Of a DNA stretch of 64,000 nt, positions 1 to 64,000 are shown in pieces. The number at the start of each line of letters is the position of its first letter. Position 1 is the first letter of the stretch. The translations under genes and the position numbers were made by a program. The stretch is from Natronosalvus halobius (lineage in GTDB: Archaea > Halobacteriota > Halobacteria > Halobacteriales > Natrialbaceae), in NCBI RefSeq assembly GCF_024138145.1, contig NZ_CP099997.1, forward strand, positions 1,364,001 through 1,428,000, given 5' to 3'. The notes under the pieces were generated by a model, which was not told the origin of the DNA, did not search any database, and was given only the letters and a program-made list of their open reading frames with translations.

Positions 1-224
1 GCGGCAGCGAGTCGCTCGAATCGTCCCAGGTCGATGGGCTGTCGGGACTCGACAACGTCGACGCCGCGACGTACACGCTCCTGTTCTACCACGCGACGCT
101 CATTCAGGGGGCGCTCTCGGGGCTGATCGCCGGGCAGCTAAGCACAGGAGACGTGAAAGCCGGGGTGAAACACGCCGTGGCGATGGTCGCGCTCTCGTTC
201 GTGCTGTTTGCGGTCGTGATCTGA
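1..224 (+). CDS. Type II/IV secretion system F-type membrane protein (TadC/FlaJ-like), C-terminal end only
   Basis: The 5' end lies outside the window; about 73 codons remain. The visible part has an acidic linker, the segment YTLLFYHATLIQGALSGLIA, a GD-V-AG-KH motif and a final hydrophobic helix ending at the TGA. That tail is characteristic of the T2SF/TadC/FlaJ polytopic platform proteins of archaeal type IV pili and archaella, which work with a secretion ATPase to assemble pilins in the membrane. I infer the ATPase gene lies upstream, outside the window. FlaJ versus a pilus paralogue cannot be decided from the tail. A tandem repeat begins in its last codons. Confidence 0.7.
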   Translation, partial: GSESLESSQVDGLSGLDNVDAATYTLLFYHATLIQGALSGLIAGQLSTGDVKAGVKHAVAMVALSFVLFAVVI

Positions 225-288
225 GGAGTACCGTTCGTTGTCGTAGTCTGAGGTGACGTTCGCGGTCGGTAGTTGAAGAGTAACGTTC
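210..288. repeat. 27-bp degenerate tandem repeat, about 3 copies, starting in the TadC-like 3' end
   Basis: Units at 210-236, 237-261 and 262-288 share the pattern gcggtcgtag-ctgaggag-tacgttc. The first contains the last codons and TGA stop of the preceding gene; the others contain tga at the same place. It looks like serial duplication of the gene end. Copies differ by several substitutions and one 2-bp length change. Confidence 0.7.
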
Positions 289-401
289 GCGGCCGAGAGC
301 TATCGAGAGTTGAGCCAAAAGTCGAGCCAGAGCGGCCGCTACCGCCTTTCGTTCGTCGGTGTCGTACTCGAGTTACACCTCTCTACGGCGGCGTACTCGC
401 G

Positions 402-806
402 TCACTCCTCGCCAGTTTGGCCGTCGGTGTTTGTGTCGGAATCGTCGACGGTAATACGGCGAGGCTCGACGGGTTCGTCGTTCCCGCCCTTGCCGCCGCC
501 GACTGGAATCTTCGTCTGCAACTCGCTGGCGAACGACTGGACCCGGTCGAGCAGCGTTTCGACTTCCTGTTCGAACTCCTCGACGGATCGTTCGACGTAG
601 TGGACGCGCCGGGTCGGGATCCGCCGGATGATGTCGTGGCCATCCTCGTCCTCGTCGGTCTTGATGATCCAGTGGTCCTGGAAGTACGCGACGTGTTCGT
701 TCGGGATCGTCTTCCTGACGGTTCCCTCCTCCGGTTCTTCGTAGACGATCGTGGCCTCGCCGAGATCGCGTTGGATCTCGAGGTCGTCGTCGACAACGTC
801 GGTCAT
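402..806 (-). CDS. Conserved haloarchaeal protein of unknown function
   Basis: 134 residues starting MTDVVDDDLEIQRDLGEATI. No membrane segment or signal peptide. A compact N-terminal domain (about residues 5-75) is rich in charged beta-strand-like segments (TIVYEEPEEGTVRKTIPN, HVAYFQDHWIIKTDEDE), followed by a predicted helix (VERSVEEFEQEVETLLDRVQ) and a polar Gly/Glu tail. The ATG at 806 is preferred over longer upstream extensions because those are Arg/Ser-rich and atypical of this acidic proteome. It is divergent from the methyltransferase gene, with a 190-bp shared upstream region. I do not recognise a function. Confidence 0.7.
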   Translation of the reverse strand: MTDVVDDDLEIQRDLGEATIVYEEPEEGTVRKTIPNEHVAYFQDHWIIKTDEDEDGHDIIRRIPTRRVHYVERSVEEFEQEVETLLDRVQSFASELQTKIPVGGGKGGNDEPVEPRRITVDDSDTNTDGQTGEE

Positions 807-996
807 GGACGAACGTGCGCCACGAGTGGGTGTAGGGATTGTGCTTGCAACGAAGCAGTCAGCCAGCGGCCAGAGAAGCCGATGGATTCTATGACCTCTG
901 GCAGTACCGACACTGCGCATCGACCGACGCGTTCGAACGGGCCCGCCACCGGCAGGAACGAACGTTTTTGGTTCGACACCACCGACCTCGAGCCAG

Positions 997-1653
997 ATGG
1001 ACAGACGGAGCGAGGTACGGGAGACATACGATCGGATCGCCACCCACTTCGCCTCTACGCGCGAGTACGCCTGGCCCGAGGTGGAGGCGTTCGTCGACGA
1101 GTACGTCGGCAGTGCAGACGACCCGGAACTCGGTCTCGACCTCGGCTGTGGCAACTGCCGCCACGCCGAAGTGCTCGCCGAACGGCTCCAGCGCGTCGTC
1201 GGCCTGGACGTTAGCCGCGGGTTACTCGAGACCGGTCGGGACCGTGCCCTGGAGCGTGGATTCTCGGTGGATCTCGTTCTCGTACAGGGGGAGGCCGCGT
1301 CCCTTCCGCTCCGAAGCGACATCGTGGACGCTGCCGTCTACGTCGCGACGATTCACCACCTGCCGACCAGGAGGGCGCGCGTGGCGAGCCTCGACGAACT
1401 CGCTCGGGTGCTCGACCCCCAGGGCATTGCCCTCGTAAGCGCCTGGAGCACCGCCCACGACGCCTTCGAGGAGACCACGGGCTTCGATACAACCGTCGAG
1501 TGGACGCTCCCCGGTGGCGAGGCAGTCGATCGCTTCTACCACATCTACGATCCCGACGAGTTCGAGGCCGATCTCGAGACGAGCGCGCTCGAAACCGTCT
1601 CTCTCGAGATCTCGAGCGGCAACTGCTACGCGGTGGTTCAGCCTCGTTCCTGA
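997..1653 (+). CDS. Class I SAM-dependent methyltransferase
   Basis: 218 residues. Motif I LGLDLGCGNCRHAEVLAE (about residues 46-62) binds S-adenosylmethionine, followed by the post-I acidic position in VVGLDVSRG. A VYVATIHHLP segment and the DELARVLDPQGIALVS strand are typical of the Methyltransf_11 fold. The opening, YDRIATHFASTREYAWPEV, closely resembles the Trm9/ALKBH8-type methyltransferases that modify wobble uridines in tRNA, so tRNA modification is a reasonable inference but not proven; small-molecule methylation remains possible. It is followed after 77 bp by a small conserved gene on the same strand. Confidence 0.82.
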   Translation: MDRRSEVRETYDRIATHFASTREYAWPEVEAFVDEYVGSADDPELGLDLGCGNCRHAEVLAERLQRVVGLDVSRGLLETGRDRALERGFSVDLVLVQGEAASLPLRSDIVDAAVYVATIHHLPTRRARVASLDELARVLDPQGIALVSAWSTAHDAFEETTGFDTTVEWTLPGGEAVDRFYHIYDPDEFEADLETSALETVSLEISSGNCYAVVQPRS

Positions 1654-1730
1654 CTCGGGTCGGCGATGGCTCGAAGACTGCCGAGAGCGAAACCGGTACC
1701 GTTTCTCCCTCCCACCGTCTCGAGACACAC

Positions 1731-2027
1731 ATGGCCGATCTGAATCCCATCGCGAAGCGCATCCACAACGTCTCGCCCAGGCCGGTTCGGCTCACCCTCG
1801 ATGACGGAACCGAGGCCGTGTTCGAGATGGACTGGGTGGAGTTCTTCCAGCAGGAGTTCAAAGCCGAAGGAAGCCGTGAGGACGAACCCGACGTCGAGTA
1901 CCGGTTCGTCTCGAGCGCGGACAACGAGTCCGTCCTCGTCGGTCGCCGGGCGTCGAGGGAGGAGGGGGACGAGGAGGGCTGGTCGATGGTCGGACGCGTG
2001 CTCGAGGCCGAGGCGGCCGACGAGTAG
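1731..2027 (+). CDS. Small conserved haloarchaeal protein
   Basis: 98 residues beginning MADLNPIAKRIHNVSPRP. The N-terminal half reads VRLTLDDGTEAVFEMDWVEF, a beta-rich pattern resembling small Sm/translation-type barrels, then an acidic loop and VEYRFVSSADNESVLVGRR. No Cys, no membrane segment, strongly acidic C terminus. The ATG at 1731 is chosen because upstream in-frame sequence overlaps the methyltransferase and is Arg-rich. Function unknown; it could be co-transcribed with the methyltransferase upstream. Confidence 0.7.
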   Translation: MADLNPIAKRIHNVSPRPVRLTLDDGTEAVFEMDWVEFFQQEFKAEGSREDEPDVEYRFVSSADNESVLVGRRASREEGDEEGWSMVGRVLEAEAADE

Positions 2028-2060
2028 CGAGTCGGCACCGCCGGTCGATCACCTCGATCG

Positions 2061-2927
2061 TCACTCCGGCGGTCCCCGCCACGCCGTCGCGTCGTCAGCC
2101 GGTTCGTAGCCGATGACCTCGCGTGCGTGCTCGAGGTCGAACCAGCTTCGGTCGCTCGCACTGCGGCCGTAGAAGACGTCGAACTCGCCCCGTTCGTCGA
2201 CAGCCTCGTCTCGAGCAGCCCCGCGCTCGAGACAGCGAGCGACCTCCCGGGCGAGGTCCCGACGCGACTGCCACAGACACTTCTGGCGGGCGACCTGCTC
2301 CTCGTAATCATCGCTGTCTCGCTCGAAGTCACCCCGGTCAACGCCGCGCTCGGCGTCCCCGTAGGGGTGGTCGTACTCTGGATCGCGAACCGAACCGATC
2401 CGAATCGCGTAGCAGTTCACTCCGTGGGCGTCCGCCGCCAGCTGCCCCATCGCTTCGCCGAATACCTTGACGACGCCGTAGCGGGAGTCGGGCCGCGGCG
2501 AGACGGTGTGATCGACCAGGAGGTCGTAATCCGTTCCGTAAATCTCGGGAGCGTTCTGCACTTCGTACATGCCGACCGCGTGGTTCGAGGATGCGTAGAC
2601 GACCGTGTCGACGCCCTCGCTGGTCGCCGCTTCGAAGACGTTGCCGATCGCCTGGCAACTCGCGGCGAACCCCTCGCTCCAGGCGAGCGATTTCGATCCT
2701 GGACCACCGAGGAAGTCGGGCATCCCCAGGTGGATGACGGCGTCCTGGTCGACCATCGCCTCCTGGACGGTCGCGTAGTCGGTGACATCGCCCATCGTCG
2801 TCTCGCACGTTGGATGGGGTTCGATGTCGATCCAGGTGGGCTCGAGGCCGGTTTCGAGTTCGGACTCGAGGTGTTCGCGGAGTGCGGTGCCGACAGTACC
2901 ATTGGCGCCGGTGACCAGGACGTTCAT
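2061..2927 (-). CDS. NAD-dependent epimerase/dehydratase, extended SDR related to archaeal Azf and uronate dehydrogenases
   Basis: 288 residues. N-terminal Rossmann motif VLVTGANGTVGTAL, acidic residue after strand 2 (WIDIEPHP) favouring NAD, and DVTD. The catalytic region VVYASSNHAVGMYE plus RYGVVKVFGE supplies the S...YxxxK arrangement. SSNHAVG followed by a Y-G-V-x-K helix and RIG resembles the haloarchaeal glucose-6-phosphate dehydrogenase Azf and uronate dehydrogenases, so a sugar or sugar-acid oxidation is likely; the exact substrate is not readable. It ends 33 bp from the convergent small gene at 1731-2027. About 250 bp of unassigned sequence precede its start. Confidence 0.8.
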   Translation of the reverse strand: MNVLVTGANGTVGTALREHLESELETGLEPTWIDIEPHPTCETTMGDVTDYATVQEAMVDQDAVIHLGMPDFLGGPGSKSLAWSEGFAASCQAIGNVFEAATSEGVDTVVYASSNHAVGMYEVQNAPEIYGTDYDLLVDHTVSPRPDSRYGVVKVFGEAMGQLAADAHGVNCYAIRIGSVRDPEYDHPYGDAERGVDRGDFERDSDDYEEQVARQKCLWQSRRDLAREVARCLERGAARDEAVDERGEFDVFYGRSASDRSWFDLEHAREVIGYEPADDATAWRGPPE

Positions 2928-3174
2928 ACGAACTGTACGAGAGCCTCGTACAAAGCGTTCAGTGAGAGAGTCCCGACCTCTAACTCAAGGTGACTCTGGC
3001 CATCGATCACGAATCGCCGCCTGAGACTGTTCACCAGTAAAGCAGCTTCGTCGAGATCATTCGTACATGGTACTATTTGCCTGCTGAATATCGAGGGTTG
3101 GTTCAGCACTCATCTCGAACGAAGTTTCGCCTACTCGCTTTCGTTGGTGGTCAAGACGCACAACCGGGGCAATG
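2928..3174. other. Intergenic, no convincing gene
   Basis: A 247-bp stretch between two minus-strand genes. It is less GC-rich than its neighbours. A 61-codon minus-strand frame overlapping the SDR start is present but has no recognisable domain or usable start context, so I leave it unassigned. Confidence 0.5.
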
Positions 3175-3621
3175 CTACTGTGCTGTCTCATCGATGGCCC
3201 TGACAAACTCCTCGGTGTGTTGTGATCCGACGAGGATTGCCCGCCCGTTCGTCCGTTCGATCCAGACCCCCTGATCGCCACTGACGTTGTAAGCGAGTTT
3301 CCCGGGTGCCCACCGGATTCCCCAGCCGCCAAACTCACGAAGTGGCCTGTACCGTTTCGACTCGTATCGCTCGATCTCCGACCACGAAATTCGACGGAAC
3401 GATCGGTGAAGAGGCCACATTTTGAGATAGATGCCGTCGGCTCTCACTTCGGTCTGGAGACGAAGACTGTAGATGAGTCCAGCGATCGCGCCGATAACCA
3501 TGAGTCCTCCCCACGATACGGGCCCCAACACGAGCATGAGAAACGCGATACCGCCGAGAAGCGCCCAGATCCACGGCTGGCGAAACTGTTGTACTTCACG
3601 AAATGCTGGCTCTCTATCCAT
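3175..3621 (-). CDS. Small membrane protein, DUF6141-like
   Basis: 148 residues from MDREPAFREVQQFRQPWIWA. Two adjacent hydrophobic helices (about residues 17-37 and 43-60, separated by PVSWGG) are followed by a soluble domain with LRLQTEVRADGIYLKMWP, a SEIERYESKRYRPLREFGGW motif and an ending GVWIERTNGRAILVGSQ. This two-helix plus PH-like beta domain is typical of DUF6141/bPH-like membrane proteins. The ATG at 3621 is preferred over an in-frame upstream start because the hydrophobic core follows directly. No function is known. Confidence 0.7.
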   Translation of the reverse strand: MDREPAFREVQQFRQPWIWALLGGIAFLMLVLGPVSWGGLMVIGAIAGLIYSLRLQTEVRADGIYLKMWPLHRSFRRISWSEIERYESKRYRPLREFGGWGIRWAPGKLAYNVSGDQGVWIERTNGRAILVGSQHTEEFVRAIDETAQ

Positions 3622-3975
3622 GAGTGAGTTGTTTGGAATTGCCGCTACTCGATAATGGCTTCTCCGGATATCGAGATGCGATCGTGCCACATTCGCGCTC
3701 TGTATTCAGCACGACCGCTGAAACATATCTCTGGCAGCGGAATTCAACAAGGCCGATAAATCGAAATCGGTGTGCTACTCGAGACCCGATTACTCGAGAT
3801 CAGGACTCTCAGGTGTCGTTTGTGCTCGAGAGAGGACCATTGCTTGAGAGGTGTGTCGTCCACCGACTGCGCGGTCCAGGATTTGAACTCGATGGCGAGA
3901 CCTCACTCCACTCGGTCTCGCGTAGTTCGAATCCTGAAATCGCGCATTTTCTCCTCACGTCCGTTCGTCGAAAAG
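3622..3975. other. Intergenic region downstream of tRNA-Gly holding a tRNA-derived palindrome
   Basis: A 354-bp gap without a protein gene. Its notable content is the 79-nt imperfect palindrome at 3868-3946. The rest, including several 'ctcgaga' motifs around 3778-3840, shows no coding signal. Frames across it that read like GPGFEL or DLNPG are translations of tRNA T-arm sequence, not proteins. Confidence 0.6.
3868..3946 (-). repeat. 79-nt imperfect palindrome whose arms resemble the tRNA-Gly 3' end
   Basis: The left arm (3868-3902) read on the minus strand ends gttcaaatcctggaccgcgc then A. Over its final 21 nt this matches the neighbouring tRNA-Gly 3' end at all but one base (T for C in the T stem). 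The right arm (3912-3946) is its imperfect inverse: tgcgcg, caggatt(t/c)gaact and gcgagacc are shared, with small gaps between. The apex is an 8-bp gcgagacc/ggtctcgc stem. It has no anticodon arm, so it is not a functional tRNA. It may be the relic of an integration site or a tRNA-derived structured element. Confidence 0.7.
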
Positions 3976-4047
3976 TGCGCGGTCCGGGATTTGAACCCGG
4001 GTCATCAGCTTGGAAGGCTGAGGTCATAGCCGCTAGACCAACCACGC
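3976..4047 (-). tRNA. tRNA-Gly (anticodon UCC)
   Basis: The minus strand reads a 72-nt cloverleaf: acceptor GCGTGGT pairing with ACCGCGC plus discriminator A, D-loop with GGTCTAGCGG, anticodon stem TCAGC/GCTGA around the loop CTTCCAA (anticodon TCC, decoding GGA/GGG), and T arm CCGGGTTCAAATCCCGG. CCA is not encoded. There is no intron. It stands alone between a membrane protein gene and an alpha/beta hydrolase gene. Confidence 0.95.
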
Positions 4048-4072
4048 AGGCACCCGATTGTTGGGCACCCTG

Positions 4073-4079
4073 GTTTAAG
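4073..4079 (-). promoter_or_regulatory. Likely box A of tRNA-Gly
   Basis: The minus strand reads CTTAAAC about 26-32 nt before the tRNA 5' end, the expected archaeal TATA-box spacing, in an otherwise GC-rich context. Confidence 0.45.
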
Positions 4080-4168
4080 GGCGTTCCCTTTTCGGACGCT
4101 ACTTATACAGGGGACGCCCGGGATACACAAACCCTATCGATAAGGGCACGGGCGTCGAAGAATAGCTC

Positions 4169-5107
4169 ATGAAACTTCGATCCGCCCTCGGAGCGGCCGC
4201 CGGAACCGTCGGCCTGACCGCACTCGGGAACCGCCTCCTGGCGTCCCGCGCCAGGTCCCTCGAGAACCCCGTTCCCGGCGTCGAGCGTACCTACCACTGG
4301 CGAGGGATGGACGTTCGATACACGGTCGCCGGCGAACCGGACGCCCCGGACATGGTACTGGTTCACGGAATCCACGCCGCGGCGAGCGGGCGGGAGTTCG
4401 CCGACGTCGTCGAGGATCTCGCGGACACCTACCGAGTGACGGTCGTCGACCTCCCCGGATTCGGGCGCTCCGACCGCCCGCCACTCGTCTACTCGCACAA
4501 ACTCTACACGGAGTTCATGGAGGAGTTCCTCCGCGATCAGACCGAGACCCCGATCGTCGTCACCTCCTCGCTCTCGGCGTCGTTCGTCGTCGACGCCGCG
4601 TCCGAGGTCGACATCGAGCGCCTGATCCTGATCTGCCCGTTGGCCGATACCACCGAGCGCCGGCCGTGGATCCGGACACTGTTCCGGACCCCGCTCGTCG
4701 GCACCGCGCTGTTCAACGTCCTCGTGAGCAAACCCTCGACCCGGTACTTCTTCGAACGCGACGGGTACTACGACGCCGACCGGATCGACCCCGCGGCCCT
4801 GGAGTACGCCTGGCAGAGCGCCCACCAACCCGGGGCGAAGTACGCGCCGGCCTCGTTCGTCGCTGGCACGCTCGACCCCAGTTCCGACTTCGACCTGGCG
4901 ACCGAACTCGCGACTCTCGAGACTCCGACCACCCTGATCTGGGGCCGGGACGCCGAACTCGTCCCGCTCCGGGACGGCCGGGAACTCGCGGACGCCGCCG
5001 ACCTCGACCTCGTCGTCATCGACTACGCGACGCAGATGCCCCACGCCGAGCATCCGGAGAAGTTCCTCGAGTACGTCTCGGCGGAATTGCCACGGACGGA
5101 TTCCTGA
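4169..5107 (+). CDS. Alpha/beta-fold hydrolase
   Basis: 312 residues. A short N-terminal Ala/Gly-rich segment (residues 4-20) may be a membrane anchor. The core has VLVHGIHAAAS (oxyanion region), VVDLPGFGRSDRP, the nucleophile elbow SSLSAS (Ser about 136 in a Ser-x-Ser-x-Ser version of G-x-S-x-G), WGRDAELVP carrying the acid region, and QMPHAEHPEKF supplying the catalytic His. This is the chlorophyllase/MhpC-type lipase or esterase family; the substrate cannot be told. The VOC dioxygenase-like gene follows after 61 bp on the same strand. Confidence 0.82.
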   Translation: MKLRSALGAAAGTVGLTALGNRLLASRARSLENPVPGVERTYHWRGMDVRYTVAGEPDAPDMVLVHGIHAAASGREFADVVEDLADTYRVTVVDLPGFGRSDRPPLVYSHKLYTEFMEEFLRDQTETPIVVTSSLSASFVVDAASEVDIERLILICPLADTTERRPWIRTLFRTPLVGTALFNVLVSKPSTRYFFERDGYYDADRIDPAALEYAWQSAHQPGAKYAPASFVAGTLDPSSDFDLATELATLETPTTLIWGRDAELVPLRDGRELADAADLDLVVIDYATQMPHAEHPEKFLEYVSAELPRTDS

Positions 5108-5168
5108 TCCCGCGTTCGATCGAGCCGAGGCTACTCGAGCAAAATCCACATACGAGAGCAACCCGAAG

Positions 5169-6263
5169 ATGCTTACCGACACCCCCGGACTCCACCACGT
5201 CACGACGATCACGGGCCCGCCTCAGCCGACGCTCGACTTCTATCTCGAGACCCTCGGGCTGACCCTGTGCTGTCGGACGGTCAACTTCGAAGACATCCTC
5301 GTTCACCACCTCTACTTCGGCGACCCGTCGGCGACACCGGGAGCGATCCTGACCTGCTTTCCCTACGGCGATGTCGATCCAGGACGCCTCGGTGCGCCCC
5401 AGCCGACGGCCGTCGCCTTCACGGTCCCACCGGAGTCGATCTCGTCCTGGCGGCGGCGACTTGAGGGCCGGGGTCACGAGGTCGCGGAGAAATCCCGGTT
5501 CGACGAACGCGTGCTCTCGATCACCGATCCCGACGGAACGCCGATCGAACTCGTCGAGAGGTCGCCGCCGATTTCGAGGCCGTCACCGATCGAGGCACGG
5601 GAGGACGGCCCCGTTCCGCCGTCCGTCGGCATCCGCGGACTCGAAGGCGTGACGCTCACGCCGGTCGATCCCTACGCGACCGCGGCCACGCTCGAGACCC
5701 TGGGACTCGAGCGAGTCGGCCAGGAGGGAGACCGAATTCGCTATCGTGCAAGCGGTACTCACGCGAGAGTTATCGACGTCCTGGATCGATCCCTGCCGTA
5801 CGGCCGCGAGGGCCCGGGGACGATCCACCACGTCGCCGTCCGGGCTGCGAGCGTCGACGAACTCTACGAGTGGCACGGCCTGTTCCGTGAGCGGGGGTAC
5901 GACACGTCCCGGGTGAAAGACCGCCACTTCTATCACTCGCTGTACGTCCGCGGGCCGGGCGGCGTCCTGTTCGAGCTCGCGACCGATTCGCCGGGCTTCG
6001 ATGTCGCCGACTCGAGTTCCGACGCGCTGTACCTGCCACCCCGGTTCGAGGCCGACCGTGAACTGATCGAGAGCCAGTTACCGCCGGTGACGATTCCCGG
6101 TGGCGACGGGCGTGACGAGGGTACGTTGAGAGCCGATGAGACTGACGAGGTGGTGGCTGGCGAGACCGGCGAATCTGGAGCAAACGATACCGACGAAGCG
6201 GTGACAGACGAAACCGACGAAGCGGTGACAGACGAAACCGACGACCAGGTCGATCGGCCGTGA
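5169..6263 (+). CDS. Two-domain VOC-family ring-cleaving dioxygenase (MhqO-like)
   Basis: 364 residues. Two glyoxalase/extradiol modules: the first (about residues 4-140) begins GLHHVTTITGPPQPTLDFY with LTLCCRTVNFEDILVHHLYF and ends GTPIELVER; the second (about 155-290) has TIHHVAVRAASVDEL, HFYHSLYVRGPGG and VLFELATD. The His/Glu positions fit the metal-binding facial triad. The order and the TVN-(E/D)D phrase match the MhqO family, linked in bacteria to quinone and electrophile resistance. The acidic C-terminal tail holds a 24-bp tandem duplication (6196-6243) giving TDETDEAV twice. Its stop overlaps the GTG of an MhqD-like esterase, suggesting a coupled pathway. Physiological substrate not known. 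Confidence 0.8.
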   Translation: MLTDTPGLHHVTTITGPPQPTLDFYLETLGLTLCCRTVNFEDILVHHLYFGDPSATPGAILTCFPYGDVDPGRLGAPQPTAVAFTVPPESISSWRRRLEGRGHEVAEKSRFDERVLSITDPDGTPIELVERSPPISRPSPIEAREDGPVPPSVGIRGLEGVTLTPVDPYATAATLETLGLERVGQEGDRIRYRASGTHARVIDVLDRSLPYGREGPGTIHHVAVRAASVDELYEWHGLFRERGYDTSRVKDRHFYHSLYVRGPGGVLFELATDSPGFDVADSSSDALYLPPRFEADRELIESQLPPVTIPGGDGRDEGTLRADETDEVVAGETGESGANDTDEAVTDETDEAVTDETDDQVDRP

Positions 6264-6988
6264 CCGAGGATCGACCACCCTCGCACGCGACCGAGCCGAT
6301 ACTCCAGGCCGGAGCGCCGGCGGGGGCGAGCCGAGCCGCCCTCGTCGTCGTCCACGGCCGGGGCGCGACCGCACAGGGGGCGATCAACCTCTTCGAGCCG
6401 CTCTCGCGCCACGGCCTCGCCGTCTTCGCCCCACAGGCGTTTCGGGGCCGTTGGTATCCGTCGACGTCGACGCCTGAAACAGGACTCGAGCCGGACGACC
6501 CCTGGCTCGCGGCGAGCATCGACCGCGTCGAGACGTGTCTCGAACGAGCGGCGAGTGTCGGCATCGGTGCCGAGCGAACGGTGCTCGTCGGCTTCTCCCA
6601 GGGGGCTCGCGTCGTGGCCGGATTTCTGTGCCAGTTCCCTCGACGTTACGGCGGTGCCGGCATCCTCGCTGGAACGGTTCCTGGCGTCTCGAGCGAGTCC
6701 GACGGTTCGTCGGACCGCCAGTTGCGGTCTCGGCCCTGGCCGCAGTCTCAGTCCCGGCGTCGGCCACCCGACGGCTCGCTCGAGGGAACCCCAATCTTGC
6801 TCGCGTTCGGCGACGACGACCCGTACGTCTCCCCGGCGGCCGCGCGAGCGAGTGCGACGGTTCTCGAGGAATTGGGTGGCGACGTCGAGGTGATGTCGAC
6901 GCCGGACACCGGCCACGCCGTCAGCGACGAAGCGTTCGTCTGGTTCGAGCGACGGACCGAGGCGGTGCTCGAGTCGGCGACTCGGTAG
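6260..6988 (+). CDS. Phospholipase/carboxylesterase-family hydrolase (MhqD-like)
   Basis: 242 residues, GTG start overlapping the upstream stop by 4 bp (gtga), so probably translationally coupled. Alpha/beta fold: LVVVHGRGATAQ oxyanion loop, nucleophile elbow GFSQGARV (about residue 112), acid in AFGDDDPYVSP, and catalytic His in TPDTGHAVSDE. The family includes small carboxylesterases and MhqD. An Arg/Gln/Ser-rich insert at about residues 145-170 departs from the otherwise acidic protein and looks like a halophile-specific loop. Pairing with a ring-cleaving dioxygenase suggests hydrolysis of a ring-cleavage product; this is inference. Confidence 0.82.
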   Translation: MTEDRPPSHATEPILQAGAPAGASRAALVVVHGRGATAQGAINLFEPLSRHGLAVFAPQAFRGRWYPSTSTPETGLEPDDPWLAASIDRVETCLERAASVGIGAERTVLVGFSQGARVVAGFLCQFPRRYGGAGILAGTVPGVSSESDGSSDRQLRSRPWPQSQSRRRPPDGSLEGTPILLAFGDDDPYVSPAAARASATVLEELGGDVEVMSTPDTGHAVSDEAFVWFERRTEAVLESATR

Positions 6989-7004
6989 CGGGCCACTCGA
7001 ACGC

Positions 7005-7307
7005 CTACATTCCCATGTCCGCTGCAGGCTCCGGAACCGGGAGCTCGTGTGGCGCCACCCCCAGGCGTTCAGCAACGTGATCGAGGGCCATGTCGAACCC
7101 GTAGTAGCGCTCGAGTTCGTCGCCCGTCGCGGTCGGTCGAACCTTGAGCATCGCGTATCCCTCGCGATTCTGGGCGACCGCCGCCGTGGCTCCGCTGCGG
7201 TCGAACTCGAGCACTCGTTCGTCGCCCGTTTCGCTGTAGGTCGCGGTGATGCCATTTGCCTCGGCACGCGTATCGTCGGCGTCACTAGCCCCTCGCTCGT
7301 CGGTCAT
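7005..7307 (-). CDS. Conserved haloarchaeal protein of unknown function
   Basis: 100 residues starting MTDERGASDADDTRAEANGI. It contains ITATYSETGDERVLEFDRSG, TAAVAQNREGYAMLKVRP, a GDELERYYGFDMALDHVAE helix and the ending ELPVPEPAADMGM. No Cys or membrane segment. The ATG at 7307 is preferred to a longer upstream start whose sequence is not acidic. Divergent from the cupredoxin gene; convergent with the MhqD-like gene, 16 bp away. I do not recognise a function. Confidence 0.7.
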   Translation of the reverse strand: MTDERGASDADDTRAEANGITATYSETGDERVLEFDRSGATAAVAQNREGYAMLKVRPTATGDELERYYGFDMALDHVAERLGVAPHELPVPEPAADMGM

Positions 7308-7434
7308 ACGACGCGATTCCCGGGCCGGGTACGCGAAGGTATCGGTTCCCGACTCCTGGATAGGCAACTGACTCGGCTCGTCAGTCGTATCGAAGGGTGT
7401 GATAATCACTCCTTGATGAGAGTATGGATCCCGT

Positions 7435-7441
7435 ACTTATT
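7435..7441 (+). promoter_or_regulatory. TATA-like box of the cupredoxin gene
   Basis: acttatt is centred about 29 nt before the ATG at 7467, the spacing of haloarchaeal leaderless promoters. Confidence 0.5.
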
Positions 7442-7466
7442 CGACCGGTCCTCGAGTATCCACCCG

Positions 7467-8141
7467 ATGACGCGCTCGAGACTCGTTTCGCGACGCCGGT
7501 TCGTGGCCCTCCTCGGGGCGACTTCGGGGTCGTCGCTCGTGGCCGGGTGTCTGGCGGAGGGAGAGCCGGAATCCGACGACGACCCGGAGGACGAAAGCGA
7601 CGACACAACGACCGAATCGAACGGTTCTGACGACGACTCCACGACCGGTGAGAGCGAACCGGACGACAACGAATCCGATAGCGACGGCGAGACGGAAGAG
7701 GACGACGGCCAATCCGACCACGAACCCGACGCAAACGGTGGCAACGAGGACGGCGACAGCGACGGAACGGACGAAACGGATAGCTCCGACGAGACGGCCC
7801 CGGCGGACGTCGACGAATTCGTCTTCGAGGCCCGAACGTCTCACTTCACGGGGGTCCAGCCGTCTGCCATCGCCGACGAACGGAACCCGACGCTCGTGCT
7901 CACCGAGGGAGAACGATACACGATCACCTGGCACAACGCAGACGGACACGTACACAACGTCGAAATCCGGGACGAAAACGATGACGTCGTCCAGGACTAC
8001 CGAACTGAACCAACGGGGGCCGAGTCCCAGTCGCTCACGTTCGAGGCGACTACGGATGCGGCGGCGTACGTCTGCGATTTGCACGACTCCTGGGGCCAGC
8101 GCGGGTCCATCGACATCGTTTCGGACGGTGGTGGCGGGTAG
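7467..8141 (+). CDS. Cupredoxin (halocyanin/plastocyanin-like) lipoprotein
   Basis: 224 residues. Twin-arginine signal SRRRFVALLG followed by lipobox LVAGC, so Tat export and lipid anchoring on the outer face of the membrane are expected. Residues 30-115 are an Asp/Glu/Ser-rich linker typical of haloarchaeal surface lipoproteins. The copper domain (about 120-220) has FVFEARTSHFTG, ITWHNADGHVHNVEI (first His ligand) and YVCDLHDSWGQRGSIDI (Cys and second His). At Cys+8, where halocyanins have Met, the residue is Gln, as in stellacyanins. Probable electron carrier; partner unknown. An alternative start 19 codons upstream would spoil the Tat n-region. Confidence 0.82.
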   Translation: MTRSRLVSRRRFVALLGATSGSSLVAGCLAEGEPESDDDPEDESDDTTTESNGSDDDSTTGESEPDDNESDSDGETEEDDGQSDHEPDANGGNEDGDSDGTDETDSSDETAPADVDEFVFEARTSHFTGVQPSAIADERNPTLVLTEGERYTITWHNADGHVHNVEIRDENDDVVQDYRTEPTGAESQSLTFEATTDAAAYVCDLHDSWGQRGSIDIVSDGGGG

Positions 8142-8372
8142 CCGGCGTTCGAGGCTCGTTGTGAACGTGGAAATACGAGAATACGAACACGAAGACGTAT
8201 CACGTCCAGATACACGTGCACGAAGACGCACAACGTAAACGAGATGTGCGAACAGCGAGCGCGAGCGCACTCGAGTCGATCACCGTCCCGCTCACCGTCT
8301 CGTCGAAACGCGACAGCCCTCCGAACCGATATCCCTAACTCGTTCGTCACGAACTGCCACCTGTTCGCAGCC
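8142..8372. other. Intergenic, nothing assigned
   Basis: A 231-bp region between the cupredoxin gene and the DUF3267 gene. It can be read as an N-terminal extension of the downstream protein, but that translation is Arg/Ser-rich and unlike the proteome, so I treat it as non-coding leader sequence. Confidence 0.45.
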
Positions 8373-9341
8373 GTGACCGCCACCGACGACCGATTGGCCT
8401 ACCAGCACATCGCGAGCCTGCGGGCTCCTCGGTCGGCCGTCGGCCGCTGGGCGCTCTGCTCGGCGGTCGCTTTCCTGTACAGCTGGTACGTCGCACTCGA
8501 CCTTCACGGCGCCACTCTCGGCCGTCCGTTCGACGGCGTCGTCGTCGATCCGTCGGCGCTGGCGAGCGGACTCGAGGTTATCGCGCTCGTCGTCGGCGCG
8601 TTCTTCGTCGTCGCCGTTCCCCACGAACTCCTCCACGGCGCGATCATGCGCTACTTCGGTGGCCGCCCGCGCTACGGCGTCCGGACCGCCCGGTTCGGGA
8701 TTCCCTACGCCTACGCTGAGACGCGAACCGACTACAGCCGCAACCAAATGGTCGCCATCCTGGTCGCGCCCGTCGTCGGTATCTCGGTCGTCGGATTCGT
8801 ACTCGCGGTCGTCCTGGACGCTCGATGGCCGCTCGTCGTCCTCGCCGCCAACGTTGCGGGATCTGTCGGGGACTGCTGGATGGCCAGTCGACTGCTCCAG
8901 TATTCCGAGTCCGTTCGTGTTGGGCCGCCGCCGGCCGGTGGGGTTGGGGACGAAGACGAAGGCGAAAACGAGGACGGGGACGAAGAGGATGGCGAAGACG
9001 AAATCGGGGACGAGGACGGAGCACTCGCGATCTACGGCCGCTCCGCAGACCCGCAGTCGAGGCTGCCCGCTCGAGTCGTTCACTCCTTTCTCGTCGGAAC
9101 CATCGGAACGATCGTCGTACTCGCGCTGGGACTCGTCGTCCTCGTATTCGCCTCGCTCGCCTTCGATTCGGGTGCCGTTGTCCTCGCCGACGGCGACGGG
9201 AACTGGCTCCTCTTCCGTCACGAACCGACGGCTGACCGGGGCGTACTGATCGAGGTCGGCCATCGGGTCGTCGCGGTGTTCGGGGCGGTCGGCGGGGTCA
9301 TCTGGCTCGGCGTCGGCAGGGGACTTGAAGCGCCACGCTGA
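8373..9341 (+). CDS. DUF3267-type membrane metallopeptidase-like protein
   Basis: About 322 residues from the GTG at 8373; a longer ATG form starting at 8244 is possible but adds 43 Arg/Ser-rich residues. Hydrophobic helix near residues 20-45, then VVAVPHELLHGAIMRYFG with the zinc motif HELLH at about residue 84, and later hydrophobic helices (about 130-155, 235-265, 295-315). This is the DUF3267 arrangement, related to site-2 protease-like membrane zincins. An acidic low-complexity loop of EDGD units (about 190-215) separates the catalytic half from the C-terminal helices. Substrate unknown. Confidence 0.75.
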   Translation: MTATDDRLAYQHIASLRAPRSAVGRWALCSAVAFLYSWYVALDLHGATLGRPFDGVVVDPSALASGLEVIALVVGAFFVVAVPHELLHGAIMRYFGGRPRYGVRTARFGIPYAYAETRTDYSRNQMVAILVAPVVGISVVGFVLAVVLDARWPLVVLAANVAGSVGDCWMASRLLQYSESVRVGPPPAGGVGDEDEGENEDGDEEDGEDEIGDEDGALAIYGRSADPQSRLPARVVHSFLVGTIGTIVVLALGLVVLVFASLAFDSGAVVLADGDGNWLLFRHEPTADRGVLIEVGHRVVAVFGAVGGVIWLGVGRGLEAPR

Positions 9342-9355
9342 GATCGAATCCAGGC

Positions 9356-9434
9356 CAGCAGAGAGCTGTTCAGCCAGCAGAGAAGTGTTCAGCGCAGGAC
9401 AGCTCAGACCAATACAGGCCAGGTTCAGACCAGT
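9356..9434. repeat. Two adjoining tandem duplications at the end of the SDR gene (19 bp and about 20 bp)
   Basis: cagcagaga-tgttcagc is repeated at 9356-9374 and 9375-9393 with two differences. Next, 9396-9434 holds two degenerate units of aggccaggttcagaccag type. The unit closest to the SDR includes that gene's stop codon (tca on this strand, 9425-9427), and the second unit keeps the tca. Confidence 0.6.
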
Positions 9435-10381
9435 TTCTTGACGAGCCCGTAGGCGGCATCCCGGAGGCCGTCGGGAAGAAAGCGCGCGTAGAGGCCGTAC
9501 TCGGCGAGCGGGCCGACCGGGTACCGGGCCGGCGGCTCTGGACACGTCCCCGCGTGGACGATGGCCGCAGCGACGTCCTCGGGGTCCGAGGCGAGCGGAC
9601 CGCCGCCACCGACGAGTTGGCTCTCCTCGATGATCTCGTAGAGCGACTCGTAGGCTGGCGTGCGGTCGTCCGGCACTTCCTCCTCGACCCGTTCGGTGAA
9701 CGAGGTCTCGACCGGCCCTGGTTCGACGAGCACGACGTCGACTCCGAACCCCTCGACCTCTGCGCGGAGTGCATCGCTCATCGCCTCGAGCGCGTGTTTC
9801 GACCCCGAATAGGGGCCGGTTCCGGCGAAGGAGAGGCGACCGAGTACCGAGGAAACGTTGACGATCCGGCCGGACCCTTGCGCCCGCATGTGCGGAAGCA
9901 CCGCACGAGCGAGGCGATGCGGGCCGTAGACGTTGACGTCGAACTGGTGGTGGAGGTCGGCCGTCGACGTGTCCTCTATCGGCCCCATCTGGGCGTAGCC
10001 GGCGTTGTTGACCAGACAGTCGATCGCGCCGCCGACGTCGACCGTTCGCTCGACGACGCGAGCGACCTGGTCGGGATCGGTGACATTTAGCTCGAGCGTC
10101 TCACACCCGGCGTCGGCGAGGTCCTCGATGTCGGACGTGTCGCGAGCGGTCGCGACGACCCGCCAGTTCTCGTCCAGGAACGCGCGGGCGGTCGCCCGCC
10201 CGATTCCGGACGAGCAGCCGGTGATCAGGACGCATCGCTTTCGCGTGTACCCTTCGGCGTCTCGAGCGGCTTCGGCCGTCCCCGGGCGGGACGCATCTTC
10301 ACTCCGGTCGATACCCTCGCGATCGGCGGATGGCTCGTCGGTGGCCACCCCGTCTGCGTCGTCCGCCGCTGCCTTCGTCAT
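9425..10381 (-). CDS. Classical short-chain dehydrogenase/reductase
   Basis: 318 residues. A disordered acidic N-terminal region of about 45 residues precedes the Rossmann domain: VLITGCSSGIGRATARAF (glycine motif), NVTD, LVNNAGYAQMGP, IVNVSSVLGRLSFAG (catalytic Ser) and PYSGSKHALEAMS (YxxxK), then VEPGPVETSF. An Arg after strand 2 (TARDTSD) suggests NADP preference. The PGPVETSF loop with a long C-terminal extension is typical of retinol- or ketosteroid-type SDRs; substrate not determinable. The start at 10381 avoids an Arg/Pro-rich extension. Divergent from the LysE gene. Confidence 0.83.
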   Translation of the reverse strand: MTKAAADDADGVATDEPSADREGIDRSEDASRPGTAEAARDAEGYTRKRCVLITGCSSGIGRATARAFLDENWRVVATARDTSDIEDLADAGCETLELNVTDPDQVARVVERTVDVGGAIDCLVNNAGYAQMGPIEDTSTADLHHQFDVNVYGPHRLARAVLPHMRAQGSGRIVNVSSVLGRLSFAGTGPYSGSKHALEAMSDALRAEVEGFGVDVVLVEPGPVETSFTERVEEEVPDDRTPAYESLYEIIEESQLVGGGGPLASDPEDVAAAIVHAGTCPEPPARYPVGPLAEYGLYARFLPDGLRDAAYGLVKKLV

Positions 10382-10478
10382 AGGAGACTGATTCGAGCGA
10401 GGGGGCCTAAGTATCGACGGTTTGTCGCGCTGCGTGGAATCGCACGGCCGAGGTCGGACGTGAGCGAAAGAGGATTCG

Positions 10479-10520
10479 GGCAGGCGAGGACGGACTCGAG
10501 GCATGCGAGGACGGACTCGA
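10479..10520. repeat. 21-bp tandem duplication upstream of lysE-like gene
   Basis: Two near-identical units, ggca(g/t)gcgaggacggactcga, at 10479-10499 and 10500-10520, lie just upstream of the TATA-like box of the exporter gene, where archaeal activator sites commonly sit. Confidence 0.6.
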
Positions 10521-10545
10521 GGCGAAAACGGTTGACCCCGACGAA

Positions 10546-10553
10546 CTTTTATC
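10546..10553 (+). promoter_or_regulatory. TATA-like box of the LysE-family gene
   Basis: cttttatc centred about 29 nt before the GTG start at 10579; a leaderless transcript is likely. Confidence 0.55.
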
Positions 10554-10578
10554 GCTGCCGACACGAGAGACGGTAGCT

Positions 10579-11259
10579 GTGTCGCTGACTCTCACCTCAC
10601 TCGCTGCGGGCGTCGTCTTCGGAATCGCCCTCGCCGCACCGCCCGGCCCGATGAACGCGATCATCGCCGAGGAGAGCGTGCTTCGAGGCTGGGGTGCCGG
10701 ATTCAGGGCCGGCCTCGGTGCGATGATCGCCGACGTCCTCTTTCTCGTCCTCGCGTTCGTCGGCGTCGTCGCCGTCGTCGAACGCTACGGCGCCCTCCAG
10801 TCGGTGCTCTACCTCCTCGGAGGCATCCTCATGCTCGTCTTCGCGGTCGGCGCCTGGCGGGAGGCCCGCGGCGCCGCGTCGTTCACCGACGACATCGAGG
10901 CAGGAGCGACCGGTTTCCAGAAGGCGTTCGTCCTCGCCGCGACGAACCCGTTCCAGATCGGTTTCTGGCTCACCGTCGGCGTCGGCCTCATCAAGCCGGG
11001 CACGCTCGACGTATTTGCACACGTGCCCGGAATCGGTGATGCGCTCGCTGGATCGTTCGTCGTAGAGACCGGCAGCTTCGCCCTGCTTGTCGGCTTTTTC
11101 GGCGGGATCGTGCTCTGGATCACGACCTATCCCGCGGCGCTGGCTCGAGCGGGTCGACGCGTCGACGCCTTCGCCCCCGCGGTGGCCCTCGTCAGCGGCC
11201 TGGTTCTCGCGGGCTTCGGCGCGCTGTTTCTCGCACTCGGCGTGATGGGCCTGGTGTGA
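10579..11259 (+). CDS. LysE/RhtB-family membrane exporter
   Basis: 226 residues with six hydrophobic helices. The N-terminal motif GIALAAPPGPMNAIIAEES is the diagnostic LysE signature (G-x-PGP), and the AATNPFQIGFWLTVG repeat motif marks the second half. The family exports basic or neutral amino acids, homoserine or related metabolites by proton exchange. The GTG start is supported by a TATA box at the leaderless distance and by the hydrophobic helix starting at residue 5. Substrate unknown. It precedes a PAP2 phosphatase gene on the same strand by 63 bp with its own promoter. Confidence 0.85.
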   Translation: MSLTLTSLAAGVVFGIALAAPPGPMNAIIAEESVLRGWGAGFRAGLGAMIADVLFLVLAFVGVVAVVERYGALQSVLYLLGGILMLVFAVGAWREARGAASFTDDIEAGATGFQKAFVLAATNPFQIGFWLTVGVGLIKPGTLDVFAHVPGIGDALAGSFVVETGSFALLVGFFGGIVLWITTYPAALARAGRRVDAFAPAVALVSGLVLAGFGALFLALGVMGLV

Positions 11260-11292
11260 GAAGGGTATTCGTCGTTCCGGTTGGAACAAGCG

Positions 11293-11299
11293 TTTATAG
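11293..11299 (+). promoter_or_regulatory. TATA-like box of the PAP2 phosphatase gene
   Basis: tttatag centred about 27 nt before the ATG at 11323, which also supports that start over an in-frame codon at 11281. Confidence 0.55.
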
Positions 11300-11322
11300 T
11301 CTCCATCGAGAATGTGAAAGCG

Positions 11323-12228
11323 ATGAGCCTGGGAATCGACATCGTCAACCCGATCCAGTCGACGGTTCCGGACTGGCAGGCCCTCGTCGTCGCCCTGCTC
11401 ACTCAGCTCGGCGATATCTGGTTCGTCGTCGTCGTCCTCCTGGGGCTATACTGGTTCCACCCGTCGAAACGCCGCCAGGTTGCCACCCTTGCTGGGGTGA
11501 TGCTCTCGGGTATCGGTATCTATCGCGGCTTCAAGTCCCTGTTCGCGATTCCGCGTCCGGACCAGCCGCTCCGGGATCCGGAGACGGTCTCGACGATGGT
11601 CCAGCCGCTGTACGAGGCGACCGCGACCGCGACCGGGTACGGCTTTCCGAGCGGTCATGCCACGACGAGCACGATCCTCTACTTCGGCCTGGCAGGGGTC
11701 CTCGCCGTCGGAAGCCGGCGGACGCGATACGCCGCTGCCGCCGCCCTCGTCGCCACCGTCTCGGCGACTCGCGTCGTCCTCCGCGTCCACTACGTCCAGG
11801 ACGTCGTCGCCGGCGTTGCTCTCGGGTTGACGCTGCTGGCCGGGACGTACCTCGTCCTCTCTCGCGTCGACACCGACGAACCCGCAGCGACCTTCGGGCT
11901 GGCCATCCTGTGTAGCGGGTTCTACCTGTACACCAGCGCCGCCGAACCGGACGCAATACTCCTGGCCGGAGCCACCCTGGGTGCGTTCGTCGGCTGGCAG
12001 GTGACCCGAATCGACGGCAGCCGAATCCGGATGACGCCGTTCGGTCGCCCCGTTTCGAGTCGCGCGCTGATCGTGGCACTGTCGCTGGGCGCGGCAGTCC
12101 TCGCCGTCGCGACGGTTACCCGGGTGCCCGCATTGGCCACGAGTCTCGTTGCGGGCCTGTTCACGGCGTTTGCGATCAGTGCACCCGTCGTCCGACCTTC
12201 GAGCCTCGAACGCGTCGTTCCCGCGTGA
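11323..12228 (+). CDS. PAP2-superfamily membrane phosphatase
   Basis: 301 residues, about eight hydrophobic helices. The three phosphatidic acid phosphatase motifs are visible: KSLFAIPRP (KxxxxxxRP, about residues 67-75), GFPSGHATTS (PSGH, about 108), and SATRVVLRVHYVQDVVAG (R...H...D, with His about 151). It should hydrolyse a lipid phosphate or polyprenyl (di)phosphate at the extracytoplasmic face; C55/C60 dolichyl phosphate recycling is a reasonable guess in archaea but is inference. The C-terminal third holds extra helices of unknown role. Confidence 0.85.
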   Translation: MSLGIDIVNPIQSTVPDWQALVVALLTQLGDIWFVVVVLLGLYWFHPSKRRQVATLAGVMLSGIGIYRGFKSLFAIPRPDQPLRDPETVSTMVQPLYEATATATGYGFPSGHATTSTILYFGLAGVLAVGSRRTRYAAAAALVATVSATRVVLRVHYVQDVVAGVALGLTLLAGTYLVLSRVDTDEPAATFGLAILCSGFYLYTSAAEPDAILLAGATLGAFVGWQVTRIDGSRIRMTPFGRPVSSRALIVALSLGAAVLAVATVTRVPALATSLVAGLFTAFAISAPVVRPSSLERVVPA

Positions 12229-12251
12229 TCTGGGTTGATCACTAGAGAAAA

Positions 12252-12258
12252 CATATAG
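12252..12258 (+). promoter_or_regulatory. TATA-like box of the membrane-tethered regulator
   Basis: catatag lies about 34 nt before the ATG at 12289, in an AT-rich patch between two GC-rich genes. Confidence 0.45.
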
Positions 12259-12288
12259 TGGGTGGCGAATAACTGGCTATCTGAAGGT

Positions 12289-14130
12289 ATGGTTTCGTCG
12301 AGCACCCGTCTCGTCACCAGTCTCCTCTTCGTCTTCGTCGTGACCACGGCCAGTGTCGTGGGGATCGTCGCCGGAACCGCGGTAGCGGTGGCCACGGGAG
12401 ACGACGACATCGACGGCTCGAGCGTGGGTACGCTGCTCGAGTCGACGACTCTGCCAGTCGACGAGTTGGACGACGGTCTGGACGACGATATCGAAGAGAC
12501 GAACGAGACGGTCAATGAGACGACGGACTCGGACGGAAACGTAACTGACGGGAACGTAACTGACGGGAACGTAACCGACGAGAGTGAGAATACCACCGAC
12601 TTCGTCGAAGACGAAACCGACGAGACAGCCGACACCGACGACGCGGTCGACACCGACGACGCAATTGACACTGACGAAAATCTAACCGACGACGTCGGTG
12701 GGACGGCTGAATCCGACGAAACCGTGATCGACGATGGAGACGACGTGGTTGCTGACTCGAGTGACACGCTCGAAAACACGACCGATGGAACTACTGAGAC
12801 AGTCAACGACACGACGGCCACGACGGAGATGGTAGTCGAAACGGCAGAAAGCACTACCGAAACCGTCGAGGACACCACGAACGAAACAATCCATGCGGTC
12901 GAGGACACGACTGACGAGACGGTCAGTACCGTCGAAAATGCGACTGACGAGACTGCCAACGCGGTCGAGGACGTGACCGACGAGACTGCCGGCGCAATCG
13001 AGGAAACGGCTAACGAGACCGCCGACGTGATCGAGGAGACGGCCAACTCGATTGATGACACCACGACTACCGACGCCGTGACCGAACTCGAGACCACGAC
13101 CACGCTCACGGGCACTTCCCTGCTCGAGAAACAACTCGACGCCGACGCGAGCGTCGACGCGTCGGTTGGTGACGCGGAATCCGATGACGACGCAGACGAA
13201 TCGCTCGAGGAAACTGAGACGGCGCTCGACGGGGAAACGGACGAGAACGAAGCCACTGAAGGGAACGAGGATCGAGACGATGACGCCACGACAACCACCG
13301 ACGATAGCGGGTCCGGATTCGGCTCCGCTTCGAGTCCCGAGACGCAACATGCCGTCAACGGTGTGCTCGTTGGGTTACTCGGCGCAGTAGCCGTGTCGGG
13401 AATGGGGGCTAGCGCTGGTGCTGGTGCCGGTGCCGGTGCCGGCGCTGGCGCCGGTGCCGGGACCAGCGCAACGAACGCCGTCGCCAGCTGGACTGGCAGC
13501 CAGCCTCGTCGATTGCTGGCTGCGCTCCGGGACGCGCTCCCGGTCCCGATCGAGGCGTTGGCCCTGCTTCGATACAGCCGCTACGACGACTCGGATCCGC
13601 TCGAGAACGACCACAGGCGAACCGTCTTCGACACGATCACCGAGGAGCCGGGACTGTACCTCTCGGCACTCAGCGACCGGAGCGGCGTCGCCCTGTCGAC
13701 CGTTCGCCACCACGTCCGGGTACTCGAGGATGAGAACCTGCTCACTTCGGTCAAGGTCGGCGGCAAGCGACGCTACTTCCCGATCGAGGCGGACGGGGCA
13801 GACGGGATGGACGGAGTGGGCGGGACGGACGGGGCCGACCACGAGCGATACGCCATCTTCGCCGAACCGGCCCGCCGACGGGTGCTCGAGGAACTAGCCG
13901 CACTCGAGCACGCGTCCAACGGACGCCTCGCCGAGGCGCTCGACCTCGATCCGAGCACCGTCTCCCACCACCTCACGACGCTCGAAGAGGCGGGCTTCGT
14001 CGTCCGCGAGCGAGACGGCCGAGCCGTCCGCAATCGACTCTCCGAGGACGCCAGGTCGGCTCTGCTCGAGACCGAGGCCGACGCCGACTCGAGCGATCCG
14101 GCGTCAGCTCCGGCGCCCGCTGACGACTGA
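12289..14130 (+). CDS. Membrane-tethered regulator: glycosylation-rich extracellular stalk plus two cytoplasmic winged-helix domains
   Basis: 613 residues. Residues 7-35 form a signal/anchor helix. Residues 37-350 are a Thr/Asp/Glu-rich ectodomain with about a dozen N-x-T sequons, a three-fold NVTDG repeat near 84-98, and five in-phase 11-residue repeats of the form E-D-x-T-D-E-T-x-x-x-V at 194-248, a hendecad coiled-coil pattern. Residues 354-400 form a second membrane helix running into an Ala/Gly repeat. Residues 438-500 (RTVFDTITEEPGLYLSALS, STVRHHVRVLEDENLL) and 517-592 (ARRRVLEELAAL, STVSHHLTTLEEAGF) are two winged-helix domains. The layout suggests an outside-sensing one-component DNA-binding regulator. 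Ligand and targets unknown. Confidence 0.8.
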   Translation: MVSSSTRLVTSLLFVFVVTTASVVGIVAGTAVAVATGDDDIDGSSVGTLLESTTLPVDELDDGLDDDIEETNETVNETTDSDGNVTDGNVTDGNVTDESENTTDFVEDETDETADTDDAVDTDDAIDTDENLTDDVGGTAESDETVIDDGDDVVADSSDTLENTTDGTTETVNDTTATTEMVVETAESTTETVEDTTNETIHAVEDTTDETVSTVENATDETANAVEDVTDETAGAIEETANETADVIEETANSIDDTTTTDAVTELETTTTLTGTSLLEKQLDADASVDASVGDAESDDDADESLEETETALDGETDENEATEGNEDRDDDATTTTDDSGSGFGSASSPETQHAVNGVLVGLLGAVAVSGMGASAGAGAGAGAGAGAGAGTSATNAVASWTGSQPRRLLAALRDALPVPIEALALLRYSRYDDSDPLENDHRRTVFDTITEEPGLYLSALSDRSGVALSTVRHHVRVLEDENLLTSVKVGGKRRYFPIEADGADGMDGVGGTDGADHERYAIFAEPARRRVLEELAALEHASNGRLAEALDLDPSTVSHHLTTLEEAGFVVRERDGRAVRNRLSEDARSALLETEADADSSDPASAPAPADD

Positions 14131-14275
14131 TCCCTCGACGACTGAGGACTGACGCGTCGCGTACTCGCGAACACGCACAGCGGCCGCGTCCGTCGGTTTC
14201 CCCGAAAGGGTTATCCGGGGCTCGGTCGTACCGGGGCCCAATGATCGTGCCTCGAGGACCGGGAGGTGAGACGCC

Positions 14276-16762
14276 GTGGAGCTGATTATCACGGAGAAGG
14301 ACAACGCGGCGAGACGCATCGCAGAGATTCTGAGCGGCGAGTCCGCCGACGCGACCCGCGAGAACGGCGTGAACGTCTACGAGTGGGGCGGCAAGCGCTG
14401 CGTCGGGCTGTCGGGTCACGTCGTCGGCGTCGACTTCCCACCGGAGTACTCGGACTGGCGGGACGTCGAACCCGTCGAACTCGTCGACGCCTCGATCGAG
14501 AAGACGCCCACGAAGGAGAACATCGTCGCGACGCTTCGCATCCTGGCCCGCCAGGCCGACCGCGTAACCATCGCGACCGACTACGACCGCGAGGGCGAAC
14601 TCATCGGCAAGGAGGCATACGAGATCGTTCACGACGTCAACGAGGAGGTGCCGATCGACCGCGTTCGATTCTCCTCGATCACCGAAAACGAAGTCCAGAG
14701 CGCCTTCGCCGAACCCGATGAAATCGACTTCGACCTCGCGGCGGCAGGCGAGGCGCGCCAGATCATCGACCTGGTCTGGGGAGCCGCGCTCACCCGGTTT
14801 CTCTCGCTGTCGTCGGGCCAGCTCGGTAACGACTTCATCTCCGTCGGTCGGGTCCAGAGCCCCACCCTCAAGCTGATCGTCGACCGCGAGCGCGAGATCG
14901 AGGCCTTCGACCCCGAGACCTACTGGGAGCTGTTCGCCGACCTGATCAAGGACGACGACCCGTTCGAGGCCCAGTATTTCTACCTCGACGAGGACGACAA
15001 CGAGGCCGAACGCGTCTGGGAGGAATCGGCCGCCGACAGCGCCTACGACACGCTCTCGAGCGCCTCCTCGGCGACAGTCACGTCGGTCAACGCACGGACG
15101 CGAACGGACACCCCGCCGGCGCCGTTTAACACGACCCAGTTCATCCGGGCGGCGAGCGCCATCGGCTTCTCCGCGAAGCGGGCCATGTCCATCGCAGAAG
15201 ACCTCTACACCGCCGGGTACATCACCTATCCGCGGACGGACAATACCGTCTACCCCGACGACCTCGAGGCCGAGGAACTGCTCGATTCGTTCGTCGGTCA
15301 CCCCGTCCTGGGCGAATCCGCCGAAGACTTGCTCGAGGGCGACGGCAACCTCGTGCCCACGGAGGGCGACGAGGAGACGACCGACCACCCACCGATCCAC
15401 CCGACCGGCGAGATTCCGGCCCGCGGCGGCGACGTCGATGAGGACGAGTGGCGGGTCTACGAACTGGTCGTCCGCCGGTACTACGCGACGGTCGCCGAGC
15501 CGGCGATCTGGGAGCACCTCAAGGTGGTCGCCGAGGCCGACGGCTGTCGGCTCAAGGCCAACGGCAAGCGCCTCGTCGAAGCGGGCTATCACGACGTCTA
15601 CCCGTACTTCAACACCTCCGAGAACTACGTCCCCGCCGTCGAGGAGGGCGAGGAACTCGCCATTGGCGACGTCGAACTCGAGGAGAAGGAGACTCAGCCG
15701 CCGCGACGATACGGCCAGTCCCGGCTCATCGAGACCATGGAGGACCTCGGCATCGGGACGAAGAGTACCCGGCACAACACCCTCGAGAAACTCTACGACC
15801 GGGGATACATCGAGAACGACCCGCCGAGGCCGACACAGCTCGCCATGGCGGTCGTCGACGCTGCGGAGAACTACGCCGACCGCGTCGTCAGCGAGGAGAT
15901 GACGGCCCAACTCGAGGCCGACATGGACGCCATCGCGACGGGCGAGGCCACGCTCGAGGACGTCACCGACGAATCCCGCGAGATGCTCGAGACCGTCTTC
16001 GAGCAGTTGCGGGCCTCCCGCGACGAGGTTGGCGATCACCTGCGCAAGTCGCTGAAGGCGGACAAACGCCTGGGTCCGTGTCCCGACTGCGGCGAGGACC
16101 TGCTCGTTCGCCGGAGTCGCTACGGCTCGTACTTCGTCGGCTGCGACGGCTACCCCGACTGCGAGTTCACCCTGCCGCTCCCCTCGACGGGCAAGCCGCT
16201 GATCCTGGAGGAGACCTGCGACGACCACGACCTCCACGAGGTGAAGATGCTCGCGGGGCGCCAGACCTTTGTCCACGGCTGTCCGCTGTGCAAGGCCGAG
16301 GAGGCCGGCGAGGGCCCCGTTCTGGGCTCGTGTCCGGAGTGTGGTGACGAACACGGCGGCGAACTCGCGATCAAGACCCTCCAGAACGGCTCGCGGCTGG
16401 TCGGCTGTACCCGCTACCCCGATTGTGAGTACTCGCTGCCGCTCCCGCGCCGGGGCGACATCGAGGTCACCGACGAGCGCTGTGACGAACACGACCTGCC
16501 CGAACTCGTCGTCCACAACGGCGACGAGCCCTGGGAACTGGGCTGTCCCATCTGTAACTACCGGGAGTTCCAGGCTCGAGAGGCCGAGAGCGGGTCGGCT
16601 CTGGAATCGATCGAGGGAATCGGCGCGAAGACCGTCGAAAAACTCACCGCGGCCGGAATCGAGTCGATCGACGACCTGCTCGAGGCCGATCCGGAGTCCA
16701 TCGCCAGCGCAGTCGAGGGCGTGAGCGAGGATCGCGTCCGGACCTGGCAGACGGCGGCCTGA
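14276..16762 (+). CDS. topA: DNA topoisomerase I (type IA)
   Basis: 828 residues. TOPRIM start MELIITEKDNAARRIAEILS, with the acidic TOPRIM pair in TDYDREGELIGKE. The catalytic tyrosine lies in GYITYPRTDNTVYP (about residue 318). The C-terminal part holds paired-Cys zinc ribbons (GPCPDCGEDLL...GCDGYPDC about 601-625; GCPLCK and SCPECGDE...GCTRYPDC about 667-715; GCPICN about 755) and a final helix-hairpin-helix (LESIEGIGAKTVEKLTAAGI, about 777-828). It relaxes negative supercoils through a 5'-phosphotyrosine intermediate. The GTG start directly precedes the conserved MELIITEKD block. Full length and apparently intact. Confidence 0.95.
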   Translation: MELIITEKDNAARRIAEILSGESADATRENGVNVYEWGGKRCVGLSGHVVGVDFPPEYSDWRDVEPVELVDASIEKTPTKENIVATLRILARQADRVTIATDYDREGELIGKEAYEIVHDVNEEVPIDRVRFSSITENEVQSAFAEPDEIDFDLAAAGEARQIIDLVWGAALTRFLSLSSGQLGNDFISVGRVQSPTLKLIVDREREIEAFDPETYWELFADLIKDDDPFEAQYFYLDEDDNEAERVWEESAADSAYDTLSSASSATVTSVNARTRTDTPPAPFNTTQFIRAASAIGFSAKRAMSIAEDLYTAGYITYPRTDNTVYPDDLEAEELLDSFVGHPVLGESAEDLLEGDGNLVPTEGDEETTDHPPIHPTGEIPARGGDVDEDEWRVYELVVRRYYATVAEPAIWEHLKVVAEADGCRLKANGKRLVEAGYHDVYPYFNTSENYVPAVEEGEELAIGDVELEEKETQPPRRYGQSRLIETMEDLGIGTKSTRHNTLEKLYDRGYIENDPPRPTQLAMAVVDAAENYADRVVSEEMTAQLEADMDAIATGEATLEDVTDESREMLETVFEQLRASRDEVGDHLRKSLKADKRLGPCPDCGEDLLVRRSRYGSYFVGCDGYPDCEFTLPLPSTGKPLILEETCDDHDLHEVKMLAGRQTFVHGCPLCKAEEAGEGPVLGSCPECGDEHGGELAIKTLQNGSRLVGCTRYPDCEYSLPLPRRGDIEVTDERCDEHDLPELVVHNGDEPWELGCPICNYREFQAREAESGSALESIEGIGAKTVEKLTAAGIESIDDLLEADPESIASAVEGVSEDRVRTWQTAA

Positions 16763-16830
16763 GACGACGTACCCGGGACCACTCAGTACGGTCGTGACGT
16801 CCTCGGTTCACCTATCTCGACGAAGCGACG

Positions 16831-17616
16831 TCAGTAGTGTCCCATCACGCCGAGACGCCGGGCCCGACGAACCAGGAGGTGAAAGACCGCGAACCCAGCC
16901 AGCAGGTAGGCGACTCCGTTGAGTGCCAGCGCGACGAGTTCGAATCCCGGCATCGACCAGAGGGCCACCCCGTCGACCATCGCCCGATAGAGCAGGTCGC
17001 TTCCGAGGCTGAACGGGACGACCAGCAGGGCGCTCGAGTCCAGCGCACCGGGTGCGGCGATCAGCCCGATGAATGCGAACTGGAGGAGCTGCTGGACGTT
17101 CTCGATCCGCTTGTACAGCAGTGAGAGTCCGGCGAAGAGAAAGCCGAGCCCGATCGCCGGGAGGATCGTCACGAGCACGAGCGGGACGATCGTCAGCGGG
17201 TCGACGGTGAGCGTTCGGTCGGTCGTCAGCAGCATGATCGCGAGCAGCGCCATCGCAATAGCGGTGCTGAAAACCACGTTGAAGAGCGTTTTGGCGAGCA
17301 ACACCCGGCCGATCCCGAACGGCGACATGAACAGCTGTTCGAGGGTGCCCCACTGGGCTTCCCGCATCACATTGCCGGCGACGTCGAAGTAGGCGGCCGT
17401 CACCGCCAGGAAGAGGAAGAAGCCGACCACGAGTCCGTCGAGGGTACCGTCGAAGGCCGGCCCGGCGGCGGCCTGGCCGCCGAAGAAGATCACGGCAAAG
17501 AACAGGTAGAAGCCGACCAGCATCATCGTCGTGTTGATCCAGTATCGACGCAAGAGGATGAGCTGTTTCTCGAAGATGGCTCGCGTCAGCCCGACGTAGC
17601 CGGTTGCGGAGCTCAT
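16831..17616 (-). CDS. ABC-2 type transporter permease
   Basis: 261 residues with six hydrophobic helices. The MREAQWGTLEQLFMSPFG segment between helices 2 and 3 is the classic ABC-2 permease motif (R/K-E-x-G-T-L-E-x-L), followed by FLFAGLSLLYKRIENV. The ATG overlaps the stop of the upstream ATPase gene (ATGA), so the two are translationally coupled and should form one exporter. Substrate not determinable; relatives include drug, lipid and ABC-2 Nod-type exporters. Confidence 0.87.
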   Translation of the reverse strand: MSSATGYVGLTRAIFEKQLILLRRYWINTTMMLVGFYLFFAVIFFGGQAAAGPAFDGTLDGLVVGFFLFLAVTAAYFDVAGNVMREAQWGTLEQLFMSPFGIGRVLLAKTLFNVVFSTAIAMALLAIMLLTTDRTLTVDPLTIVPLVLVTILPAIGLGFLFAGLSLLYKRIENVQQLLQFAFIGLIAAPGALDSSALLVVPFSLGSDLLYRAMVDGVALWSMPGFELVALALNGVAYLLAGFAVFHLLVRRARRLGVMGHY

Positions 17617-18767
17617 CTATTCTCCCCGTGCTCGACCCGCGGCTCTCCGTCGGACTCCTCAGGCCGTTCGGTTCCGCCCTCCTCGAGCGTGCGCCGCTGC
17701 CTCGACCCGATATCGTCGGTAGCGGCCCCGTCGCCGGTCACCTCGAGGAACACGTCCGCGAGGTCCGGCTCGACGGTTTCGACGCCGAGGAACGTACAGT
17801 TCGTCCGTTCGAGGACGGCTACGAGATCGTAGAACGCGTCGTCCTGGAGCGCCACATCGAACGATCGCTCCGGGCCGCGTTCGGTCCACTCGCCGACGCC
17901 GAACCGTTCCGCGAGAGTCCGCTTCGCTGCGTCCGGTACCGGGGCCTCGAGCGTGAACCGATAGGAGCGAGTCTGAAACACGTCGACCAGTTCGTCGACC
18001 GTCCCGTCGGCCACGATACGGCCGTCGTTCATGATGATTACCCGGTCGCAGACATCCTCGATCACGTCCATGTCGTGACTCGAGAGGACGACGGTTCGAG
18101 ACTCCCGTTCGACGAGGTCGCGGAGCTGTCGACGCAACTCGAGTGAACTCTCGACGTCGAGACCGAGCGTCGGCTCGTCGAGGAACGCGATCGGGGTGTC
18201 CCGGATCAGGGTACAGGCGAGCGAGACCTGCTGTTTCATCCCGCGGGAGAGTTCGTTGACCGTGGTGTCCGCTTTTGCGGTGAGCCCGACCTGCTCGATG
18301 AGGGCGTCGATTCGACCGGCGTCGGCCGGTCGATCGGCCAGTCGGGCGAAGAAGCGGAGGTTCTCTCTGACGGTGAGCCGCCAGTAACTGTTTCGCGCGC
18401 CCTCGAGCATGGCACTGACGGAGCGATAGCTCGCGCGGGGGTCGTCGACGGGATCGGTCCCGTCGACCCGAACCGTGCCCGCATCGGGGATTATCAATCC
18501 CAGAAAGAGCTTGATGGTCGTGGTCTTGCCGGCCCCGTTTGGCCCCAGCAGGCCGACGACTGTTCCACGCTCGACCTCGAGGTCGATCCCGTCGACGGCC
18601 TCGACGGCGTCGTCGCCGTCGCCGTACGTCTTCGTGAGGCCGGTCGCCGTGAGTATCGGCTCGGTCGACCGAGAATCGGCCGTCGATCCGTCGCTCGAGG
18701 CCCGACTCGTTCGAGGGGCACGGTCGGTCCCCGACGACGGCTCGAGACGGTCCGATGATTGGCTCAT
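17613..18767 (-). CDS. ABC transporter ATP-binding protein (ABC-2 exporter)
   Basis: 384 residues. Walker A GLLGPNGAGKTTTIKLFLGL, Q-loop region SAMLEGARNSYWRLTV, signature ELSRGMKQQVSLA (Arg replaces the second Gly of LSGGQ, common in this CcmA/DRR subgroup), Walker B PIAFLDEPTLGLD and the H-loop VLSSHD. The ARNSYWRLTVRENL wording is typical of haloarchaeal exporters with an ABC-2 partner. A disordered Ser/Asp-rich N-terminal region of about 40 residues and an acidic C-terminal tail are halophilic features. Start at MSQSSDR chosen. Forms an operon with the downstream permease. Confidence 0.9.
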   Translation of the reverse strand: MSQSSDRLEPSSGTDRAPRTSRASSDGSTADSRSTEPILTATGLTKTYGDGDDAVEAVDGIDLEVERGTVVGLLGPNGAGKTTTIKLFLGLIIPDAGTVRVDGTDPVDDPRASYRSVSAMLEGARNSYWRLTVRENLRFFARLADRPADAGRIDALIEQVGLTAKADTTVNELSRGMKQQVSLACTLIRDTPIAFLDEPTLGLDVESSLELRRQLRDLVERESRTVVLSSHDMDVIEDVCDRVIIMNDGRIVADGTVDELVDVFQTRSYRFTLEAPVPDAAKRTLAERFGVGEWTERGPERSFDVALQDDAFYDLVAVLERTNCTFLGVETVEPDLADVFLEVTGDGAATDDIGSRQRRTLEEGGTERPEESDGEPRVEHGENR

Positions 18768-19342
18768 TGACAGTATCTCCGTCGCCAATTGTTGTAACTA
18801 TTTCCGAAGTCGTCCTGGAGGGTCTGTAGCGCATTGCACGTGACGTCGGGCGGGCCGATGGCGCTCACCACACCGCTGACAATCTGGCGCCGATCGCGTC
18901 CGCCGGACGGAATCGACTGCCGATCGCGTTCTCCAAGCCGAGTCGTCCACCGTTCTCGGGCCGTCGACGGCGTTACCGAAAGACGAATCCAAAATATATT
19001 GGCCGAGACGTTTTGAGAGGACCCGATAATGTGGTGACCGCGGGGAATCAGAATCAGATACGCACGGTGTGTCACCTCCGTCGCCGCTCACGCCGGAATC
19101 AGTTCCGTCGATGGCTACGTACGCTTGAATCGATACCGTCGATGAAGCGAACAGGAACGGCGGTTCTCACTCTCGAGAGTGAGAACCGCTCGACCCCACC
19201 ACCAGAAACAAATTTCGAGCAGGTACACTCATTATGGTTAAAAATTGTCAAACTTTTGAGTTATGGTCGCGAGATTTATCAACTAGAGCCACCATTTGTG
19301 ACGCGTGCCTGCAATCGAAGACGAGAACGGAGTGGTCTTTCC
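18768..19342. other. 575-bp divergent intergenic region with palindrome and AT-rich promoter patches
   Basis: No convincing gene. It separates the divergent ABC exporter operon and the response regulator. It contains the AT-rich motif ccaaaatatattgg near 18988-19001 and a perfect 30-bp palindrome at 19160-19189. A second AT-rich patch (gttaaaaattgtc) lies near 19237-19249. Frames across it are Arg/Ser-rich and lack domain features. It is large for two promoters, so a small RNA or complex regulation is possible. Confidence 0.5.
19160..19189. promoter_or_regulatory. Perfect 30-bp palindrome upstream of the response regulator
   Basis: The half-site gcggttctcactctc is followed immediately by its exact reverse complement. 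It lies about 155 bp before the regulator start and just upstream of an AT-rich patch. It could be an operator for a dimeric protein or form a 15-bp RNA stem. No T-run follows, so an intrinsic terminator is less likely. Confidence 0.7.
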
Positions 19343-19915
19343 GTGAGCGACGAACCTGAGGTTCTCGTCGTCGACGACGAGTCGCGTCTCGCCGATCTCT
19401 TTGCGGCCTGGCTCGGAGCGGACCGTCCCGTCGCCACCGCCTACGACGGCGAGGAAGCCCTCGAGAAGATGACCGACTCTGTCGAGGTCGTACTCCTCGA
19501 TCGTCGCATGCCAGGGCTCTCCGGTGACGAAGTCCTCCAGCAGATCCGTGACGATGGATACGACTGCCGAGTCGTGATGGTTACGGCCGTCGACCCCGAC
19601 TTCGACATCATCGAGATGGGCTTCGACGACTATCTGGTCAAGCCGGTCTCGAAGGACGAACTCCTCGAGATGGTCCAGGACGTATCGACCCGATCCGAAT
19701 ACAAGAGCGACATCCAGGAGTACTACGCCCTGGTCTCGAAGAAAGCGCTCCTCGAGGCCGAAAAGGCGGATCGCGAACTCGCGGACCACGACGAGTATCA
19801 GAAACTCAGTAGCCGCGTCGATAGGCTCCGAGAGCAGGTCGACGAGACGATTTCCGGAATGTCTACCCACGACGACTTCGTCGGTGCGTTCCAGGATCTC
19901 CAGACCGAAAACTGA
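19343..19915 (+). CDS. HalX-domain response regulator
   Basis: 190 residues from the GTG at 19343. Receiver domain 4-115: acidic pocket VLVVDDESR, phosphoacceptor Asp in VVLLDRRMPGLSGDEV, conserved Thr in VVMVTAVDP and Lys in DYLVKPVSKDEL. The C-terminal part (about 120-175; KSDIQEYYALVSKKALLEAEK) is the HalX helical domain, found almost only in haloarchaea and presumed to be an output or interaction module. A classical DNA-binding domain is absent. A convergent multi-domain histidine kinase ends 100 bp away and is the natural partner. A tandem repeat starts in its last codons. Confidence 0.85.
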   Translation: MSDEPEVLVVDDESRLADLFAAWLGADRPVATAYDGEEALEKMTDSVEVVLLDRRMPGLSGDEVLQQIRDDGYDCRVVMVTAVDPDFDIIEMGFDDYLVKPVSKDELLEMVQDVSTRSEYKSDIQEYYALVSKKALLEAEKADRELADHDEYQKLSSRVDRLREQVDETISGMSTHDDFVGAFQDLQTEN

Positions 19916-20014
19916 ACGAGTCGCTTACGCTTCCAGACCGAAAACTGAACGAGTCACTTACGCTTCCAGACCGGAAACTGGACGGATATATCTCGCCAAA
20001 AACTGCACGAGTCA
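19901..20014. repeat. 33-bp tandem repeat bridging the convergent response regulator and kinase genes
   Basis: Units begin at 19901, 19934 and 19967 (cagaccgaaaactgaacg...), with a degenerate fourth near 20000 reaching the kinase stop codon. The first unit contains the last four codons and TGA of the response regulator. The second copies it with one difference; the third and fourth are diverged. Confidence 0.8.
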
Positions 20015-21985
20015 CTACGCCTCGACCGCAAACTCGAACTCGAACCTCGCGCCACCCTCCTCGCTCTCGACCGTGCTGACCGACCAGCCGTGGCCGTGGG
20101 CGACCTCTCTGACGACCCAGAGGCCGAGACCGATCCCCTCCGAACCGGTCGACACGGACGAATCGAAGACCTCGTTGCGCATCGATTCGGGTATCCCGTG
20201 TCCGTCGTCAGCGACGTAGAATCCGTCCAACGGGGTCGAGTCCCCACGCTCGAGTCGGCCGACGCGGATCGTGAGCGGGCTCGAGTCCTCGGCCGAACCG
20301 TGTTCGATCGCATTGCGAAACAGGTTCTCGAGCAACCGGAGCATCGGTGACCGATCAGCCTCGAGCGTCACCGACGATTCGACGATCAGGGTCGCGTTCT
20401 CGGCAGTGACGTTCTCCCAGGCCTCCCTGGCGGCGGCCTCGAGGTCGATCGATTCGAGGTCACTCGCCCACTCGCCTTCGCGCGCGACGGCGAGCACGTC
20501 GGCGATGATCGCCTCCATGCGCTCGAGTCCGTCGCGAACCTGTGTGAAATCTTCCGGGGAACCCGTCTCCTCCGCGAGCGAGAGATACCCCTGGGCGACG
20601 CCGAGCGGGTTGCGAAGGTCGTGGCTAACGATCTGGGCGAACGCGTCGAGTCGCTCGTTTTGCTCGCGGAGTTTGCGTTCACGTCGCTTTCGATCGGAGA
20701 CGTCGCGAACCACCCCGACGGTGCCGCGAAATGTATCGTCGTCGCCGACGACTGCCGCCTGCGTCTCGCAGGGAATCCGCTCGCCAGCCTTCGTCTCGAG
20801 GATCGTCTCGAACGTCGTCGCCGTCTCGCCCGAGTCGGGTAATCGCTCGAGTGGGTGTCGGGACGCGCCGTCCTGGTCCTTGCGTTCGTCGTCTGGCCCC
20901 TCGAACAGGAGCGAGTGGTGCTCACCGAGGAGCCCTTCCCTGGTGTGGCCGGTCATCTCGACGAGTGCGTCGTTGATCGTCGTGAAGTGGCCGTCGGCGT
21001 CGACGACGTACATCCCGTCGCCGGCCGTCTCGACCAGCCGTTCGTACCGGCGAAGTGACTGCGTCTGCTGGGAGAGTTGCCCCCGGATCGCAATCGACTC
21101 GAGGGCGTAGGACGCGGTTTCGGCCATCGAATCGATCGCCTCGCGTTCGCGGTCGTTCAGCGGACCGTCAGCGTACGCGACGAGGACGCCGTACCGATCG
21201 TCCTCTGTCGCCAGCGGAGCGACCGCAACGGAGGTCGCCCCACGGTCGACGGCGACCTCACCAAACGGAATTGCCGTCACCGTCGACGCCTCGTCGAATC
21301 CGTGGCGGACGGTGGACGTTCGCGATCGAAGCACGTACTCTAGCAGCGGGTGCGTGCCGTCCCCGATCGAAAACGTTCGCTGGAGCGGCCAGTCGACGGG
21401 CGTCTCGGTGGGTATCCAGGGGATGATCGCCCGCTCGCCGGGGTCGTACTCGCCAACCCAGGCGAACAGGTAGCGATCCCGGGTCGTAAACGGCTCTCGA
21501 ATCGACCGCTCGATCTCGCTCGCGGTCCGGGCATCTGAGAGTCGCCGTTTCACCCGGTTGGTGACGAGCGCGACCTGGGCGGCATCGTCCTCGAGGTGTG
21601 CCACGACCGCGCTGGTGAGCGCTCCTGGATCCTCGAACGTCGGCAAGTCGGTGGCGTCGGCGACGCCTTCGGGAGGTCCGTCGTCGTGATCGCCTCCAAC
21701 CGAGTCGTCGACCCCACTGCGATAGCCGAACACGGGGGTCCCCGGCCACCGCGTTTCGACGGTCTCGAGCAGCGACGACACCCTGGAGACGGTCTCCACG
21801 TCCAGGACGACGACGCCGACTCGTTCGTGCTCGAGTCGTTCGATCGCTGCCTCTTCCGTACTGGCGAGCACGACGGTGACGGTCGCCTCGGCGAGCGCTC
21901 GAGTGAGAGTGGTTCGCGTCTCCAGAGCCTCGCTCACACAGAGCACGCGGGGGCGACCTCGAGAGTATCGGTCGTCGGCGGTCAT
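20015..21985 (-). CDS. Histidine kinase: receiver-like, GAF, PAS, HisKA, HATPase
   Basis: 656 residues, no membrane segment, so cytoplasmic. Residues 12-130 resemble a receiver (VVVLDVE keeps an Asp) but lack the acidic pair after strand 1. Residues 140-300 are a GAF of the bacterio-opsin-activator type (TTRDRYLFAWVGEYDPGE). PAS about 315-430 (VVDADGHFTTINDALVEMTG). Phosphoacceptor His about 455 in FAQIVSHDLRNPLGVAQGY. ATP-binding boxes: LENLFRNAIEH (N), VADDGHGIPE (G1) and GIGLGLWVV (G2). Likely partner is the convergent HalX regulator. Its catalytic half is very similar to the kinase at 45926-47008. Confidence 0.88.
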   Translation of the reverse strand: MTADDRYSRGRPRVLCVSEALETRTTLTRALAEATVTVVLASTEEAAIERLEHERVGVVVLDVETVSRVSSLLETVETRWPGTPVFGYRSGVDDSVGGDHDDGPPEGVADATDLPTFEDPGALTSAVVAHLEDDAAQVALVTNRVKRRLSDARTASEIERSIREPFTTRDRYLFAWVGEYDPGERAIIPWIPTETPVDWPLQRTFSIGDGTHPLLEYVLRSRTSTVRHGFDEASTVTAIPFGEVAVDRGATSVAVAPLATEDDRYGVLVAYADGPLNDREREAIDSMAETASYALESIAIRGQLSQQTQSLRRYERLVETAGDGMYVVDADGHFTTINDALVEMTGHTREGLLGEHHSLLFEGPDDERKDQDGASRHPLERLPDSGETATTFETILETKAGERIPCETQAAVVGDDDTFRGTVGVVRDVSDRKRRERKLREQNERLDAFAQIVSHDLRNPLGVAQGYLSLAEETGSPEDFTQVRDGLERMEAIIADVLAVAREGEWASDLESIDLEAAAREAWENVTAENATLIVESSVTLEADRSPMLRLLENLFRNAIEHGSAEDSSPLTIRVGRLERGDSTPLDGFYVADDGHGIPESMRNEVFDSSVSTGSEGIGLGLWVVREVAHGHGWSVSTVESEEGGARFEFEFAVEA

Positions 21986-22186
21986 TCGAGAGGAGTCCCT
22001 CTGCTCGATGCGAGACTGGTATCGACGGCGAACGGGGCTGGTCGAACGCTACTGGCGGGACGCCTCACGGTACTGGTAACTCGTGCGTTACGATACTAAA
22101 TTGCTCTTGCGGTGACGGCTCGGTGCGAACGAGGAATCGACGAAAACCGTGGAAACTTTGCGCCGCCGCCACGGAACGACGCACGA

Positions 22187-23608
22187 ATGCGCCAGGCCCA
22201 CCCCATAGAGCAGGCCGTCGGCATCGAGCACTACGTCTCCGAGACCGACGGCGTCGGCGGTCACCTCCGCGACCGCGACGAGCACTTCCGCGTCCGTGAA
22301 CTCGAGCGCTTCGCCACGGAGCCGGTCGACGCCTCGACCGACGCCTACCCGCACCTGATCTTCCGGGCGACGCTCCGTGGCTGGGACACGAACGACTTCG
22401 CGCGCCGGCTCTCGAACGAACTCGGCGTCTCCCGCGAGCGGGTGTCCTGGGCAGGAACGAAGGACAAGCGGGCGATCACGACGCAACTGTTCTCGGTCTA
22501 CGGCGCCGACCCCGCTGACCTCCCCGATCTCAACCGCGCCGAAATCGACGTGCTGGGCCGGGCTGGTCGCTCCCTCGAGTTCGGCGACCTGGCGGGCAAC
22601 GCGTTCGAGCTGGTCGTGAGCGACCCCGGCGAAGGCGCGCTCGAGCAGGCCGAGGCGATCACGGACGAGTTGGCGGCGTTTGCCGGGCTCGAGGGCGGGA
22701 GCGTGGTCGAGAGCGGTGGCGAGGAGCGACCGACGACCATCGGCGTCCCCAACGTCTTCGGCCAGCAACGCTTCGGCAGCAAGCGCCCGATCACCCACGA
22801 GGTCGGCCTCGAGATCGTTCGCGGCGACTGGGAGGGTGCCGTCATGGCCTACCTTGGCCGGCCGACCGACGCGGAACCCGAAGACACACAGACCGCGCGG
22901 GCGTTCGTCGAGGAGACTCGCGACTGGCAGGAAGCTCTCGAGCGCTTTCCGAATCGGCTCCAGTACGAGCGCTCGATGCTCCACGAACTCGCCGAGAGTC
23001 GCGATGACGGGAGCGGGGAGGGCGAGAGCGGAGACGGCGACGGCAGCGAGAACCCGTCCCCCGAGACGTTCCGAAACGCCCTCGAGCGGCTCCCCTCGAA
23101 CCTCCAGCGGCTGTTCGTCCACGCCGCTCAGTCGTTCGTCTTCAACCGCATTCTGAGCGAGCGCCTCGCGGCCGGCCTCCCGTTCGACCGCCCAGTCGCC
23201 GGCGACGTCGTCTGCTTCGCCGACCGCGACGCCCCTGAGGGTCTCGAGTTGCCCAACGTCGACCGAAGCCAGCGCGTCGACGAGCGCCGGGTGCGGTCGG
23301 TGACCCGCCACTGCGAGCGTGGCCGGGCGTTCGTTACCGCGCCGCTGGTCGGCACGGAGACGACGCTGGCCGACGGCGAACCGGGCGAAATCGAACGTCG
23401 AGTCCTGGCGGAACAGGACCTCGAACCGTCGGACTTCGAGTTGCCCGGCGAATTCAACTCGACTGGAACCAGACGAGCGATCCTCGTTCGGACGCCGTTC
23501 GCCGTCGACGCGGATCCGCTGACGTTCTCGTTCTCGCTGCCGAAGGGCTCGTACGCGACGGTCGTGATGCGCGAGTACCTCAAGAGCGACCCGCTCGCGC
23601 TCGGATGA
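22187..23608 (+). CDS. truD: tRNA pseudouridine(13) synthase TruD
   Basis: 473 residues. TruD motif [18 protein letters not shown] contains the catalytic Asp; [20 protein letters not shown] is motif II, and FHV-type motif III is represented by [13 protein letters not shown]. The C-terminal [10 protein letters not shown] and GTRRAILV segments match the archaeal TruD insertion. It isomerises U13 of certain tRNAs. The first ATG giving the conserved [21 protein letters not shown] opening is used. An acidic insert ([14 protein letters not shown], about 275-290) is a halophilic low-complexity loop. Divergent from the kinase gene with a 200-bp spacer. Confidence 0.93.
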
Positions 23609-23681
23609 GATTGGGGCCACCAGTTGGGCCCTGCGACTCACGAATCGGGAAACACCGTCCAGGAACCCTCGAATCCGGTGG

Positions 23682-23948
23682 TCAGACCTCGTCGCCGGGA
23701 TCGTGTGTCGCTTCCATCCGTTTCGCCTCGGCGGCGTACCGTTCCTGCAGGTCGGGTTCCTCGACGGTACCGAGGTCGTCGGCCGAGACGTCTTTGGCGG
23801 CCGTCACCGCACCCAGCGCCTGTGAGGCGATTTCTTTTCGGTAGACCCGATTCCCCTCGAGCGTCGCGTACTTGAGAATCACGAGGTCCCGATCGGTGTA
23901 GCCGCGCTCGACGAGCCACGCGCGTACGTCGCCGGACTCCGGTGGCAT
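23682..23948 (-). CDS. Small conserved haloarchaeal protein
   Basis: 88 residues from MPPESGDVRAWLVERGYTDR. Mostly helical and charged: DLVILKYATLEGNRVYRKEI, SQALGAVTAAKDV, ADDLGTVEEPDLQERYAAEAKRME. No Cys or membrane segment. Convergent with truD, 73 bp apart. A longer in-frame extension upstream has unrelated composition and is ignored. Function unknown. Confidence 0.68.
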   Translation of the reverse strand: MPPESGDVRAWLVERGYTDRDLVILKYATLEGNRVYRKEIASQALGAVTAAKDVSADDLGTVEEPDLQERYAAEAKRMEATHDPGDEV

Positions 23949-24126
23949 GGGTTCGTAAACGGGGCGGTTACTGATACCTGTTCCCCTGTCCCCTGACAGC
24001 GCCGGTGGAGACAGTACCCGCGACTCGTGCCAGGGCCGACCCCCGGACCAGTGATCTGCTCCGGATACCGTTACGGCCCCAGCCTCAAAACACCGCAGTT
24101 TTAGGCGCTCGCCGGCAACCACGTCC

Positions 24127-24849
24127 ATGGAGTGTCGCCACTGCGGATCGCCCCTCGAGAAACCCGGCGACTTCTGTCTCGTCTGTCGCACCGGAAACAC
24201 CGACACGGTGATCCTCGAGGCTGCCCGCGACCGGGCGACGCTGACGATGCTCGACGACGAGACGCGACTGGGGGAGACGACAATCACGACGGCACCCGAG
24301 GAAGGGGACCTCGAGGTCGTCGAGTTCAGAAATTTCGCGAGCCTGCTCGGGGACGAACTCCGTCGAAAGCGCCCCGAGGAGGTCTACGCCACGGGCGACC
24401 GTAACGTGATCCAGGCGGTTCGCGAGGATACCCACTACGCGTTCTACCGGGTCCAGGACGACGACCCCGTCGCGGCCGTCCTCGAGCGACGCGGCGACAG
24501 AGCGCTCGACGTGGTCGAGACGGCGCCGGCGGACAAACTGGGCGGGAGCCACACCACTCTCATCGGCGGGCGGGCGGGTATGCGAGCGATCCAGACCGTC
24601 GCGGGCCACCCCCACGTCAAGAAGGTGATCCCCGGGCCCATCGACGCCGGCGGCACCGGCTCGCAGTCGGGGCTCCGGGCGAAGGTCACGCGGGCCGACG
24701 ACGGCGGCAACGTCCGCATGCTCCTGCGCGACGGCTCGAGCGTCCAGGAGAACCGGATCGTGACGACGGCCAGGGACCGCGAACTGGGGGAGGTCGTCCG
24801 CGAGGATCTGAACGAGGCGTTGTTCGAGGCGGGCTTGCGCGAGGAGTGA
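24127..24849 (+). CDS. DUF2103 predicted metal-binding protein
   Basis: 240 residues. An N-terminal zinc-ribbon MECRHCGSPLEKPGDFCLVCRTG gives Cys-x2-Cys ... Cys-x2-Cys. The core carries LGGSHTTLIGGRAGMRA and GHPHVKKVIPGPIDAGG, which identify DUF2103, then VRMLLRDGSSVQENRIVTTA. The His/Gly pattern suggests a second metal site. It sits directly before rpl37ae-rpoP-pcc1, so a translation- or RNA-related role is plausible by context only. A TATA box between it and rpl37ae suggests separate transcription. Confidence 0.82.
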   Translation: MECRHCGSPLEKPGDFCLVCRTGNTDTVILEAARDRATLTMLDDETRLGETTITTAPEEGDLEVVEFRNFASLLGDELRRKRPEEVYATGDRNVIQAVREDTHYAFYRVQDDDPVAAVLERRGDRALDVVETAPADKLGGSHTTLIGGRAGMRAIQTVAGHPHVKKVIPGPIDAGGTGSQSGLRAKVTRADDGGNVRMLLRDGSSVQENRIVTTARDRELGEVVREDLNEALFEAGLREE

Positions 24850-24866
24850 CGGCTCCAACTCAACAC

Positions 24867-24873
24867 CTTTATC
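24867..24873 (+). promoter_or_regulatory. TATA-like box of the L37Ae-rpoP-pcc1 cluster
   Basis: ctttatc centred about 31 nt before the ATG at 24901. The same heptamer precedes the prefoldin gene at 26542-26548 with matching spacing. Confidence 0.6.
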
Positions 24874-24900
24874 AGAACGAGGGGGATAGAAACCGATACT

Positions 24901-25173
24901 ATGGCCGAAAAGAAGCGAGGCAAGGTCGGGAGTGCCGGCCGATTCGGAGCGCGATACGGACGCGTCGCTCGACGACGCGTCTCGGAGATCGAACACGACA
25001 TGCAGTCCTCGAAGGTCGATGGCGACGACGTCAAACGCCTCGGCCCCGGCATCTGGGAGAACGAGGAGACCGGCGAGGTCTTCACCGGCGGTGCCTACCG
25101 CCCCCAGACCCCGGCCGGCGAGACTGTCCGTCGCTCGATCCGGGCCGCACTCGGCGAGGAGTCCGACGAGTAG
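24901..25173 (+). CDS. rpl37ae: 50S ribosomal protein L37Ae (eL43), lacking the zinc-finger cysteines
   Basis: 90 residues. The family N terminus [20 protein letters not shown] and the C-terminal [19 protein letters not shown] are clear, and GIW in the middle aligns with the family. L37Ae normally carries a Cys-x2-Cys...Cys-x2-Cys zinc ribbon across the middle; here the equivalent stretch ([25 protein letters not shown]) has no cysteine, and the protein has none at all. Either zinc binding has been lost with the fold held by other means, or a paralogue elsewhere carries the zinc form. Position before rpoP and pcc1 is canonical. Confidence 0.88.
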
Positions 25174-25201
25174 TCCGGAGACCCAGACCACACCACCTCA
25201 C

Positions 25202-25336
25202 ATGAGTTACAAGTGCTCCCGCTGCAAACGCGACGTACAGCTCGACGAGTACGGGGGCGTCCGCTGTCCCTACTGCGGTCACCGCGTGCTCCTGAAAGAG
25301 CGCAGCCGAGACGTCAAGACCGTCGGCGTCAACTAG
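25202..25336 (+). CDS. rpoP: DNA-directed RNA polymerase subunit P (Rpb12-like)
   Basis: 44 residues: [20 protein letters not shown], then [19 protein letters not shown]. The Cys-x2-Cys...Cys-x2-Cys zinc ribbon with a basic C-terminal RVLLK tail is diagnostic of archaeal RpoP, a small RNA polymerase subunit that stabilises the Rpb3/Rpb11-like platform. It begins 28 bp after rpl37ae and is followed within 10 bp by pcc1, so one transcript is likely. Confidence 0.95.
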
Positions 25337-25346
25337 GCTTTTTCCG

Positions 25347-25724
25347 GTGTTTCCCCACGACGCCACTCTCGAGTTCGAATACGAGTCGCCGAGTCGAGCG
25401 ACGACTATCGCCGAGGCCATCGCCCGTGAGGTCGGCGAGATCGACGACGACCGTTCTCGGACGACGATCGACCGTGACGCGGAAACGGTGACGGTTTCAG
25501 TCGTCGCCCGCGATCTGACGGCGCTCCGGGCGGCGCTCAACACCTGGTTCTCACTGGTCGACGTCGCGGAGCGAGCGACGACAGTCGGAGAGCAGTACCG
25601 GAGCATCGAGACGGGCGACGCGGGAGATACGACCAGGACCAACAGGACCACCAGGACCACCAGGACCACCAGAATGAGCCGCTCAAGTCGCAACGAAAGT
25701 GGCAACGATAACGGCGATGACTGA
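25347..25724 (+). CDS. pcc1: KEOPS complex subunit Pcc1
   Basis: 125 residues, GTG start (gtgtttcccc). The 80-residue core FPHDATLEFEYESPSRATTI, RTTIDRDAETVTVSVVARDL and LRAALNTWFSLVDVAE matches archaeal Pcc1, which dimerises and supports the Kae1/Bud32 complex that makes t6A in tRNA. The C-terminal 40 residues are low-complexity (TTRTNRTTRTTRTTR), encoded by a short repeat near 25632-25674. This tail is Arg/Thr-rich, unlike the acidic proteome, and looks like a local repeat expansion. The next gene starts before its stop (ATG at 25717). Confidence 0.85.
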   Translation: MFPHDATLEFEYESPSRATTIAEAIAREVGEIDDDRSRTTIDRDAETVTVSVVARDLTALRAALNTWFSLVDVAERATTVGEQYRSIETGDAGDTTRTNRTTRTTRTTRMSRSSRNESGNDNGDD

Positions 25725-26481
25725 CGAGGCCGTCCGCACGCCATTCGAAGGGGCCCCGAACGAGGACTCGACGTCCCAGTCCATCGAAACCTGGCAGTTG
25801 ACGCCGACGAACTCGGGACTCCTCCGCGGGTTGCTGTACGCCTCCTGGACGATCTCAGGCGGGTTCGTCGTCTTGCTCGGTACCGTGGCGACGTTTCTGG
25901 CCCTCGAGCCGACGACGCCGACCGACACGGTTTCGGTGCCGATCCTCGCGGTCGTCGCTCTCGTCGTCACCCTCGCTGGATTTGGCTGGCTCCTCACGCG
26001 ACTCGTTCGCTGGCAACACGGTCGTACCTTCCTCCGACTTCGCGCGCCGGAACCGAGCGATCCGACCCGGTCCGTGGTCGAACACGCGCCGATCCGGTCA
26101 CTCGTCGCGTTCGCCGGCGTCGGCGCCGTGATTCACGCTGGCGGCTTTGCGTTCGTTCTGGGTGTCGAGCGATCCTCGTTCTGGTACCTGCTTCCCATCG
26201 GTGCCGTGTATGCAACCTTCGTCGCCGTTCGCTGGTGGCTTCCGACCGCCGGTCGCCTCACCGACGACGTCCTCGCCGTGACGTCGTTCCCCCACGAGGG
26301 GGCCGTCGGCAGTCGCTGGTTCGGCGCACTCGAGACGACGCTCGAGGTCGATCCGGCGTCGATTCAACGCGTCCGAGCGCGGTCGCTGGGCGAGACGACG
26401 CTCGTGTGGCTCACCCGTGATCGATCCGCGTCCGTCGTCGCGGCCGTCCCACCGTCCGTTCGCGACCGTCTCGAGGAGTGA
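25717..26481 (+). CDS. Four-helix membrane protein of unknown function
   Basis: 254 residues overlapping the pcc1 3' end by 8 bp. Soluble N-terminal 30 residues, hydrophobic helices at about 37-60, 67-90, 125-145 and 150-170, then a cytoplasmic domain ([47 protein letters not shown]) reminiscent of membrane-linked beta domains. Translational coupling to pcc1 suggests co-expression, not function. I do not recognise a named family. Confidence 0.7.
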
Positions 26482-26541
26482 CGTGACTCCCGTCGAACGT
26501 GGCAACGGGAGGCGAATTGACTCACGAGACGCAAAGCTTGG

Positions 26542-26548
26542 CTTTATC
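26542..26548 (+). promoter_or_regulatory. TATA-like box of the prefoldin beta gene
   Basis: ctttatc centred about 28 nt before the ATG at 26573, matching a leaderless transcript and fixing that start codon against upstream in-frame alternatives. Confidence 0.6.
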
Positions 26549-26572
26549 AGTGCGGAGGGCAACGGTCGAGAC

Positions 26573-26968
26573 ATGCAAGGCAATCTGCCGCCGGAGGCAC
26601 AGGAGAAAATCGAACAGCTCCAGGACCTGCAGGAGACGGCACAGACCGTCGCCGTCCAGAAGCAGGAAGCCGAATCCTCGCTCGACGACGCGCAGGCCGC
26701 CCTCGAGGAACTCGAGGACGTCGACGACGATACCACGATGTACCGCCAGGTCGGCGAACTGTTCGTCCAGACCGAGTACGACGAGGCCCAGGACCAGCTC
26801 GAGGAGAAAACCGACACCCTCGAGATCCGCCTCGAGACCCTCGAGAAGCAAGAAGAGCGCGTCCAGACGCAGTTCGAGAGCCTCCAGGAGGAACTCCAGA
26901 ACCTGCTGGGCGGTGGCGGCATGGGCGGGCCCGCCGGTCCAGGCGGCCCGGGTGCTGGCGGCGCGTAG
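26573..26968 (+). CDS. pfdB: Prefoldin subunit beta
   Basis: 131 residues: [20 protein letters not shown], two long coiled-coil helices (about 8-50 and 75-115) joined by a hairpin with [19 protein letters not shown], and a Gly-rich C terminus [13 protein letters not shown]. This is the group II prefoldin beta subunit, which holds unfolded protein for the thermosome. The DUF3194 gene starts immediately after the stop codon; that neighbour pair is conserved in archaea. Confidence 0.93.
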
Positions 26969-27229
26969 ATGCCGGCCAGCGAATCGGAACCCGAGGACGA
27001 GGCGGTCGTCCAGACCGCCGCTGACGCCGCCGAAGACGTCATATTCTCGGCGTACAAGCAGTCGGCCGTCCGCGACTACGACGTCACCGTCGTCTTCGAA
27101 GAAGGCGTCCTGGAGGTCGACGTCTACCTGAACGTGCCGGACGATGTCGGCGAGCGGAACCCGGATGCCGTTGCGGACGAGGCGGCCCTCGCCGCGCGGT
27201 CGGCGGTCGACGATCTGTTCGGCGAGTGA
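26969..27229 (+). CDS. DUF3194 protein
   Basis: 86 residues beginning at the base after the pfdB stop. Acidic N terminus, then AADAAEDVIFSAYKQSAVRD, YDVTVVFEEGVLEVDVYLNV and an acidic helix ADEAALAARSAVDDLFGE. This is the DUF3194 family that commonly follows prefoldin beta in archaea, so a chaperone-related accessory role is plausible by context. Function not established. Confidence 0.8.
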   Translation: MPASESEPEDEAVVQTAADAAEDVIFSAYKQSAVRDYDVTVVFEEGVLEVDVYLNVPDDVGERNPDAVADEAALAARSAVDDLFGE

Positions 27230-27627
27230 GTGGCGCCTCGAGCGAATTTTCGGCGTGGTGAGTAGTGGTGACTGTCCGTTCAGGCATGCGAACCGATCAC
27301 ACACCACCCCAACGGTTTTTACGGTACCCATCGAGACTCGACTCGAGACGAATGGAGACCCTTTCTTTTCACTGACCGGGATTCTCGCCCAACGGGATCC
27401 GCACGGCGCGTTCGGCTCCCGTCCGTAGCGGCATCGGTCGATCACTGGTCTATTGCTAGTCGGTCGTAAGTCGCTCGCCCGCTGATCCGCGACTCGTTCG
27501 CGTCGAGAACCCGGACTCGAGAAGGCCTCGAGCGGCGGCGCTCCCATTCGCGTAGATTGCGACGAATCCAGCGCCGCCGAACCGTTTCCGACCAGGTCGC
27601 CGCGACCTGGTCACCTACCATCGACAC
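27230..27627. other. 398-bp intergenic region before hflX, mostly featureless
   Basis: No gene assigned. It contains a short AT patch (aacggttttta near 27311-27321) and, adjoining hflX, the perfect palindrome at 27590-27612. Antisense frames are Arg-rich and without domains. Confidence 0.5.
27590..27612. promoter_or_regulatory. Perfect 23-bp palindrome at -38 to -16 of hflX
   Basis: Half-site gaccaggtcgc, one central base, then its exact inverse gcgacctggtc. It covers the position where the hflX TATA box or transcription start would be expected, so an operator bound by a dimeric repressor or a 5' hairpin controlling translation are both possible. Confidence 0.7.
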
Positions 27628-28956
27628 ATGTCACGACCGAGTACAAACACGTCCACGAACCGCCCGCCAAAATCCGCCGTCGTCCTTGCCCGCGAGCCGA
27701 TGACGCCGGTCGAAACGGCCGAAATCGAATCGCTCGCCCGAAGTGCCGGCTATAGCGTCGTCGACACGATCACCCAACCCGGCCATCCCGATTCCGGATC
27801 GTACCTCGGGACGGGTCGGCTCGAGGACCTCGCCGAAACGGTCGCCTCGAGCGAGGCGTCAACGGTCGTCGTGGACGACCGGCTCACCCCGGGTCAACAC
27901 CACGCGATCGAATCGATGCTTCCCGACGAGACGAGCGTCCTGGATCGCTACCGTCTCGTCCTGGACATCTTCGAGGCGGGGGCGAGTTCCCACCGGGCGA
28001 ACCTCCAGGTCGAACTCGCTCAGCTACGGTATGACCTGCCCCGACTCGTCGCCGCGAGCGACGAGGGAATGTTCAACCGGTTTACCGAGAGCGGGACGCC
28101 AGTCTACGACGTCCGCGATCGGATCTCTCGGCTCGAGCGCCGACTCGCCGAACTCCCGGATCCTGCCGAGCAGTTTCGCGAGCGTCGCCGCGAGGAAGGC
28201 TTCGACCTCGTGACCATCGCCGGCTACACGAACGCCGGGAAGTCGACGCTGTTGCACCGGCTAGCGGACGAGCTATCGTTCGAGCCGTCCGAGTCTGCCG
28301 ACATCGTCGATGACGAGCCCACCGACGGCTCGAACAAACACGCCACTGCCAGCGTCGCGGACCGCCTGTTCGAGACGCTCGAGACGACGACCCGCCGGGC
28401 CACGATCGGCGGCCGACCCGTGCTCGTCACGGACACCGTCGGCTACGTCGACGAGTTGCCACACGACCTCGTCGCGTCGTTCAGCGCGACCCTCTCGGAG
28501 GCGGCCGCGGCCGACGTCGTCGTCCTGGTGGTCGACGCGAGCGACGGCCTCCAGACCGTCGAGGAACGACTGCAGGTGTCCCTCGACGTCCTCGCCGAAC
28601 AGGGCGTCGACCCCGACCGGGTCGTCACCGCACTGAACAAGATCGACCGCCTCGAGGCCGGTGAACGGGAGGATCGCATCGCCCTCGCCAAGGAAGCAGG
28701 CCTGGACCCGATCCTGGTCAGCGTTCGCGAAGGGACGAACCTCGATGCGCTTCGAGAACGCATCGAAGTCTACCTGCCGACGGAACGCCTCCATCTCGAA
28801 ATGCCCGCGGGCGACGACGCGATGGCGCTGATCTCGCGAGCCTACGATCGGACGGCCGTCCAGGACGTCACGTATCGCGACGAAACGGTCGTCCTGGAGT
28901 GTACGGGCCGTCCGGCAGTCCTCGAGCAGCTTCGAGGGGCCGCTGATCGAGCGTAG
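27628..28956 (+). CDS. hflX: GTPase HflX
   Basis: 442 residues. HflX N-terminal domain with YLGTGRLEDLAE and VVVDDRLTPGQ, the helical linker FEAGASSHRANLQVELAQLR ... LERRLAEL, then the G domain: G1 GYTNAGKSTLL (about 198), G3 DTVGYVDELP, G4 NKIDRL and a C-terminal domain. HflX binds the 50S subunit and rescues stalled ribosomes. An acidic insert of about 25 residues (SESADIVDDEPTDGSNK) sits in the switch region between G1 and G3. Preceded by a perfect palindrome; ends exactly where the convergent J-domain gene ends. Confidence 0.93.
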   Translation: MSRPSTNTSTNRPPKSAVVLAREPMTPVETAEIESLARSAGYSVVDTITQPGHPDSGSYLGTGRLEDLAETVASSEASTVVVDDRLTPGQHHAIESMLPDETSVLDRYRLVLDIFEAGASSHRANLQVELAQLRYDLPRLVAASDEGMFNRFTESGTPVYDVRDRISRLERRLAELPDPAEQFRERRREEGFDLVTIAGYTNAGKSTLLHRLADELSFEPSESADIVDDEPTDGSNKHATASVADRLFETLETTTRRATIGGRPVLVTDTVGYVDELPHDLVASFSATLSEAAAADVVVLVVDASDGLQTVEERLQVSLDVLAEQGVDPDRVVTALNKIDRLEAGEREDRIALAKEAGLDPILVSVREGTNLDALRERIEVYLPTERLHLEMPAGDDAMALISRAYDRTAVQDVTYRDETVVLECTGRPAVLEQLRGAADRA

Positions 28957-29670
28957 CTACTCTCGGTGGTACTCCCGGTCGCGCTCATAGGGCACCCGGT
29001 CGAGCGTCTCGCGAAGCCGCGGGCGAATATCGAACAGGTATCGCTCCGTACTCCCGCCGTCGGGTCCTGGCTGGGTGTAGACGACCTTCTCGATGGAGAC
29101 ACCGTCAGGGACGGTCTGGGTGACGACGACCGCGTCGAGCGCCAGGTTCGGCGGAATCTCAGCGTCGGTTCCGCACCAGCGCGAGGGGACGTTCGCGGCG
29201 TGCGGGCGAAGGACGTTCGACCCCTGATAGAGGAATCCGTCGTCGCCGACGAAACTGGTGTTCGAGCGCCCGCGCCATGCGAGGGGCCGGTCGTCGGTAT
29301 TGTGTGCGGTGAAAAACGCGGCCGTCACCCTCGTTCCGACCTCGACAGGGTGCTCGAGGAGCCGTCCGAGGGCGACGTCGTCGACGAGGCCAACGAGCGA
29401 CAGCGTCAAGAACGAGCCGTCGACCGCTGGACCGACCGGTGGTGTGATGTCCTGGGTCGCGGGATCGTAGTACTCGACGCGCACGCCGTTCAGTGCGGTC
29501 GCGTCCTGCTCGCCCGTAATCGTCTCGTAGGCGCGCTTGATTCGCAGAAACCGTGCGCGAGAGCCACCCTGGTCGGGATGGTGCCGTTTGAGGAGGGTCC
29601 GGTAGGCCCGCCGGATCTCGTCGGTGTCCGCCTCCGGCGACACACCGAGGACCTCGTAGTGGCTCTCCAT
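28957..29670 (-). CDS. J-domain (DnaJ-like) protein
   Basis: 237 residues. The N-terminal J domain (about 1-62) has MESHYEVLGVSPEADTDEI, the HPD motif in LLKRHHPDQGG and an FLRIKRAYETITG helix, sufficient to stimulate an Hsp70 ATPase. The rest lacks the Gly/Phe region and zinc finger of DnaJ and forms an uncharacterised beta-rich domain containing SNVLRPHAANVPSRWCGTDA, typical of a haloarchaeal J-protein family. Convergent with hflX with no spacer. A TATA-like cttttta lies about 25-30 nt upstream of its start. Confidence 0.85.
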   Translation of the reverse strand: MESHYEVLGVSPEADTDEIRRAYRTLLKRHHPDQGGSRARFLRIKRAYETITGEQDATALNGVRVEYYDPATQDITPPVGPAVDGSFLTLSLVGLVDDVALGRLLEHPVEVGTRVTAAFFTAHNTDDRPLAWRGRSNTSFVGDDGFLYQGSNVLRPHAANVPSRWCGTDAEIPPNLALDAVVVTQTVPDGVSIEKVVYTQPGPDGGSTERYLFDIRPRLRETLDRVPYERDREYHRE

Positions 29671-29715
29671 ATACCTCACTGGAAGTCACTCGGTAAAAAG
29701 AGTGTTCCGTCCGTC

Positions 29716-29762
29716 GGGACGATAGGACAGTAGGCAGTGGGACGATAGGACAGTGGAACGGT
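29716..29762. repeat. 23-bp tandem duplication downstream of the HalOD1 gene
   Basis: gggacgataggacagt is repeated at 29716 and 29739, separated by 7 diverged bases. It lies just beyond the HalOD1 stop (29770) on its downstream side. Confidence 0.6.
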
Positions 29763-29769
29763 GGCGTCT

Positions 29770-30054
29770 TCAGTCCATAATCGACTCGAGGGTTATCTCA
29801 CCAGTGCTACCGACGGTGACCTGACGGTTACAGTACTGAAACTGCACGGTGACCTCGTTTTGCTGCCGGGTTGGCGACGTCGGGGCGAGCAACTGATCGA
29901 GCGCCTGCGGATCGATCGCCTCGTGAAGCGGCGGGTAGGCCGGTGGAGCGAGTTTCTCGACCGGTACGTTCTCTGCGCGAGCCACCGCCTCGACGACGGC
30001 GAGGCTCGGCGCTGTCTGAAACGACGAAACCATGCTGTCTTCCCCCGACCCCAT
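29770..30054 (-). CDS. HalOD1 output-domain protein
   Basis: 94 residues. APSLAVVEAVARAENVPVEK and LHEAIDPQALDQLLAP followed by the strand VTVQFQYCNRQVTVGSTGEI is the HalOD1 fold, a small haloarchaeal domain predicted as output or sensor module in signalling and usually found alone. The ATG at 30054 is chosen; a GTG four codons upstream is also possible. It follows the EamA gene by 29 bp on the same strand and has a TATA-like cttaata about 30 nt before the start, inside the EamA stop region. Confidence 0.78.
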   Translation of the reverse strand: MGSGEDSMVSSFQTAPSLAVVEAVARAENVPVEKLAPPAYPPLHEAIDPQALDQLLAPTSPTRQQNEVTVQFQYCNRQVTVGSTGEITLESIMD

Positions 30055-30083
30055 ACGTATTGTCACGTTCCCGAGTCTCGGTA

Positions 30084-31067
30084 TTAAGCCTGTCCTTCCT
30101 CACCGAGTCTCGCCTCCCGGCGACGTCGGTCGACCGTAGTCCAGCCGATTCCGGCGAGAACGACGAGTCCACCGAGTACCGTCGCGACGTCGGGAATTTC
30201 GCCGAGCAGAGCGAGCGCCAGCACCGTCGACCCGACTGGTTCGCCGAGCCAGGCGACGCTCACAACGACCGACTCGAGGTACTTCAGCGCCCAGTTTGAG
30301 ATCGTGTGGCCCAGGATACCGGGTCCGACAGCCATCGCCAGAAAGAGCACCCACTCTCGCGGCGGATAGGCGACGTAGTCGTGGCCCTGGACGCCGACCA
30401 GGACGAAGAGCGTGACCGCGCAGGCGGCGTAGACGACGGTGACGTAGGGAAACAGCGAGACACGCTGGCGGATCGACCGTCCCGCGAGAACGTAGCCGGC
30501 GACCGTCACCGCGCCGAGGAGGGCGAGCGCGTTCCCGTAGAGCGTCGCATCCGCGACCGGGGCCTGCCCGGCGTCGCCGAACGACATGACGGCCGCGCCG
30601 CCGATAGCGACGACGATGCCGGCGACCGTCTGTCTCGTCACCCGTTCGTCCAGGACGAGCGCGGCGCCCGCGGCGACGAACAGTGGCTGGGTCTGGACGA
30701 GCGTGACGCTCGCGGCCACGCTCGTGTACGACAGGCTCTCGAACCACGACGCGAAGTGGGCCGCGAGGGCGACCCCTGCGATGGTCGCGCCGAGGAGGTC
30801 ACGTCTCGAGAGTCGACCGAACTCCTCGCGGTGGAATCCGAACGCGATCGGGGCGACGATTGCCGTCGTGAACAGCACCCGGTAAAACGCTGCAACCGAA
30901 CTCGGGGCGGCGCTCCAGCGGATCAGGATCGCGCTCGTGCTTGCCGCGAGGACGGCGAACGCGAGTGCCGCCACCGGGGCAACCTCGAGATCGGTTCCGG
31001 CACGGACGTCTGGAATCACGTGGCTCAGATTCGAGGGGAGTCCTATAGGGGTAGCGAAACCGGCCAA
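30084..31067 (-). CDS. EamA/DMT-family membrane transporter
   Basis: 327 residues, ten hydrophobic helices in two EamA repeats: the first has STSAILIRWSAAPSSVAAFYR and SLSYTSVAASVTLVQTQPLF, the second ISNWALKYLESVVVSVAWLGEPVG and LGEIPDVATVLGGLVVLAGI. These match the drug/metabolite transporter superfamily (RhaT/YdcZ-type). Substrate unknown; metabolite or amino acid efflux is typical. It is followed by HalOD1 on the same strand. Confidence 0.87.
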   Translation of the reverse strand: MAGFATPIGLPSNLSHVIPDVRAGTDLEVAPVAALAFAVLAASTSAILIRWSAAPSSVAAFYRVLFTTAIVAPIAFGFHREEFGRLSRRDLLGATIAGVALAAHFASWFESLSYTSVAASVTLVQTQPLFVAAGAALVLDERVTRQTVAGIVVAIGGAAVMSFGDAGQAPVADATLYGNALALLGAVTVAGYVLAGRSIRQRVSLFPYVTVVYAACAVTLFVLVGVQGHDYVAYPPREWVLFLAMAVGPGILGHTISNWALKYLESVVVSVAWLGEPVGSTVLALALLGEIPDVATVLGGLVVLAGIGWTTVDRRRREARLGEEGQA

Positions 31068-31098
31068 CGTGCGTGACGCCGGATCAGTGCACGAGGAG

Positions 31099-31578
31099 TC
31101 ACTCGAGGGCGCGCTTCGTCCGCCGATGGCGATCCCGGAACATCCCCTCGAAGCCGACTCGCGAACACGGCGCTACCGTCTCGCCGAGTCCGCCACCCGG
31201 CAAGGCGTACTCGACCTTGTCGCGGAGGATCGTCTGCTCACCGTCGGCGAAAAACGAGTGGGTGTGAACCCAGTTCGGGAACGGCCCGTGAACCATCTCG
31301 TCGCTGAAGTACGCTCGTCCTGGACGAGCATCTCGCTCGAGGATGATCGACGTCCAGTGAACGCGCGGACCCACACCGAACGGGCGGATCGACAGCGAAA
31401 TCTCGGCGTCCTCCTCTAATATGTCAGGATCTCGTTCGCCGTCGGGTCCTATCACCGCCTCGACTCGCAGGTTCAGCCACGGCGGCGTCACGGCCTCGAG
31501 TCCCGACACGCGCGAGTGAAAGTCCCAGATCTCCTCGAGGGGTGCGTCGATGCGGGTCGATCGCTCGTAGGTTGCCAT
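31099..31578 (-). CDS. SRPBCC-family cyclase/ligand-binding protein
   Basis: 159 residues from MATYERSTRIDAPLEEIWDF. The START/Bet v1-like fold is visible: SRVSGLEAVTPPWLNLRVEA, the long beta sheet SLSIRPFGVGPRVHWTSII and VHTHSFFADGEQTILRDKVEY. This CDR/SRPBCC group (often beside NAD-dependent epimerases in bacteria) has unknown ligand. A 28-bp triplicate repeat lies just upstream of the start. Confidence 0.78.
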   Translation of the reverse strand: MATYERSTRIDAPLEEIWDFHSRVSGLEAVTPPWLNLRVEAVIGPDGERDPDILEEDAEISLSIRPFGVGPRVHWTSIILERDARPGRAYFSDEMVHGPFPNWVHTHSFFADGEQTILRDKVEYALPGGGLGETVAPCSRVGFEGMFRDRHRRTKRALE

Positions 31579-31609
31579 GGTGGGGATACGACGCCTTGAG
31601 GGAAAACAG

Positions 31610-31690
31610 TTCGACCCCAATGGCAGTTCGATCGCGATTCGACCCCAATGGCAGTTCGATCGCGATTCGACCCCAATGGCAGTTCGATCG
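31610..31690. repeat. 28-bp tandem repeat, three copies, upstream of the SRPBCC gene
   Basis: Copies at 31610-31637, 31638-31665 and 31666-31690 of ttcgaccccaatggcagttc plus gatcgcga; the last is cut after gatcg. The copies are otherwise identical, so the expansion is recent. It lies 32 bp before the SRPBCC start and about 90 bp past the Lrp stop. Confidence 0.85.
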
Positions 31691-31781
31691 GGAACGGTTC
31701 TCGAAAATCCTCGGCGATTAGATCGCCAATAGTTTCCGAGAAGAGTTCGGAGAGAGGCGCGAGCGGACCGTACGAGGACGC

Positions 31782-32210
31782 TTACTTCAGCCGCTCCTGC
31801 AAAAACGATGGATGGGCGGCGGTGACGCCCTCGACCTCGAGGATCTCTGTCGCGATCACATCCCCGAGTTCGTCGCCATCGGACGCACGTACTTCGGCCA
31901 TCAACATGTGGTCGCCGCTCGAGGTGTACAGCGATTCGACCTCCTCGAGGGCCTTGAGCGCCCGAGTCGCCTCGACGTAGCGTTCGCTGGCCACGTCGAT
32001 GCCGACCAGCGCGATGGTCTGGCTCGAGAGTTTCTTGGGGTCGACGTCCGCGGAGTAGCCGACGATGACGCCGTCCTCCTCGAGCTGGTTGATGTACTTT
32101 CTGACGGTCGGTTTCGAGACCTCGGCTCGCGAGGCAATCTCGGCGTAGGACGCCTGGGCGTCCTCCTCGAGGACCTCGAGAATACGATCTTCCGTCGGGC
32201 GGGTGCTCAT
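31782..32210 (-). CDS. Lrp/AsnC-family transcriptional regulator
   Basis: 142 residues. N-terminal winged helix (TEDRILEVLEEDAQASYAEI, ASRAEVSKPTVRKYINQLEE) and C-terminal RAM/Lrp ligand domain (IALVGIDVASERYVEATRAL, VESLYTSSGDHMLMAEVRAS). Such proteins form octamers and regulate amino acid metabolism in haloarchaea. An AT-rich stretch containing aaaaaatatctttt lies about 25-38 bp upstream of the start and provides the promoter. Targets unknown; the divergent membrane protein gene is one candidate. Confidence 0.88.
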   Translation of the reverse strand: MSTRPTEDRILEVLEEDAQASYAEIASRAEVSKPTVRKYINQLEEDGVIVGYSADVDPKKLSSQTIALVGIDVASERYVEATRALKALEEVESLYTSSGDHMLMAEVRASDGDELGDVIATEILEVEGVTAAHPSFLQERLK

Positions 32211-32319
32211 ACACCCTCTTTTGCTCGGGCGAAAAAATATCTTTTGTATCTGAAAAGCCGACTTTCGCCCGACGTGTTGACCGGCGGACTTATCCGCCCC
32301 GACGACAGAACGGACGCCG

Positions 32320-32637
32320 ATGGTCTCCTTCGACGTCGCCATAGGACTCTTCTGGATCGGGTGCGGTATCGTCATCCTGATCCCCGCCTGGCTCATCGCC
32401 GTCCGCGGTCGGGCCGACCTCCACGTCCATTACGACGACAGCGTCGACCCCACCTACGTCTCGCGTCGAGCGGGGACGACTGCCCTGCTCATGGCCGTCG
32501 CGACGATCACGTACGGACTCGCCCAGGTTCGGTTTGGCTACCAACCGACAGCGTTCGTCGGGTTGCTCGTCACGTTGCTCGTGCTGGCGACGCTCACGAA
32601 GCGATTCGCCCAGGGCTGGGGCTGGCACGGCGAGTGA
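32320..32637 (+). CDS. DUF3784-like small membrane protein
   Basis: 105 residues with three hydrophobic helices (about 5-26, 53-70, 77-95). The first is followed by IAVRGRADLHVHYDDSVDPT, a motif typical of a small haloarchaeal DUF3784-type family. No signal peptide or catalytic motif. Divergent from the Lrp gene, 109 bp away. Role unknown. Confidence 0.72.
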   Translation: MVSFDVAIGLFWIGCGIVILIPAWLIAVRGRADLHVHYDDSVDPTYVSRRAGTTALLMAVATITYGLAQVRFGYQPTAFVGLLVTLLVLATLTKRFAQGWGWHGE

Positions 32638-32673
32638 ACCGGTCGGCACGAGGGCCTCGACTGCCCTCGACGG

Positions 32674-32889
32674 TCAGGCGTACTTCGGTCGCTCGCCGGT
32701 GACCTGGATCGAACCGTCGACGATCGGGTCCTCGACATCCTCGCTGTAGGTGTACTGCCCGGTCGAGTCACAGAGCGTACACTGGTACGTCTCCATGATC
32801 TCGTTGATTAGCTCCCCGTCCTCGAAGAAGACGCGGCTCTGGGTGATCTGCAGGAACTGCGCGGTCTCACAGTTGGTACACTCTATCAT
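32674..32889 (-). CDS. Small zinc-ribbon protein
   Basis: 71 residues starting MIECTNCETAQFLQITQSRV. Two Cys pairs, C-T-N-C at residues 4-7 and C-T-L-C near 37-40, give a Cys4 zinc ribbon; the tail TYSEDVEDPIVDGSIQVTGE is acidic. Small Cys4 proteins are numerous in haloarchaea and mostly of unknown function. An upstream GTG would add four residues; the ATG is preferred. Convergent with the membrane protein gene. Confidence 0.75.
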   Translation of the reverse strand: MIECTNCETAQFLQITQSRVFFEDGELINEIMETYQCTLCDSTGQYTYSEDVEDPIVDGSIQVTGERPKYA

Positions 32890-33186
32890 AGCTGGCGACA
32901 CACGGAGATCCCTCGTAGTTATCCAGCGGGTACCGAATTCGACGCGCTCGCTATGCGCTCGCTACCGTTGGCGGCAGATACTCTCGAGACGCCGGGCGGG
33001 TTCACTCGAACGCTCGCGCGAGGCTGGCATCGCCCGGACAGACCGAGGATTCGAGCCGTCTCCTCGCCGTTAGCCGCCCCTACTCGAGCGAAGGCGGTCG
33101 TTTACCGGGACTCGCCACCGGGATTCGACCATGCGGTCGCACTCGGTTTCGACCGGGAGTCGATCGTGCAAACCGACGGGGTCGTC
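32890..33186. other. Intergenic, nothing assigned
   Basis: About 300 bp between two minus-strand genes. The motif ttcgaccgggattcg and its variant ttcgaccgggagtcg occur around 33152-33166 and 33195-33209, the latter spanning the end of the oxidoreductase gene; otherwise featureless. Confidence 0.4.
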
Positions 33187-34239
33187 CTAGATTTCGACCG
33201 GGATTCGCTCGCCGCTGCGCGCCGAGGCGTAGGCGGCCTCGGTCAACGCCGTCACAGCGAGGGCGTCCCGAGCGGTCGCCGGCGGTTCACGCCCCTCCAG
33301 GACGCTCTCGAGGAACGCGTCCGCGCGCGAGCGCTCGTCACGCGGGTCGATGTAGGGATGGTACTCCCCGCTTTCAGTGTCGATCTCGAAGACACGCCGG
33401 GATCGCCACTGCTTGCCCTCGAGGTAGACGGCGCCCTCGTCGTCCCAGACGTGGATGTGCTCACGGACCGCTGGGGCGTCGCCGAGGAACGAGAACGAGC
33501 CGGTGGCGCCGTTGGCAAACCGAACGTCGAGGTGGGCCCGTCGGTCGATTCGCTGGTCGTCGTCGTGGAAATCCATGCTGGCCCGGACGGATTCGGGCTC
33601 GAGGCCCGTCGACCAGAGGACGCCGTCGAGCACGTGGCTGCCGGTATCGTAGAGGAAGCCGCCGCCGGAGAGGTCGGGGTCGAGCCGCCAGGTGCCCGCA
33701 GAGTCGTCGATCCAGCCCTGAGTGATCGAGGCGGTGAGCCAGGTAGGGTCGGTTCCGTCTTCGCTCTCGGGGACGAAGCGTTCTCGAGCCGTCCGAAACG
33801 CCGTCTGGAGATGGCGCTGGTAGCCGACCATCAACACTTCCTCGCCCGCTTCGCTCCGGTCGGCGAGGTCGCGCGCGTGCTCGAGATCCGTCGCGAGAGG
33901 TTTGTCGCAGTAGACGTGAAGTCCGCGGTCGAGGGCGGCAACCACCTGTTCGTAGTGGAGCGTATGGGGTGTCCCGACCAGGACGGCGTCCAGCGGCGCG
34001 TCCTGGAGCATGGCCGTGTAGGACTCGTACCGGTGAGCGTCGTCGACGACGAACTGGTTGCCGACGGACGCCAGTCTGTCGGTGTCCAGATCGCAGACGG
34101 CGACGACCTCGGCGTCGGGGTGGCGGTTGAATTGATCGCCGACGTACGACCCGATGTAGCCCAGGCCGACGATACCGATGCGAAGGGGTGCGTAGGTACT
34201 AACAGTCGTCACAGGGGTGTCCACACCGTCGACCGACAT
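33187..34239 (-). CDS. Gfo/Idh/MocA-family oxidoreductase
   Basis: 350 residues. N-terminal Rossmann domain RIGIVGLGYIGSYVGDQFNR, VVAVCDLDTDRLAS (acidic residue for NAD), VLVGTPHTLHYEQVVAALDR and the CDKPLATDLEHARDL motif (DKP variant of EKP). C-terminal domain with GGFLYDTGSHVLDGVLWSTG carrying the D...H pair found in the active site of this family. It should oxidise or reduce a sugar, inositol or related polyol. An adjacent glutaredoxin gene is divergent. Exact substrate unknown. Confidence 0.86.
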   Translation of the reverse strand: MSVDGVDTPVTTVSTYAPLRIGIVGLGYIGSYVGDQFNRHPDAEVVAVCDLDTDRLASVGNQFVVDDAHRYESYTAMLQDAPLDAVLVGTPHTLHYEQVVAALDRGLHVYCDKPLATDLEHARDLADRSEAGEEVLMVGYQRHLQTAFRTARERFVPESEDGTDPTWLTASITQGWIDDSAGTWRLDPDLSGGGFLYDTGSHVLDGVLWSTGLEPESVRASMDFHDDDQRIDRRAHLDVRFANGATGSFSFLGDAPAVREHIHVWDDEGAVYLEGKQWRSRRVFEIDTESGEYHPYIDPRDERSRADAFLESVLEGREPPATARDALAVTALTEAAYASARSGERIPVEI

Positions 34240-34320
34240 GGGTGTTTGGACGAGTGTGTGAAACCGGACGGTTCCGCCGTCACCCGCGACGTTTTTGGTG
34301 TGCCGTGCGAACGACCTCCC

Positions 34321-34560
34321 ATGTCGATTACGCTCTACCAACTCGAGGGCTGTCCGTTCTGTGAAAAGGTCGCCGACGCGCTCGACGACGCCCAGGTCAG
34401 CTACGAAACGGTGTGGACGGACGCGATGCACTCCGGACGCGACGAGGTCAAGCGCGTCTCCGGTCAGCGGGGCGTACCAGTGCTCGTCGACGAAGATCAC
34501 GGGGTCACGATGGCCGAATCGGACAACATTCTCGAGTACGTCAATCGAACGATCGTCTGA
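34321..34560 (+). CDS. Glutaredoxin-like thiol-disulfide protein
   Basis: 79 residues: SITLYQLEGCPFCEKVADAL has the dithiol active site Cys-Pro-Phe-Cys, then VSYETVWTDAMHSGRDEVKR, cis-Pro in GVPVLVDEDHG and the helix MAESDNILEYVNR. This is the thioredoxin fold of glutaredoxins or GST N-domain-like proteins. Haloarchaea use gamma-glutamylcysteine rather than glutathione, so it may work with that thiol (established for the group, inferred here). Confidence 0.9.
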   Translation: MSITLYQLEGCPFCEKVADALDDAQVSYETVWTDAMHSGRDEVKRVSGQRGVPVLVDEDHGVTMAESDNILEYVNRTIV

Positions 34561-35008
34561 CTACTCGAGGGGCGTAGGAACCGACTACGGCGATGGTAGC
34601 TGGTGCCTGTCACCAGTCGGCACGAACTACGTGCTCGTGTGCCACTGAATAACAAAGGGGTGAACGGTACTCAGTGACGATGCGGGGAACACACGCCCCG
34701 TCGGGTGCGCGATCGGTGCAAATACCCGTCGCCGACCCGACGTTCGCTCGGACGTCGCGGCCGACGGGACGACGCGCTGACAGTCGAGTGCTGTGTCCGT
34801 GCCCGTAACTCGAACGTGGACTCGCCCCCGCTTCGAGTACGCTCATGTCTCTCACCAGGGCGGGCCCCCCGCCCCCGCCCGGTTTCGACCAAATGCACTC
34901 TCGCGAGCCGTCGGCAGTCAGCGGATCGGGTGGTGGTGTGACTCCTGGCCGAACCGTTTTGGCGAGCGTTCTGGTCCGTGACGTAAGCCCCTGACCGACG
35001 ATTCAACT

Positions 35009-35160
35009 TCCACATCAGTCGAGGCTGAGTCGACGGTTCCGCTATCACATCTCTCGAGGCCCGAATCCACGACTCCGTCGTTTGACCTGTCGAGGCCCGA
35101 GTCCACAATTCCGCCGTCACATCCGTCGAGGAACGGATCCACCACCGTCTCGAGTCCGAA
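35009..35160. repeat. 36-bp degenerate tandem repeat, about 4 copies
   Basis: tcgagg cores at 35019, 35054, 35090 and 35126 mark units of 35-36 bp with the pattern gtcgaggcccgagtccac-attccgccgtcacat. Copies differ substantially, indicating an old array. It lies 80-230 bp before the lipoprotein start. Confidence 0.65.
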
Positions 35161-35206
35161 ACGAGTCCTATCTCGTTCGCTAAAATACGCATTTCACCTT
35201 CCGTGA

Positions 35207-35213
35207 TTTATAG
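35207..35213 (+). promoter_or_regulatory. TATA-like box of the Tat lipoprotein gene
   Basis: tttatag centred about 29 nt before the ATG at 35239, giving a leaderless transcript. A second AT motif, ctaaaatac, is at 35180-35188. Confidence 0.55.
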
Positions 35214-35238
35214 GGGAATCCGGATACAATCCCTGTAT

Positions 35239-36036
35239 ATGCAGATCACTCGACGACGGATGTTGACCGTAGCGGGCATCGCAAGCGCCTCGGCGATCGG
35301 CGGCTGCCTCGGAGAGGGGGTTGATCCTGGCGCTGGAAACGGAAACGGGGACGCGGACGGAAACGGCGATCACGACGACAACGACACCGACGACGGGAAC
35401 GAGACCGGAACAGGGAACGATTCGAACGACACCGAGAACGATTCGAACGACACTGAAGACGGAAACGGGGACGACGCAAACAGCGGCGACGGAGACGACG
35501 ACGCGGAAGACGGCTCGAGCGACGACGGAAGCGAATCGGCCGAGGTCGGCGACGAGGTTTCCGGCTACGAAACCATCCATTACGAGGGAAAGGGCGGAGA
35601 GACGACCGCCGTGCCGTTCTCGAGCCGTGAGGAAGCCGAATCCTACCTCGAGGTCGAATCCCGGCAGGATGCGGAGCGCAGCGCCATCGTAGACCTCCTC
35701 CAGGCGACGGACTTCGAGACGGACTCGCTCGTCGCGCTCGAGACCCAGGGAAACGACGGGTGCTCCGAACTCCAGTTGAAGTCACTCGAGGTGACGGCCG
35801 AGAGCGGTCTTTCGATGACGGCGGCGGTGGTCGATGCCAGTGGCGAGGACGAGGTCTGCACGCAGCAAATCACCAACCTGGGGCTGCTGGTCCGGGTCAG
35901 CTACGACGGCGAGGCGCCCTCCAGCGGCAAGGCGACGATAACCGACGGGCAGGGCGGCCAGCACGGCGTCGGCTGGAGTTCCGCGAGCGACTCGACGGAA
36001 GGCGGATCCAACGAATCGACGAACGAAGACGAGTAG
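35239..36036 (+). CDS. Tat-exported lipoprotein with acidic repeat linker
   Basis: 265 residues. Twin-arginine signal ITRRRMLTVAGIAS and lipobox AIGGC at about residues 20-24. Residues 28-105 are an Asp/Gly/Asn linker made of DGNGD and DSNDTEN-like units with several N-x-T sequons, which probably spans the S-layer. The C-terminal domain (about 108-255) has GYETIHYEGKGGETTAVPFS, a paired Cys (DGCSEL and DEVCTQQ, perhaps a disulfide) and LVRVSYDGEAPSSGKATITD. No enzyme motif recognised. Confidence 0.8.
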   Translation: MQITRRRMLTVAGIASASAIGGCLGEGVDPGAGNGNGDADGNGDHDDNDTDDGNETGTGNDSNDTENDSNDTEDGNGDDANSGDGDDDAEDGSSDDGSESAEVGDEVSGYETIHYEGKGGETTAVPFSSREEAESYLEVESRQDAERSAIVDLLQATDFETDSLVALETQGNDGCSELQLKSLEVTAESGLSMTAAVVDASGEDEVCTQQITNLGLLVRVSYDGEAPSSGKATITDGQGGQHGVGWSSASDSTEGGSNESTNEDE

Positions 36037-36056
36037 GTACAAGCAAGCGGCCTCGC

Positions 36057-36128
36057 TCACTCGAGGGCTGGATCCATCGCTCACTCGAGGGCTGGATCCA
36101 TCGCTCACTCGATGGTTGGATCGACTGC
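36057..36128. repeat. 24-bp tandem repeat, three copies, spanning the 3' end of the minus-strand gene
   Basis: Units start at 36057, 36081 and 36105: tcactcgagggctggatcca plus tcgc. The copy at 36105 is the last seven codons plus stop of the gene at 36105-36797. The two outer copies are nearly identical to each other and repeat the same reading, ending in a stop (Ala-Met-Asp-Pro-Ala-Leu-Glu-stop). Confidence 0.85.
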
Positions 36129-36797
36129 TCGCGCTCGCGCTCGCTCGTCGGCGCTCGCCTCGAGCCACCACGCGAGACGATCGATCTCGAGTGGGCGGTA
36201 GGTGGTCGTCAGCGAGAGCCACTCACACGACGCCAGCGTCCGCAGCGGTTCGCTCGTCTCGATCACGGTCGTTCCGGATTCGTCCGCGATTGACCCGAGC
36301 AGCGACTCGAGTGCGGCGTTCGGCCTGGCCGTATCGATTCCGGTGAGCTGGCGAAGGTACTGAAACGAGGTCGGGCCAACGCCCGAGACGTCGCCGACCG
36401 GGTCCTGGTCGTACCGATAGACGTCGGCCTCGGCGGCCCACGAGCACAGCGCCTCTGTGTCGGATCGCTCCGGTCGGTTCGCGAGGACGCGGGCCACCTC
36501 ACAGTACACGCGACATTTTCGGTCGGCGTGAAAGACCTCCTGGAGTCGCTCGTCGTCGAGTTCGAGATCGGCGAGGTCCGAAAACGACGTCACTTCGCCG
36601 CGTTCGAGGAACGTCTCCTCGACGGTTTCGGCGACCGACACCGTCGCGGACCCGCCGTCGGTTGCCGCGGTCGCCGTCGCGAGCATCGACAGCGGCTCGC
36701 CACCCGCTGGTCGGTCGAACGGGCGAAACGAATCGGCCAGTGACGTACACGGGACGCCGTCGGCGAACCGATCGAGCACCGCCTGAGGTGAGGCCAT
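36105..36797 (-). CDS. Conserved protein with an HhH-GPD-like core, unknown function
   Basis: 230 residues from MASPQAVLDRFADGVPCTSL. Mostly helical. The stretch VGDVSGVGPTSFQYLRQLTG (about 130-150) looks like the helix-hairpin-helix of DNA-glycosylase-type proteins, followed by IDTARPN, where glycosylases carry R/K-P-D; here the Asp position is Asn. An upstream helix pair (RKCRVYCEVARVLANRP) would fit the same fold. The catalytic residue is therefore probably absent. Ends in a 24-bp repeat array. Family known only as hypothetical to me. Confidence 0.68.
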   Translation of the reverse strand: MASPQAVLDRFADGVPCTSLADSFRPFDRPAGGEPLSMLATATAATDGGSATVSVAETVEETFLERGEVTSFSDLADLELDDERLQEVFHADRKCRVYCEVARVLANRPERSDTEALCSWAAEADVYRYDQDPVGDVSGVGPTSFQYLRQLTGIDTARPNAALESLLGSIADESGTTVIETSEPLRTLASCEWLSLTTTYRPLEIDRLAWWLEASADERARARAVDPTIE

Positions 36798-36858
36798 GAC
36801 TCCTGTCGGCACACAACACAGTCGACACAGATAGATGTACCGCCCGGTGAACCCGGAG

Positions 36859-36902
36859 GAGTGGAAGTGGAGTAGAGATGGAGTGGAAGTGGAGTAGAGG
36901 TG
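36859..36902. repeat. 22-bp tandem duplication
   Basis: gagtggaagtggagtagag is repeated at 36859 and 36881 between the HhH-like gene start and the end of the nucleotidyltransferase gene. Confidence 0.65.
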
Positions 36903-36928
36903 AGGTTGGAGGTGGCAAGTGACCCCCA

Positions 36929-37903
36929 CTACTCCGGTGCACCGTTCGTGATCGTCGTATGCGCCCCGATGAGCGCTCCCGCGAGATCCATGTTCTCGAG
37001 GCGCGTCTGCTCGTCGATAATCGAGCGACGGATATCGGCGTGGCGAATTTCCGCCTGTGGGAAGATGACCGCGTGATCGAGCGTGGTATTCTCGAGGACC
37101 GCGTCGTCCATCACGTGGACGTTCTTGCCGAGGGTCGTCTCCTCCAGGAGCGCCGACTCCGCGACGTAGTTGTCACCGTCGAGGAACCAGGCGACGGCGT
37201 CGAGGTAACTGTCGGGGGTGCCGATATCGAACCAGGCACCCTCGAACGTAAACGCGTGGGTCGGCTGGCGGTTCTGCAGCCACTGGATGAACCAGCCGGG
37301 CTCGTCTGGGTTGTTTCCCTCCTCGAGGTACGTCGAGAGCAAGGAGAGGTCCTCGCGGGGAAAGGCGTAACAGGCGATCGAAACCAGCGTGCTCTTCGGA
37401 TCGTCGGGCTTTTCCTGGAAGTCGACGACGCGCTCGCCCTCGAGTTCCACGAGGCCGTAGGACTTCGCCTTCTCGCGCGAACCGACATCGTAGGCCGCGA
37501 GCGTCGGCGTCCCCTGCGCTTCGAAGTAGTCGACGAAGTTGGCGACGTCGAAACTGATGAGGTTATCCCCAGCGATGACCACCAGATCGTCGTCGACGTT
37601 CTCACGCTCGATGAGCTGGGCGAGCGCGCCGACGACGCCGAACTTCTCGTCCTCTGCAGCGGTGTCCTCGACGGATAAGCGCGGTTTCTCGAAGTCCGAC
37701 GCCGCGAGGTGATCCTCGAACTCCTCTTCGAAGCGCTCGTTCGTGCTGACGAACACCTCGTCGATCCGCTCGTCGGCCTCGAGGTCCGCGAAGATCCGGT
37801 CGATAACGGTCGAGTCGCCGATCGGGAGAAACATCTTCGGTCGATGTTTGGTGATCGGCCACAGTCGTGTCGCGTATCCTCCGGCGAGAACGACGGCCTT
37901 CAT
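36929..37903 (-). CDS. Sugar-1-phosphate nucleotidyltransferase
   Basis: 324 residues. N-terminal signature LAGGYATRLWPITKHRPKMF with LPIGDSTVIDRIFADLE, then VVIAGDNLISFDVANF (metal Asp), YGLVELEGERVVDFQEKP and GAWFDIGTPDSYLDAV. The C-terminal part (about 240-324) has left-handed-helix-like repeats (LGKNVHVMDDAVLENTTLDH, AVIFPQAEIRHADIRRSIID). This is the glucose-1-phosphate thymidylyl/uridylyltransferase family, including haloarchaeal AglF-like enzymes, supplying activated sugars for glycosylation. The base used is not determinable. Confidence 0.85.
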   Translation of the reverse strand: MKAVVLAGGYATRLWPITKHRPKMFLPIGDSTVIDRIFADLEADERIDEVFVSTNERFEEEFEDHLAASDFEKPRLSVEDTAAEDEKFGVVGALAQLIERENVDDDLVVIAGDNLISFDVANFVDYFEAQGTPTLAAYDVGSREKAKSYGLVELEGERVVDFQEKPDDPKSTLVSIACYAFPREDLSLLSTYLEEGNNPDEPGWFIQWLQNRQPTHAFTFEGAWFDIGTPDSYLDAVAWFLDGDNYVAESALLEETTLGKNVHVMDDAVLENTTLDHAVIFPQAEIRHADIRRSIIDEQTRLENMDLAGALIGAHTTITNGAPE

Positions 37904-37971
37904 ATACCCGAAGTTCACCAGCAGGGTGTAAGACGCTTGCCCTTTCTCAAGCAACGAAATGCGCAGGTCGG

Positions 37972-38310
37972 TTAGTTCTCGTCGGGCGTCGACTGCCTTT
38001 CGACGACCGCCTCGAGCACGACTCCCGTTTCGAATCCGCCACGTTCTGCCGCCTTCTCCCGACGACGTTCCTCGAGTTCCTCGACCGACCAGCCTTCCTG
38101 GACACAGCACGCCCGAATCACTTCGAGGATGTCGGCGAGTTCGTCCAGACTTCGGTCCTCGCGATATTCGGTGCACTCCTCCTCGAGTTTCGCGAGCAAC
38201 CGGCGGTCGTACTCCTCGTCTTCAGCGACGTGGGTGATCGGTCGGTCGCCGTTGGCCTCGACGAGCGACGGAATGTCGTCGCGGACCAGTTTGTCGTAGA
38301 TGCGCGGCAT
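37972..38310 (-). CDS. MazG-like nucleotide pyrophosphohydrolase
   Basis: 112 residues: MPRIYDKLVRDDIPSLVEAN, then LLAKLEEECTEYREDRSLDE with the E-E-x-x-E metal motif and LADILEVIRACCVQEGWSVE. This is the all-alpha NTP pyrophosphohydrolase group related to MazG and HisE, often annotated as phosphoribosyl-ATP pyrophosphohydrolase-like. It probably removes non-canonical nucleotides. The ATG giving MPRIYDKLVRD is used. Confidence 0.82.
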   Translation of the reverse strand: MPRIYDKLVRDDIPSLVEANGDRPITHVAEDEEYDRRLLAKLEEECTEYREDRSLDELADILEVIRACCVQEGWSVEELEERRREKAAERGGFETGVVLEAVVERQSTPDEN

Positions 38311-38446
38311 ATGCCGGACGTCGGACGGCACCCACTCGAGCGTGTCGAATCCAGGAGAGGAACGGTAACCACTCGAGCGTGTCGGCTCATGGCGGGCGAA
38401 AGAGAACTTCTATAACCGACGGGGCGTTCACTCACGACGAACCGCT

Positions 38447-38737
38447 ATGCGAGAAGCCGACGAAACGACGCGTCAACGCCTCGCCGACGCGCTCCGGGAC
38501 GAACCGGCGACCCCGAGCGCGCTCGCGACCCGACTCGACCTGACGACGGGAGCCGTACTCCGCCACGCCGAACACGTGGCCCGCTCGACCGACAGCACCG
38601 ACGAGCAATTTCTCGTCGCGCCGCCAGCCTGTCGAGACTGCGGCTTCGACGCGTTCGACGACCTGTTGAACCTCCCCTCTCGGTGCCCCGAGTGCAAGAA
38701 CGAAGCCATCGACGAACCGACGTTCACCATCGAATAG
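38447..38737 (+). CDS. Small winged-helix and zinc-ribbon regulator
   Basis: 96 residues. N-terminal helix-turn-helix (RQRLADALRDEPATPSALAT, RLDLTTGAVLRHAEHVAR), then a Cys4 zinc ribbon ACRDCGFDAFDDLLNLPSRC with PECKNEAIDEPTF. This organisation matches a family of predicted archaeal transcriptional regulators with C-terminal zinc ribbons. A TATA-like ttctataac lies about 33-41 nt before the ATG. Target genes unknown. Confidence 0.8.
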   Translation: MREADETTRQRLADALRDEPATPSALATRLDLTTGAVLRHAEHVARSTDSTDEQFLVAPPACRDCGFDAFDDLLNLPSRCPECKNEAIDEPTFTIE

Positions 38738-39113
38738 GGGGCCCTCGAGTGGTGTACCCGGCGTATTCGGGCTGTAGCGCTGCGAGTCGAGCCGCCCAGG
38801 CGCGTGCCCAAGTCGATACGGATATCAGTCGTCGTACCGACAATCGGGATATGAACGATCGAGTGAACGACTACCGAGCATCTGCGATAGGCGTCGCACA
38901 GGGCCATCGACGCCGATTTCGTTTCCGTTTCCGTTTCCGTTTCAGCAGACTCCGCTTTGCTCGAGTTCAGGCTCGCCCGCGTTTCCGTCCTCGTTCCCGT
39001 CCCCGTTTCAGTCTCCGTCCCCGTTTCAGTCTCCGACCCCGTTCCAGTACCTCACAGCCCACACAACAGTGGAACTCACTATCGCAAACTCCCACCGGTC
39101 CAGGAGGGAGACG
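38738..39113. other. 376-bp intergenic region with simple and 18-bp repeats
   Basis: No gene assigned. The left part is ordinary; 38918-39051 is pyrimidine-rich repeat sequence. The right end carries a strong Shine-Dalgarno-like ggaggga 6 nt before the ATG at 39114. Confidence 0.5.
38918..39051. repeat. Pyrimidine-rich repeats: gtttcc hexamers and an 18-bp tandem array
   Basis: Four gtttc(c) hexamers lie near 38919-38943. Three 18-bp units, cgtccccgtttcagtctc, occur at 38998-39015, 39016-39033 (identical) and 39034-39051 (diverged). The array is upstream of a DUF7344-type regulator gene. Confidence 0.75.
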
Positions 39114-39485
39114 ATGACCCAGCCTCCCGAACCCGAGCCCGATACGCACGAGGCCTGTTCGGAGCTGGCGTTCGACCTCCTCGAGTGGCTCGGCGATCAG
39201 CCGGAGTCGGCAGCGGCGGTCGACGAAACGCTCCGGGCGGTAGCCGCCGAACGCCGGCGGCTGTTGCTCTCCGTGCTCGAGGAGCACGGACAGGAGTTGA
39301 CGTTGCCCGACGCCGCCGAGGAGGTCGCCCAGTGTGAAACCGGGAAGCCGATCACCGAACTATCGGCCGAGCGCGTCGCGAACGTCTACATCTCGCTGTA
39401 TCACGATCACCTGCCGCGACTGGTCGACGCCGGATTGCTCGAGTACGACCAGGAACGGGACCTGGTCGCGCCCGCCGCGTTTTGA
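39114..39485 (+). CDS. DUF7344-type winged-helix protein
   Basis: 123 residues. The core LRAVAAERRRLLLSVLEEHG, QELTLPDAAEEVAQCETGKP and VANVYISLYHDHLPRLVDAG then LLEYDQERDLV is the haloarchaeal DUF7344 winged-helix domain, a presumed transcriptional regulator. The ATG at 39114 is supported by the purine-rich ggagggag just upstream, unusual in this window where leaderless starts dominate. Targets unknown. Confidence 0.8.
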   Translation: MTQPPEPEPDTHEACSELAFDLLEWLGDQPESAAAVDETLRAVAAERRRLLLSVLEEHGQELTLPDAAEEVAQCETGKPITELSAERVANVYISLYHDHLPRLVDAGLLEYDQERDLVAPAAF

Positions 39486-39512
39486 TCCCGTCGTCGTAAA
39501 CGTGGCGTAGAC

Positions 39513-39549
39513 GCTGGATTACAACTGGTTGTAAGAACTGAAGTCCAGC
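39513..39549. terminator. Candidate bidirectional terminator hairpin between convergent genes
   Basis: Outer arms gctgga (39513-39518) and tccagc (39544-39549) enclose a second hairpin, ttacaac (39519-39525) and gttgtaa (39528-39534). It sits between the DUF7344 gene and pabC, which converge. No long T-run follows, so the role is tentative. Confidence 0.4.
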
Positions 39550-39581
39550 ACGTCATGCTCGAGAGCTTCGGCTGTCGTGAG

Positions 39582-40481
39582 TCACCCGTAGTGGTCTCGC
39601 TCGACTCGCTCGTCGAATAGTCTGGCTAAAAGTGACGTCACCGGCCATTCACGCTCGTCGCCGTCACCGAGGGTGATCCCGTCGACCCGGTCGACCGGAC
39701 GCACCTCCCACGTCGTGTTCGTCAGAAAGACCTCGTCGGCCCGGCGAACGTCTTCCGGCCGGAATCGGCCCTCGTCGATCGGAATCCCGGCATCGGCCGC
39801 GAGTTCGAGGACGACCCGGCGAGTGATGCCGGGGAGGACTGCCCCCTCCGTCGTCGGCGTGTGTAGCCCGCCGTCGTCGACGAAGAAGACGTTGCTCGTC
39901 GCCCCTTCGGCGACGTCCCCCTCGAGGTCGCGAACGAGCGCCTCGTCGGCGCCGTGGAGTTCCTGCCTCGCGAGGATGCCGTTCAGGTAGTTGTGCGTTT
40001 TCGCGCCTGCGGGCAGCGCGGCGTCCGGGATTCGGCGCACGTTGACCGTCTGAAGCGTCGCCGGACCGTCCCACACCGACACGCCCTCGAGGCCGCCCCT
40101 GGGGAGCGGTTTGACGTACACCACGACCGTCGGGTCGACCTCGGGTTGGGGTGTGAGCGTTCCGGGCTGGACGCCGCGGGTGATCGACAGCCGGACGTAG
40201 GCCTCCGAGAGGTCGTTGGCAGCCAGGGTCGCCTCGACTCTGTCGGCCAATTCTTGGCGCGAGAGGCCGTGCTCGAGCCCGATAGACTCGCAGGTTCGTT
40301 CGAGCCGGTCTGCGTGGGCCTCCCACTCGAAGATCGAACCGCCGTAGGCTCGCAGGGTCTCGAACGCGCCGTCGCCGTAGCGAAAGCCCCGGTCGTCGAC
40401 ACTGACGGTCGCCTCGGACGCGGGAACGAGTTCGCCGTTCAGGTGGTACAGGCGCTCGCTCGCGGGTTCGCCCTCAGTCAT
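39582..40481 (-). CDS. pabC: Aminotransferase class IV, likely aminodeoxychorismate lyase
   Basis: 299 residues. Fold type IV PLP enzyme: RLYHLNGELVPASEATVSVD, DRGFRYGDGAFETLRAYGG, the PLP lysine in LPAGAKTHNYLNGILARQEL, VAEGATSNVFFV and TPTTEGAVLPGITRRVVLEL. Branched-chain aminotransferases share these motifs, but position 30 bp after pabA and pabB argues for 4-amino-4-deoxychorismate lyase, which yields p-aminobenzoate. D-amino acid transaminase is the other possibility. Confidence 0.82.
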   Translation of the reverse strand: MTEGEPASERLYHLNGELVPASEATVSVDDRGFRYGDGAFETLRAYGGSIFEWEAHADRLERTCESIGLEHGLSRQELADRVEATLAANDLSEAYVRLSITRGVQPGTLTPQPEVDPTVVVYVKPLPRGGLEGVSVWDGPATLQTVNVRRIPDAALPAGAKTHNYLNGILARQELHGADEALVRDLEGDVAEGATSNVFFVDDGGLHTPTTEGAVLPGITRRVVLELAADAGIPIDEGRFRPEDVRRADEVFLTNTTWEVRPVDRVDGITLGDGDEREWPVTSLLARLFDERVERDHYG

Positions 40482-40511
40482 CGTTGCCCCCGGATTTGTC
40501 TTTAGGCATCG

Positions 40512-41219
40512 TTATCCTCTCCCCCAACCGGCGTCGTACTCGGCGGCGAAGGTACAGAACGTACGGATCATCCGCGTGCCGATCTCGAGGGAGATGCGGT
40601 CGCCGCCTGCGTCCGCTCGACTCGAGCGATCCGGGTCTTCGCCCGACTCGTCGTCGGGTCCGGTATCGGCCATCCCCGTCAGGATGCTCTCGGGGTGGAA
40701 CTGGACGCCCAGGTGCGGGCGGTCGCGGTGGCGAACGGCCATCAACACGTCGCGCTCGTCCGCCGTCCACGCCGTCTCGAGCAGGTCGCCCGGAAGCGAC
40801 TCCCGTTCGACAGCCAACGAGTGGTACCGACCGACCCGGAGTCGCGTCGGGAGTTCCTCGAAGATCCCCTCGCCCGTGTGCTCGATCGTCGAGGGCTTGC
40901 CGTGGACCACCTCCGGGGCGTGGACGACCGGCGCGCCATTGGCCGCACACAGCGCCTGGTGCCCCAGGCAGACCCCGAGGGTAGGGTACGAGAGTTCGGC
41001 GAACAGGTCGGTCGTGACGCCCGCGTCGGCGGGCGTTCCGGGTCCTGGCGAGACGACGATGCCGGTTGGATCGAGTGCCTGGACGTCCTCGAGGGTAATC
41101 GCGTCGTTCCGGCGGACGATAACCTCGTCTGCGGCCTCTCCGACGTACTGGACGAGGTTATAGACGAAGGAGTCGTAGTTGTCGACGACGAGGATGCGGG
41201 TCGCGTCGGAATCAGTCAT
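40512..41219 (-). CDS. pabA: Glutamine amidotransferase, aminodeoxychorismate/anthranilate synthase component II
   Basis: 235 residues. [32 protein letters not shown], the nucleophile Cys in [18 protein letters not shown], and the His/Glu pair in [14 protein letters not shown]: a complete class I glutaminase triad. It supplies ammonia to the chorismate-binding partner encoded just upstream, whose stop overlaps its start by 8 bp. An acidic insert ([20 protein letters not shown]) follows the HPES motif. PabA versus TrpG cannot be separated by sequence alone; the pabC neighbour favours PabA. Confidence 0.85.
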
Positions 41220-42945
41220 CGCGATCACCGCCGTCCCCGTCATCGTCTCTGTCGCCATCGCCCGCCTGCTGGCCTCGACCACTGCCGCTACCGGCCTCAC
41301 CGCCAGCCTCGAGCGTCATAGCCGCCCGCTCGCCCAGCGCCGCGTCGATCGCGTTCAACAGGGCCTGCGCTTTCGCGAGCGTCTCGTCGTACTCACGCTC
41401 GGGGTCGGAGTCGTGGACGATCCCGGCGCCCACCCGGAGGTGGTACGCCTCGGCGTAGCGGACGAGCGTTCGGATGACGATGTTGATCGTCGCCCGGCCA
41501 TCGAACCCGAAGATGCCGACGCCACCGGTGTACGGCCCGCGCCGGGTCGCCTCGAGTTCGTCGATGATCGCCATCGTCCGGGGCTTGGGTGCCCCCGTGA
41601 TCGTCCCACCGGGGAACGTCGCCGCGATCGCATCGCTGAGGGTCGCATCGGGTCGGAGGCGCCCGGTGACGTTCGAGACGAGGTGCATGACCTCGGAGTA
41701 GCGATCTACTCGGCGATACTCCTCGACCTGGACGCTTCCGTAGGTACAGACCTTCCCGAGGTCGTTTCGTTCGAGGTCGACTAGCATTGCGTGTTCGGCG
41801 CGTTCCTTCTCGTCACCGCGGAGGTCGGCTTCGAGCGCCGCGTCCGTCGCCGGATCCTCGCCTCGCGGACGGGTCCCCGCGATGGGTTCGGTGCGGACGA
41901 ACGCGTCGTCGCGGTCCAGGAGCAACTCGGGGCTCGCACTCACCAGGTCCGTGGACCGTCCCTCGAGCAAACAGGAGTACGGGGCCGGGTTCACGGCCCG
42001 GAGCGCCTCGTAGGCGGCGACGGGATGCACCGCTGCGGGGGCGACGAGACGCTGTGAAATGTTCGCCTGGAAGGTGTCGCCGTCGCGGACGTACCGCTTG
42101 ACCTGCCGAACGCGGTCGGCGAACGCGTCCCGGCCGCAGGTGCTCTCGAAGGTCGCCTCCGTCGCGTCGACCGGAGGAGGACCAACGGTGGGATCGCCCT
42201 CGAGCGCCCGTCGGGCGAGCGTGAGCGCCAGCGAGCGAGCGCGTTCGTAGGTCGCCTCGAGCGCCTCTATATCACTCGCCGAACACCCATCCTGGAGCGT
42301 CGATGCGTCGATCGACGGACAGGCAGTCACCCTGAGTCGTACCCCTTCGTCCGGGTCGACCGGACACTCCCACGCCGCGAGTCGATCGTACACGCCCACC
42401 TCGAGTCGGGGCAGCCCACGGTCGTCGACGGCGCTCCCCGGCAGGTCCTCGAGTTCGCGGGCGACGTCGTAGGAGAGCCAGCCGACGACGCCGCAGGGGT
42501 AGGGAACGTCGCAGTCGCCGCGGACGAGCGATGTCCCCCCGAGCAGTCCCTCGAGGGCGGCGAGCGTCGGTGACTGAGACGCTGGTGTCGTGATTGACCC
42601 CCCGGTGATCGATGGTAGATCGAGGCGCTCCGAACCCGGTGCCGACCGATTGCGACGCACCGCCGCATTCGGGCCGACCGTCAGCCGTTCGACGGGGTCG
42701 ACTCCGAAGTAGCCCCACCCCGATTGGCCGCCGGTCGTCTCCAGGAAGGCGCCGGGAGCCGACTCGCTCCGAGCGCGGCGATACGCGAGAAAAGGGTCGT
42801 CGACGGTGACGGCGACTTCGACGGGGAGACGAATTCGGCTGGCTTCCCCCGGTACAGGTGAGCGACCGTCGCCGGCATCGGAACGGGCCGTCCTGGCGGC
42901 CTCGAGGAACGACTCCTCGTCCGTGACGACGCGCGGCTGGTTCAT
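41212..42945 (-). CDS. pabB: Chorismate-binding enzyme, aminodeoxychorismate synthase component I
   Basis: 577 residues. Chorismate-binding domain: [95 protein letters not shown] and the ending [23 protein letters not shown] has Ala where E. coli PabB has Lys (PIKGT), so the active site is TrpE-like; function as PabB rests on the operon with pabA and pabC. The acidic C-terminal 30 residues ([19 protein letters not shown]) are low-complexity. Anthranilate synthase is the main alternative. Confidence 0.8.
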
Positions 42946-42993
42946 GTTCGAGTCGATGTGCGGGTGGCCTAACGCTTTTGCGGTTCTCGCGGC

Positions 42994-43121
42994 GTCTCGA
43001 TCCCGCGGCGTCTCAATTCCACATCGTCTCTGCCTCGCGTCGTCTCGATTCCGTATCGTCTCAACCCTGCGACGTCGCGGTCCAACGGCATCCTGATATC
43101 ACGGCGTCTCGACCCCGCGCC
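42994..43121. repeat. 16-bp minisatellite, eight in-phase copies
   Basis: Units start at 42994, 43010, 43026, 43042, 43058, 43074, 43090 and 43106 with no indel. Consensus is gtctcgattccgcggc; five of eight begin gtctc followed by a or g. A weaker ninth unit precedes (42978-42993). It lies between the pabB start and the end of the HhH protein gene. Confidence 0.85.
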
Positions 43122-43168
43122 GTCGGCTTCGCTCCAGGCGAAAAGGATAAACGAACAACGAGTGGAAA

Positions 43169-43906
43169 TTATCGGACTTTCGCCCGGTCGATCCAGCCCT
43201 GGAGTCGTTTCGCGGAGATGTCCGTGTCCTCCGAGAGCGAGTCGGCGTCTGCCGTCGCGAGGTCGGCGACGGTTTCAACGCCGGCGCCCTCGAGTCGGTC
43301 GGCGTAGGCGGGGCCGATACCCTTGATGACGTCGACCGGTTCCTCGCTGTGATCGTCCGGCACCTTGCTGGCCTCGGGGGTCGCGTCCTCGCTGGTTGGT
43401 CCCGCGGCTTCGGCCGGTTCGGCGGCTTCTTCGACGCCGTCGGGAACCTCGGTCATCGCATCGGTCGAACTCGAGGCGTCGGTGCCGGCGGCGGCCGTTT
43501 CCTTGGCTTCGTCCGTCTTGTCCGTCTCGTCCGTCTCGTCCGTCTTGTCCGTCTCGTCCGTCTCGTCCGATTCGACTGTGGCGTCTTCGGTGTCGTCAGC
43601 TTCGTCGGCTTCGTCGGTGGGTTCGTCTTCCGCTTCGACGATCGGTTCGTCCGTGACGTCTTCCGCATCGACGTCCTTCGCCTCGGTGGCTTCCGCATCG
43701 GCGTCTTCGTCCTTGGTGGACGGACCAGCCGTCGATTCGGTCGTCCCCTCCTCCGTCGGCGCCCCGAAATCGGTCGACGTTTTCGCCGCATCCTGGCCTC
43801 GTTCACGTTCGATTGTGACGCCACCGTCACGGCCCTCCGCCGACCGGGAGTCGGCGTCGCTGTCACCGATGCCGAGAAGCGACTGTAGCTTCTGCAGGAG
43901 TCCCAT
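43169..43906 (-). CDS. Acidic protein with C-terminal helix-hairpin-helix domain
   Basis: 245 residues. A short amphipathic start MGLLQKLQSLLGIG, then about 170 residues of Asp/Glu/Thr-rich low complexity including DETDKTDETDETDKTDE, and a C-terminal HhH domain (about 190-245): PVDVIKGIGPAYADRLEGAG, VETVADLATADADSLSEDTD, ISAKRLQGWIDRAKVR. The same module closes topA in this window (SIEGIGAKTVEKL...). Similar domains occur in DNA and ribosome proteins; nucleic-acid binding is likely, role unknown. A TATA-like ctttaagt sits about 26-33 nt upstream. Confidence 0.8.
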   Translation of the reverse strand: MGLLQKLQSLLGIGDSDADSRSAEGRDGGVTIERERGQDAAKTSTDFGAPTEEGTTESTAGPSTKDEDADAEATEAKDVDAEDVTDEPIVEAEDEPTDEADEADDTEDATVESDETDETDKTDETDETDKTDEAKETAAAGTDASSSTDAMTEVPDGVEEAAEPAEAAGPTSEDATPEASKVPDDHSEEPVDVIKGIGPAYADRLEGAGVETVADLATADADSLSEDTDISAKRLQGWIDRAKVR

Positions 43907-43984
43907 TATCGGAGGGTAGTTACCACCGCTACTTAAAGTCGTCTGATATCGGACAGTTGCCGTTACGCACACGAGATACGACAA

Positions 43985-44794
43985 TTAGAGGCGCGACCGA
44001 AGCGCCTCGTTCATCCGGTCGACCGGCGCCTCGCGCCCCGTCCACCGCTCGAACGCCTCGACGCCCTGGTAGAGCAACATCCAGGCGCCATCGACGGTCG
44101 CCGCGCCGGCGTCCGCCGCCTCCTGGAGGAGGCGCGTCTCCAGTGGGTGGTACACCGCGTCCATCACCGTCAGTTGGCCGTGGAGGGCGTCCGCCGGGAC
44201 CGGCGACACGTCCTCGTCCATCCCGACGCTGGTCGCGTTGACCAGGACGTCGGTACCCGGAAGCACGTCGGGGAGGCTGTCGAGTCCGCCGGCGGTCGCG
44301 CCGGGGACGACTGCGGCGAGTTCATCGGCTCGCGACACCGTTCGGTTCACGACCGTCACGTCAGCCCCCTCGTCGGCGAGTCCGAACGCGATTGCTCGAC
44401 CAGCCCCTCCAGCGCCGGCCACGATCGCCGACGCTCCCTCGAGAGCGACGTCGTGTTCGCGGAGCGCGCGGACGGCGCCGATGGCGTCGGTATTGTACCC
44501 CGCGGGCGGCCCGTCCGGGGAGAAGTCGATCGTGTTCACCGCGCCGATCCGCGTCGCCAGCGAGTCCGGCTCGACGAAAGTCAGCGCGTCCTGTTTGAAC
44601 GGAATCGTCACGTTGCAGCCGGCGATCCCGAGCGCCTGCGCCCCGTCGATAGCTCGCTCGAGCGCGTCCGGGGTCGCATCCGGCTCGAACGTAACGTATC
44701 GGGCGTCGATGTCGAGCGCGTCGTAAGCAGCCTCGTGCATTGGCGGCGAGAGCGAGTGGCCGACCGGATTCCCGAGGAGACCGAAGACCTGCAT
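43985..44794 (-). CDS. aroE: Shikimate dehydrogenase
   Basis: 269 residues. Substrate-binding start [20 protein letters not shown], catalytic region [16 protein letters not shown] (Lys of NVTxPxK) and [15 protein letters not shown], Rossmann [20 protein letters not shown] with [12 protein letters not shown] (NR pair favouring NADP), and the C-terminal [14 protein letters not shown]. It reduces 3-dehydroshikimate on the way to chorismate, the substrate of the nearby pabB product. An upstream extension is ignored because the family starts at MQVFGLLG. Full length. Confidence 0.93.
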
Positions 44795-44887
44795 GCGCGT
44801 GAGTGGTTCCCGGGCGGGTATAACGGGTGTGGCTCCGGCAGGCTTTCCTGGCGGCCCGGTGACCCGCACCGACCGCGTTTCACACGC

Positions 44888-44894
44888 CTTATAC
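44888..44894 (+). promoter_or_regulatory. TATA-like box of the Na+/Ca2+ exchanger gene
   Basis: cttatac centred about 32 nt before the ATG at 44923. Confidence 0.5.
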
Positions 44895-44922
44895 CACCGT
44901 CTCGAGTACCGTCCCCGTATCG

Positions 44923-45867
44923 ATGGTCGACGGAACCCTCCTCTCCGCGCTCTTGCTCGTTCTCGGCGCTGGCGCGCTCTTCGGCGGAGCCGAACTCCTC
45001 GTCAAGGGTGCCGGCAACCTCGCGCTCGGGCTGGGACTCCGGGCGGCCACCGTCGGCGTCACCGTCGTGGCCTTCGCAACGACCACCCCCGAACTGTTCG
45101 TCGCCATCCTCGGCGCTCTCGACGTCTCCTCCGACGTCGGCTTCGGGACGGTCGTTGGGTCGAACATCGCCAACATCGCCCTCGTCCTGGGCGTCTCCGC
45201 GCTCATCCACCCGCTCTCGATCAGCGACGCGATGATGCGCCGTCACGTCCCGTTCATGGTTCTCGCGGCCGTCTTGCTCCCTGTGCTCGCCCTCGACGGG
45301 CAGATCGGGCAACTCGAGGGTGTGATATTGCTCGCGGTGCTGGCGGCGTTCACGGGGTACCTGCTTCACACCGTAAACTCGAGCCCCGCGGCCGCCGAGA
45401 TGCCCGACGGAAGCCGGGAGGGAGTCGCCCCGCGCGACGTTGCGTTCGTCCTCGGCGGACTGGTCACCCTGCTCGTCGGCTCTCGCTGGCTCATCTCCGG
45501 TGGCTCCTCGCTCCTGCTAGCGATGGGCGTCTCCGAGTTCGTCGTCGGGGTGACGGTGCTCGCGCTCGGAACGTCCCTACCGGAACTCGCCGCCTCGGCA
45601 GTCGGGGCCGCTCGCGGGGAAACCGAGTTCACCGTCGGCAACGTCGTCGGCTCGAACATCTACAACATCGTCGCCGTGCTCGGGCTGCTCGCCGTCGCCG
45701 TACCGATCACGGTCACGGACTCCGTGCTCCGGTTCGAACTCCCGCTCGTGGTCGTGTTCACGCTCGTGCTCGTCGGCATGATGTGGCGCGGACGTCGATT
45801 GACCCGGGTCGACGGGGCCGTCCTGGTCGTCTCCTACGCCGTGTTCGTCCGGTTCCTGTTCGTCTGA
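44923..45867 (+). CDS. Calcium/sodium antiporter (CaCA, YrbG-like)
   Basis: 314 residues, ten hydrophobic helices. The two inverted alpha repeats are [20 protein letters not shown] with [16 protein letters not shown], and [20 protein letters not shown] with [16 protein letters not shown]. The Glu of each PEL binds cations. The first repeat reads ATTTPEL instead of the more usual GTS-PEL; the second is canonical. It should exchange cytosolic Ca2+ or similar for Na+, fitting a halophile. Confidence 0.9.
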
Positions 45868-45925
45868 CCCGTCTTCCGAACCGATTTCTTCGATCTACAC
45901 GAGCCCGCGATAATCCCGTAGATTG

Positions 45926-47008
45926 ATGCACTCCTGTGGGGAGGTCCACATCGTGCAACGCGTCGTAGCCGACGACGACTGGGTGGCCAACCTCGGCGAG
46001 CGCCTGCCCGTGTCGCCGCTCTCGGCACTCGGACTCCTGCTCGCGGCGACCATCGGCTTTCGAATCGCCGTCGAGAACGCCTCGAGCCGGGCGCTCCTCG
46101 AGAGCGCGTTCCCGCTGCTCGCAGCGACGGCTGTCGTCCTCGCCGACCGACGACTGGTCGCGAGCGGCGTCGGCGTCCGCGACCGCCTCACCGTCTTCGC
46201 CTACGGCCTCGGCGGCTTCCTGGCCGCCGCACTCGTCACTGCGCTCCACCTGCACGTCCTCCGCCTCGACGGGGCCGGCGTCACGACGCCGCTGTACCTG
46301 ACCCTCATGAGCGGCACCGTCGGGGTCGCCGCCGGAACCGTCGCCGGGCTGTACGAAATCCGCCAGCGATCGGCCGTCCGCGAGGCCAGACGCCAGCACG
46401 CGCGCCTCGAGGAGTTCGCGAGCATCGTCTCACACGACCTGCGAAATCCGCTGAGCGTGGCCCAGGGCCGGCTCCAGGAGACCTATCGGACGGGCGACCC
46501 GAGTCACCTCGAAGCGGTCGATTACTCCCTCGAGCGAATGGACGAGTTGATCGAGGACTCCCTGTCGGTCGCCCGAAACGGCACGCAGGTCACCGACCAG
46601 GAGCCGGTTCAACTCGTGGACATCGCCTCGGAGGCGTGGGCCGTCGTCGAAACGAGCGACTCGAGCTACGAACTCTCGGGAAACCGGACGATTCGTGCCG
46701 ATCCGACGCGAACGAGACGGCTCCTCGAGAACCTCTTTCGCAATGCGATCGAACACGCCGGACCGGATACCGTGATTCGAATCGGCGCGCTCAAAAACGG
46801 GTTCTACGTCGAGGACGACGGCCCGGGTATCCCCGAGGGCCGCCGTGAGTCCGTTCTCGAGCAGGGGGTCTCCTCCACGGCCGACGGTTCCGGCCTCGGT
46901 CTCGCCATCGTTCGCGCCATCGCCGACGCCCACGGCTGGGACGTCGCGGTCGCCGAGAGCTCCAGTGGCGGCGCTCGCTTCGAATTTACGGGCGTCCAGG
47001 GCAGGTGA
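45926..47008 (+). CDS. Membrane histidine kinase
   Basis: 360 residues. N-terminal four-helix membrane region (about 30-145), phosphoacceptor His about 170 in FASIVSHDLRNPLSVAQGRL, then the ATPase boxes LLENLFRNAIEHAGPDTV (N), VEDDGPGIPEGRR (G1) and ADGSGLGLAIVRAIADAHGW (G2). The catalytic half resembles that of the kinase at 20015-21985. No response regulator is adjacent, so it is an orphan here. No extracytoplasmic sensor domain is visible; the membrane helices themselves may sense. Confidence 0.85.
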   Translation: MHSCGEVHIVQRVVADDDWVANLGERLPVSPLSALGLLLAATIGFRIAVENASSRALLESAFPLLAATAVVLADRRLVASGVGVRDRLTVFAYGLGGFLAAALVTALHLHVLRLDGAGVTTPLYLTLMSGTVGVAAGTVAGLYEIRQRSAVREARRQHARLEEFASIVSHDLRNPLSVAQGRLQETYRTGDPSHLEAVDYSLERMDELIEDSLSVARNGTQVTDQEPVQLVDIASEAWAVVETSDSSYELSGNRTIRADPTRTRRLLENLFRNAIEHAGPDTVIRIGALKNGFYVEDDGPGIPEGRRESVLEQGVSSTADGSGLGLAIVRAIADAHGWDVAVAESSSGGARFEFTGVQGR

Positions 47009-47109
47009 CGACGTTCACCGAACGCGACCGAAGCGAATTTCAGTAACCTACGTTACAGAAGTGATTTTCAGATTACATTTATGAGGATACCAATCCTCTC
47101 ATTACCTGT

Positions 47110-47364
47110 ATGATGCCACACTACCCCCACACCGAACGCGTCCACGTCGCGTCGGTGCCGCGTCTCGTCGTCTCCCTGGCCGTGCTGGTCGGGTTCGTCG
47201 GATTCCTGGTCGTGCTGTCCTACCCTGTTCCGGTACTGGCGGCAATCGGTGGCGCGGTCGCTGCGCTCGTGATCGCTCGACTCGTGCGAACAGCGCGGTC
47301 CCTCGAGACGATCCGTCTGCCGGGAACGAAGCGCCATCTCCGACTTCGCCCAGCCAGGAACTGA
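47110..47364 (+). CDS. Small two-helix membrane protein
   Basis: 84 residues: VPRLVVSLAVLVGFVGFLVV and VLAAIGGAVAALVIARLVRT are hydrophobic, followed by a basic tail RSLETIRLPGTKRHLRLRPA. Starts with two Met codons. A TATA-like acatttatga lies about 26-35 nt upstream, supporting real expression. Function unknown. Confidence 0.65.
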   Translation: MMPHYPHTERVHVASVPRLVVSLAVLVGFVGFLVVLSYPVPVLAAIGGAVAALVIARLVRTARSLETIRLPGTKRHLRLRPARN

Positions 47365-47456
47365 GGTCGAACCGGCTTCCGAACGCGTAGTCGGCGTTCG
47401 CTTTCCGGCGTCGTCGGCCCTCGTTCTCGAGAATGTAATCGATCAGTGCCGAGTCA

Positions 47457-48641
47457 TCACTCCTCGTTCTCGAGTATGCGATCGATCAGCGCCGAATTGT
47501 CGCTCCCGAGAGCCGAGCGAACCAACAGGCTCCCGCCCAGGACTGCCGGGCTGAGGACGGCGTCCGCACCGGCACGTTCGAGTTTGGTCGTGTTCTCCCG
47601 ATCGGTCGCCGCCGCGACGATTCGCAGGTCCGACGCGAGTTCGCGCGCGGTGAGCACGGAGAGCGCGTCCTCGGCGTCGTGGTTCGTCGCGACGACGGCG
47701 GCGACCGCACGCTCGATGTGGGCCCGCTCGAGGGGTGCCTCGTCGCTTGGGTCGCCCGTTACGACGGGGATGTCCCGTTCGGCGAGCTCGGTCGCCGCCT
47801 CGCGGTCGTTCGTGACGATGACGAACGAGCGGCCGGCCGCGTTGAGTTCGTCGACGATCGGTTCGGTCAACTCGCCGTAACCGAGGACGAGGATGTGGTT
47901 CTCGAGGAGTTCGAGCTGTGATTCTGTCATCTTTCCGAGTGTCTTCGTGATCCGCGCCTGAATCGCCGGGCCGACCAGCGCCCCGATGGCGATACCAAAA
48001 CTGGCGACGCCGAGGACGACGACGGACATGGTGAACAGCTGTGCGTCCGGGGAGGTCGGGCCGATATCGCCGTAACCGACGGTACTCGAGGTGACGAGCG
48101 TGAAGTAAAAGGCGTCGAGCAGGTTCGAGATGCCGTCGAAGTCCTCCCGGAGGGCGAACGCGCCGAAGGTACCGTAGGCCTGGACACCGACGAGCGCCCC
48201 ACCCGCGGCTAGCTGGGTCGTCGTCAACCCGAGCTCGCGGTCGAACTGCCGGCGAGTGATGAGCACCGTCGGGAGCGAAATCAGCGAGAGGACGACCAGG
48301 GGAATCGAATAGGGGCTCGCCTGGAGGAGCCCCTGAATTGCCGTCATCGGGAGCAAGACGACGGTCGCGTACCAGCCGACCCGCAGGCCGCGTCGGAGCG
48401 CGAGCGCGCTCGCGACCATCAGAAATCCCGTCAATGCACCGGTGAAGCCGACGCCCTGCTGGATGATCGTCGGGACGTAGGTGGCGACGGGCCCGAAGTC
48501 CGCAGCCGGTTGTTCGATGTTGACGATTCCAGTTGCGACCGACAGCAGGGCGACGGCCAGCGAGAGAAGCACCGCTGCTCGCGTCCCGACGATCCAGGTC
48601 CAGTTCTGTGGCAATCGCCGGGCCACGCGCTCGCCGACCAT
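47457..48641 (-). CDS. pchA: Potassium channel-like protein with cytoplasmic RCK_N (TrkA-N) domain
   Basis: 394 residues. About six hydrophobic helices, with the selectivity filter TVGYGD at residues 187-192 between DAFYFTLVTSS and the last helix (SVVVLGVASFGIAIGALVG). The cytoplasmic domain (249-394) begins NHILVLGYGELTEPIVDELN, a TrkA-N/RCK Rossmann domain, with VTNDREAATEL and VVTGDPSDEAPLERAHIERA. No RCK_C domain follows; two divergent genes encode membrane proteins that may supply it. Related loci in haloarchaea have been named pchA/B/C as I recall. Channel rather than transporter is supported by the filter. Confidence 0.83.
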   Translation of the reverse strand: MVGERVARRLPQNWTWIVGTRAAVLLSLAVALLSVATGIVNIEQPAADFGPVATYVPTIIQQGVGFTGALTGFLMVASALALRRGLRVGWYATVVLLPMTAIQGLLQASPYSIPLVVLSLISLPTVLITRRQFDRELGLTTTQLAAGGALVGVQAYGTFGAFALREDFDGISNLLDAFYFTLVTSSTVGYGDIGPTSPDAQLFTMSVVVLGVASFGIAIGALVGPAIQARITKTLGKMTESQLELLENHILVLGYGELTEPIVDELNAAGRSFVIVTNDREAATELAERDIPVVTGDPSDEAPLERAHIERAVAAVVATNHDAEDALSVLTARELASDLRIVAAATDRENTTKLERAGADAVLSPAVLGGSLLVRSALGSDNSALIDRILENEE

Positions 48642-48775
48642 ACTCGATGTGTCGTCGGCCAGCGATTAAACGACACGGTTTCGGGTAATCGCTCGGAGCG
48701 TTCGCCTGGCGACGGCGACTCGAGGCGCTCGCCGCGGTCGGTACTGGTTTATTCGATCCGTGACTGTCACAACCC

Positions 48776-50059
48776 ATGGCAACGCTTCCGCTCGAAATTC
48801 TCCTCGGTCTGTACCTGGGACTGCTGACCGGCATCGTGCCCGCCTTCGCCGCCGGCTCGCTCGGCTTCCTGGTCCGGTACTTCACAGGCGTCGGCCTCCC
48901 CGGCTTCGGTGTCGTGGTGATGGCCCTGTCCATCGCGAGCGTCCAGGGCGGCCTCCTCGGACTGGTGGAACCCGACATCACCCAGTCGCCCCGCCTGCTC
49001 GTCGCCGTCCTGGTCGTGTTGATGCTCGCGCTGTACGCCCACAACCAGGGGGACAAACTCGGCGCCGAACTTCCTCGACACCTCTCGTTGACGGCGCTCC
49101 GCCAGCGGACGCTCTCGGCGGACGTCGTCGAGTTCGTCGGCAGCGTGGGTCAGGTGACCGTCCGACCCACCGGCGAGATTCACGATCTGGAGGGGTACCC
49201 GCCGCTGTCGCCCGCGCTTCGATCGACGCTGAAAACCGGCTCGTGGCGCTTCCCAGCCGACCTCCCGCTGTCGGAACTCGCGGTTCGCCTCGAAGAGCGC
49301 CTCCGGACGGATCACGACCTCGCCGACGTCGACGTCTCGATCGACGAACGTGGTCAGGCCACGATCGCCGCCGCCCCGCCCTCGAGCGGTCTCTCGAAAC
49401 GGATTCCCGACGGCCACCGGGCGGTTTCGGTCACGACGCTCGTCCCGACCGGGACGGCCCGCGGCGACGAGGTCGTCCTCGACGCCGACGGTGAACCCGT
49501 CCGAGCCACCGTCTGTAGCGTCCGAACGGAGGTCGACGAGTCGCGTTCGGCCGACGACGCGACTGAGGCCCCCGCGGTCGGCGACTCGAGCGACGCGCCC
49601 TCGAGCGACGACGAATCAGCTACCCCACCAACAGCGAACGCACCCCGGCTCGCCACCGCCGGAGGTACCGGCCGAGTCACGGTCTCCCTGCCACGACGAC
49701 GCGCGAGAACCGTCCTCGGCGCCGAGTCGGTCCGCCTTACGGTGTGCGCACGAGCAACCGAAGACGCGTTCGAGGCTTTTTCGCGCCTCAGAGAGGCCGG
49801 CTACGCGATCAGACGTGCCGCGCTTCGAACCGCTGACGCGGTTCGTCGACTCGATTCCGAGGGGAGCGACCTCGTCTGTCTCGCCCGGCGGCGGCCGGAC
49901 GCGGGCGATGCCGGCACCGCGCGAAACTGGCAGTTCAGCACCGACATCGAGCGACCGCTCGAGCCGGGCGACGAGGTGTACGTCGCCGGTCGCGAACCCG
50001 ACGTCGAGGCGTTCCTGGAGCCGGAGACGCGAGCGACCGGCACCGAGGGGGTACGATGA
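48776..50059 (+). CDS. pchB: Membrane protein with TrkA-C/RCK-like cytoplasmic domains
   Basis: 427 residues. Three N-terminal helices (about 6-33, 42-63, 73-90), then cytoplasmic regions of which the last (about 310-420) has SVRLTVCARATEDAFEAFSR and PLEPGDEVYVAGREPDVEAF, the beta pattern of TrkA-C/RCK_C domains. A middle domain VRPTGEIHDLEGYPPLSPAL with DLPLSELAVRLEERL is shared with the next gene (ITVDLPDEIEDAEGYDPV, GLTVAALRERLVGRL). The stop overlaps the next start (ATGA). Divergent from the channel gene, so probably a regulatory subunit; that is inference. Confidence 0.72.
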   Translation: MATLPLEILLGLYLGLLTGIVPAFAAGSLGFLVRYFTGVGLPGFGVVVMALSIASVQGGLLGLVEPDITQSPRLLVAVLVVLMLALYAHNQGDKLGAELPRHLSLTALRQRTLSADVVEFVGSVGQVTVRPTGEIHDLEGYPPLSPALRSTLKTGSWRFPADLPLSELAVRLEERLRTDHDLADVDVSIDERGQATIAAAPPSSGLSKRIPDGHRAVSVTTLVPTGTARGDEVVLDADGEPVRATVCSVRTEVDESRSADDATEAPAVGDSSDAPSSDDESATPPTANAPRLATAGGTGRVTVSLPRRRARTVLGAESVRLTVCARATEDAFEAFSRLREAGYAIRRAALRTADAVRRLDSEGSDLVCLARRRPDAGDAGTARNWQFSTDIERPLEPGDEVYVAGREPDVEAFLEPETRATGTEGVR

Positions 50060-51276
50060 TCGACGCCTCGTTCACGAACCCGAGCCTCCTCGTCGACGGA
50101 ATCGCCCTCGTACCGCCGGAAACGTCGGAGCTCGTCCTGGACGCGGTCGTTCGGATTCTCGGGTTCGTCGTCCTCTCGGGGGCCATCGGCGCCGGCGTGG
50201 CGTTCGTCTACCGGTGGTACAGCGGTGACGGCATCCCGGATGGCGTCGCGGTCCTGTCGGGGCTCGTCGCGGTCGCCCTGTGGCTGAACACCCAGACCGC
50301 GCTGCAGTCCGCAATTCTTGGCGACGCGGACGTGCTCGACCCGTTGACGGCGACCTTTACCATCGTGTCGTTCGCCGCGAGCGCGATTGCGGCCGACGGC
50401 GGCCGCCGAACGGGCGACGGACTGGCGGCGGACGTCGGCACCGTCGCAACCACCCGAACCATCGACGACGTGAGCCGGCTGGTCAGGTCAGCCGGGCGGG
50501 TCATCACCGTCGACCTCCCCGACGAAATCGAGGACGCCGAGGGCTACGATCCGGTCGACGACGACACGAAAGCCGCCGTCGCCGGTCAGACGTTGCTGTT
50601 TCCCCGCGGACTCACCGTCGCCGCCCTGCGCGAGCGCCTCGTCGGCCGCCTCGAGGCCGATTACGGCATCGGTTACGTCGACCTCGAGGTGAGTCAGGAC
50701 GGGACGGTCGACTACCTCGCGGTCGGGAGCGTTCCGTCGGGGATCGGGCCGACTCTCGCGCCGGGGTCGGTCGCCGTTGCGGTTCGCGCCGATCCGGCCC
50801 CGGACGCCAGCCCCGGCGACGTCGTCGAGGTCTGGGCCGCCGACGGCGCAGACAGTCGCCGCATCGCGACGGCGGACCTCCGAGCGACCGCGGGGGACGT
50901 CGTCACGCTCGCAATCGGCGAAGACGACGCCGCCGACCTCGAACCCGATCGCGAGTTCCGACTCGTGACGCGGCCCAGCACGGCCGACGCGAGTCGGGGG
51001 CTCCGGGCCCTGTTGCGAACGGCCGATGCGACCGTCGCGACGGTCTCAATCGAGGCCGACGACCCCCTCGTCGACGCCCGAGTCGACGCGCTTCCTGGAC
51101 TCCCGCTCGTGCTCGAATCGTCGGAAGACGATCGGTCGAGAACGACTCCTGCGCTGGTGCCGTTCCCCGACGGCGACCGGCGTCTCGAGGTCGGTGACGC
51201 CTGCTACGTCATGGGTCGGCCAGACGAACTGGCCCAGGTCCGGACCCGACTTCGAGAGCGGGAGCGCGAGCGGTAG
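50056..51276 (+). CDS. pchC: Paralogous membrane protein with TrkA-C/RCK-like domains
   Basis: 406 residues, ATGA overlap with the preceding paralogue. Three N-terminal helices (about 27-50, 62-80, 90-112), the shared middle domain (VDLPDEIEDAEGYDPVDDDT ... GYVDLEVSQDGTVDYLAVGS) and C-terminal RRLEVGDACYVMGRPDELAQ with the TrkA-C-like ending. Same domain plan as its neighbour, so they probably arose by duplication and may form a hetero-oligomer with the channel. No filter motif of its own. Confidence 0.72.
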   Translation: MIDASFTNPSLLVDGIALVPPETSELVLDAVVRILGFVVLSGAIGAGVAFVYRWYSGDGIPDGVAVLSGLVAVALWLNTQTALQSAILGDADVLDPLTATFTIVSFAASAIAADGGRRTGDGLAADVGTVATTRTIDDVSRLVRSAGRVITVDLPDEIEDAEGYDPVDDDTKAAVAGQTLLFPRGLTVAALRERLVGRLEADYGIGYVDLEVSQDGTVDYLAVGSVPSGIGPTLAPGSVAVAVRADPAPDASPGDVVEVWAADGADSRRIATADLRATAGDVVTLAIGEDDAADLEPDREFRLVTRPSTADASRGLRALLRTADATVATVSIEADDPLVDARVDALPGLPLVLESSEDDRSRTTPALVPFPDGDRRLEVGDACYVMGRPDELAQVRTRLRERERER

Positions 51277-51308
51277 CTACTTGCCTCCAGCGACGATAAT
51301 CGCGATGT

Positions 51309-51608
51309 ATGACCACGTCCACATCCACCTCTCTGGAATGGAAGCTGTTCGCGGATCTCGCCGAGCACGCGGGTGACCGCGAGGTGTCCGTGGCCGCCGA
51401 GCCAGGCGACACCGTCGGGGACGCTCTCGATGCCCTGCTCGAGGACCGACCGGCGCTGGCCGAGCGCGTCCTGGAGGACGGCGAGTTGCGCTCCCAGATC
51501 AACCTCCTTCGCAACGGTGCTGACGTCAGATCACAGGAGGAGGGACTCGAGACGGAACTCGAGGCGGGGGACGAACTGGCGCTGTTTCCGCCGGTTAGCG
51601 GCGGCTGA
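51309..51608 (+). CDS. samp1: Ubiquitin-like small archaeal modifier protein 1 / MoaD-like
   Basis: 99 residues with the beta-grasp fold and C-terminal di-glycine: LEWKLFADLAEHAGDREVSV, TVGDALDALLEDRPALAERV, LRSQINLLRNGADV and DELALFPPVSGG. The VSGG ending and EWKLFADLAE opening closely match SAMP1 of Haloferax. SAMP1 is attached to lysines by an E1-like enzyme and also works as a sulfur carrier for molybdopterin. It starts 32 bp after the channel-linked gene; a functional link is not implied. The start could be a few codons later. Confidence 0.9.
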   Translation: MTTSTSTSLEWKLFADLAEHAGDREVSVAAEPGDTVGDALDALLEDRPALAERVLEDGELRSQINLLRNGADVRSQEEGLETELEAGDELALFPPVSGG

Positions 51609-51674
51609 TCGGGGTCCGGGCCTGGGTATTGGTATCGATCAGAGGCTGAGTACTGATCGCGAAACATCCGCGAG

Positions 51675-51809
51675 TCACAACAGGAGCGTCAACACCAGTC
51701 GAATCGCCGCTCCAGCGACGAGCGTAACGATCAACAACGCCGTCGTGACCACGACGACCGGTGGAAGGTGTTTCTCCTCGTAGGCAAACAGGGCGTCTCC
51801 GAGCGACAT
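51675..51809 (-). CDS. 44-residue single-helix membrane protein
   Basis: ATG at 51809, TGA at 51675-51677. MSLGDALFAYEEKHLPPVVV is followed by a continuous hydrophobic segment (VVTTALLIVTLVAGAAIRLV) and LTLLL, so one membrane helix with a short soluble head. Proper start and stop, strong composition bias and position in an otherwise empty gap make it a plausible real small protein. Convergent with samp1. Function unknown. Confidence 0.55.
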   Translation of the reverse strand: MSLGDALFAYEEKHLPPVVVVTTALLIVTLVAGAAIRLVLTLLL

Positions 51810-51861
51810 ACTCGAGGCTCCGAGCCTCGACAGTTAATCCTTTCGTCGTGTCGCGGTTGCG

Positions 51862-51995
51862 GTGGTGCGTTCCGTTTTGGAGGTGGAGATGGTGAATTCT
51901 GTTTCGGAGGTGGAGATAGTGCGTTCCCGTTTCGAAGGTGGAGATAGTGCGTTCCCGTTTCGAAGGTGGAGATAGTGCGTTCCCGTTGCGGAGGG
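51862..51995. repeat. 28-bp tandem repeat, about four to five copies
   Basis: gcgttcccg markers at 51921, 51949 and 51977 give an exact 28-bp period. The unit is gtttcgaaggtggagatagt plus gcgttccc. Two further units to the left (near 51865 and 51893) are diverged and slightly irregular. It lies between the 44-residue membrane protein and the GNAT gene. Confidence 0.8.
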
Positions 51996-52055
51996 ATAAT
52001 GGTGGATCCCGATTCAGACGACGACTCGAGCACACGCCCGTATCGAGGCGAGCCC

Positions 52056-53057
52056 TCACTCGACCTGCCCGTGAGAGCCGCTAAGATCCACCTCGAGGAC
52101 GAAATCAGGCTCGTCCGAAATCGGCGCCCCCGCGAACGAGGCGTCACTGACGGCTTCGACCGTTTCGGGAATCAGGACGCGCGTCCGGTCGGCGTCGAGA
52201 TGGGCCGCGTCCCTGGCAATCGCGGCGAACAGCGAACGGGCGGCGTCCACGTCGTCCCAGGCGCTGACGCCGTACTCGATCCAGTGTTCGGTCTCGCCTG
52301 CCTCCGTCTCCCGGTTGTAGGTCCGGTTCCGGTAGCTCACACCGGCGACGCCGCTCGGCCGGTCGACCGTGAACACGCCCTCGTCGGCAGCGAATCGCTC
52401 GAGGTCCGCTCGGGTGAGTTCCCGCAGGGCCCACGACTCGTCCGCGTCGAGCGCCAGCCCCCGAAGGTGGTCTCGAGCCCCGCTCTGGCTCCAGGAGCGC
52501 CACGCCCGGGCCGCGTTGTCGGCCGTCGACACCGGATCGGGACCAGACGCATCGGGGTCGGGGGCGGGGTGAGCCCAGCGAAACTCCGTCGCGGGTTCGT
52601 ATCCGGCCGACCGGGACGCTCCGAGCGCGGGTGCGTTCCAGGAGAAGATCATCAGTCGGCCGACGGTCGCTCCGCGTTCGCGCGCCCAGTCGAAACACGC
52701 CCGATTGAGGCGTCGGCTGAGGCCGCGGCGGCGGTAGTCGCGGTGAATGCGCAACCCCTGGAACCAGGCCTCGTCGGTCGAGAGCATGACCGCCTGGACG
52801 AGTCCGGCGACGGCGACGTCGCTAGCGTCACTCCCGCTCGCGTCCACGAGGAACGTCCGTTTGTGGTCGTCGTCGTGGTCTTCGATCCAGTCCGGGTACA
52901 CGTACTGGAGGTAGTCCCCGCCGCGGTCGGTCCAGATGTCGCTCGTCAACTCGACGACGGCGTCCTGGTCTTCGAGCGTGGCCTGCCGGATGTCGAGGTC
53001 GCTGTGGGCGTCGTCAGCGTCTGTCCCGGCGTCGGGTTTAGTGTGACTGTCGTGCAT
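52056..53057 (-). CDS. GNAT-family N-acetyltransferase
   Basis: 333 residues. The N-terminal GNAT domain (about 22-150) has DIRQATLEDQDAVVELTSDI, LVQAVMLSTDEAWFQGLRIH and the acetyl-CoA loop RDYRRRGLSRRLNRACFDWA (R-x-x-G-x motif). The C-terminal half (about 185-320) may be a second degenerate GNAT fold (FAADEGVFTVDRPSGVAGVS, IEYGVSAWDDVDAARSLFAA). It starts 3 bp after the gatD stop, so it is probably co-transcribed with it. Substrate unknown. Confidence 0.82.
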   Translation of the reverse strand: MHDSHTKPDAGTDADDAHSDLDIRQATLEDQDAVVELTSDIWTDRGGDYLQYVYPDWIEDHDDDHKRTFLVDASGSDASDVAVAGLVQAVMLSTDEAWFQGLRIHRDYRRRGLSRRLNRACFDWARERGATVGRLMIFSWNAPALGASRSAGYEPATEFRWAHPAPDPDASGPDPVSTADNAARAWRSWSQSGARDHLRGLALDADESWALRELTRADLERFAADEGVFTVDRPSGVAGVSYRNRTYNRETEAGETEHWIEYGVSAWDDVDAARSLFAAIARDAAHLDADRTRVLIPETVEAVSDASFAGAPISDEPDFVLEVDLSGSHGQVE

Positions 53058-53060
53058 GGC

Positions 53061-54329
53061 TCACCGCTGGCTCTCCCACGGCACCGATCGCTCCTGGACC
53101 TCTCCCGCGAGCGAGGTTCGCATGGCCTCCTCGGGGTCCTCGGCGTTCGCCAGCGCCCACATGAGCTTCACCTTCGCGGTGCCCGGCAACATGTCCTCGC
53201 CCTCCAGGACGCCCGCCGCGAGCAGGTCCCGGCCCGTGTCGTAGACGCGGTCACAGACCCGCCCCTCGAGACACTGGCTGGTCACGACGACCGTCGTGCC
53301 CTCGTCGACCAGTTCCTCGACTTTTTGAATCAGGTCGGTGTGGACGTGGCCGAGTCCGGTTCCCTCCAGGACCAGGCCCGCCGACCCTGCGGCGACGTCG
53401 AGGAAGGCGGGGTCCATGCCGGGGGTGAACTTGAGCAGTTCGACGTCCTCCTCGAGGTCAGCCTCGACGGCGAGGTCGACCGCGTCGCGTTCGCGGTACT
53501 CGCCCTGAAAGGAGACCGTTTCGTCGTCGTAGTCAACTTCGCCGACCGGTTCGGCGCCGACGGTTTCGAAGGCGTCCCGGCGCGATGTGTGGTTCTTTCG
53601 GACCCTGGTGCCGCGGTGAAGCGCACAGGTGGTGTCGCTCTCGCTGGCGTGCATGCAGACGAGTACCTCCGCGCAGTCGCTTTTCGCAGCTTCGACGGCG
53701 CAGACGGCGTTCATCACGTTGTCCGAGGACGGCCGGTCGGCCGAGCGCTGGCTACCGGTGAAGACGATGGGGACGGGCGTCTCGAGCATGAAGGCGAGCG
53801 CAGACGCGGAGTACTGCATCGTGTCCGTGCCGTGCATGACGACGACGCCGTCGGCGCCGTTTTCGATCTCCTCGGCGACGGACTCGGCGAGGTCCTGCCA
53901 GATCGGCGGTTCCATGTTCTCCGAGAGGATGTTGGCGACGACCCGGCCGCGGTAGTTCGCTCGGCCCGCCAGGTCGGGGACCGCCAGGAGGACGTCCTCG
54001 GCGTCGAACTGGGCCGTAACGGCGCCCGTCCGGTAGTCGACCGTCGAGGCGATGGTGCCGCCGGTCGAGATGAGCGCGATGGTGGGGAGTTTCTCGTCGA
54101 ACTCGATTTCTGAGGTAGCATCGGACTCTGCCTGCGCGCGCTCGACGTCGTAGACGTCCTCGGCGAGCACCTCGAGGGTTGCCTCCTCGCGGTCGATGCC
54201 GACGTTGTACCCGCCCTCGAGTTTCACCACGACGTGCTCGTCGGTGCTCGAGGGGAGCAGTACGCCCTCGTACGTCCGGCCCGAGCGATCGACGTGGATT
54301 CGATCGCCGGGGGCTGGGGTCTGACTCAT
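53061..54329 (-). CDS. gatD: Glutamyl-tRNA(Gln) amidotransferase subunit D
   Basis: 422 residues. The N-terminal beta domain PGDRIHVDRSGRTYEGVLLP is typical of archaeal GatD, then an asparaginase fold: LPTIALISTGGTIASTVDYR (first catalytic Thr), VVVMHGTDTMQYSASALAFM (second Thr, Asp), IVFTGSQRSADRPSSDNVMN and GMDPAFLDVAAGSAGLVLEG. It releases ammonia from Asn/Gln for GatE, which converts Glu-tRNA(Gln). gatE is not in this window. Followed by a GNAT gene after 3 bp. Confidence 0.93.
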   Translation of the reverse strand: MSQTPAPGDRIHVDRSGRTYEGVLLPSSTDEHVVVKLEGGYNVGIDREEATLEVLAEDVYDVERAQAESDATSEIEFDEKLPTIALISTGGTIASTVDYRTGAVTAQFDAEDVLLAVPDLAGRANYRGRVVANILSENMEPPIWQDLAESVAEEIENGADGVVVMHGTDTMQYSASALAFMLETPVPIVFTGSQRSADRPSSDNVMNAVCAVEAAKSDCAEVLVCMHASESDTTCALHRGTRVRKNHTSRRDAFETVGAEPVGEVDYDDETVSFQGEYRERDAVDLAVEADLEEDVELLKFTPGMDPAFLDVAAGSAGLVLEGTGLGHVHTDLIQKVEELVDEGTTVVVTSQCLEGRVCDRVYDTGRDLLAAGVLEGEDMLPGTAKVKLMWALANAEDPEEAMRTSLAGEVQERSVPWESQR

Positions 54330-54477
54330 GGTGATCGCTTTCGCGTCGTCGGACTTGAAAGCACGCTTTCGGGCCAGGTAACGGCGTTCGGCTCACGGAA
54401 CGGTCACTTTCGTTTCCCAGGACCCGGTCCCGTCGGACAGGGAGATATACAAGCCGCTGGCCCTCGAACGGGAATGC

Positions 54478-54909
54478 GTGGCCCCGGCACACGTACTCGT
54501 CCCGCTGGATGGCTCACCGTTAGCCGACGATGCGCTCGCACACGCCCTCGAGACCTTCGACTGTCCCATCACCGTGTTGAACGTCGTCACCCCGCTCGAC
54601 GCGACCATGAGCGAAGGCGGCGTCCTGGAGGCAGACGAGGAGCGACTCGAGGCAGCACGCACCCACGCCGAGGAGTCGATTCGACGCGCCCATCACCGGG
54701 CTGCTGCGGAGGAGCGGACGATCGAAACGGCCGTCGAGACCGGCGAGCCGGCCGAAACGATCCTCGCGTACGTCGATACCGAAGATGTCGATCACGTCGT
54801 CCTGGGCGGCCACGGCGGCCCCAGGATGGGCGTCGTTCGGCGCCTGCTCGGTACCGTGGCGACGACAGTGGTCGGCGAAGCGCCCGTGTCGGTGACGGTC
54901 GTTCGGTGA
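54478..54909 (+). CDS. Universal stress protein (UspA)
   Basis: 143 residues, GTG start. HVLVPLDGSPLADDALAHAL, then ITVLNVVTPLDATM, helix AARTHAEESIRRAHHRAA and the ATP-binding loop VVLGGHGGPRMGVVRRLLGT (G-x2-G-x9-G) with VSVTVVR at the end. ATP-binding type by that motif. A TATA-like gatatac lies about 31-37 nt upstream. Its last codons are the first unit of a 20-bp tandem array. Confidence 0.87.
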   Translation: MAPAHVLVPLDGSPLADDALAHALETFDCPITVLNVVTPLDATMSEGGVLEADEERLEAARTHAEESIRRAHHRAAAEERTIETAVETGEPAETILAYVDTEDVDHVVLGGHGGPRMGVVRRLLGTVATTVVGEAPVSVTVVR

Positions 54910-54976
54910 CGGTGACGGTCATTCGGTGACGGTGACGGTCGTTCGGTGACGGTGACGGTCGTTCGGTGACGGTGAA
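54885..54976. repeat. 20-bp tandem repeat starting in the uspA 3' end
   Basis: ggtgacggtgacggtcgttc is repeated at 54905, 54925 and 54945 (cgttc reads cattc in the first), with partial copies at both ends. The leftmost partial unit is the final codons of the UspA gene, and each unit includes ggtga like the gene's stop. The array ends 8 bp before the phosphate transporter's stop codon. Confidence 0.85.
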
Positions 54977-54983
54977 CCCATCC

Positions 54984-56222
54984 TCAACTCGTCCCCAGGA
55001 GCGTCGACAACAGCCGGTAGAATCCGAATCCAATTCCAATCGACGTAACCAGCGTGAGTACCCAGAAGAGCACCGTCACCCCGATTTTTCGCCGGGAGAC
55101 ACCGGCTGACCCGGCGGCCAGCCCACCGCCGATCACGCCCGAGATGATGATGTTGTTGAACGAAATCGGAATGCCCAGCGCGATCGCCGCCTGGGCGATG
55201 ACGAACCCCGGCACGAGCGCCGCAATCGAGCGCCGAACCCCCAGCTGGGCGTACTCTCGCGACGTCGCCTGCAGCAATCGCGGCGCCCCCATCCACGCCC
55301 CCGCCAGGATTCCCGACGCGCCGATGACGAGCAAAACGACGCTCGGAAGTCCGAGTTCGGTCCCGTAGAGCGCCTCGAGCGGCCCGGTTGCCAGGCCGAC
55401 CTGACTGCCGCCGCTACTGAACGCGACGATCCCGCCCAGGACGAGCAGGAAGGACCGAATACCCCGTTCGACCGACGCGACCACTTTCCGACGGATGAAC
55501 TGAAAGCCGAGGGCGGCGAACACGACGGTCGCCCCGACGACGGACAGATCGACGCCGAGGACTGTCGGGCTCCCGAGCGCGTGTGAGACAAGTTCCGCGA
55601 CTGATCCCTGCGAGCGGTCGGGATGGGGGATCACCCCGAGTCGAATGTTGGCGAGAATACCCGCGACGACGGCCGCAAGCACCGGAACGCCGACGGTTTC
55701 CGGGATGTCGTCTCTGCGGAGGAGTTTCGCCGTTAAGAACGCGATTCCGCCCGACGACGGTGGGACGAGCAACCAGAACGTAACGATTCGTCGGTACGTG
55801 CCGAACGCCGGTTCGCCGCCAAGCGAGAGGCCGACGCCGACCATCGCGCCGGTCGTCGCGAAAGCGGCCGGAACCGGATAGCCGGAGTAGACGCCGAACG
55901 ACATGAACGTCGCCGCGACCAGCAGTCCCGTCGTCGCGGCCAGCGGCGTGATCGCGACGCCGCTGATGAGTTCGGCCCCGACTGTCTCGGAGATACTCCC
56001 GCCCTGCGTGACGGCACCGGCTGCGGCGAGAATTCCGATCAGGAAGGCGGCTCGGAGCGTCGAAACCGCGTTGGCACCGATCGCCGGCGCGAACGGAGGC
56101 GAGTTGCTGTTCGCACCGAGTGACCACGCCATGAACAGGCACGCTATCGTCGCGAGTCCGACGAACGTCCAGAACGTCAACGTCGCCGCCGGTACGACCG
56201 TCAGTTCCAGCATCGTCGTCAC
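54984..56222 (-). CDS. PiT-family inorganic phosphate transporter
   Basis: 412 residues, about eleven hydrophobic helices. The PiT repeat signatures are present: SLGANSNSPPFAPAIGANAV (G-A-N-x-x...GA-A) near the N terminus and GIPISFNNIIISGVIGGGLA near the C terminus, with AFSSGGSQVGLATGPLEALY in the middle. It should take up phosphate with Na+ or H+. Its start follows the UspA-type gene by 2 bp, so phosphate uptake and a stress protein share an operon. Confidence 0.88.
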   Translation of the reverse strand: MTTMLELTVVPAATLTFWTFVGLATIACLFMAWSLGANSNSPPFAPAIGANAVSTLRAAFLIGILAAAGAVTQGGSISETVGAELISGVAITPLAATTGLLVAATFMSFGVYSGYPVPAAFATTGAMVGVGLSLGGEPAFGTYRRIVTFWLLVPPSSGGIAFLTAKLLRRDDIPETVGVPVLAAVVAGILANIRLGVIPHPDRSQGSVAELVSHALGSPTVLGVDLSVVGATVVFAALGFQFIRRKVVASVERGIRSFLLVLGGIVAFSSGGSQVGLATGPLEALYGTELGLPSVVLLVIGASGILAGAWMGAPRLLQATSREYAQLGVRRSIAALVPGFVIAQAAIALGIPISFNNIIISGVIGGGLAAGSAGVSRRKIGVTVLFWVLTLVTSIGIGFGFYRLLSTLLGTS

Positions 56223-56224
56223 CG

Positions 56225-57133
56225 TTACCCTCGTCTCCAGAATCCCCTGAATTTCTCGAGACGAGACGGGCTAACGACGGCACCCGAACGCGCGAGGATG
56301 ACCGTCTCGTCGATTCGAGGGATGACCCGCTGAGGAATCGACCCGACGAGTCGCCGCTGAATCGACCCCTGACGCGTCACGCCGAAGACGATCACGTCGT
56401 GATCGGGTGCCAGTTCCGCTATCGTCACGGGAACGTCCTCGCCGGTTCGAACCGCCGTCTCGACCCGGATATCGGGACCGAAGGGGGAATCGGGCGCATC
56501 CTCGAGCAACTGCACCCCTGCCTCGAGGTGGTCGCGCGCGGCGTCCACGTCGACGTCCGGTTCGACGACCGAGAGGAAGTGCACTGTCGCGTCGTTGCGG
56601 GCGGCGATGGCCTTCGCCACGAGCGTCGCCGGTCGAACGTGGGGACCGCCGGCCACCGGCACCAGGATCGAATCGACGCCGTTCGCTTCGTAGCCGATTC
56701 GCTCGACGTAGAGGTCACACTGTGCGTTCTCGATGAGTTGGTCGAGGTTCGTGCCGAGGATCGCGTCGGTTCGACTCCGACTGTCGTGCCACCCGATGAC
56801 GAGCGCGCGCGCGTTGGTGCGTCTGATCGCCTTGAGCACGCCGTCGGCGATCGTCCGACCGACGACGATCTCGCGTTCGATCGGGACGTCCTCGGGGGCC
56901 ACCGCGATTGCCGCATCGAGGAGTTCCTGGGTATCCTGGGCGAAGCGTTCGACGATCGTTTCGTCCTTGTATACCGAGAACGGCGAGGAACTGGGTTTGA
57001 CGGCGACTGAAACGATCGTGACGTGGCTCTCGAGGAGGCGGGCGAGGTCGCTGGCGGTCCGGACCAGTTGCTCGGCGTGCTGGGGGTTCGCCACCGCGAC
57101 CAGCACCGGTCTGGACTCCGGAGAGTAGTCCAT
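56225..57133 (-). CDS. Tandem-UspA-domain protein
   Basis: 302 residues with two UspA-like halves: RPVLVAVANPQHAEQLVRTA ... RALVIGWHDSRSRTDAILGT, and SILVPVAGGPHVRPATLVAK ... DVIVFGVTRQGSIQRRLVGS, ending RFGFWR-like basic residues. Such proteins are typical companions of transporters in archaea and may regulate them. It is 2 bp upstream of the PiT gene. The start MDYSPESRPVLVAV is the first giving the family opening. Confidence 0.83.
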   Translation of the reverse strand: MDYSPESRPVLVAVANPQHAEQLVRTASDLARLLESHVTIVSVAVKPSSSPFSVYKDETIVERFAQDTQELLDAAIAVAPEDVPIEREIVVGRTIADGVLKAIRRTNARALVIGWHDSRSRTDAILGTNLDQLIENAQCDLYVERIGYEANGVDSILVPVAGGPHVRPATLVAKAIAARNDATVHFLSVVEPDVDVDAARDHLEAGVQLLEDAPDSPFGPDIRVETAVRTGEDVPVTIAELAPDHDVIVFGVTRQGSIQRRLVGSIPQRVIPRIDETVILARSGAVVSPSRLEKFRGFWRRG

Positions 57134-57281
57134 CGAGACTAGTTCGACGGATGGTGATGAAAAGGTATGGTCTCCCTGACGGTGTCTCGGGGACGACCTG
57201 ACGGCTACCGTGGACATCGAACCGCCGTACTGAGCTCCAGACGTGGTGATGATCCCAAACCATGACACGCACTGGAACGGC

Positions 57282-57494
57282 TCACAGACCACTGTACGAG
57301 AGAAACGCGTACCCCAGGAAGACGAGGCCCAGTACACCGCCAGACAGGGCGATGAGCCCGCCGATAATCCGCATCGTGGTCGTCATGGCCGGCGGATACT
57401 CCGGCTGGGTCTCGAGGTTGGCCACGAGGACAAATACGAGCGCGCTCGCCCCGAGAGCGAAACAGCCGAACGTGAGAAACGCGAGCGTGCTCAT
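57282..57494 (-). CDS. Small two-helix membrane protein
   Basis: 70 residues: TLAFLTFGCFALGASALVFV and IIGGLIALSGGVLGLVFLGY are hydrophobic and separated by LETQPEYPPAMTTTMR. Resembles a haloarchaeal conserved family of small membrane proteins. It starts 13 bp after the stop of the gene at 57508-57696 and may be co-transcribed with it and arcS. Confidence 0.68.
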   Translation of the reverse strand: MSTLAFLTFGCFALGASALVFVLVANLETQPEYPPAMTTTMRIIGGLIALSGGVLGLVFLGYAFLSYSGL

Positions 57495-57507
57495 CGCGGC
57501 GAGCGGG

Positions 57508-57696
57508 TCACGCCTCCGTCGAGCTATCGTACAGCCGTTCGAACGCCCACTCGCCGCGGATCAGTTCGTCGACGCTCTCGGTGAGCGTAACCTCGCCGAA
57601 TACGGTCCCCCGATAGTACGCCATCTTCGAGTGGTTACGAAGGGTGGTTTCTTCAGTGTTGTTGCCTCGAAAACCGTCGAAAAATCCGGTTCTCAT
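57508..57696 (-). CDS. 62-residue protein overlapping the arcS stop
   Basis: The ATG overlaps the arcS stop codon (ATGA), suggesting coupling. The sequence starts MRTGFFDGFRGNNTEETTLR; a second start 24 codons in would give MAYYRGTVFGEVTLTESVDE, which looks like the better conserved part. No motif recognised. The shorter form of 38 residues is the alternative. Confidence 0.5.
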   Translation of the reverse strand: MRTGFFDGFRGNNTEETTLRNHSKMAYYRGTVFGEVTLTESVDELIRGEWAFERLYDSSTEA

Positions 57697-59456
57697 TTCT
57701 CCTGGACGTGGCGAATCTCACAGGCCACGCCGCGCGTGCTCTCGACCATCTCGCGGCCGAACATCTCGGCGCGACCGATACCGAAGGCCTTCGGTCCTTC
57801 GACGACGACCTCGTCGCCGACTCTGATGTCGTCGTCGGCGTCGACGACCCCCGGTGCCAGGACGCTTCCCTGCGGGACGAAGCCGTCGATCTCGAGGCGC
57901 TTCGTCGGCGCCTCGCTCTCGACCCAGCGTCTCGCGCCCTCGAGCGTGAACGACAGGGTGCCGTACTGGGGAACCATCGTCGCCAGTTGCGTCTCCTCGG
58001 AATCGGTATCCCGAATCTGGAGTCGCGGATAGTGACTCGTCGTCCGGAACTCGTCGAAGAGGTCGTCGCCGGCGCCGTCGCCGAGCAGGTAGTCCGCGAG
58101 CGCCCGGACGGTGTTGTGCTCGCGTTCGCGCTTCTGATAGGCGGACTCGCCTGAGAGGGCATCGCTCAGATTCGCCAGGGCCTCGTCGTCGGTCGGGTGG
58201 GCGCCACGATCGACCGTGTAGGTCACGTCGAGGTCGAGTTCGTCCTGGACGCGTTCGACGATGTCGCGGTAGCCCTCGTCGGGCACGTGGGCGACGATTC
58301 GCGGGTACGCATTTCGCTCGAGGTAGCGCCGGAGGACGCGGGCGACGAACCCTTTTTCGTCGGCGGACCACCGGCCCGTCACGACGGTATCGTAGTGCTG
58401 GGCCGGGTAGGTCGTCTCGAGTTCCTGGGGGACGACACCGATGGGCGAGGTCATCGAGACGAGGTGGGCGCGCCACTGGATCGCCCGGTGGAACTGGCTG
58501 TGGCTCTGGGACTCGCTGTAGGGTTTGCGGGCCGAGCAGGGCACGAGCACGAGCGGTGCGTCGAACCGGTTGCGGTAGCGGCTGGTCACCCGGTCGGCGA
58601 AGCGCTGGATCTCGACGCGTCTGAGGGTATCCTCGGTCGCCGCGTCGAGGTCCGCCTCCCGGAGGATGGGCGTTCGCTCCTCGAGATAGGTCCACTGCGC
58701 GTCGAGTTCGCGCATCGCGGCGGTGAGCCACTGTTCCTGGCGAGCCTGGCCCTCGACGTAGTCGCGCAGGCGGCCGTCCCGGATCCGCTGGCGAACGACC
58801 GCGAGTTCCGCGGCCAGGGCGTTCCGGTTGTGCTCGGCGCAGTCCGCTCGGGTGAACTCCTCGCGGGGACTCTGACAGGCCGGGCACGAACACGGCAACT
58901 CATCGAGGTCCTCGAGGAAGTACTCGCTCTCGGTGGTGAGGTACTTGCCCTGGGTACCCTTGATCGTTGCTCTGGCGGCGTCGAAGCAGTCGACGCCCGC
59001 GTAGGCGAGCAGGGCGACGTTCCGGGGGGTCGCGACGCCCGAAAAGACCAGTGCGGTGTCGGACGGGATGGCCTCTCGGACCGAGACCACGGCCTCGACG
59101 AGCGCGGCCCCGTGGCCGACGATGGATTGCACGTCGGAGACAGCGTAGGCGTCGGTTCCCTCGTCGGCGGGGCTGGCGCTCGAGATCACGGCAACGCTCG
59201 GGTAGGAGACGTCGGGGTAGTCGACGGCGAACGACTCGCGGACGGGTTCGGCCGTCCCACCGGGGAAACCGCGGTGGGGCAGGACGGTCAGCGAAGACTC
59301 GTCGCCGTCCGGAACCCTGCGGTCGGCCGCCCACAGCGAGCCGCCGTCCTGGAGCAGGTCGCCGACGAGTGCCGGGGTCGTCCGCGGCGTCTCGAGGCGG
59401 AGTTCGCCCAGGCGCGCGGCCCCGTCGCGCGCGTGGACTTCGAAGTAGTCGGTCAT
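57693..59456 (-). CDS. arcS: Archaeosine synthase ArcS (TgtA2)
   Basis: 587 residues. The N-terminal TGT-like barrel is retained (FSGVATPRNVALLAYAGVDC, FDAARATIKGTQGKY, Cys motif LPCSCPACQ near residue 190). The middle domain carries the ArcS signature LVLVPCSARKPYSESQSHSQ. The C-terminal PUA domain (about 510-585) has RRWVESEAPTKRLEIDGFVP and GDEVVVEGPKAFGIGRAEMF. It turns preQ0 at tRNA position 15 into archaeosine. The start MTDYFEVH is used; an ATG two codons upstream is possible. Confidence 0.92.
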   Translation of the reverse strand: MTDYFEVHARDGAARLGELRLETPRTTPALVGDLLQDGGSLWAADRRVPDGDESSLTVLPHRGFPGGTAEPVRESFAVDYPDVSYPSVAVISSASPADEGTDAYAVSDVQSIVGHGAALVEAVVSVREAIPSDTALVFSGVATPRNVALLAYAGVDCFDAARATIKGTQGKYLTTESEYFLEDLDELPCSCPACQSPREEFTRADCAEHNRNALAAELAVVRQRIRDGRLRDYVEGQARQEQWLTAAMRELDAQWTYLEERTPILREADLDAATEDTLRRVEIQRFADRVTSRYRNRFDAPLVLVPCSARKPYSESQSHSQFHRAIQWRAHLVSMTSPIGVVPQELETTYPAQHYDTVVTGRWSADEKGFVARVLRRYLERNAYPRIVAHVPDEGYRDIVERVQDELDLDVTYTVDRGAHPTDDEALANLSDALSGESAYQKREREHNTVRALADYLLGDGAGDDLFDEFRTTSHYPRLQIRDTDSEETQLATMVPQYGTLSFTLEGARRWVESEAPTKRLEIDGFVPQGSVLAPGVVDADDDIRVGDEVVVEGPKAFGIGRAEMFGREMVESTRGVACEIRHVQEK

Positions 59457-59541
59457 ATCCACACTCGAGCGCGGCGGGTGAAAGAGGCTGTCGATACGGG
59501 TCGAACGCCGGGACGTGAAAATCGTGGGTTGGGGGGGTGGC

Positions 59542-60006
59542 TTACTCGAGTTCGACGGTCACTTGCCCGTCGAAGGTGAGCATGATCGTCTGGGCGAGAC
59601 TGCCGAAGAGGGCCTTCCCGGTCCGGGAGCGCTTGCGGCCGACGAGGAAGATGTGATCGCAGCCGTGTTCCTCGGCGGCGTCGAGAATCGCCGTCGCCTC
59701 CGTGTTCGCGTCGACGATCTTCGGGACGACGGTGAAGTCGACCTCGCCCTCGACGGTCTCGAGTGCTTCCCGTGCCACTTGACCGGTATTGTAGAAGAGG
59801 CGGTTTTCGATCGTGTCCGTGCCGTAGGCGGCGACGTGAGCGTCGCTAACCTGGCCGATTGCCTCGCGTTCGGCGTCGACCTCGTCCGTCGTGGTCATGG
59901 GGAGCAAGACGAGTTCGGCGTCTGCCCCGGCGGCGAGTTCGCCGGCGGTCTCGAGCAGCGATCGATGTCGGTCCGTGTCGTCGACGACGACGAGTCCTGT
60001 GTTCAT
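59542..60006 (-). CDS. Universal stress protein (UspA)
   Basis: 154 residues: GLVVVDDTDRHRSLLETAGE, then ELVLLPMTTTDEVDAEREAI, DFTVVPKIVDANTEATAILD and FLVGRKRSRTGKALFGSLAQ. The Usp fold is clear, but the final loop has RKRSRTGKALFGS rather than the textbook G-x2-G-x9-G, so ATP binding is uncertain. A TATA-like tactttcac lies about 25-32 nt upstream. Divergent from the peptidase gene. Confidence 0.82.
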   Translation of the reverse strand: MNTGLVVVDDTDRHRSLLETAGELAAGADAELVLLPMTTTDEVDAEREAIGQVSDAHVAAYGTDTIENRLFYNTGQVAREALETVEGEVDFTVVPKIVDANTEATAILDAAEEHGCDHIFLVGRKRSRTGKALFGSLAQTIMLTFDGQVTVELE

Positions 60007-60219
60007 ATTCACAGATACGCTCGGGATTGTGAAAGTACTTGCGTGAATACACGACTCATGGGGGACAGTATCGTGCGTCTGTGACCGTCTCACGGGGTTG
60101 GGGAGAAGTGACACGATCGAATGAATCACGGAAATTCGTGTCAGAATTCACATATTAGGTGCCTGCCTGTCTCTCGCGCCAACCCAACGACTTTCTCGAT
60201 TCGAGTCCAGGTACCGGAT

Positions 60220-61608
60220 ATGACCACACCGACCGAACCGGACGACTCGAGTCGGCTCGAACGGGCGCTCGGGCGGGCCTGGTCCGACGACCGACCGTGG
60301 GCGCTGTTGACCGAACTCACCCAGCTCGAGAGCCGCATGGGCGGGTCGCCGGGCGAACGGGCAGCGGCCGACCTCGTCGCCGAGGCGTTCGAACGCGTCG
60401 GTGTGACGAACGTCGGTCTCGAGTCGTTTCCGATCCAGTACTGGGAACGCGGAGAGACGACGTTCGTCGTTACCGAACCCGTCGAGCGCGAGTTCGAGGC
60501 GCTCGCGCTCCCGTACGCCCCGGCTGCGGACCTCGAGGCGCCGCTGGTCGATGTCGGCTACGGAACCCCGGAGGAGATCGACGCCGCTGGCGAGACCGTC
60601 GAGGGAGCCATCGTCGTCGCGAGCACGACCACCCCGGCCGGCCAGCGGTTCGTCCACCGCATGGAGAAGTTCGGTCATGCCGTCGACGCCGGCGCGCGGG
60701 GGTTCGTCTTCGCCAACCACGTTCCCGGTCAACTGCCGCCGACCGGGTCGTTACGGTTCGACCGTGAGGCGGCCATCCCCGGAATCGGCGTCAGCGCGGA
60801 GACCCACGACTGGTTGACGGAGTACGCCGATTCGCCGGTGGCTGGTGCGGACGAATCCGCGACGGCCCGGGCCAGCCTCCGCGTCGAGGCGACGACCATG
60901 GACGGCTCGAGCCAGAACGTCGTCGGCACCCTCGGCCCGGATACCGACGACGAACTCCTCCTGCTCGCTCACTACGACGCCCACGACATCGCCGAAGGGG
61001 CCCTCGACAACGGTTGTGGGGTCGCGACGATCCTCGGTGCCGCCTCGATTCTCGCCGCCGTCGAGTCGGATCTCGGGTGTCGGGTCCGCGTCGCGGCCGT
61101 CGGCTGCGAGGAGATTGGACTACTGGGCGCCGAAGCCCTGGCCGAGCGCCTCGACCTCGAGTCCGTCCGCGCCGTCGTCAACGTCGACGGGGCTGGCCGG
61201 TTCCGGAACCTGCAGGCGTACTCCCACGCCTCCGACCCGTTGCAAGCCCTGGCGACCGAAATCGGGGAACGCTACGGCCAGCCCGTCGTTCACGAGACCG
61301 ATCCACACCCGTTCAGCGACCACTGGCCGTTCCTCCGGGCCGGCGTGCCCACCCTCCAGTTACACAGCGAACCGTCCAGCGGCGGCGAGCGAGGGCGCGG
61401 CTGGGGGCACACGGCTGCCGATACCCGCGACAAGGTCGACCCGCGAAACGTTCGAACGCACGCCATGCTCGCGGCAGTCCTGGTTCGCACACTCTCGAGG
61501 CGAACCCCGCCACGAATCGACGCCGCGGATCTCCAGGAGGCGTTTCGAGAACTGCACTACGAACCGGGGATGCGCGCGTCGGATACCTGGCCTCGCGCCT
61601 GGGATTGA
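60220..61608 (+). CDS. M28-family metallopeptidase
   Basis: 462 residues. N-terminal helical lid (about 10-60), a PA-domain-like insert (about 90-215: PLVDVGYGTPEEIDAAGETV, GARGFVFANHVPG), and the M28 core: DELLLLAHYDAHDIAEGALD (His and Asp ligands), DNGCGVATILGAASIL, GCEEIGLLGAEALAERL (Glu pair), VVNVDGAGRFRN and GRGWGHTAADTRDKV (last His). No signal peptide, so cytoplasmic. Aminopeptidase or carboxypeptidase activity is expected; specificity unknown. The start at MTTPTEPD avoids an atypical extension. Confidence 0.87.
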   Translation: MTTPTEPDDSSRLERALGRAWSDDRPWALLTELTQLESRMGGSPGERAAADLVAEAFERVGVTNVGLESFPIQYWERGETTFVVTEPVEREFEALALPYAPAADLEAPLVDVGYGTPEEIDAAGETVEGAIVVASTTTPAGQRFVHRMEKFGHAVDAGARGFVFANHVPGQLPPTGSLRFDREAAIPGIGVSAETHDWLTEYADSPVAGADESATARASLRVEATTMDGSSQNVVGTLGPDTDDELLLLAHYDAHDIAEGALDNGCGVATILGAASILAAVESDLGCRVRVAAVGCEEIGLLGAEALAERLDLESVRAVVNVDGAGRFRNLQAYSHASDPLQALATEIGERYGQPVVHETDPHPFSDHWPFLRAGVPTLQLHSEPSSGGERGRGWGHTAADTRDKVDPRNVRTHAMLAAVLVRTLSRRTPPRIDAADLQEAFRELHYEPGMRASDTWPRAWD

Positions 61609-61645
61609 GACAGGGCGCTCCCCCGAAACCGGTCGGGGACGCCGA

Positions 61646-62284
61646 TCAGGCGTCCGGAGCACCCTCGAGAATCGCCACCCCACTCGAGGCGCCGATTCGC
61701 TCGGCGCCGGCGTCGATCATATCCAGTGCTTCCTCGTAGCTCCCAACCCCGCCGCTCGCCTTGACGGGGAGGTACTCGCTCATTAACTCGACATCCTCGA
61801 CGGTGGCCCCGCCATCGGCGAATCCGGTCGACGTCTTGACCATCGCCGCGTCGGCCGCCTTCGCCGCCTCACAGGCCGTGCGCTTCTCCTCGTCGGTCAG
61901 GAGCGCCGTCTCGATGATCACCTTGACGGGGATGGGGACGGCCGCGACCAGTTCCTCGAGTTCGGCCTCGACCGCGTCCGTCTCGCCGGCTTGCAGGAGT
62001 CCGACGTTGATCACCACGTCCAGTTCGTCGGCGCCGGCCTTCCAGGCGAGTTCGCCCTCGAGGTGTTTCACCTCGTGGCCGTGCTGGCCGTGCGGGAAGC
62101 CGATGACGGTCGCGAGCGTGACGTCCGGGTGGGTTTCGGCGGCATCTCCGACCGCGTACGGCGGAATGCAGGCGTTCATTCCGTGTTCTGCAGCCTCGTC
62201 CAGGACGCGTTCGACGTCCGACGGCGTCGTCTCGGGGCCGAGGACGGTGTGGTCGATCAGGGGTGCGAGTTCGCTGTGGTCCAT
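61646..62284 (-). CDS. deoC: Deoxyribose-phosphate aldolase
   Basis: 212 residues. [57 protein letters not shown] (catalytic Asp), [20 protein letters not shown] and Schiff-base Lys in [20 protein letters not shown], then [16 protein letters not shown]. All key residues present. It splits 2-deoxyribose-5-phosphate to glyceraldehyde-3-phosphate and acetaldehyde in nucleoside salvage. Convergent with the M28 peptidase gene. Confidence 0.93.
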
Positions 62285-62356
62285 ACCGGCCCGACTCGCT
62301 CGTGGGATAAAAAGGCGCCCGGTAGTGGGCGGGCTGCGGGTCGAGGTTTGTGGCAG

Positions 62357-62857
62357 TTACCTCGAAATGTCGACCTCGAGGTCGTCGCGTTCGACGGCCA
62401 GCCGGAACGTGGGGACCGTCCGATACTCGACCTCGACGACGTCCTTGCGCCGGAGGCTCTGAAGGCCGGATCGGACCTCATCGACGTCGGGGTCGACGTC
62501 GAACGAGTCCCGGAGGGCGTGGAGGACGGCGACGACGCTCTGGGAACGCTCCTCGGGTCCAGCGAGCACCTCGACGATTTGCGCCTGGAGTTCGGGGACG
62601 CGGATCCGCGAGGGCGGACCCTCGCCTTCCTCGCTGACGACGCCGGGTTCGACATCGACCAGGTCTGCCGCCTCGGGGGTCGCCCGAATCAGGCTGTTGT
62701 CGTCCCGGAAGTAGTACTCACCCAGTTCGTTCTCGAGGAACTGGTGGACCTCGCTCCCGCTCTCGAGGTTCCACCGATCCTGCAACTCGCTGTTTTTCGT
62801 CGGCTGTAGCTCCACCACGTCCGCCAGTCGATCGCGAGCGTCCTCGGAGAGCGTCAT
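62357..62857 (-). CDS. DUF5797 haloarchaeal protein
   Basis: 166 residues: LSEDARDRLADVVELQPTKN, SELQDRWNLESGSEVHQFLE, YYFRDDNSLIRATPEAADLV (winged-helix-like N-terminal domain) and, in the second half, RVPELQAQIVEVLAGPEERS with VAVLHALRDSFDVDPDVDEV and DVVEVEYRTVPTFRLAVERD. Two helix-turn-helix-like halves suggest a regulator, but no function is established. Widely conserved in haloarchaea. Confidence 0.8.
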   Translation of the reverse strand: MTLSEDARDRLADVVELQPTKNSELQDRWNLESGSEVHQFLENELGEYYFRDDNSLIRATPEAADLVDVEPGVVSEEGEGPPSRIRVPELQAQIVEVLAGPEERSQSVVAVLHALRDSFDVDPDVDEVRSGLQSLRRKDVVEVEYRTVPTFRLAVERDDLEVDISR

Positions 62858-63010
62858 CCTCGTATCACCTCGACGTACGGGCGTCCGCTATTTTTGCGTT
62901 GCGTCACGGGGACGAGGCCCGAGGGTGACCGCTGTGTCGGCCGATACGACGCGAACAGCATGAGTTCGAAACGAGAACGGTCAAGGGGCACAGTACGCGT
63001 ACGCCCCCAC

Positions 63011-63047
63011 TGTGTTCAATACTATAAAATATATAGTAATACCACAC
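63011..63047. promoter_or_regulatory. AT-rich palindrome with TATA-like core
   Basis: Inner arms actata (63021-63026) and tatagt (63032-63037) flank aaata; outer parts tgtgtt-aat and att-accacac are partly complementary. It stands out from GC-rich surroundings and could be a bidirectional promoter core or an operator. It is about 165 bp before the DUF5797 start, too far for a simple leaderless promoter. Confidence 0.5.
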
Positions 63048-63129
63048 AGGACTCCAAATCGGTCGGCTGTCACACCGAGCAATTCCGAAGTTCAGAGCAT
63101 CCGAGGTTTGGAGAATTCGGTATTCAGAA

Positions 63130-63165
63130 TCCGGGCTACGGCTCGAGTTGTCCAGATAGCCCGGA
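63130..63165 (-). terminator. Hairpin immediately after the agmatinase-family stop
   Basis: tccgggcta (63130-63138) pairs with tagcccgga (63157-63165), a 9-bp stem abutting the stop codon at 63166. An imperfect copy, ctacggctcgag/ctacgactcgag, overlaps the stem and the gene end. No strong T-run. Confidence 0.45.
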
Positions 63166-64000
63166 CTACGACTCGAGCGCGTCGACGCGCGAGAAGACGA
63201 ACTCCCGGAGCAACTTCCCGGCCAGCGAGGCGGCCTGTCCGTCGTCGCGGTCGTTGACCTCCACCGCGTCGAATCCGGTAGCTTGTGGTGCGACAGTCCG
63301 CACGACGTCGCGCATCGTCGGGGGCTCGAGGCCGAACGGCTCCATCGTCCCCGTGCCCGGCGCGTAGGCCGGGTCGGCGCCGTCGATGTCGACGCTGAGG
63401 TACGCCTCCCGACCCTCGAGGCGGTCCTCGAGTTGGGGGACGAACGCCGGCACGTCCTCTGGAGCGACGACGGTCACGTCGTCCTCGCTCGCGCGCTGCC
63501 ACTCCTCTTCGCTCCCCGTCCGCGCGCCGAGGATGATCGCCTCCTGGACGTCGATGTCGGGTGCGTCGTCGTAGTCGTCAGGATCGAGGATGCGGCGGGT
63601 CACGCAGGCGTGACTGAGCGGATTGCCGTCGTACTCGCTTCGCAAGTCGAGGTGGGCGTCCAGGCAGACGAAGACGTCCGGATCGACCGCGCCCGCACCC
63701 GCCGCCGAGACGGTGTGTTCGCCGCCGAGCATCAGGGGGACGGCGTCGTCCCAGTGGACGTCCCTGAGAGTGCCCTCCAGGAACTCGAGGTACTCGTCTA
63801 CTGCGTCCCAGGCGTGCACATCGCCCGCGTCGTGGACGGCGCAGTCGGTGAATCGACGGCCCGTCCGGTGGTCGTAGTCGTCGAACGTCTCCGAAAAATG
63901 GCGGATGCGTCGGGGGCCGAAGCGGGTCCCCGGCGCGAAGGTCGTCGATGCATCGAGGGGCGCACCGACGACCACGAAGTTCGCCTCCGTTCGATCGGCG
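63166..64000 (-). CDS. speB: Agmatinase/arginase (ureohydrolase) family, 5' truncated by window edge
   Basis: Reading continues past the right edge, so the N terminus is missing. About 277 codons are seen. Mn-binding motifs: LMLGGEHTVSAAGA, VFVCLDAHLDLRSEYDGN (D-A-H-x-D) and AYLSVDIDGADPAYAPGTGT (D-x-D-x2-DP). These are the full ureohydrolase set. In archaea this gene usually serves agmatinase for polyamine synthesis or agmatine removal, often near the eIF5A gene; arginase is the alternative. A terminator-like hairpin follows the stop. Confidence 0.9.
   Translation of the reverse strand, partial: ADRTEANFVVVGAPLDASTTFAPGTRFGPRRIRHFSETFDDYDHRTGRRFTDCAVHDAGDVHAWDAVDEYLEFLEGTLRDVHWDDAVPLMLGGEHTVSAAGAGAVDPDVFVCLDAHLDLRSEYDGNPLSHACVTRRILDPDDYDDAPDIDVQEAIILGARTGSEEEWQRASEDDVTVVAPEDVPAFVPQLEDRLEGREAYLSVDIDGADPAYAPGTGTMEPFGLEPPTMRDVVRTVAPQATGFDAVEVNDRDDGQAASLAGKLLREFVFSRVDALES

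Follow-up and report, generated by a model that had tools for sequence, protein, structure and literature searches.

A predicted membrane-tethered tandem winged-helix regulator with an acidic, sequon-rich stalk in Natronosalvus

In the bacterial regulators ToxR, CadC and TcpP, the winged-helix (wHTH) domain is N-terminal and the periplasmic sensor is folded. In yeast, the mucin-like sensors Wsc1, Mid2 and Msb2 report the state of the envelope or the osmotic state by a long glycosylated rod, rich in Ser/Thr, that stands outside the cell on a membrane helix. Transmembrane transcription regulators are a published class (census PMC10269533), and there are two archaeal proteins of this general kind in Sulfolobus, ArnR and ArnR1, which are membrane-bound one-component regulators with two membrane helices (PMC6396743). 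For haloarchaea, few one-step routes from an envelope signal to the genes have been described, and no characterised haloarchaeal example of such a regulator was found in the literature searched, whose coverage mostly left out subscription journals. A first-pass annotation of the locus described here, made from the letters alone, could match its plan to no characterised system. In the literature searched, this holds for characterised haloarchaeal proteins, but the plan itself is not solitary, as it occurs at about 50 haloarchaeal loci, has relatives in a short-loop archaeal family and falls within the published class.

The gene lies in a stretch of 64,000 nucleotides (the window) of a Natronosalvus genome. 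Its ATG is at 12289 and its stop at 14130. The features of the gene and its surroundings are:

12249..12259, + strand: TATA-like promoter element AAACATATAGT, at the same position in six Natronosalvus species
12289..14130, + strand: whole gene, encoding the predicted membrane-tethered tandem winged-helix regulator of 613 aa (translation, Pfam, orthologues of the same plan)
12322..12393, + strand: TM1 or signal-anchor helix, residues 12-35 (hydropathy 2.4; AlphaFold helix 5-29)
12400..13338, + strand: acidic, Thr/Asn-rich stalk, predicted to be extracellular, residues 38-350, with 12 sequons (sequence statistics; mostly pLDDT <50)
12871..13035, + strand: five in-phase 11-residue repeats, residues 195-249 (lag-11 statistics; 33-bp TRF arrays; AlphaFold helix)
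13339..13410, + strand: TM2, a marginal, Gly/Ala-rich membrane helix, residues 351-374 (hydropathy; AlphaFold helix 351-370)
13411..13488, + strand: Ala-Gly repeat linker (sequence; low confidence in the AlphaFold model)
13501..13596, + strand: juxtamembrane helices and conserved motif PIEALALLRYSRYDDSDP, residues 405-436 (family conservation)
13597..13797, + strand: winged helix 1, HVO_0163_N, PF24266 (Pfam, AlphaFold, family matches)
13846..14058, + strand: winged helix 2, HTH_20/ArsR-like (Pfam, AlphaFold, fold comparison)
14116..14127, + strand: conserved C-terminal PADD, the end of a hypervariable tail (homologue comparison)
14276..16762, + strand: topA, DNA topoisomerase I, the next gene downstream (Pfam; synteny)

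The TATA-like element is 30 nt upstream of the ATG, and we infer from it a transcription start that would give a short-leader transcript. Linkage to topA was rejected as a functional clue, since it is seen only within Natronosalvus. Upstream, at window positions 7047-8141, there is an open reading frame whose start resembles a signal sequence with lipobox, followed by a low-complexity acidic linker and a C-terminal part that is cupredoxin-like (judged by eye), i.e., another acidic stalk close to the regulator gene.

The first-pass annotation had described a signal or anchor helix, about 310 acidic residues with roughly a dozen N-x-T sequons, a second membrane helix and two winged-helix domains, and all of these were found again. 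TM1 may be cleaved as a signal peptide. The stalk is about 313 residues long, and its sequons number exactly 12, all of them N-x-T. With a 19-residue Kyte-Doolittle mean of 1.8, the hydrophobicity of TM2 is marginal, as it is in the family, where the median hydropathy is 1.5, falling to 0.8 in long forms; the helix is always rich in Gly, Ala and Ser, with conserved small residues, and G362 and G365 are invariant in one of the family alignments.

Winged helix 1 matches PF24266 at residues 440-503 with 47.8 bits (cut-off 31), a domain matched by all 47 members of another family alignment, and winged helix 2 matches HTH_20/ArsR at residues 525-573. AlphaFold was run on the segment from TM2 to the C-terminus with an alignment of 47 rows, and separately on the full-length protein; in the former run, both winged helices have pLDDT >90, and TM2 and the two juxtamembrane helices have lower values. 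Among homologues, the recognition helices, STxRHH and DPSTxSHHL, hardly vary, which supports, by sequence comparison, that both are intact. The closest solved folds are SmtB and CzrA, and the fold matches the ArsR/SmtB/CzrA repressors. The Cys metal-ligand site of the ArsR/SmtB metalloregulators is absent, as the window protein lacks cysteine altogether; thus, metal sensing by Cys is excluded, Cys-free metal sites as in CzrA aside.

There are two further conserved segments, neither of them in the earlier account. One is juxtamembrane, YSRYDDSDPLE, nearly invariant among homologues. The other is the C-terminal (A/D)D, conserved in most of 54 homologues and possibly a short linear motif: the last residue is Asp in 50 of the 54, compared with 33 of 251 neighbour proteins, the homologues being related and not independent, so that a p-value on these counts is not to be read at face value.

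The five in-phase 11-residue repeats previously placed at residues 194-248 were confirmed, one residue further on, at 195-249, with a degenerate 11-mer copy on either side. Within the stalk, the periodicity peaks at a lag of 11 residues (z = 7.6 compared with shuffles), and TRF detects 33-bp tandem arrays in the DNA, matching the repeats. About half of the homologues likewise have their strongest period at lag 11, so that the periodicity is more than chance. A classical coiled coil is doubtful, because each 11-mer has only one or two aliphatic residues, although full-length AlphaFold draws a single long helix over the 11-mers (residues 175-259, pLDDT 67-78; the rest of the stalk mostly <50).

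The side of the membrane on which the stalk lies was addressed by two independent lines of evidence: an excess of sequons and an asymmetry of charge. The stalks of 43 homologues contain 303 sequons compared with 116 expected from shuffles (2.6 times more), with values above expectation in 41 of the 43. The wHTH part of the same 43 proteins contains 12 sequons compared with 17.8 expected, and the control, i.e., acidic disordered or low-complexity regions of neighbouring non-regulator proteins (mostly cytoplasmic, with some secreted clusters left out), contains 31 compared with 24.8 expected. The z-score for sequons, 20.7, is inflated by repeats, but non-repetitive stalks behave alike (e.g. all 3 Asn of L043 and all 7 of L073 lie in sequons). 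The net charge is +2.3 before TM1, -5.0 after TM1, -3.9 before TM2 and +2.3 after TM2, and the asymmetry across both helices agrees in all 43 proteins. Thus, the prediction of a stalk outside and wHTHs inside is supported, as is selection for sequons in the stalk; the glycosylated, external stalk first proposed from the window protein alone is supported by these statistics, and the acidic region is predicted outside rather than in the cytoplasm. The stalk would then be N-glycosylated, and an AglB/STT3 oligosaccharyltransferase homologue is encoded in the same genome. Against this topology, TM2 is weak in several members, and there are short relatives with a single hydrophobic segment, whose wHTHs the positive-inside rule would put outside. 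As in transmembrane one-component transcription regulators, a DNA-binding domain and a membrane helix are present in one polypeptide; the cytoplasmic position of that domain is predicted from charge asymmetry and sequon distribution in the 43 proteins, which leaves the short forms unexplained.

The family was retrieved by searching genomes with an alignment of the wHTHs, giving 61 loci, about 56 of them haloarchaeal; the full-length protein as query of genome contigs gave no matches, most search patterns having fallen in the stalk. Nearly all retrieved loci encode TM1, stalk, TM2 and tandem wHTHs, so that the search for this architecture in haloarchaeal genomes that the first-pass annotation had advised yielded the roughly 50 loci mentioned above. 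Conservation is strong in the wHTHs and in YSRYDDSDPLE, whereas the stalk varies in sequence and in length even inside Natronosalvus: there, the wHTHs are about 63-100% identical and the stalk 27-83%, with many indels. Across the family, the stalk is hardly alignable and is 90 to 1270 residues long, with 0 to 22 sequons per member; not every member has hendecads or many sequons.

A phylum-wide search revealed homologous tandem wHTHs in other families. In most of the nine relatives read outside haloarchaea, the wHTH pair follows two hydrophobic segments that are separated by only about 25-50 residues of loop, and several of the relatives share a PIE-L-L juxtamembrane motif with the window protein. 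The first-pass annotation had counted homologues lacking the stalk, if identical in function, against its proposal, and stalkless or soluble relatives do exist in haloarchaea, the window's own genome included. That genome encodes a soluble stalkless paralogue (C1:146887-147393, L053; 186 aa from its ATG, about 55% identical and branching within the same clade) as well as a short form with a single helix (C1:3115078-3115578, L004). The short relatives L103, L107, L112, L116 and L004 carry a lone signal-like hydrophobic segment at the N terminus, with no second one clearly present ahead of the double wHTH. Because of the short-loop relatives in other families and the soluble and short single-helix forms in the same genome, the stalk is most readily understood as the loop between the two membrane helices, expanded in haloarchaea, and the regulator, judged by these comparisons, as a haloarchaeal elaboration of an older archaeal family of two-helix, membrane-anchored tandem-wHTH proteins with a short loop.

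The best reading of the sequence statistics, to which we give a probability of about 0.6, is that the protein is a membrane-tethered one-component transcription regulator, with a cytoplasmic N terminus and wHTHs and an N-glycosylated external stalk, that binds DNA while anchored; the envelope sensor suggested earlier is retained in this form. The loop between the membrane helices would form a long, acidic, mostly disordered and N-glycosylated stalk in the space under the S-layer, and would report the physical or chemical state of the envelope, i.e., salt, damage to the S-layer or surface, or proteolytic clipping. The signal would pass via the marginal TM2 and the juxtamembrane PIE-L-L...YSRYDDSDPLE to the wHTH pair, which would bind DNA while still anchored in the membrane. 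We infer the sensing, the passage of the signal through TM2 and the juxtamembrane segment, the DNA binding at the membrane and the targets. Among the candidates examined (the gvpA promoter element and the regulator's own promoter), no target promoter was identified. In Natrialbaceae (loci L060-L074), GACTGTCACGAAAC is conserved in the promoter of the regulator gene, beside or upstream of the TATA box. It has no second site as strong in those loci and could be an autoregulatory site; it is not kept in the Natronosalvus regions upstream of the regulator gene.

Instead of acting at the membrane, the tandem wHTH might be set free, the stalk being clipped outside by a secreted protease and the Gly/Ala-rich TM2 then being cut by a protease of the site-2 or rhomboid type. 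A marginal, small-residue-rich membrane helix, such as TM2 is throughout the family, is a feature of intramembrane-protease substrates. For rhomboids, such features of substrates are described in PMC3494066. Several M50 peptidase homologues are encoded in the same genome, in which the soluble paralogue is a natural free form of the wHTH pair, and Tat-exported subtilase-like genes lie directly upstream and in the same direction at L050, L079, L082 and L096; this last point is weak, as subtilases are common in haloarchaea and absent beside most family members. No conserved cleavage site was found in the family, however, and signal transmission would account just as well for a juxtamembrane motif that is strictly conserved. 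Release by proteolysis, the main rival of the anchored regulator, is regarded as tentative and rather unlikely.

That the stalk is unselected low-complexity filler, expanded by slippage in a free loop and without a role in sensing, would suit its range of lengths and poor alignment, its 33-bp tandem arrays, and the existence of short-loop and stalkless relatives. Yet Asn is held in sequons well above what composition would give in 41 of 43 proteins, and nearly all homologues, divergent as they are, have an acidic stalk whose net charge is about -0.2 per residue, which makes this explanation improbable.

In its most specific form, the anchored regulator would use the glycosylated acidic stalk as a physical sensor of salinity or S-layer state, acting by its extension or glycan cover and wired to transcription in one polypeptide; this is a speculative proposal, and distinctly improbable as it stands. 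If true, the protein would be a mucin-like envelope sensor carrying its own DNA-binding domain. The combination, in a widespread family, of a disordered, glycosylated, length-variable ectodomain with a tandem wHTH would make reading of envelope or salt by stalk physics or by shedding directly testable in archaea, and the conserved juxtamembrane and C-terminal motifs are concrete mutational targets.

Neighbour clustering and Pfam show that the gene adjoins a gvp cluster at 18 loci, of which 17 belong to a single Natrialbaceae clade. Because the vac regions of several Natrialbaceae lack gvpDE (PMC4390858), a dedicated gvp regulator replacing the missing GvpD/GvpE is an attractive thought; PF07088 has only weak matches in relatives, and those GvpE-like matches that were inspected are not near the gvpA loci, coordinates having been compared by reading only. 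Such a regulator is nevertheless very unlikely, and gvp-gene regulation was rejected as not supported, since neither the linkage nor the target element is specific to regulator-bearing genomes: mutS-gvp adjacency occurs without the regulator in at least nine genomes, the window's own genome keeps it (mutS 1613716, gvpA 1618966) with the regulator elsewhere, at 1.377 Mb, the repeated gvpA promoter element GCTTGCAGNNGCAG occurs alike in genomes with and without the regulator, and one genome (G001) has the regulator but no gvpA match. The best account of the linkage is that the neighbourhood is old. The GvpE-like proteins, of about 168-196 aa, occur in most Natrialbaceae, apparently apart from the gvpA loci (e.g. 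G000:C1:2788925-2789275, L121). Upstream of gvpA (e.g. L157, L158, L131), the conserved GCTTGCAGNNGCAG repeat in some cases belongs to an inverted repeat that lies immediately before the presumed TATA box of gvpA.

Compared with known systems, the predicted anchored one-component regulator is close to the HVO_0163-type tandem-wHTH proteins (PF24266) and the short-loop relatives in the phylum, which have homologous tandem winged helices and, in those outside haloarchaea, the same TM1-loop-TM2-wHTH-wHTH order and PIE-L-L; they differ in having a loop of only about 25-50 residues or no membrane helix, and no acidic glycosylated stalk. ToxR, CadC and TcpP likewise combine a membrane anchor and a cytoplasmic wHTH in one protein, whereas the wHTHs of the window protein form a tandem at its C-terminal end, and it has two membrane helices and a disordered stalk. 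ArnR and ArnR1 are alike in outline, as archaeal tethered one-component regulators with two membrane helices, but have an N-terminal HTH, HAMP-like and sensor domains, two C-terminal membrane helices and no long external stalk (PMC6396743). The ArsR/SmtB/CzrA repressors share the fold of winged helix 2 but are soluble metal sensors, whereas the window protein is cysteine-free. Wsc1, Mid2 and Msb2 resemble it in working principle only, as these yeast sensors have no DNA-binding domain and no homology to it. We therefore read the membrane-tethered one-component regulator as the known part of this protein, and the loop that has grown into a predicted glycosylated stalk as the new part.
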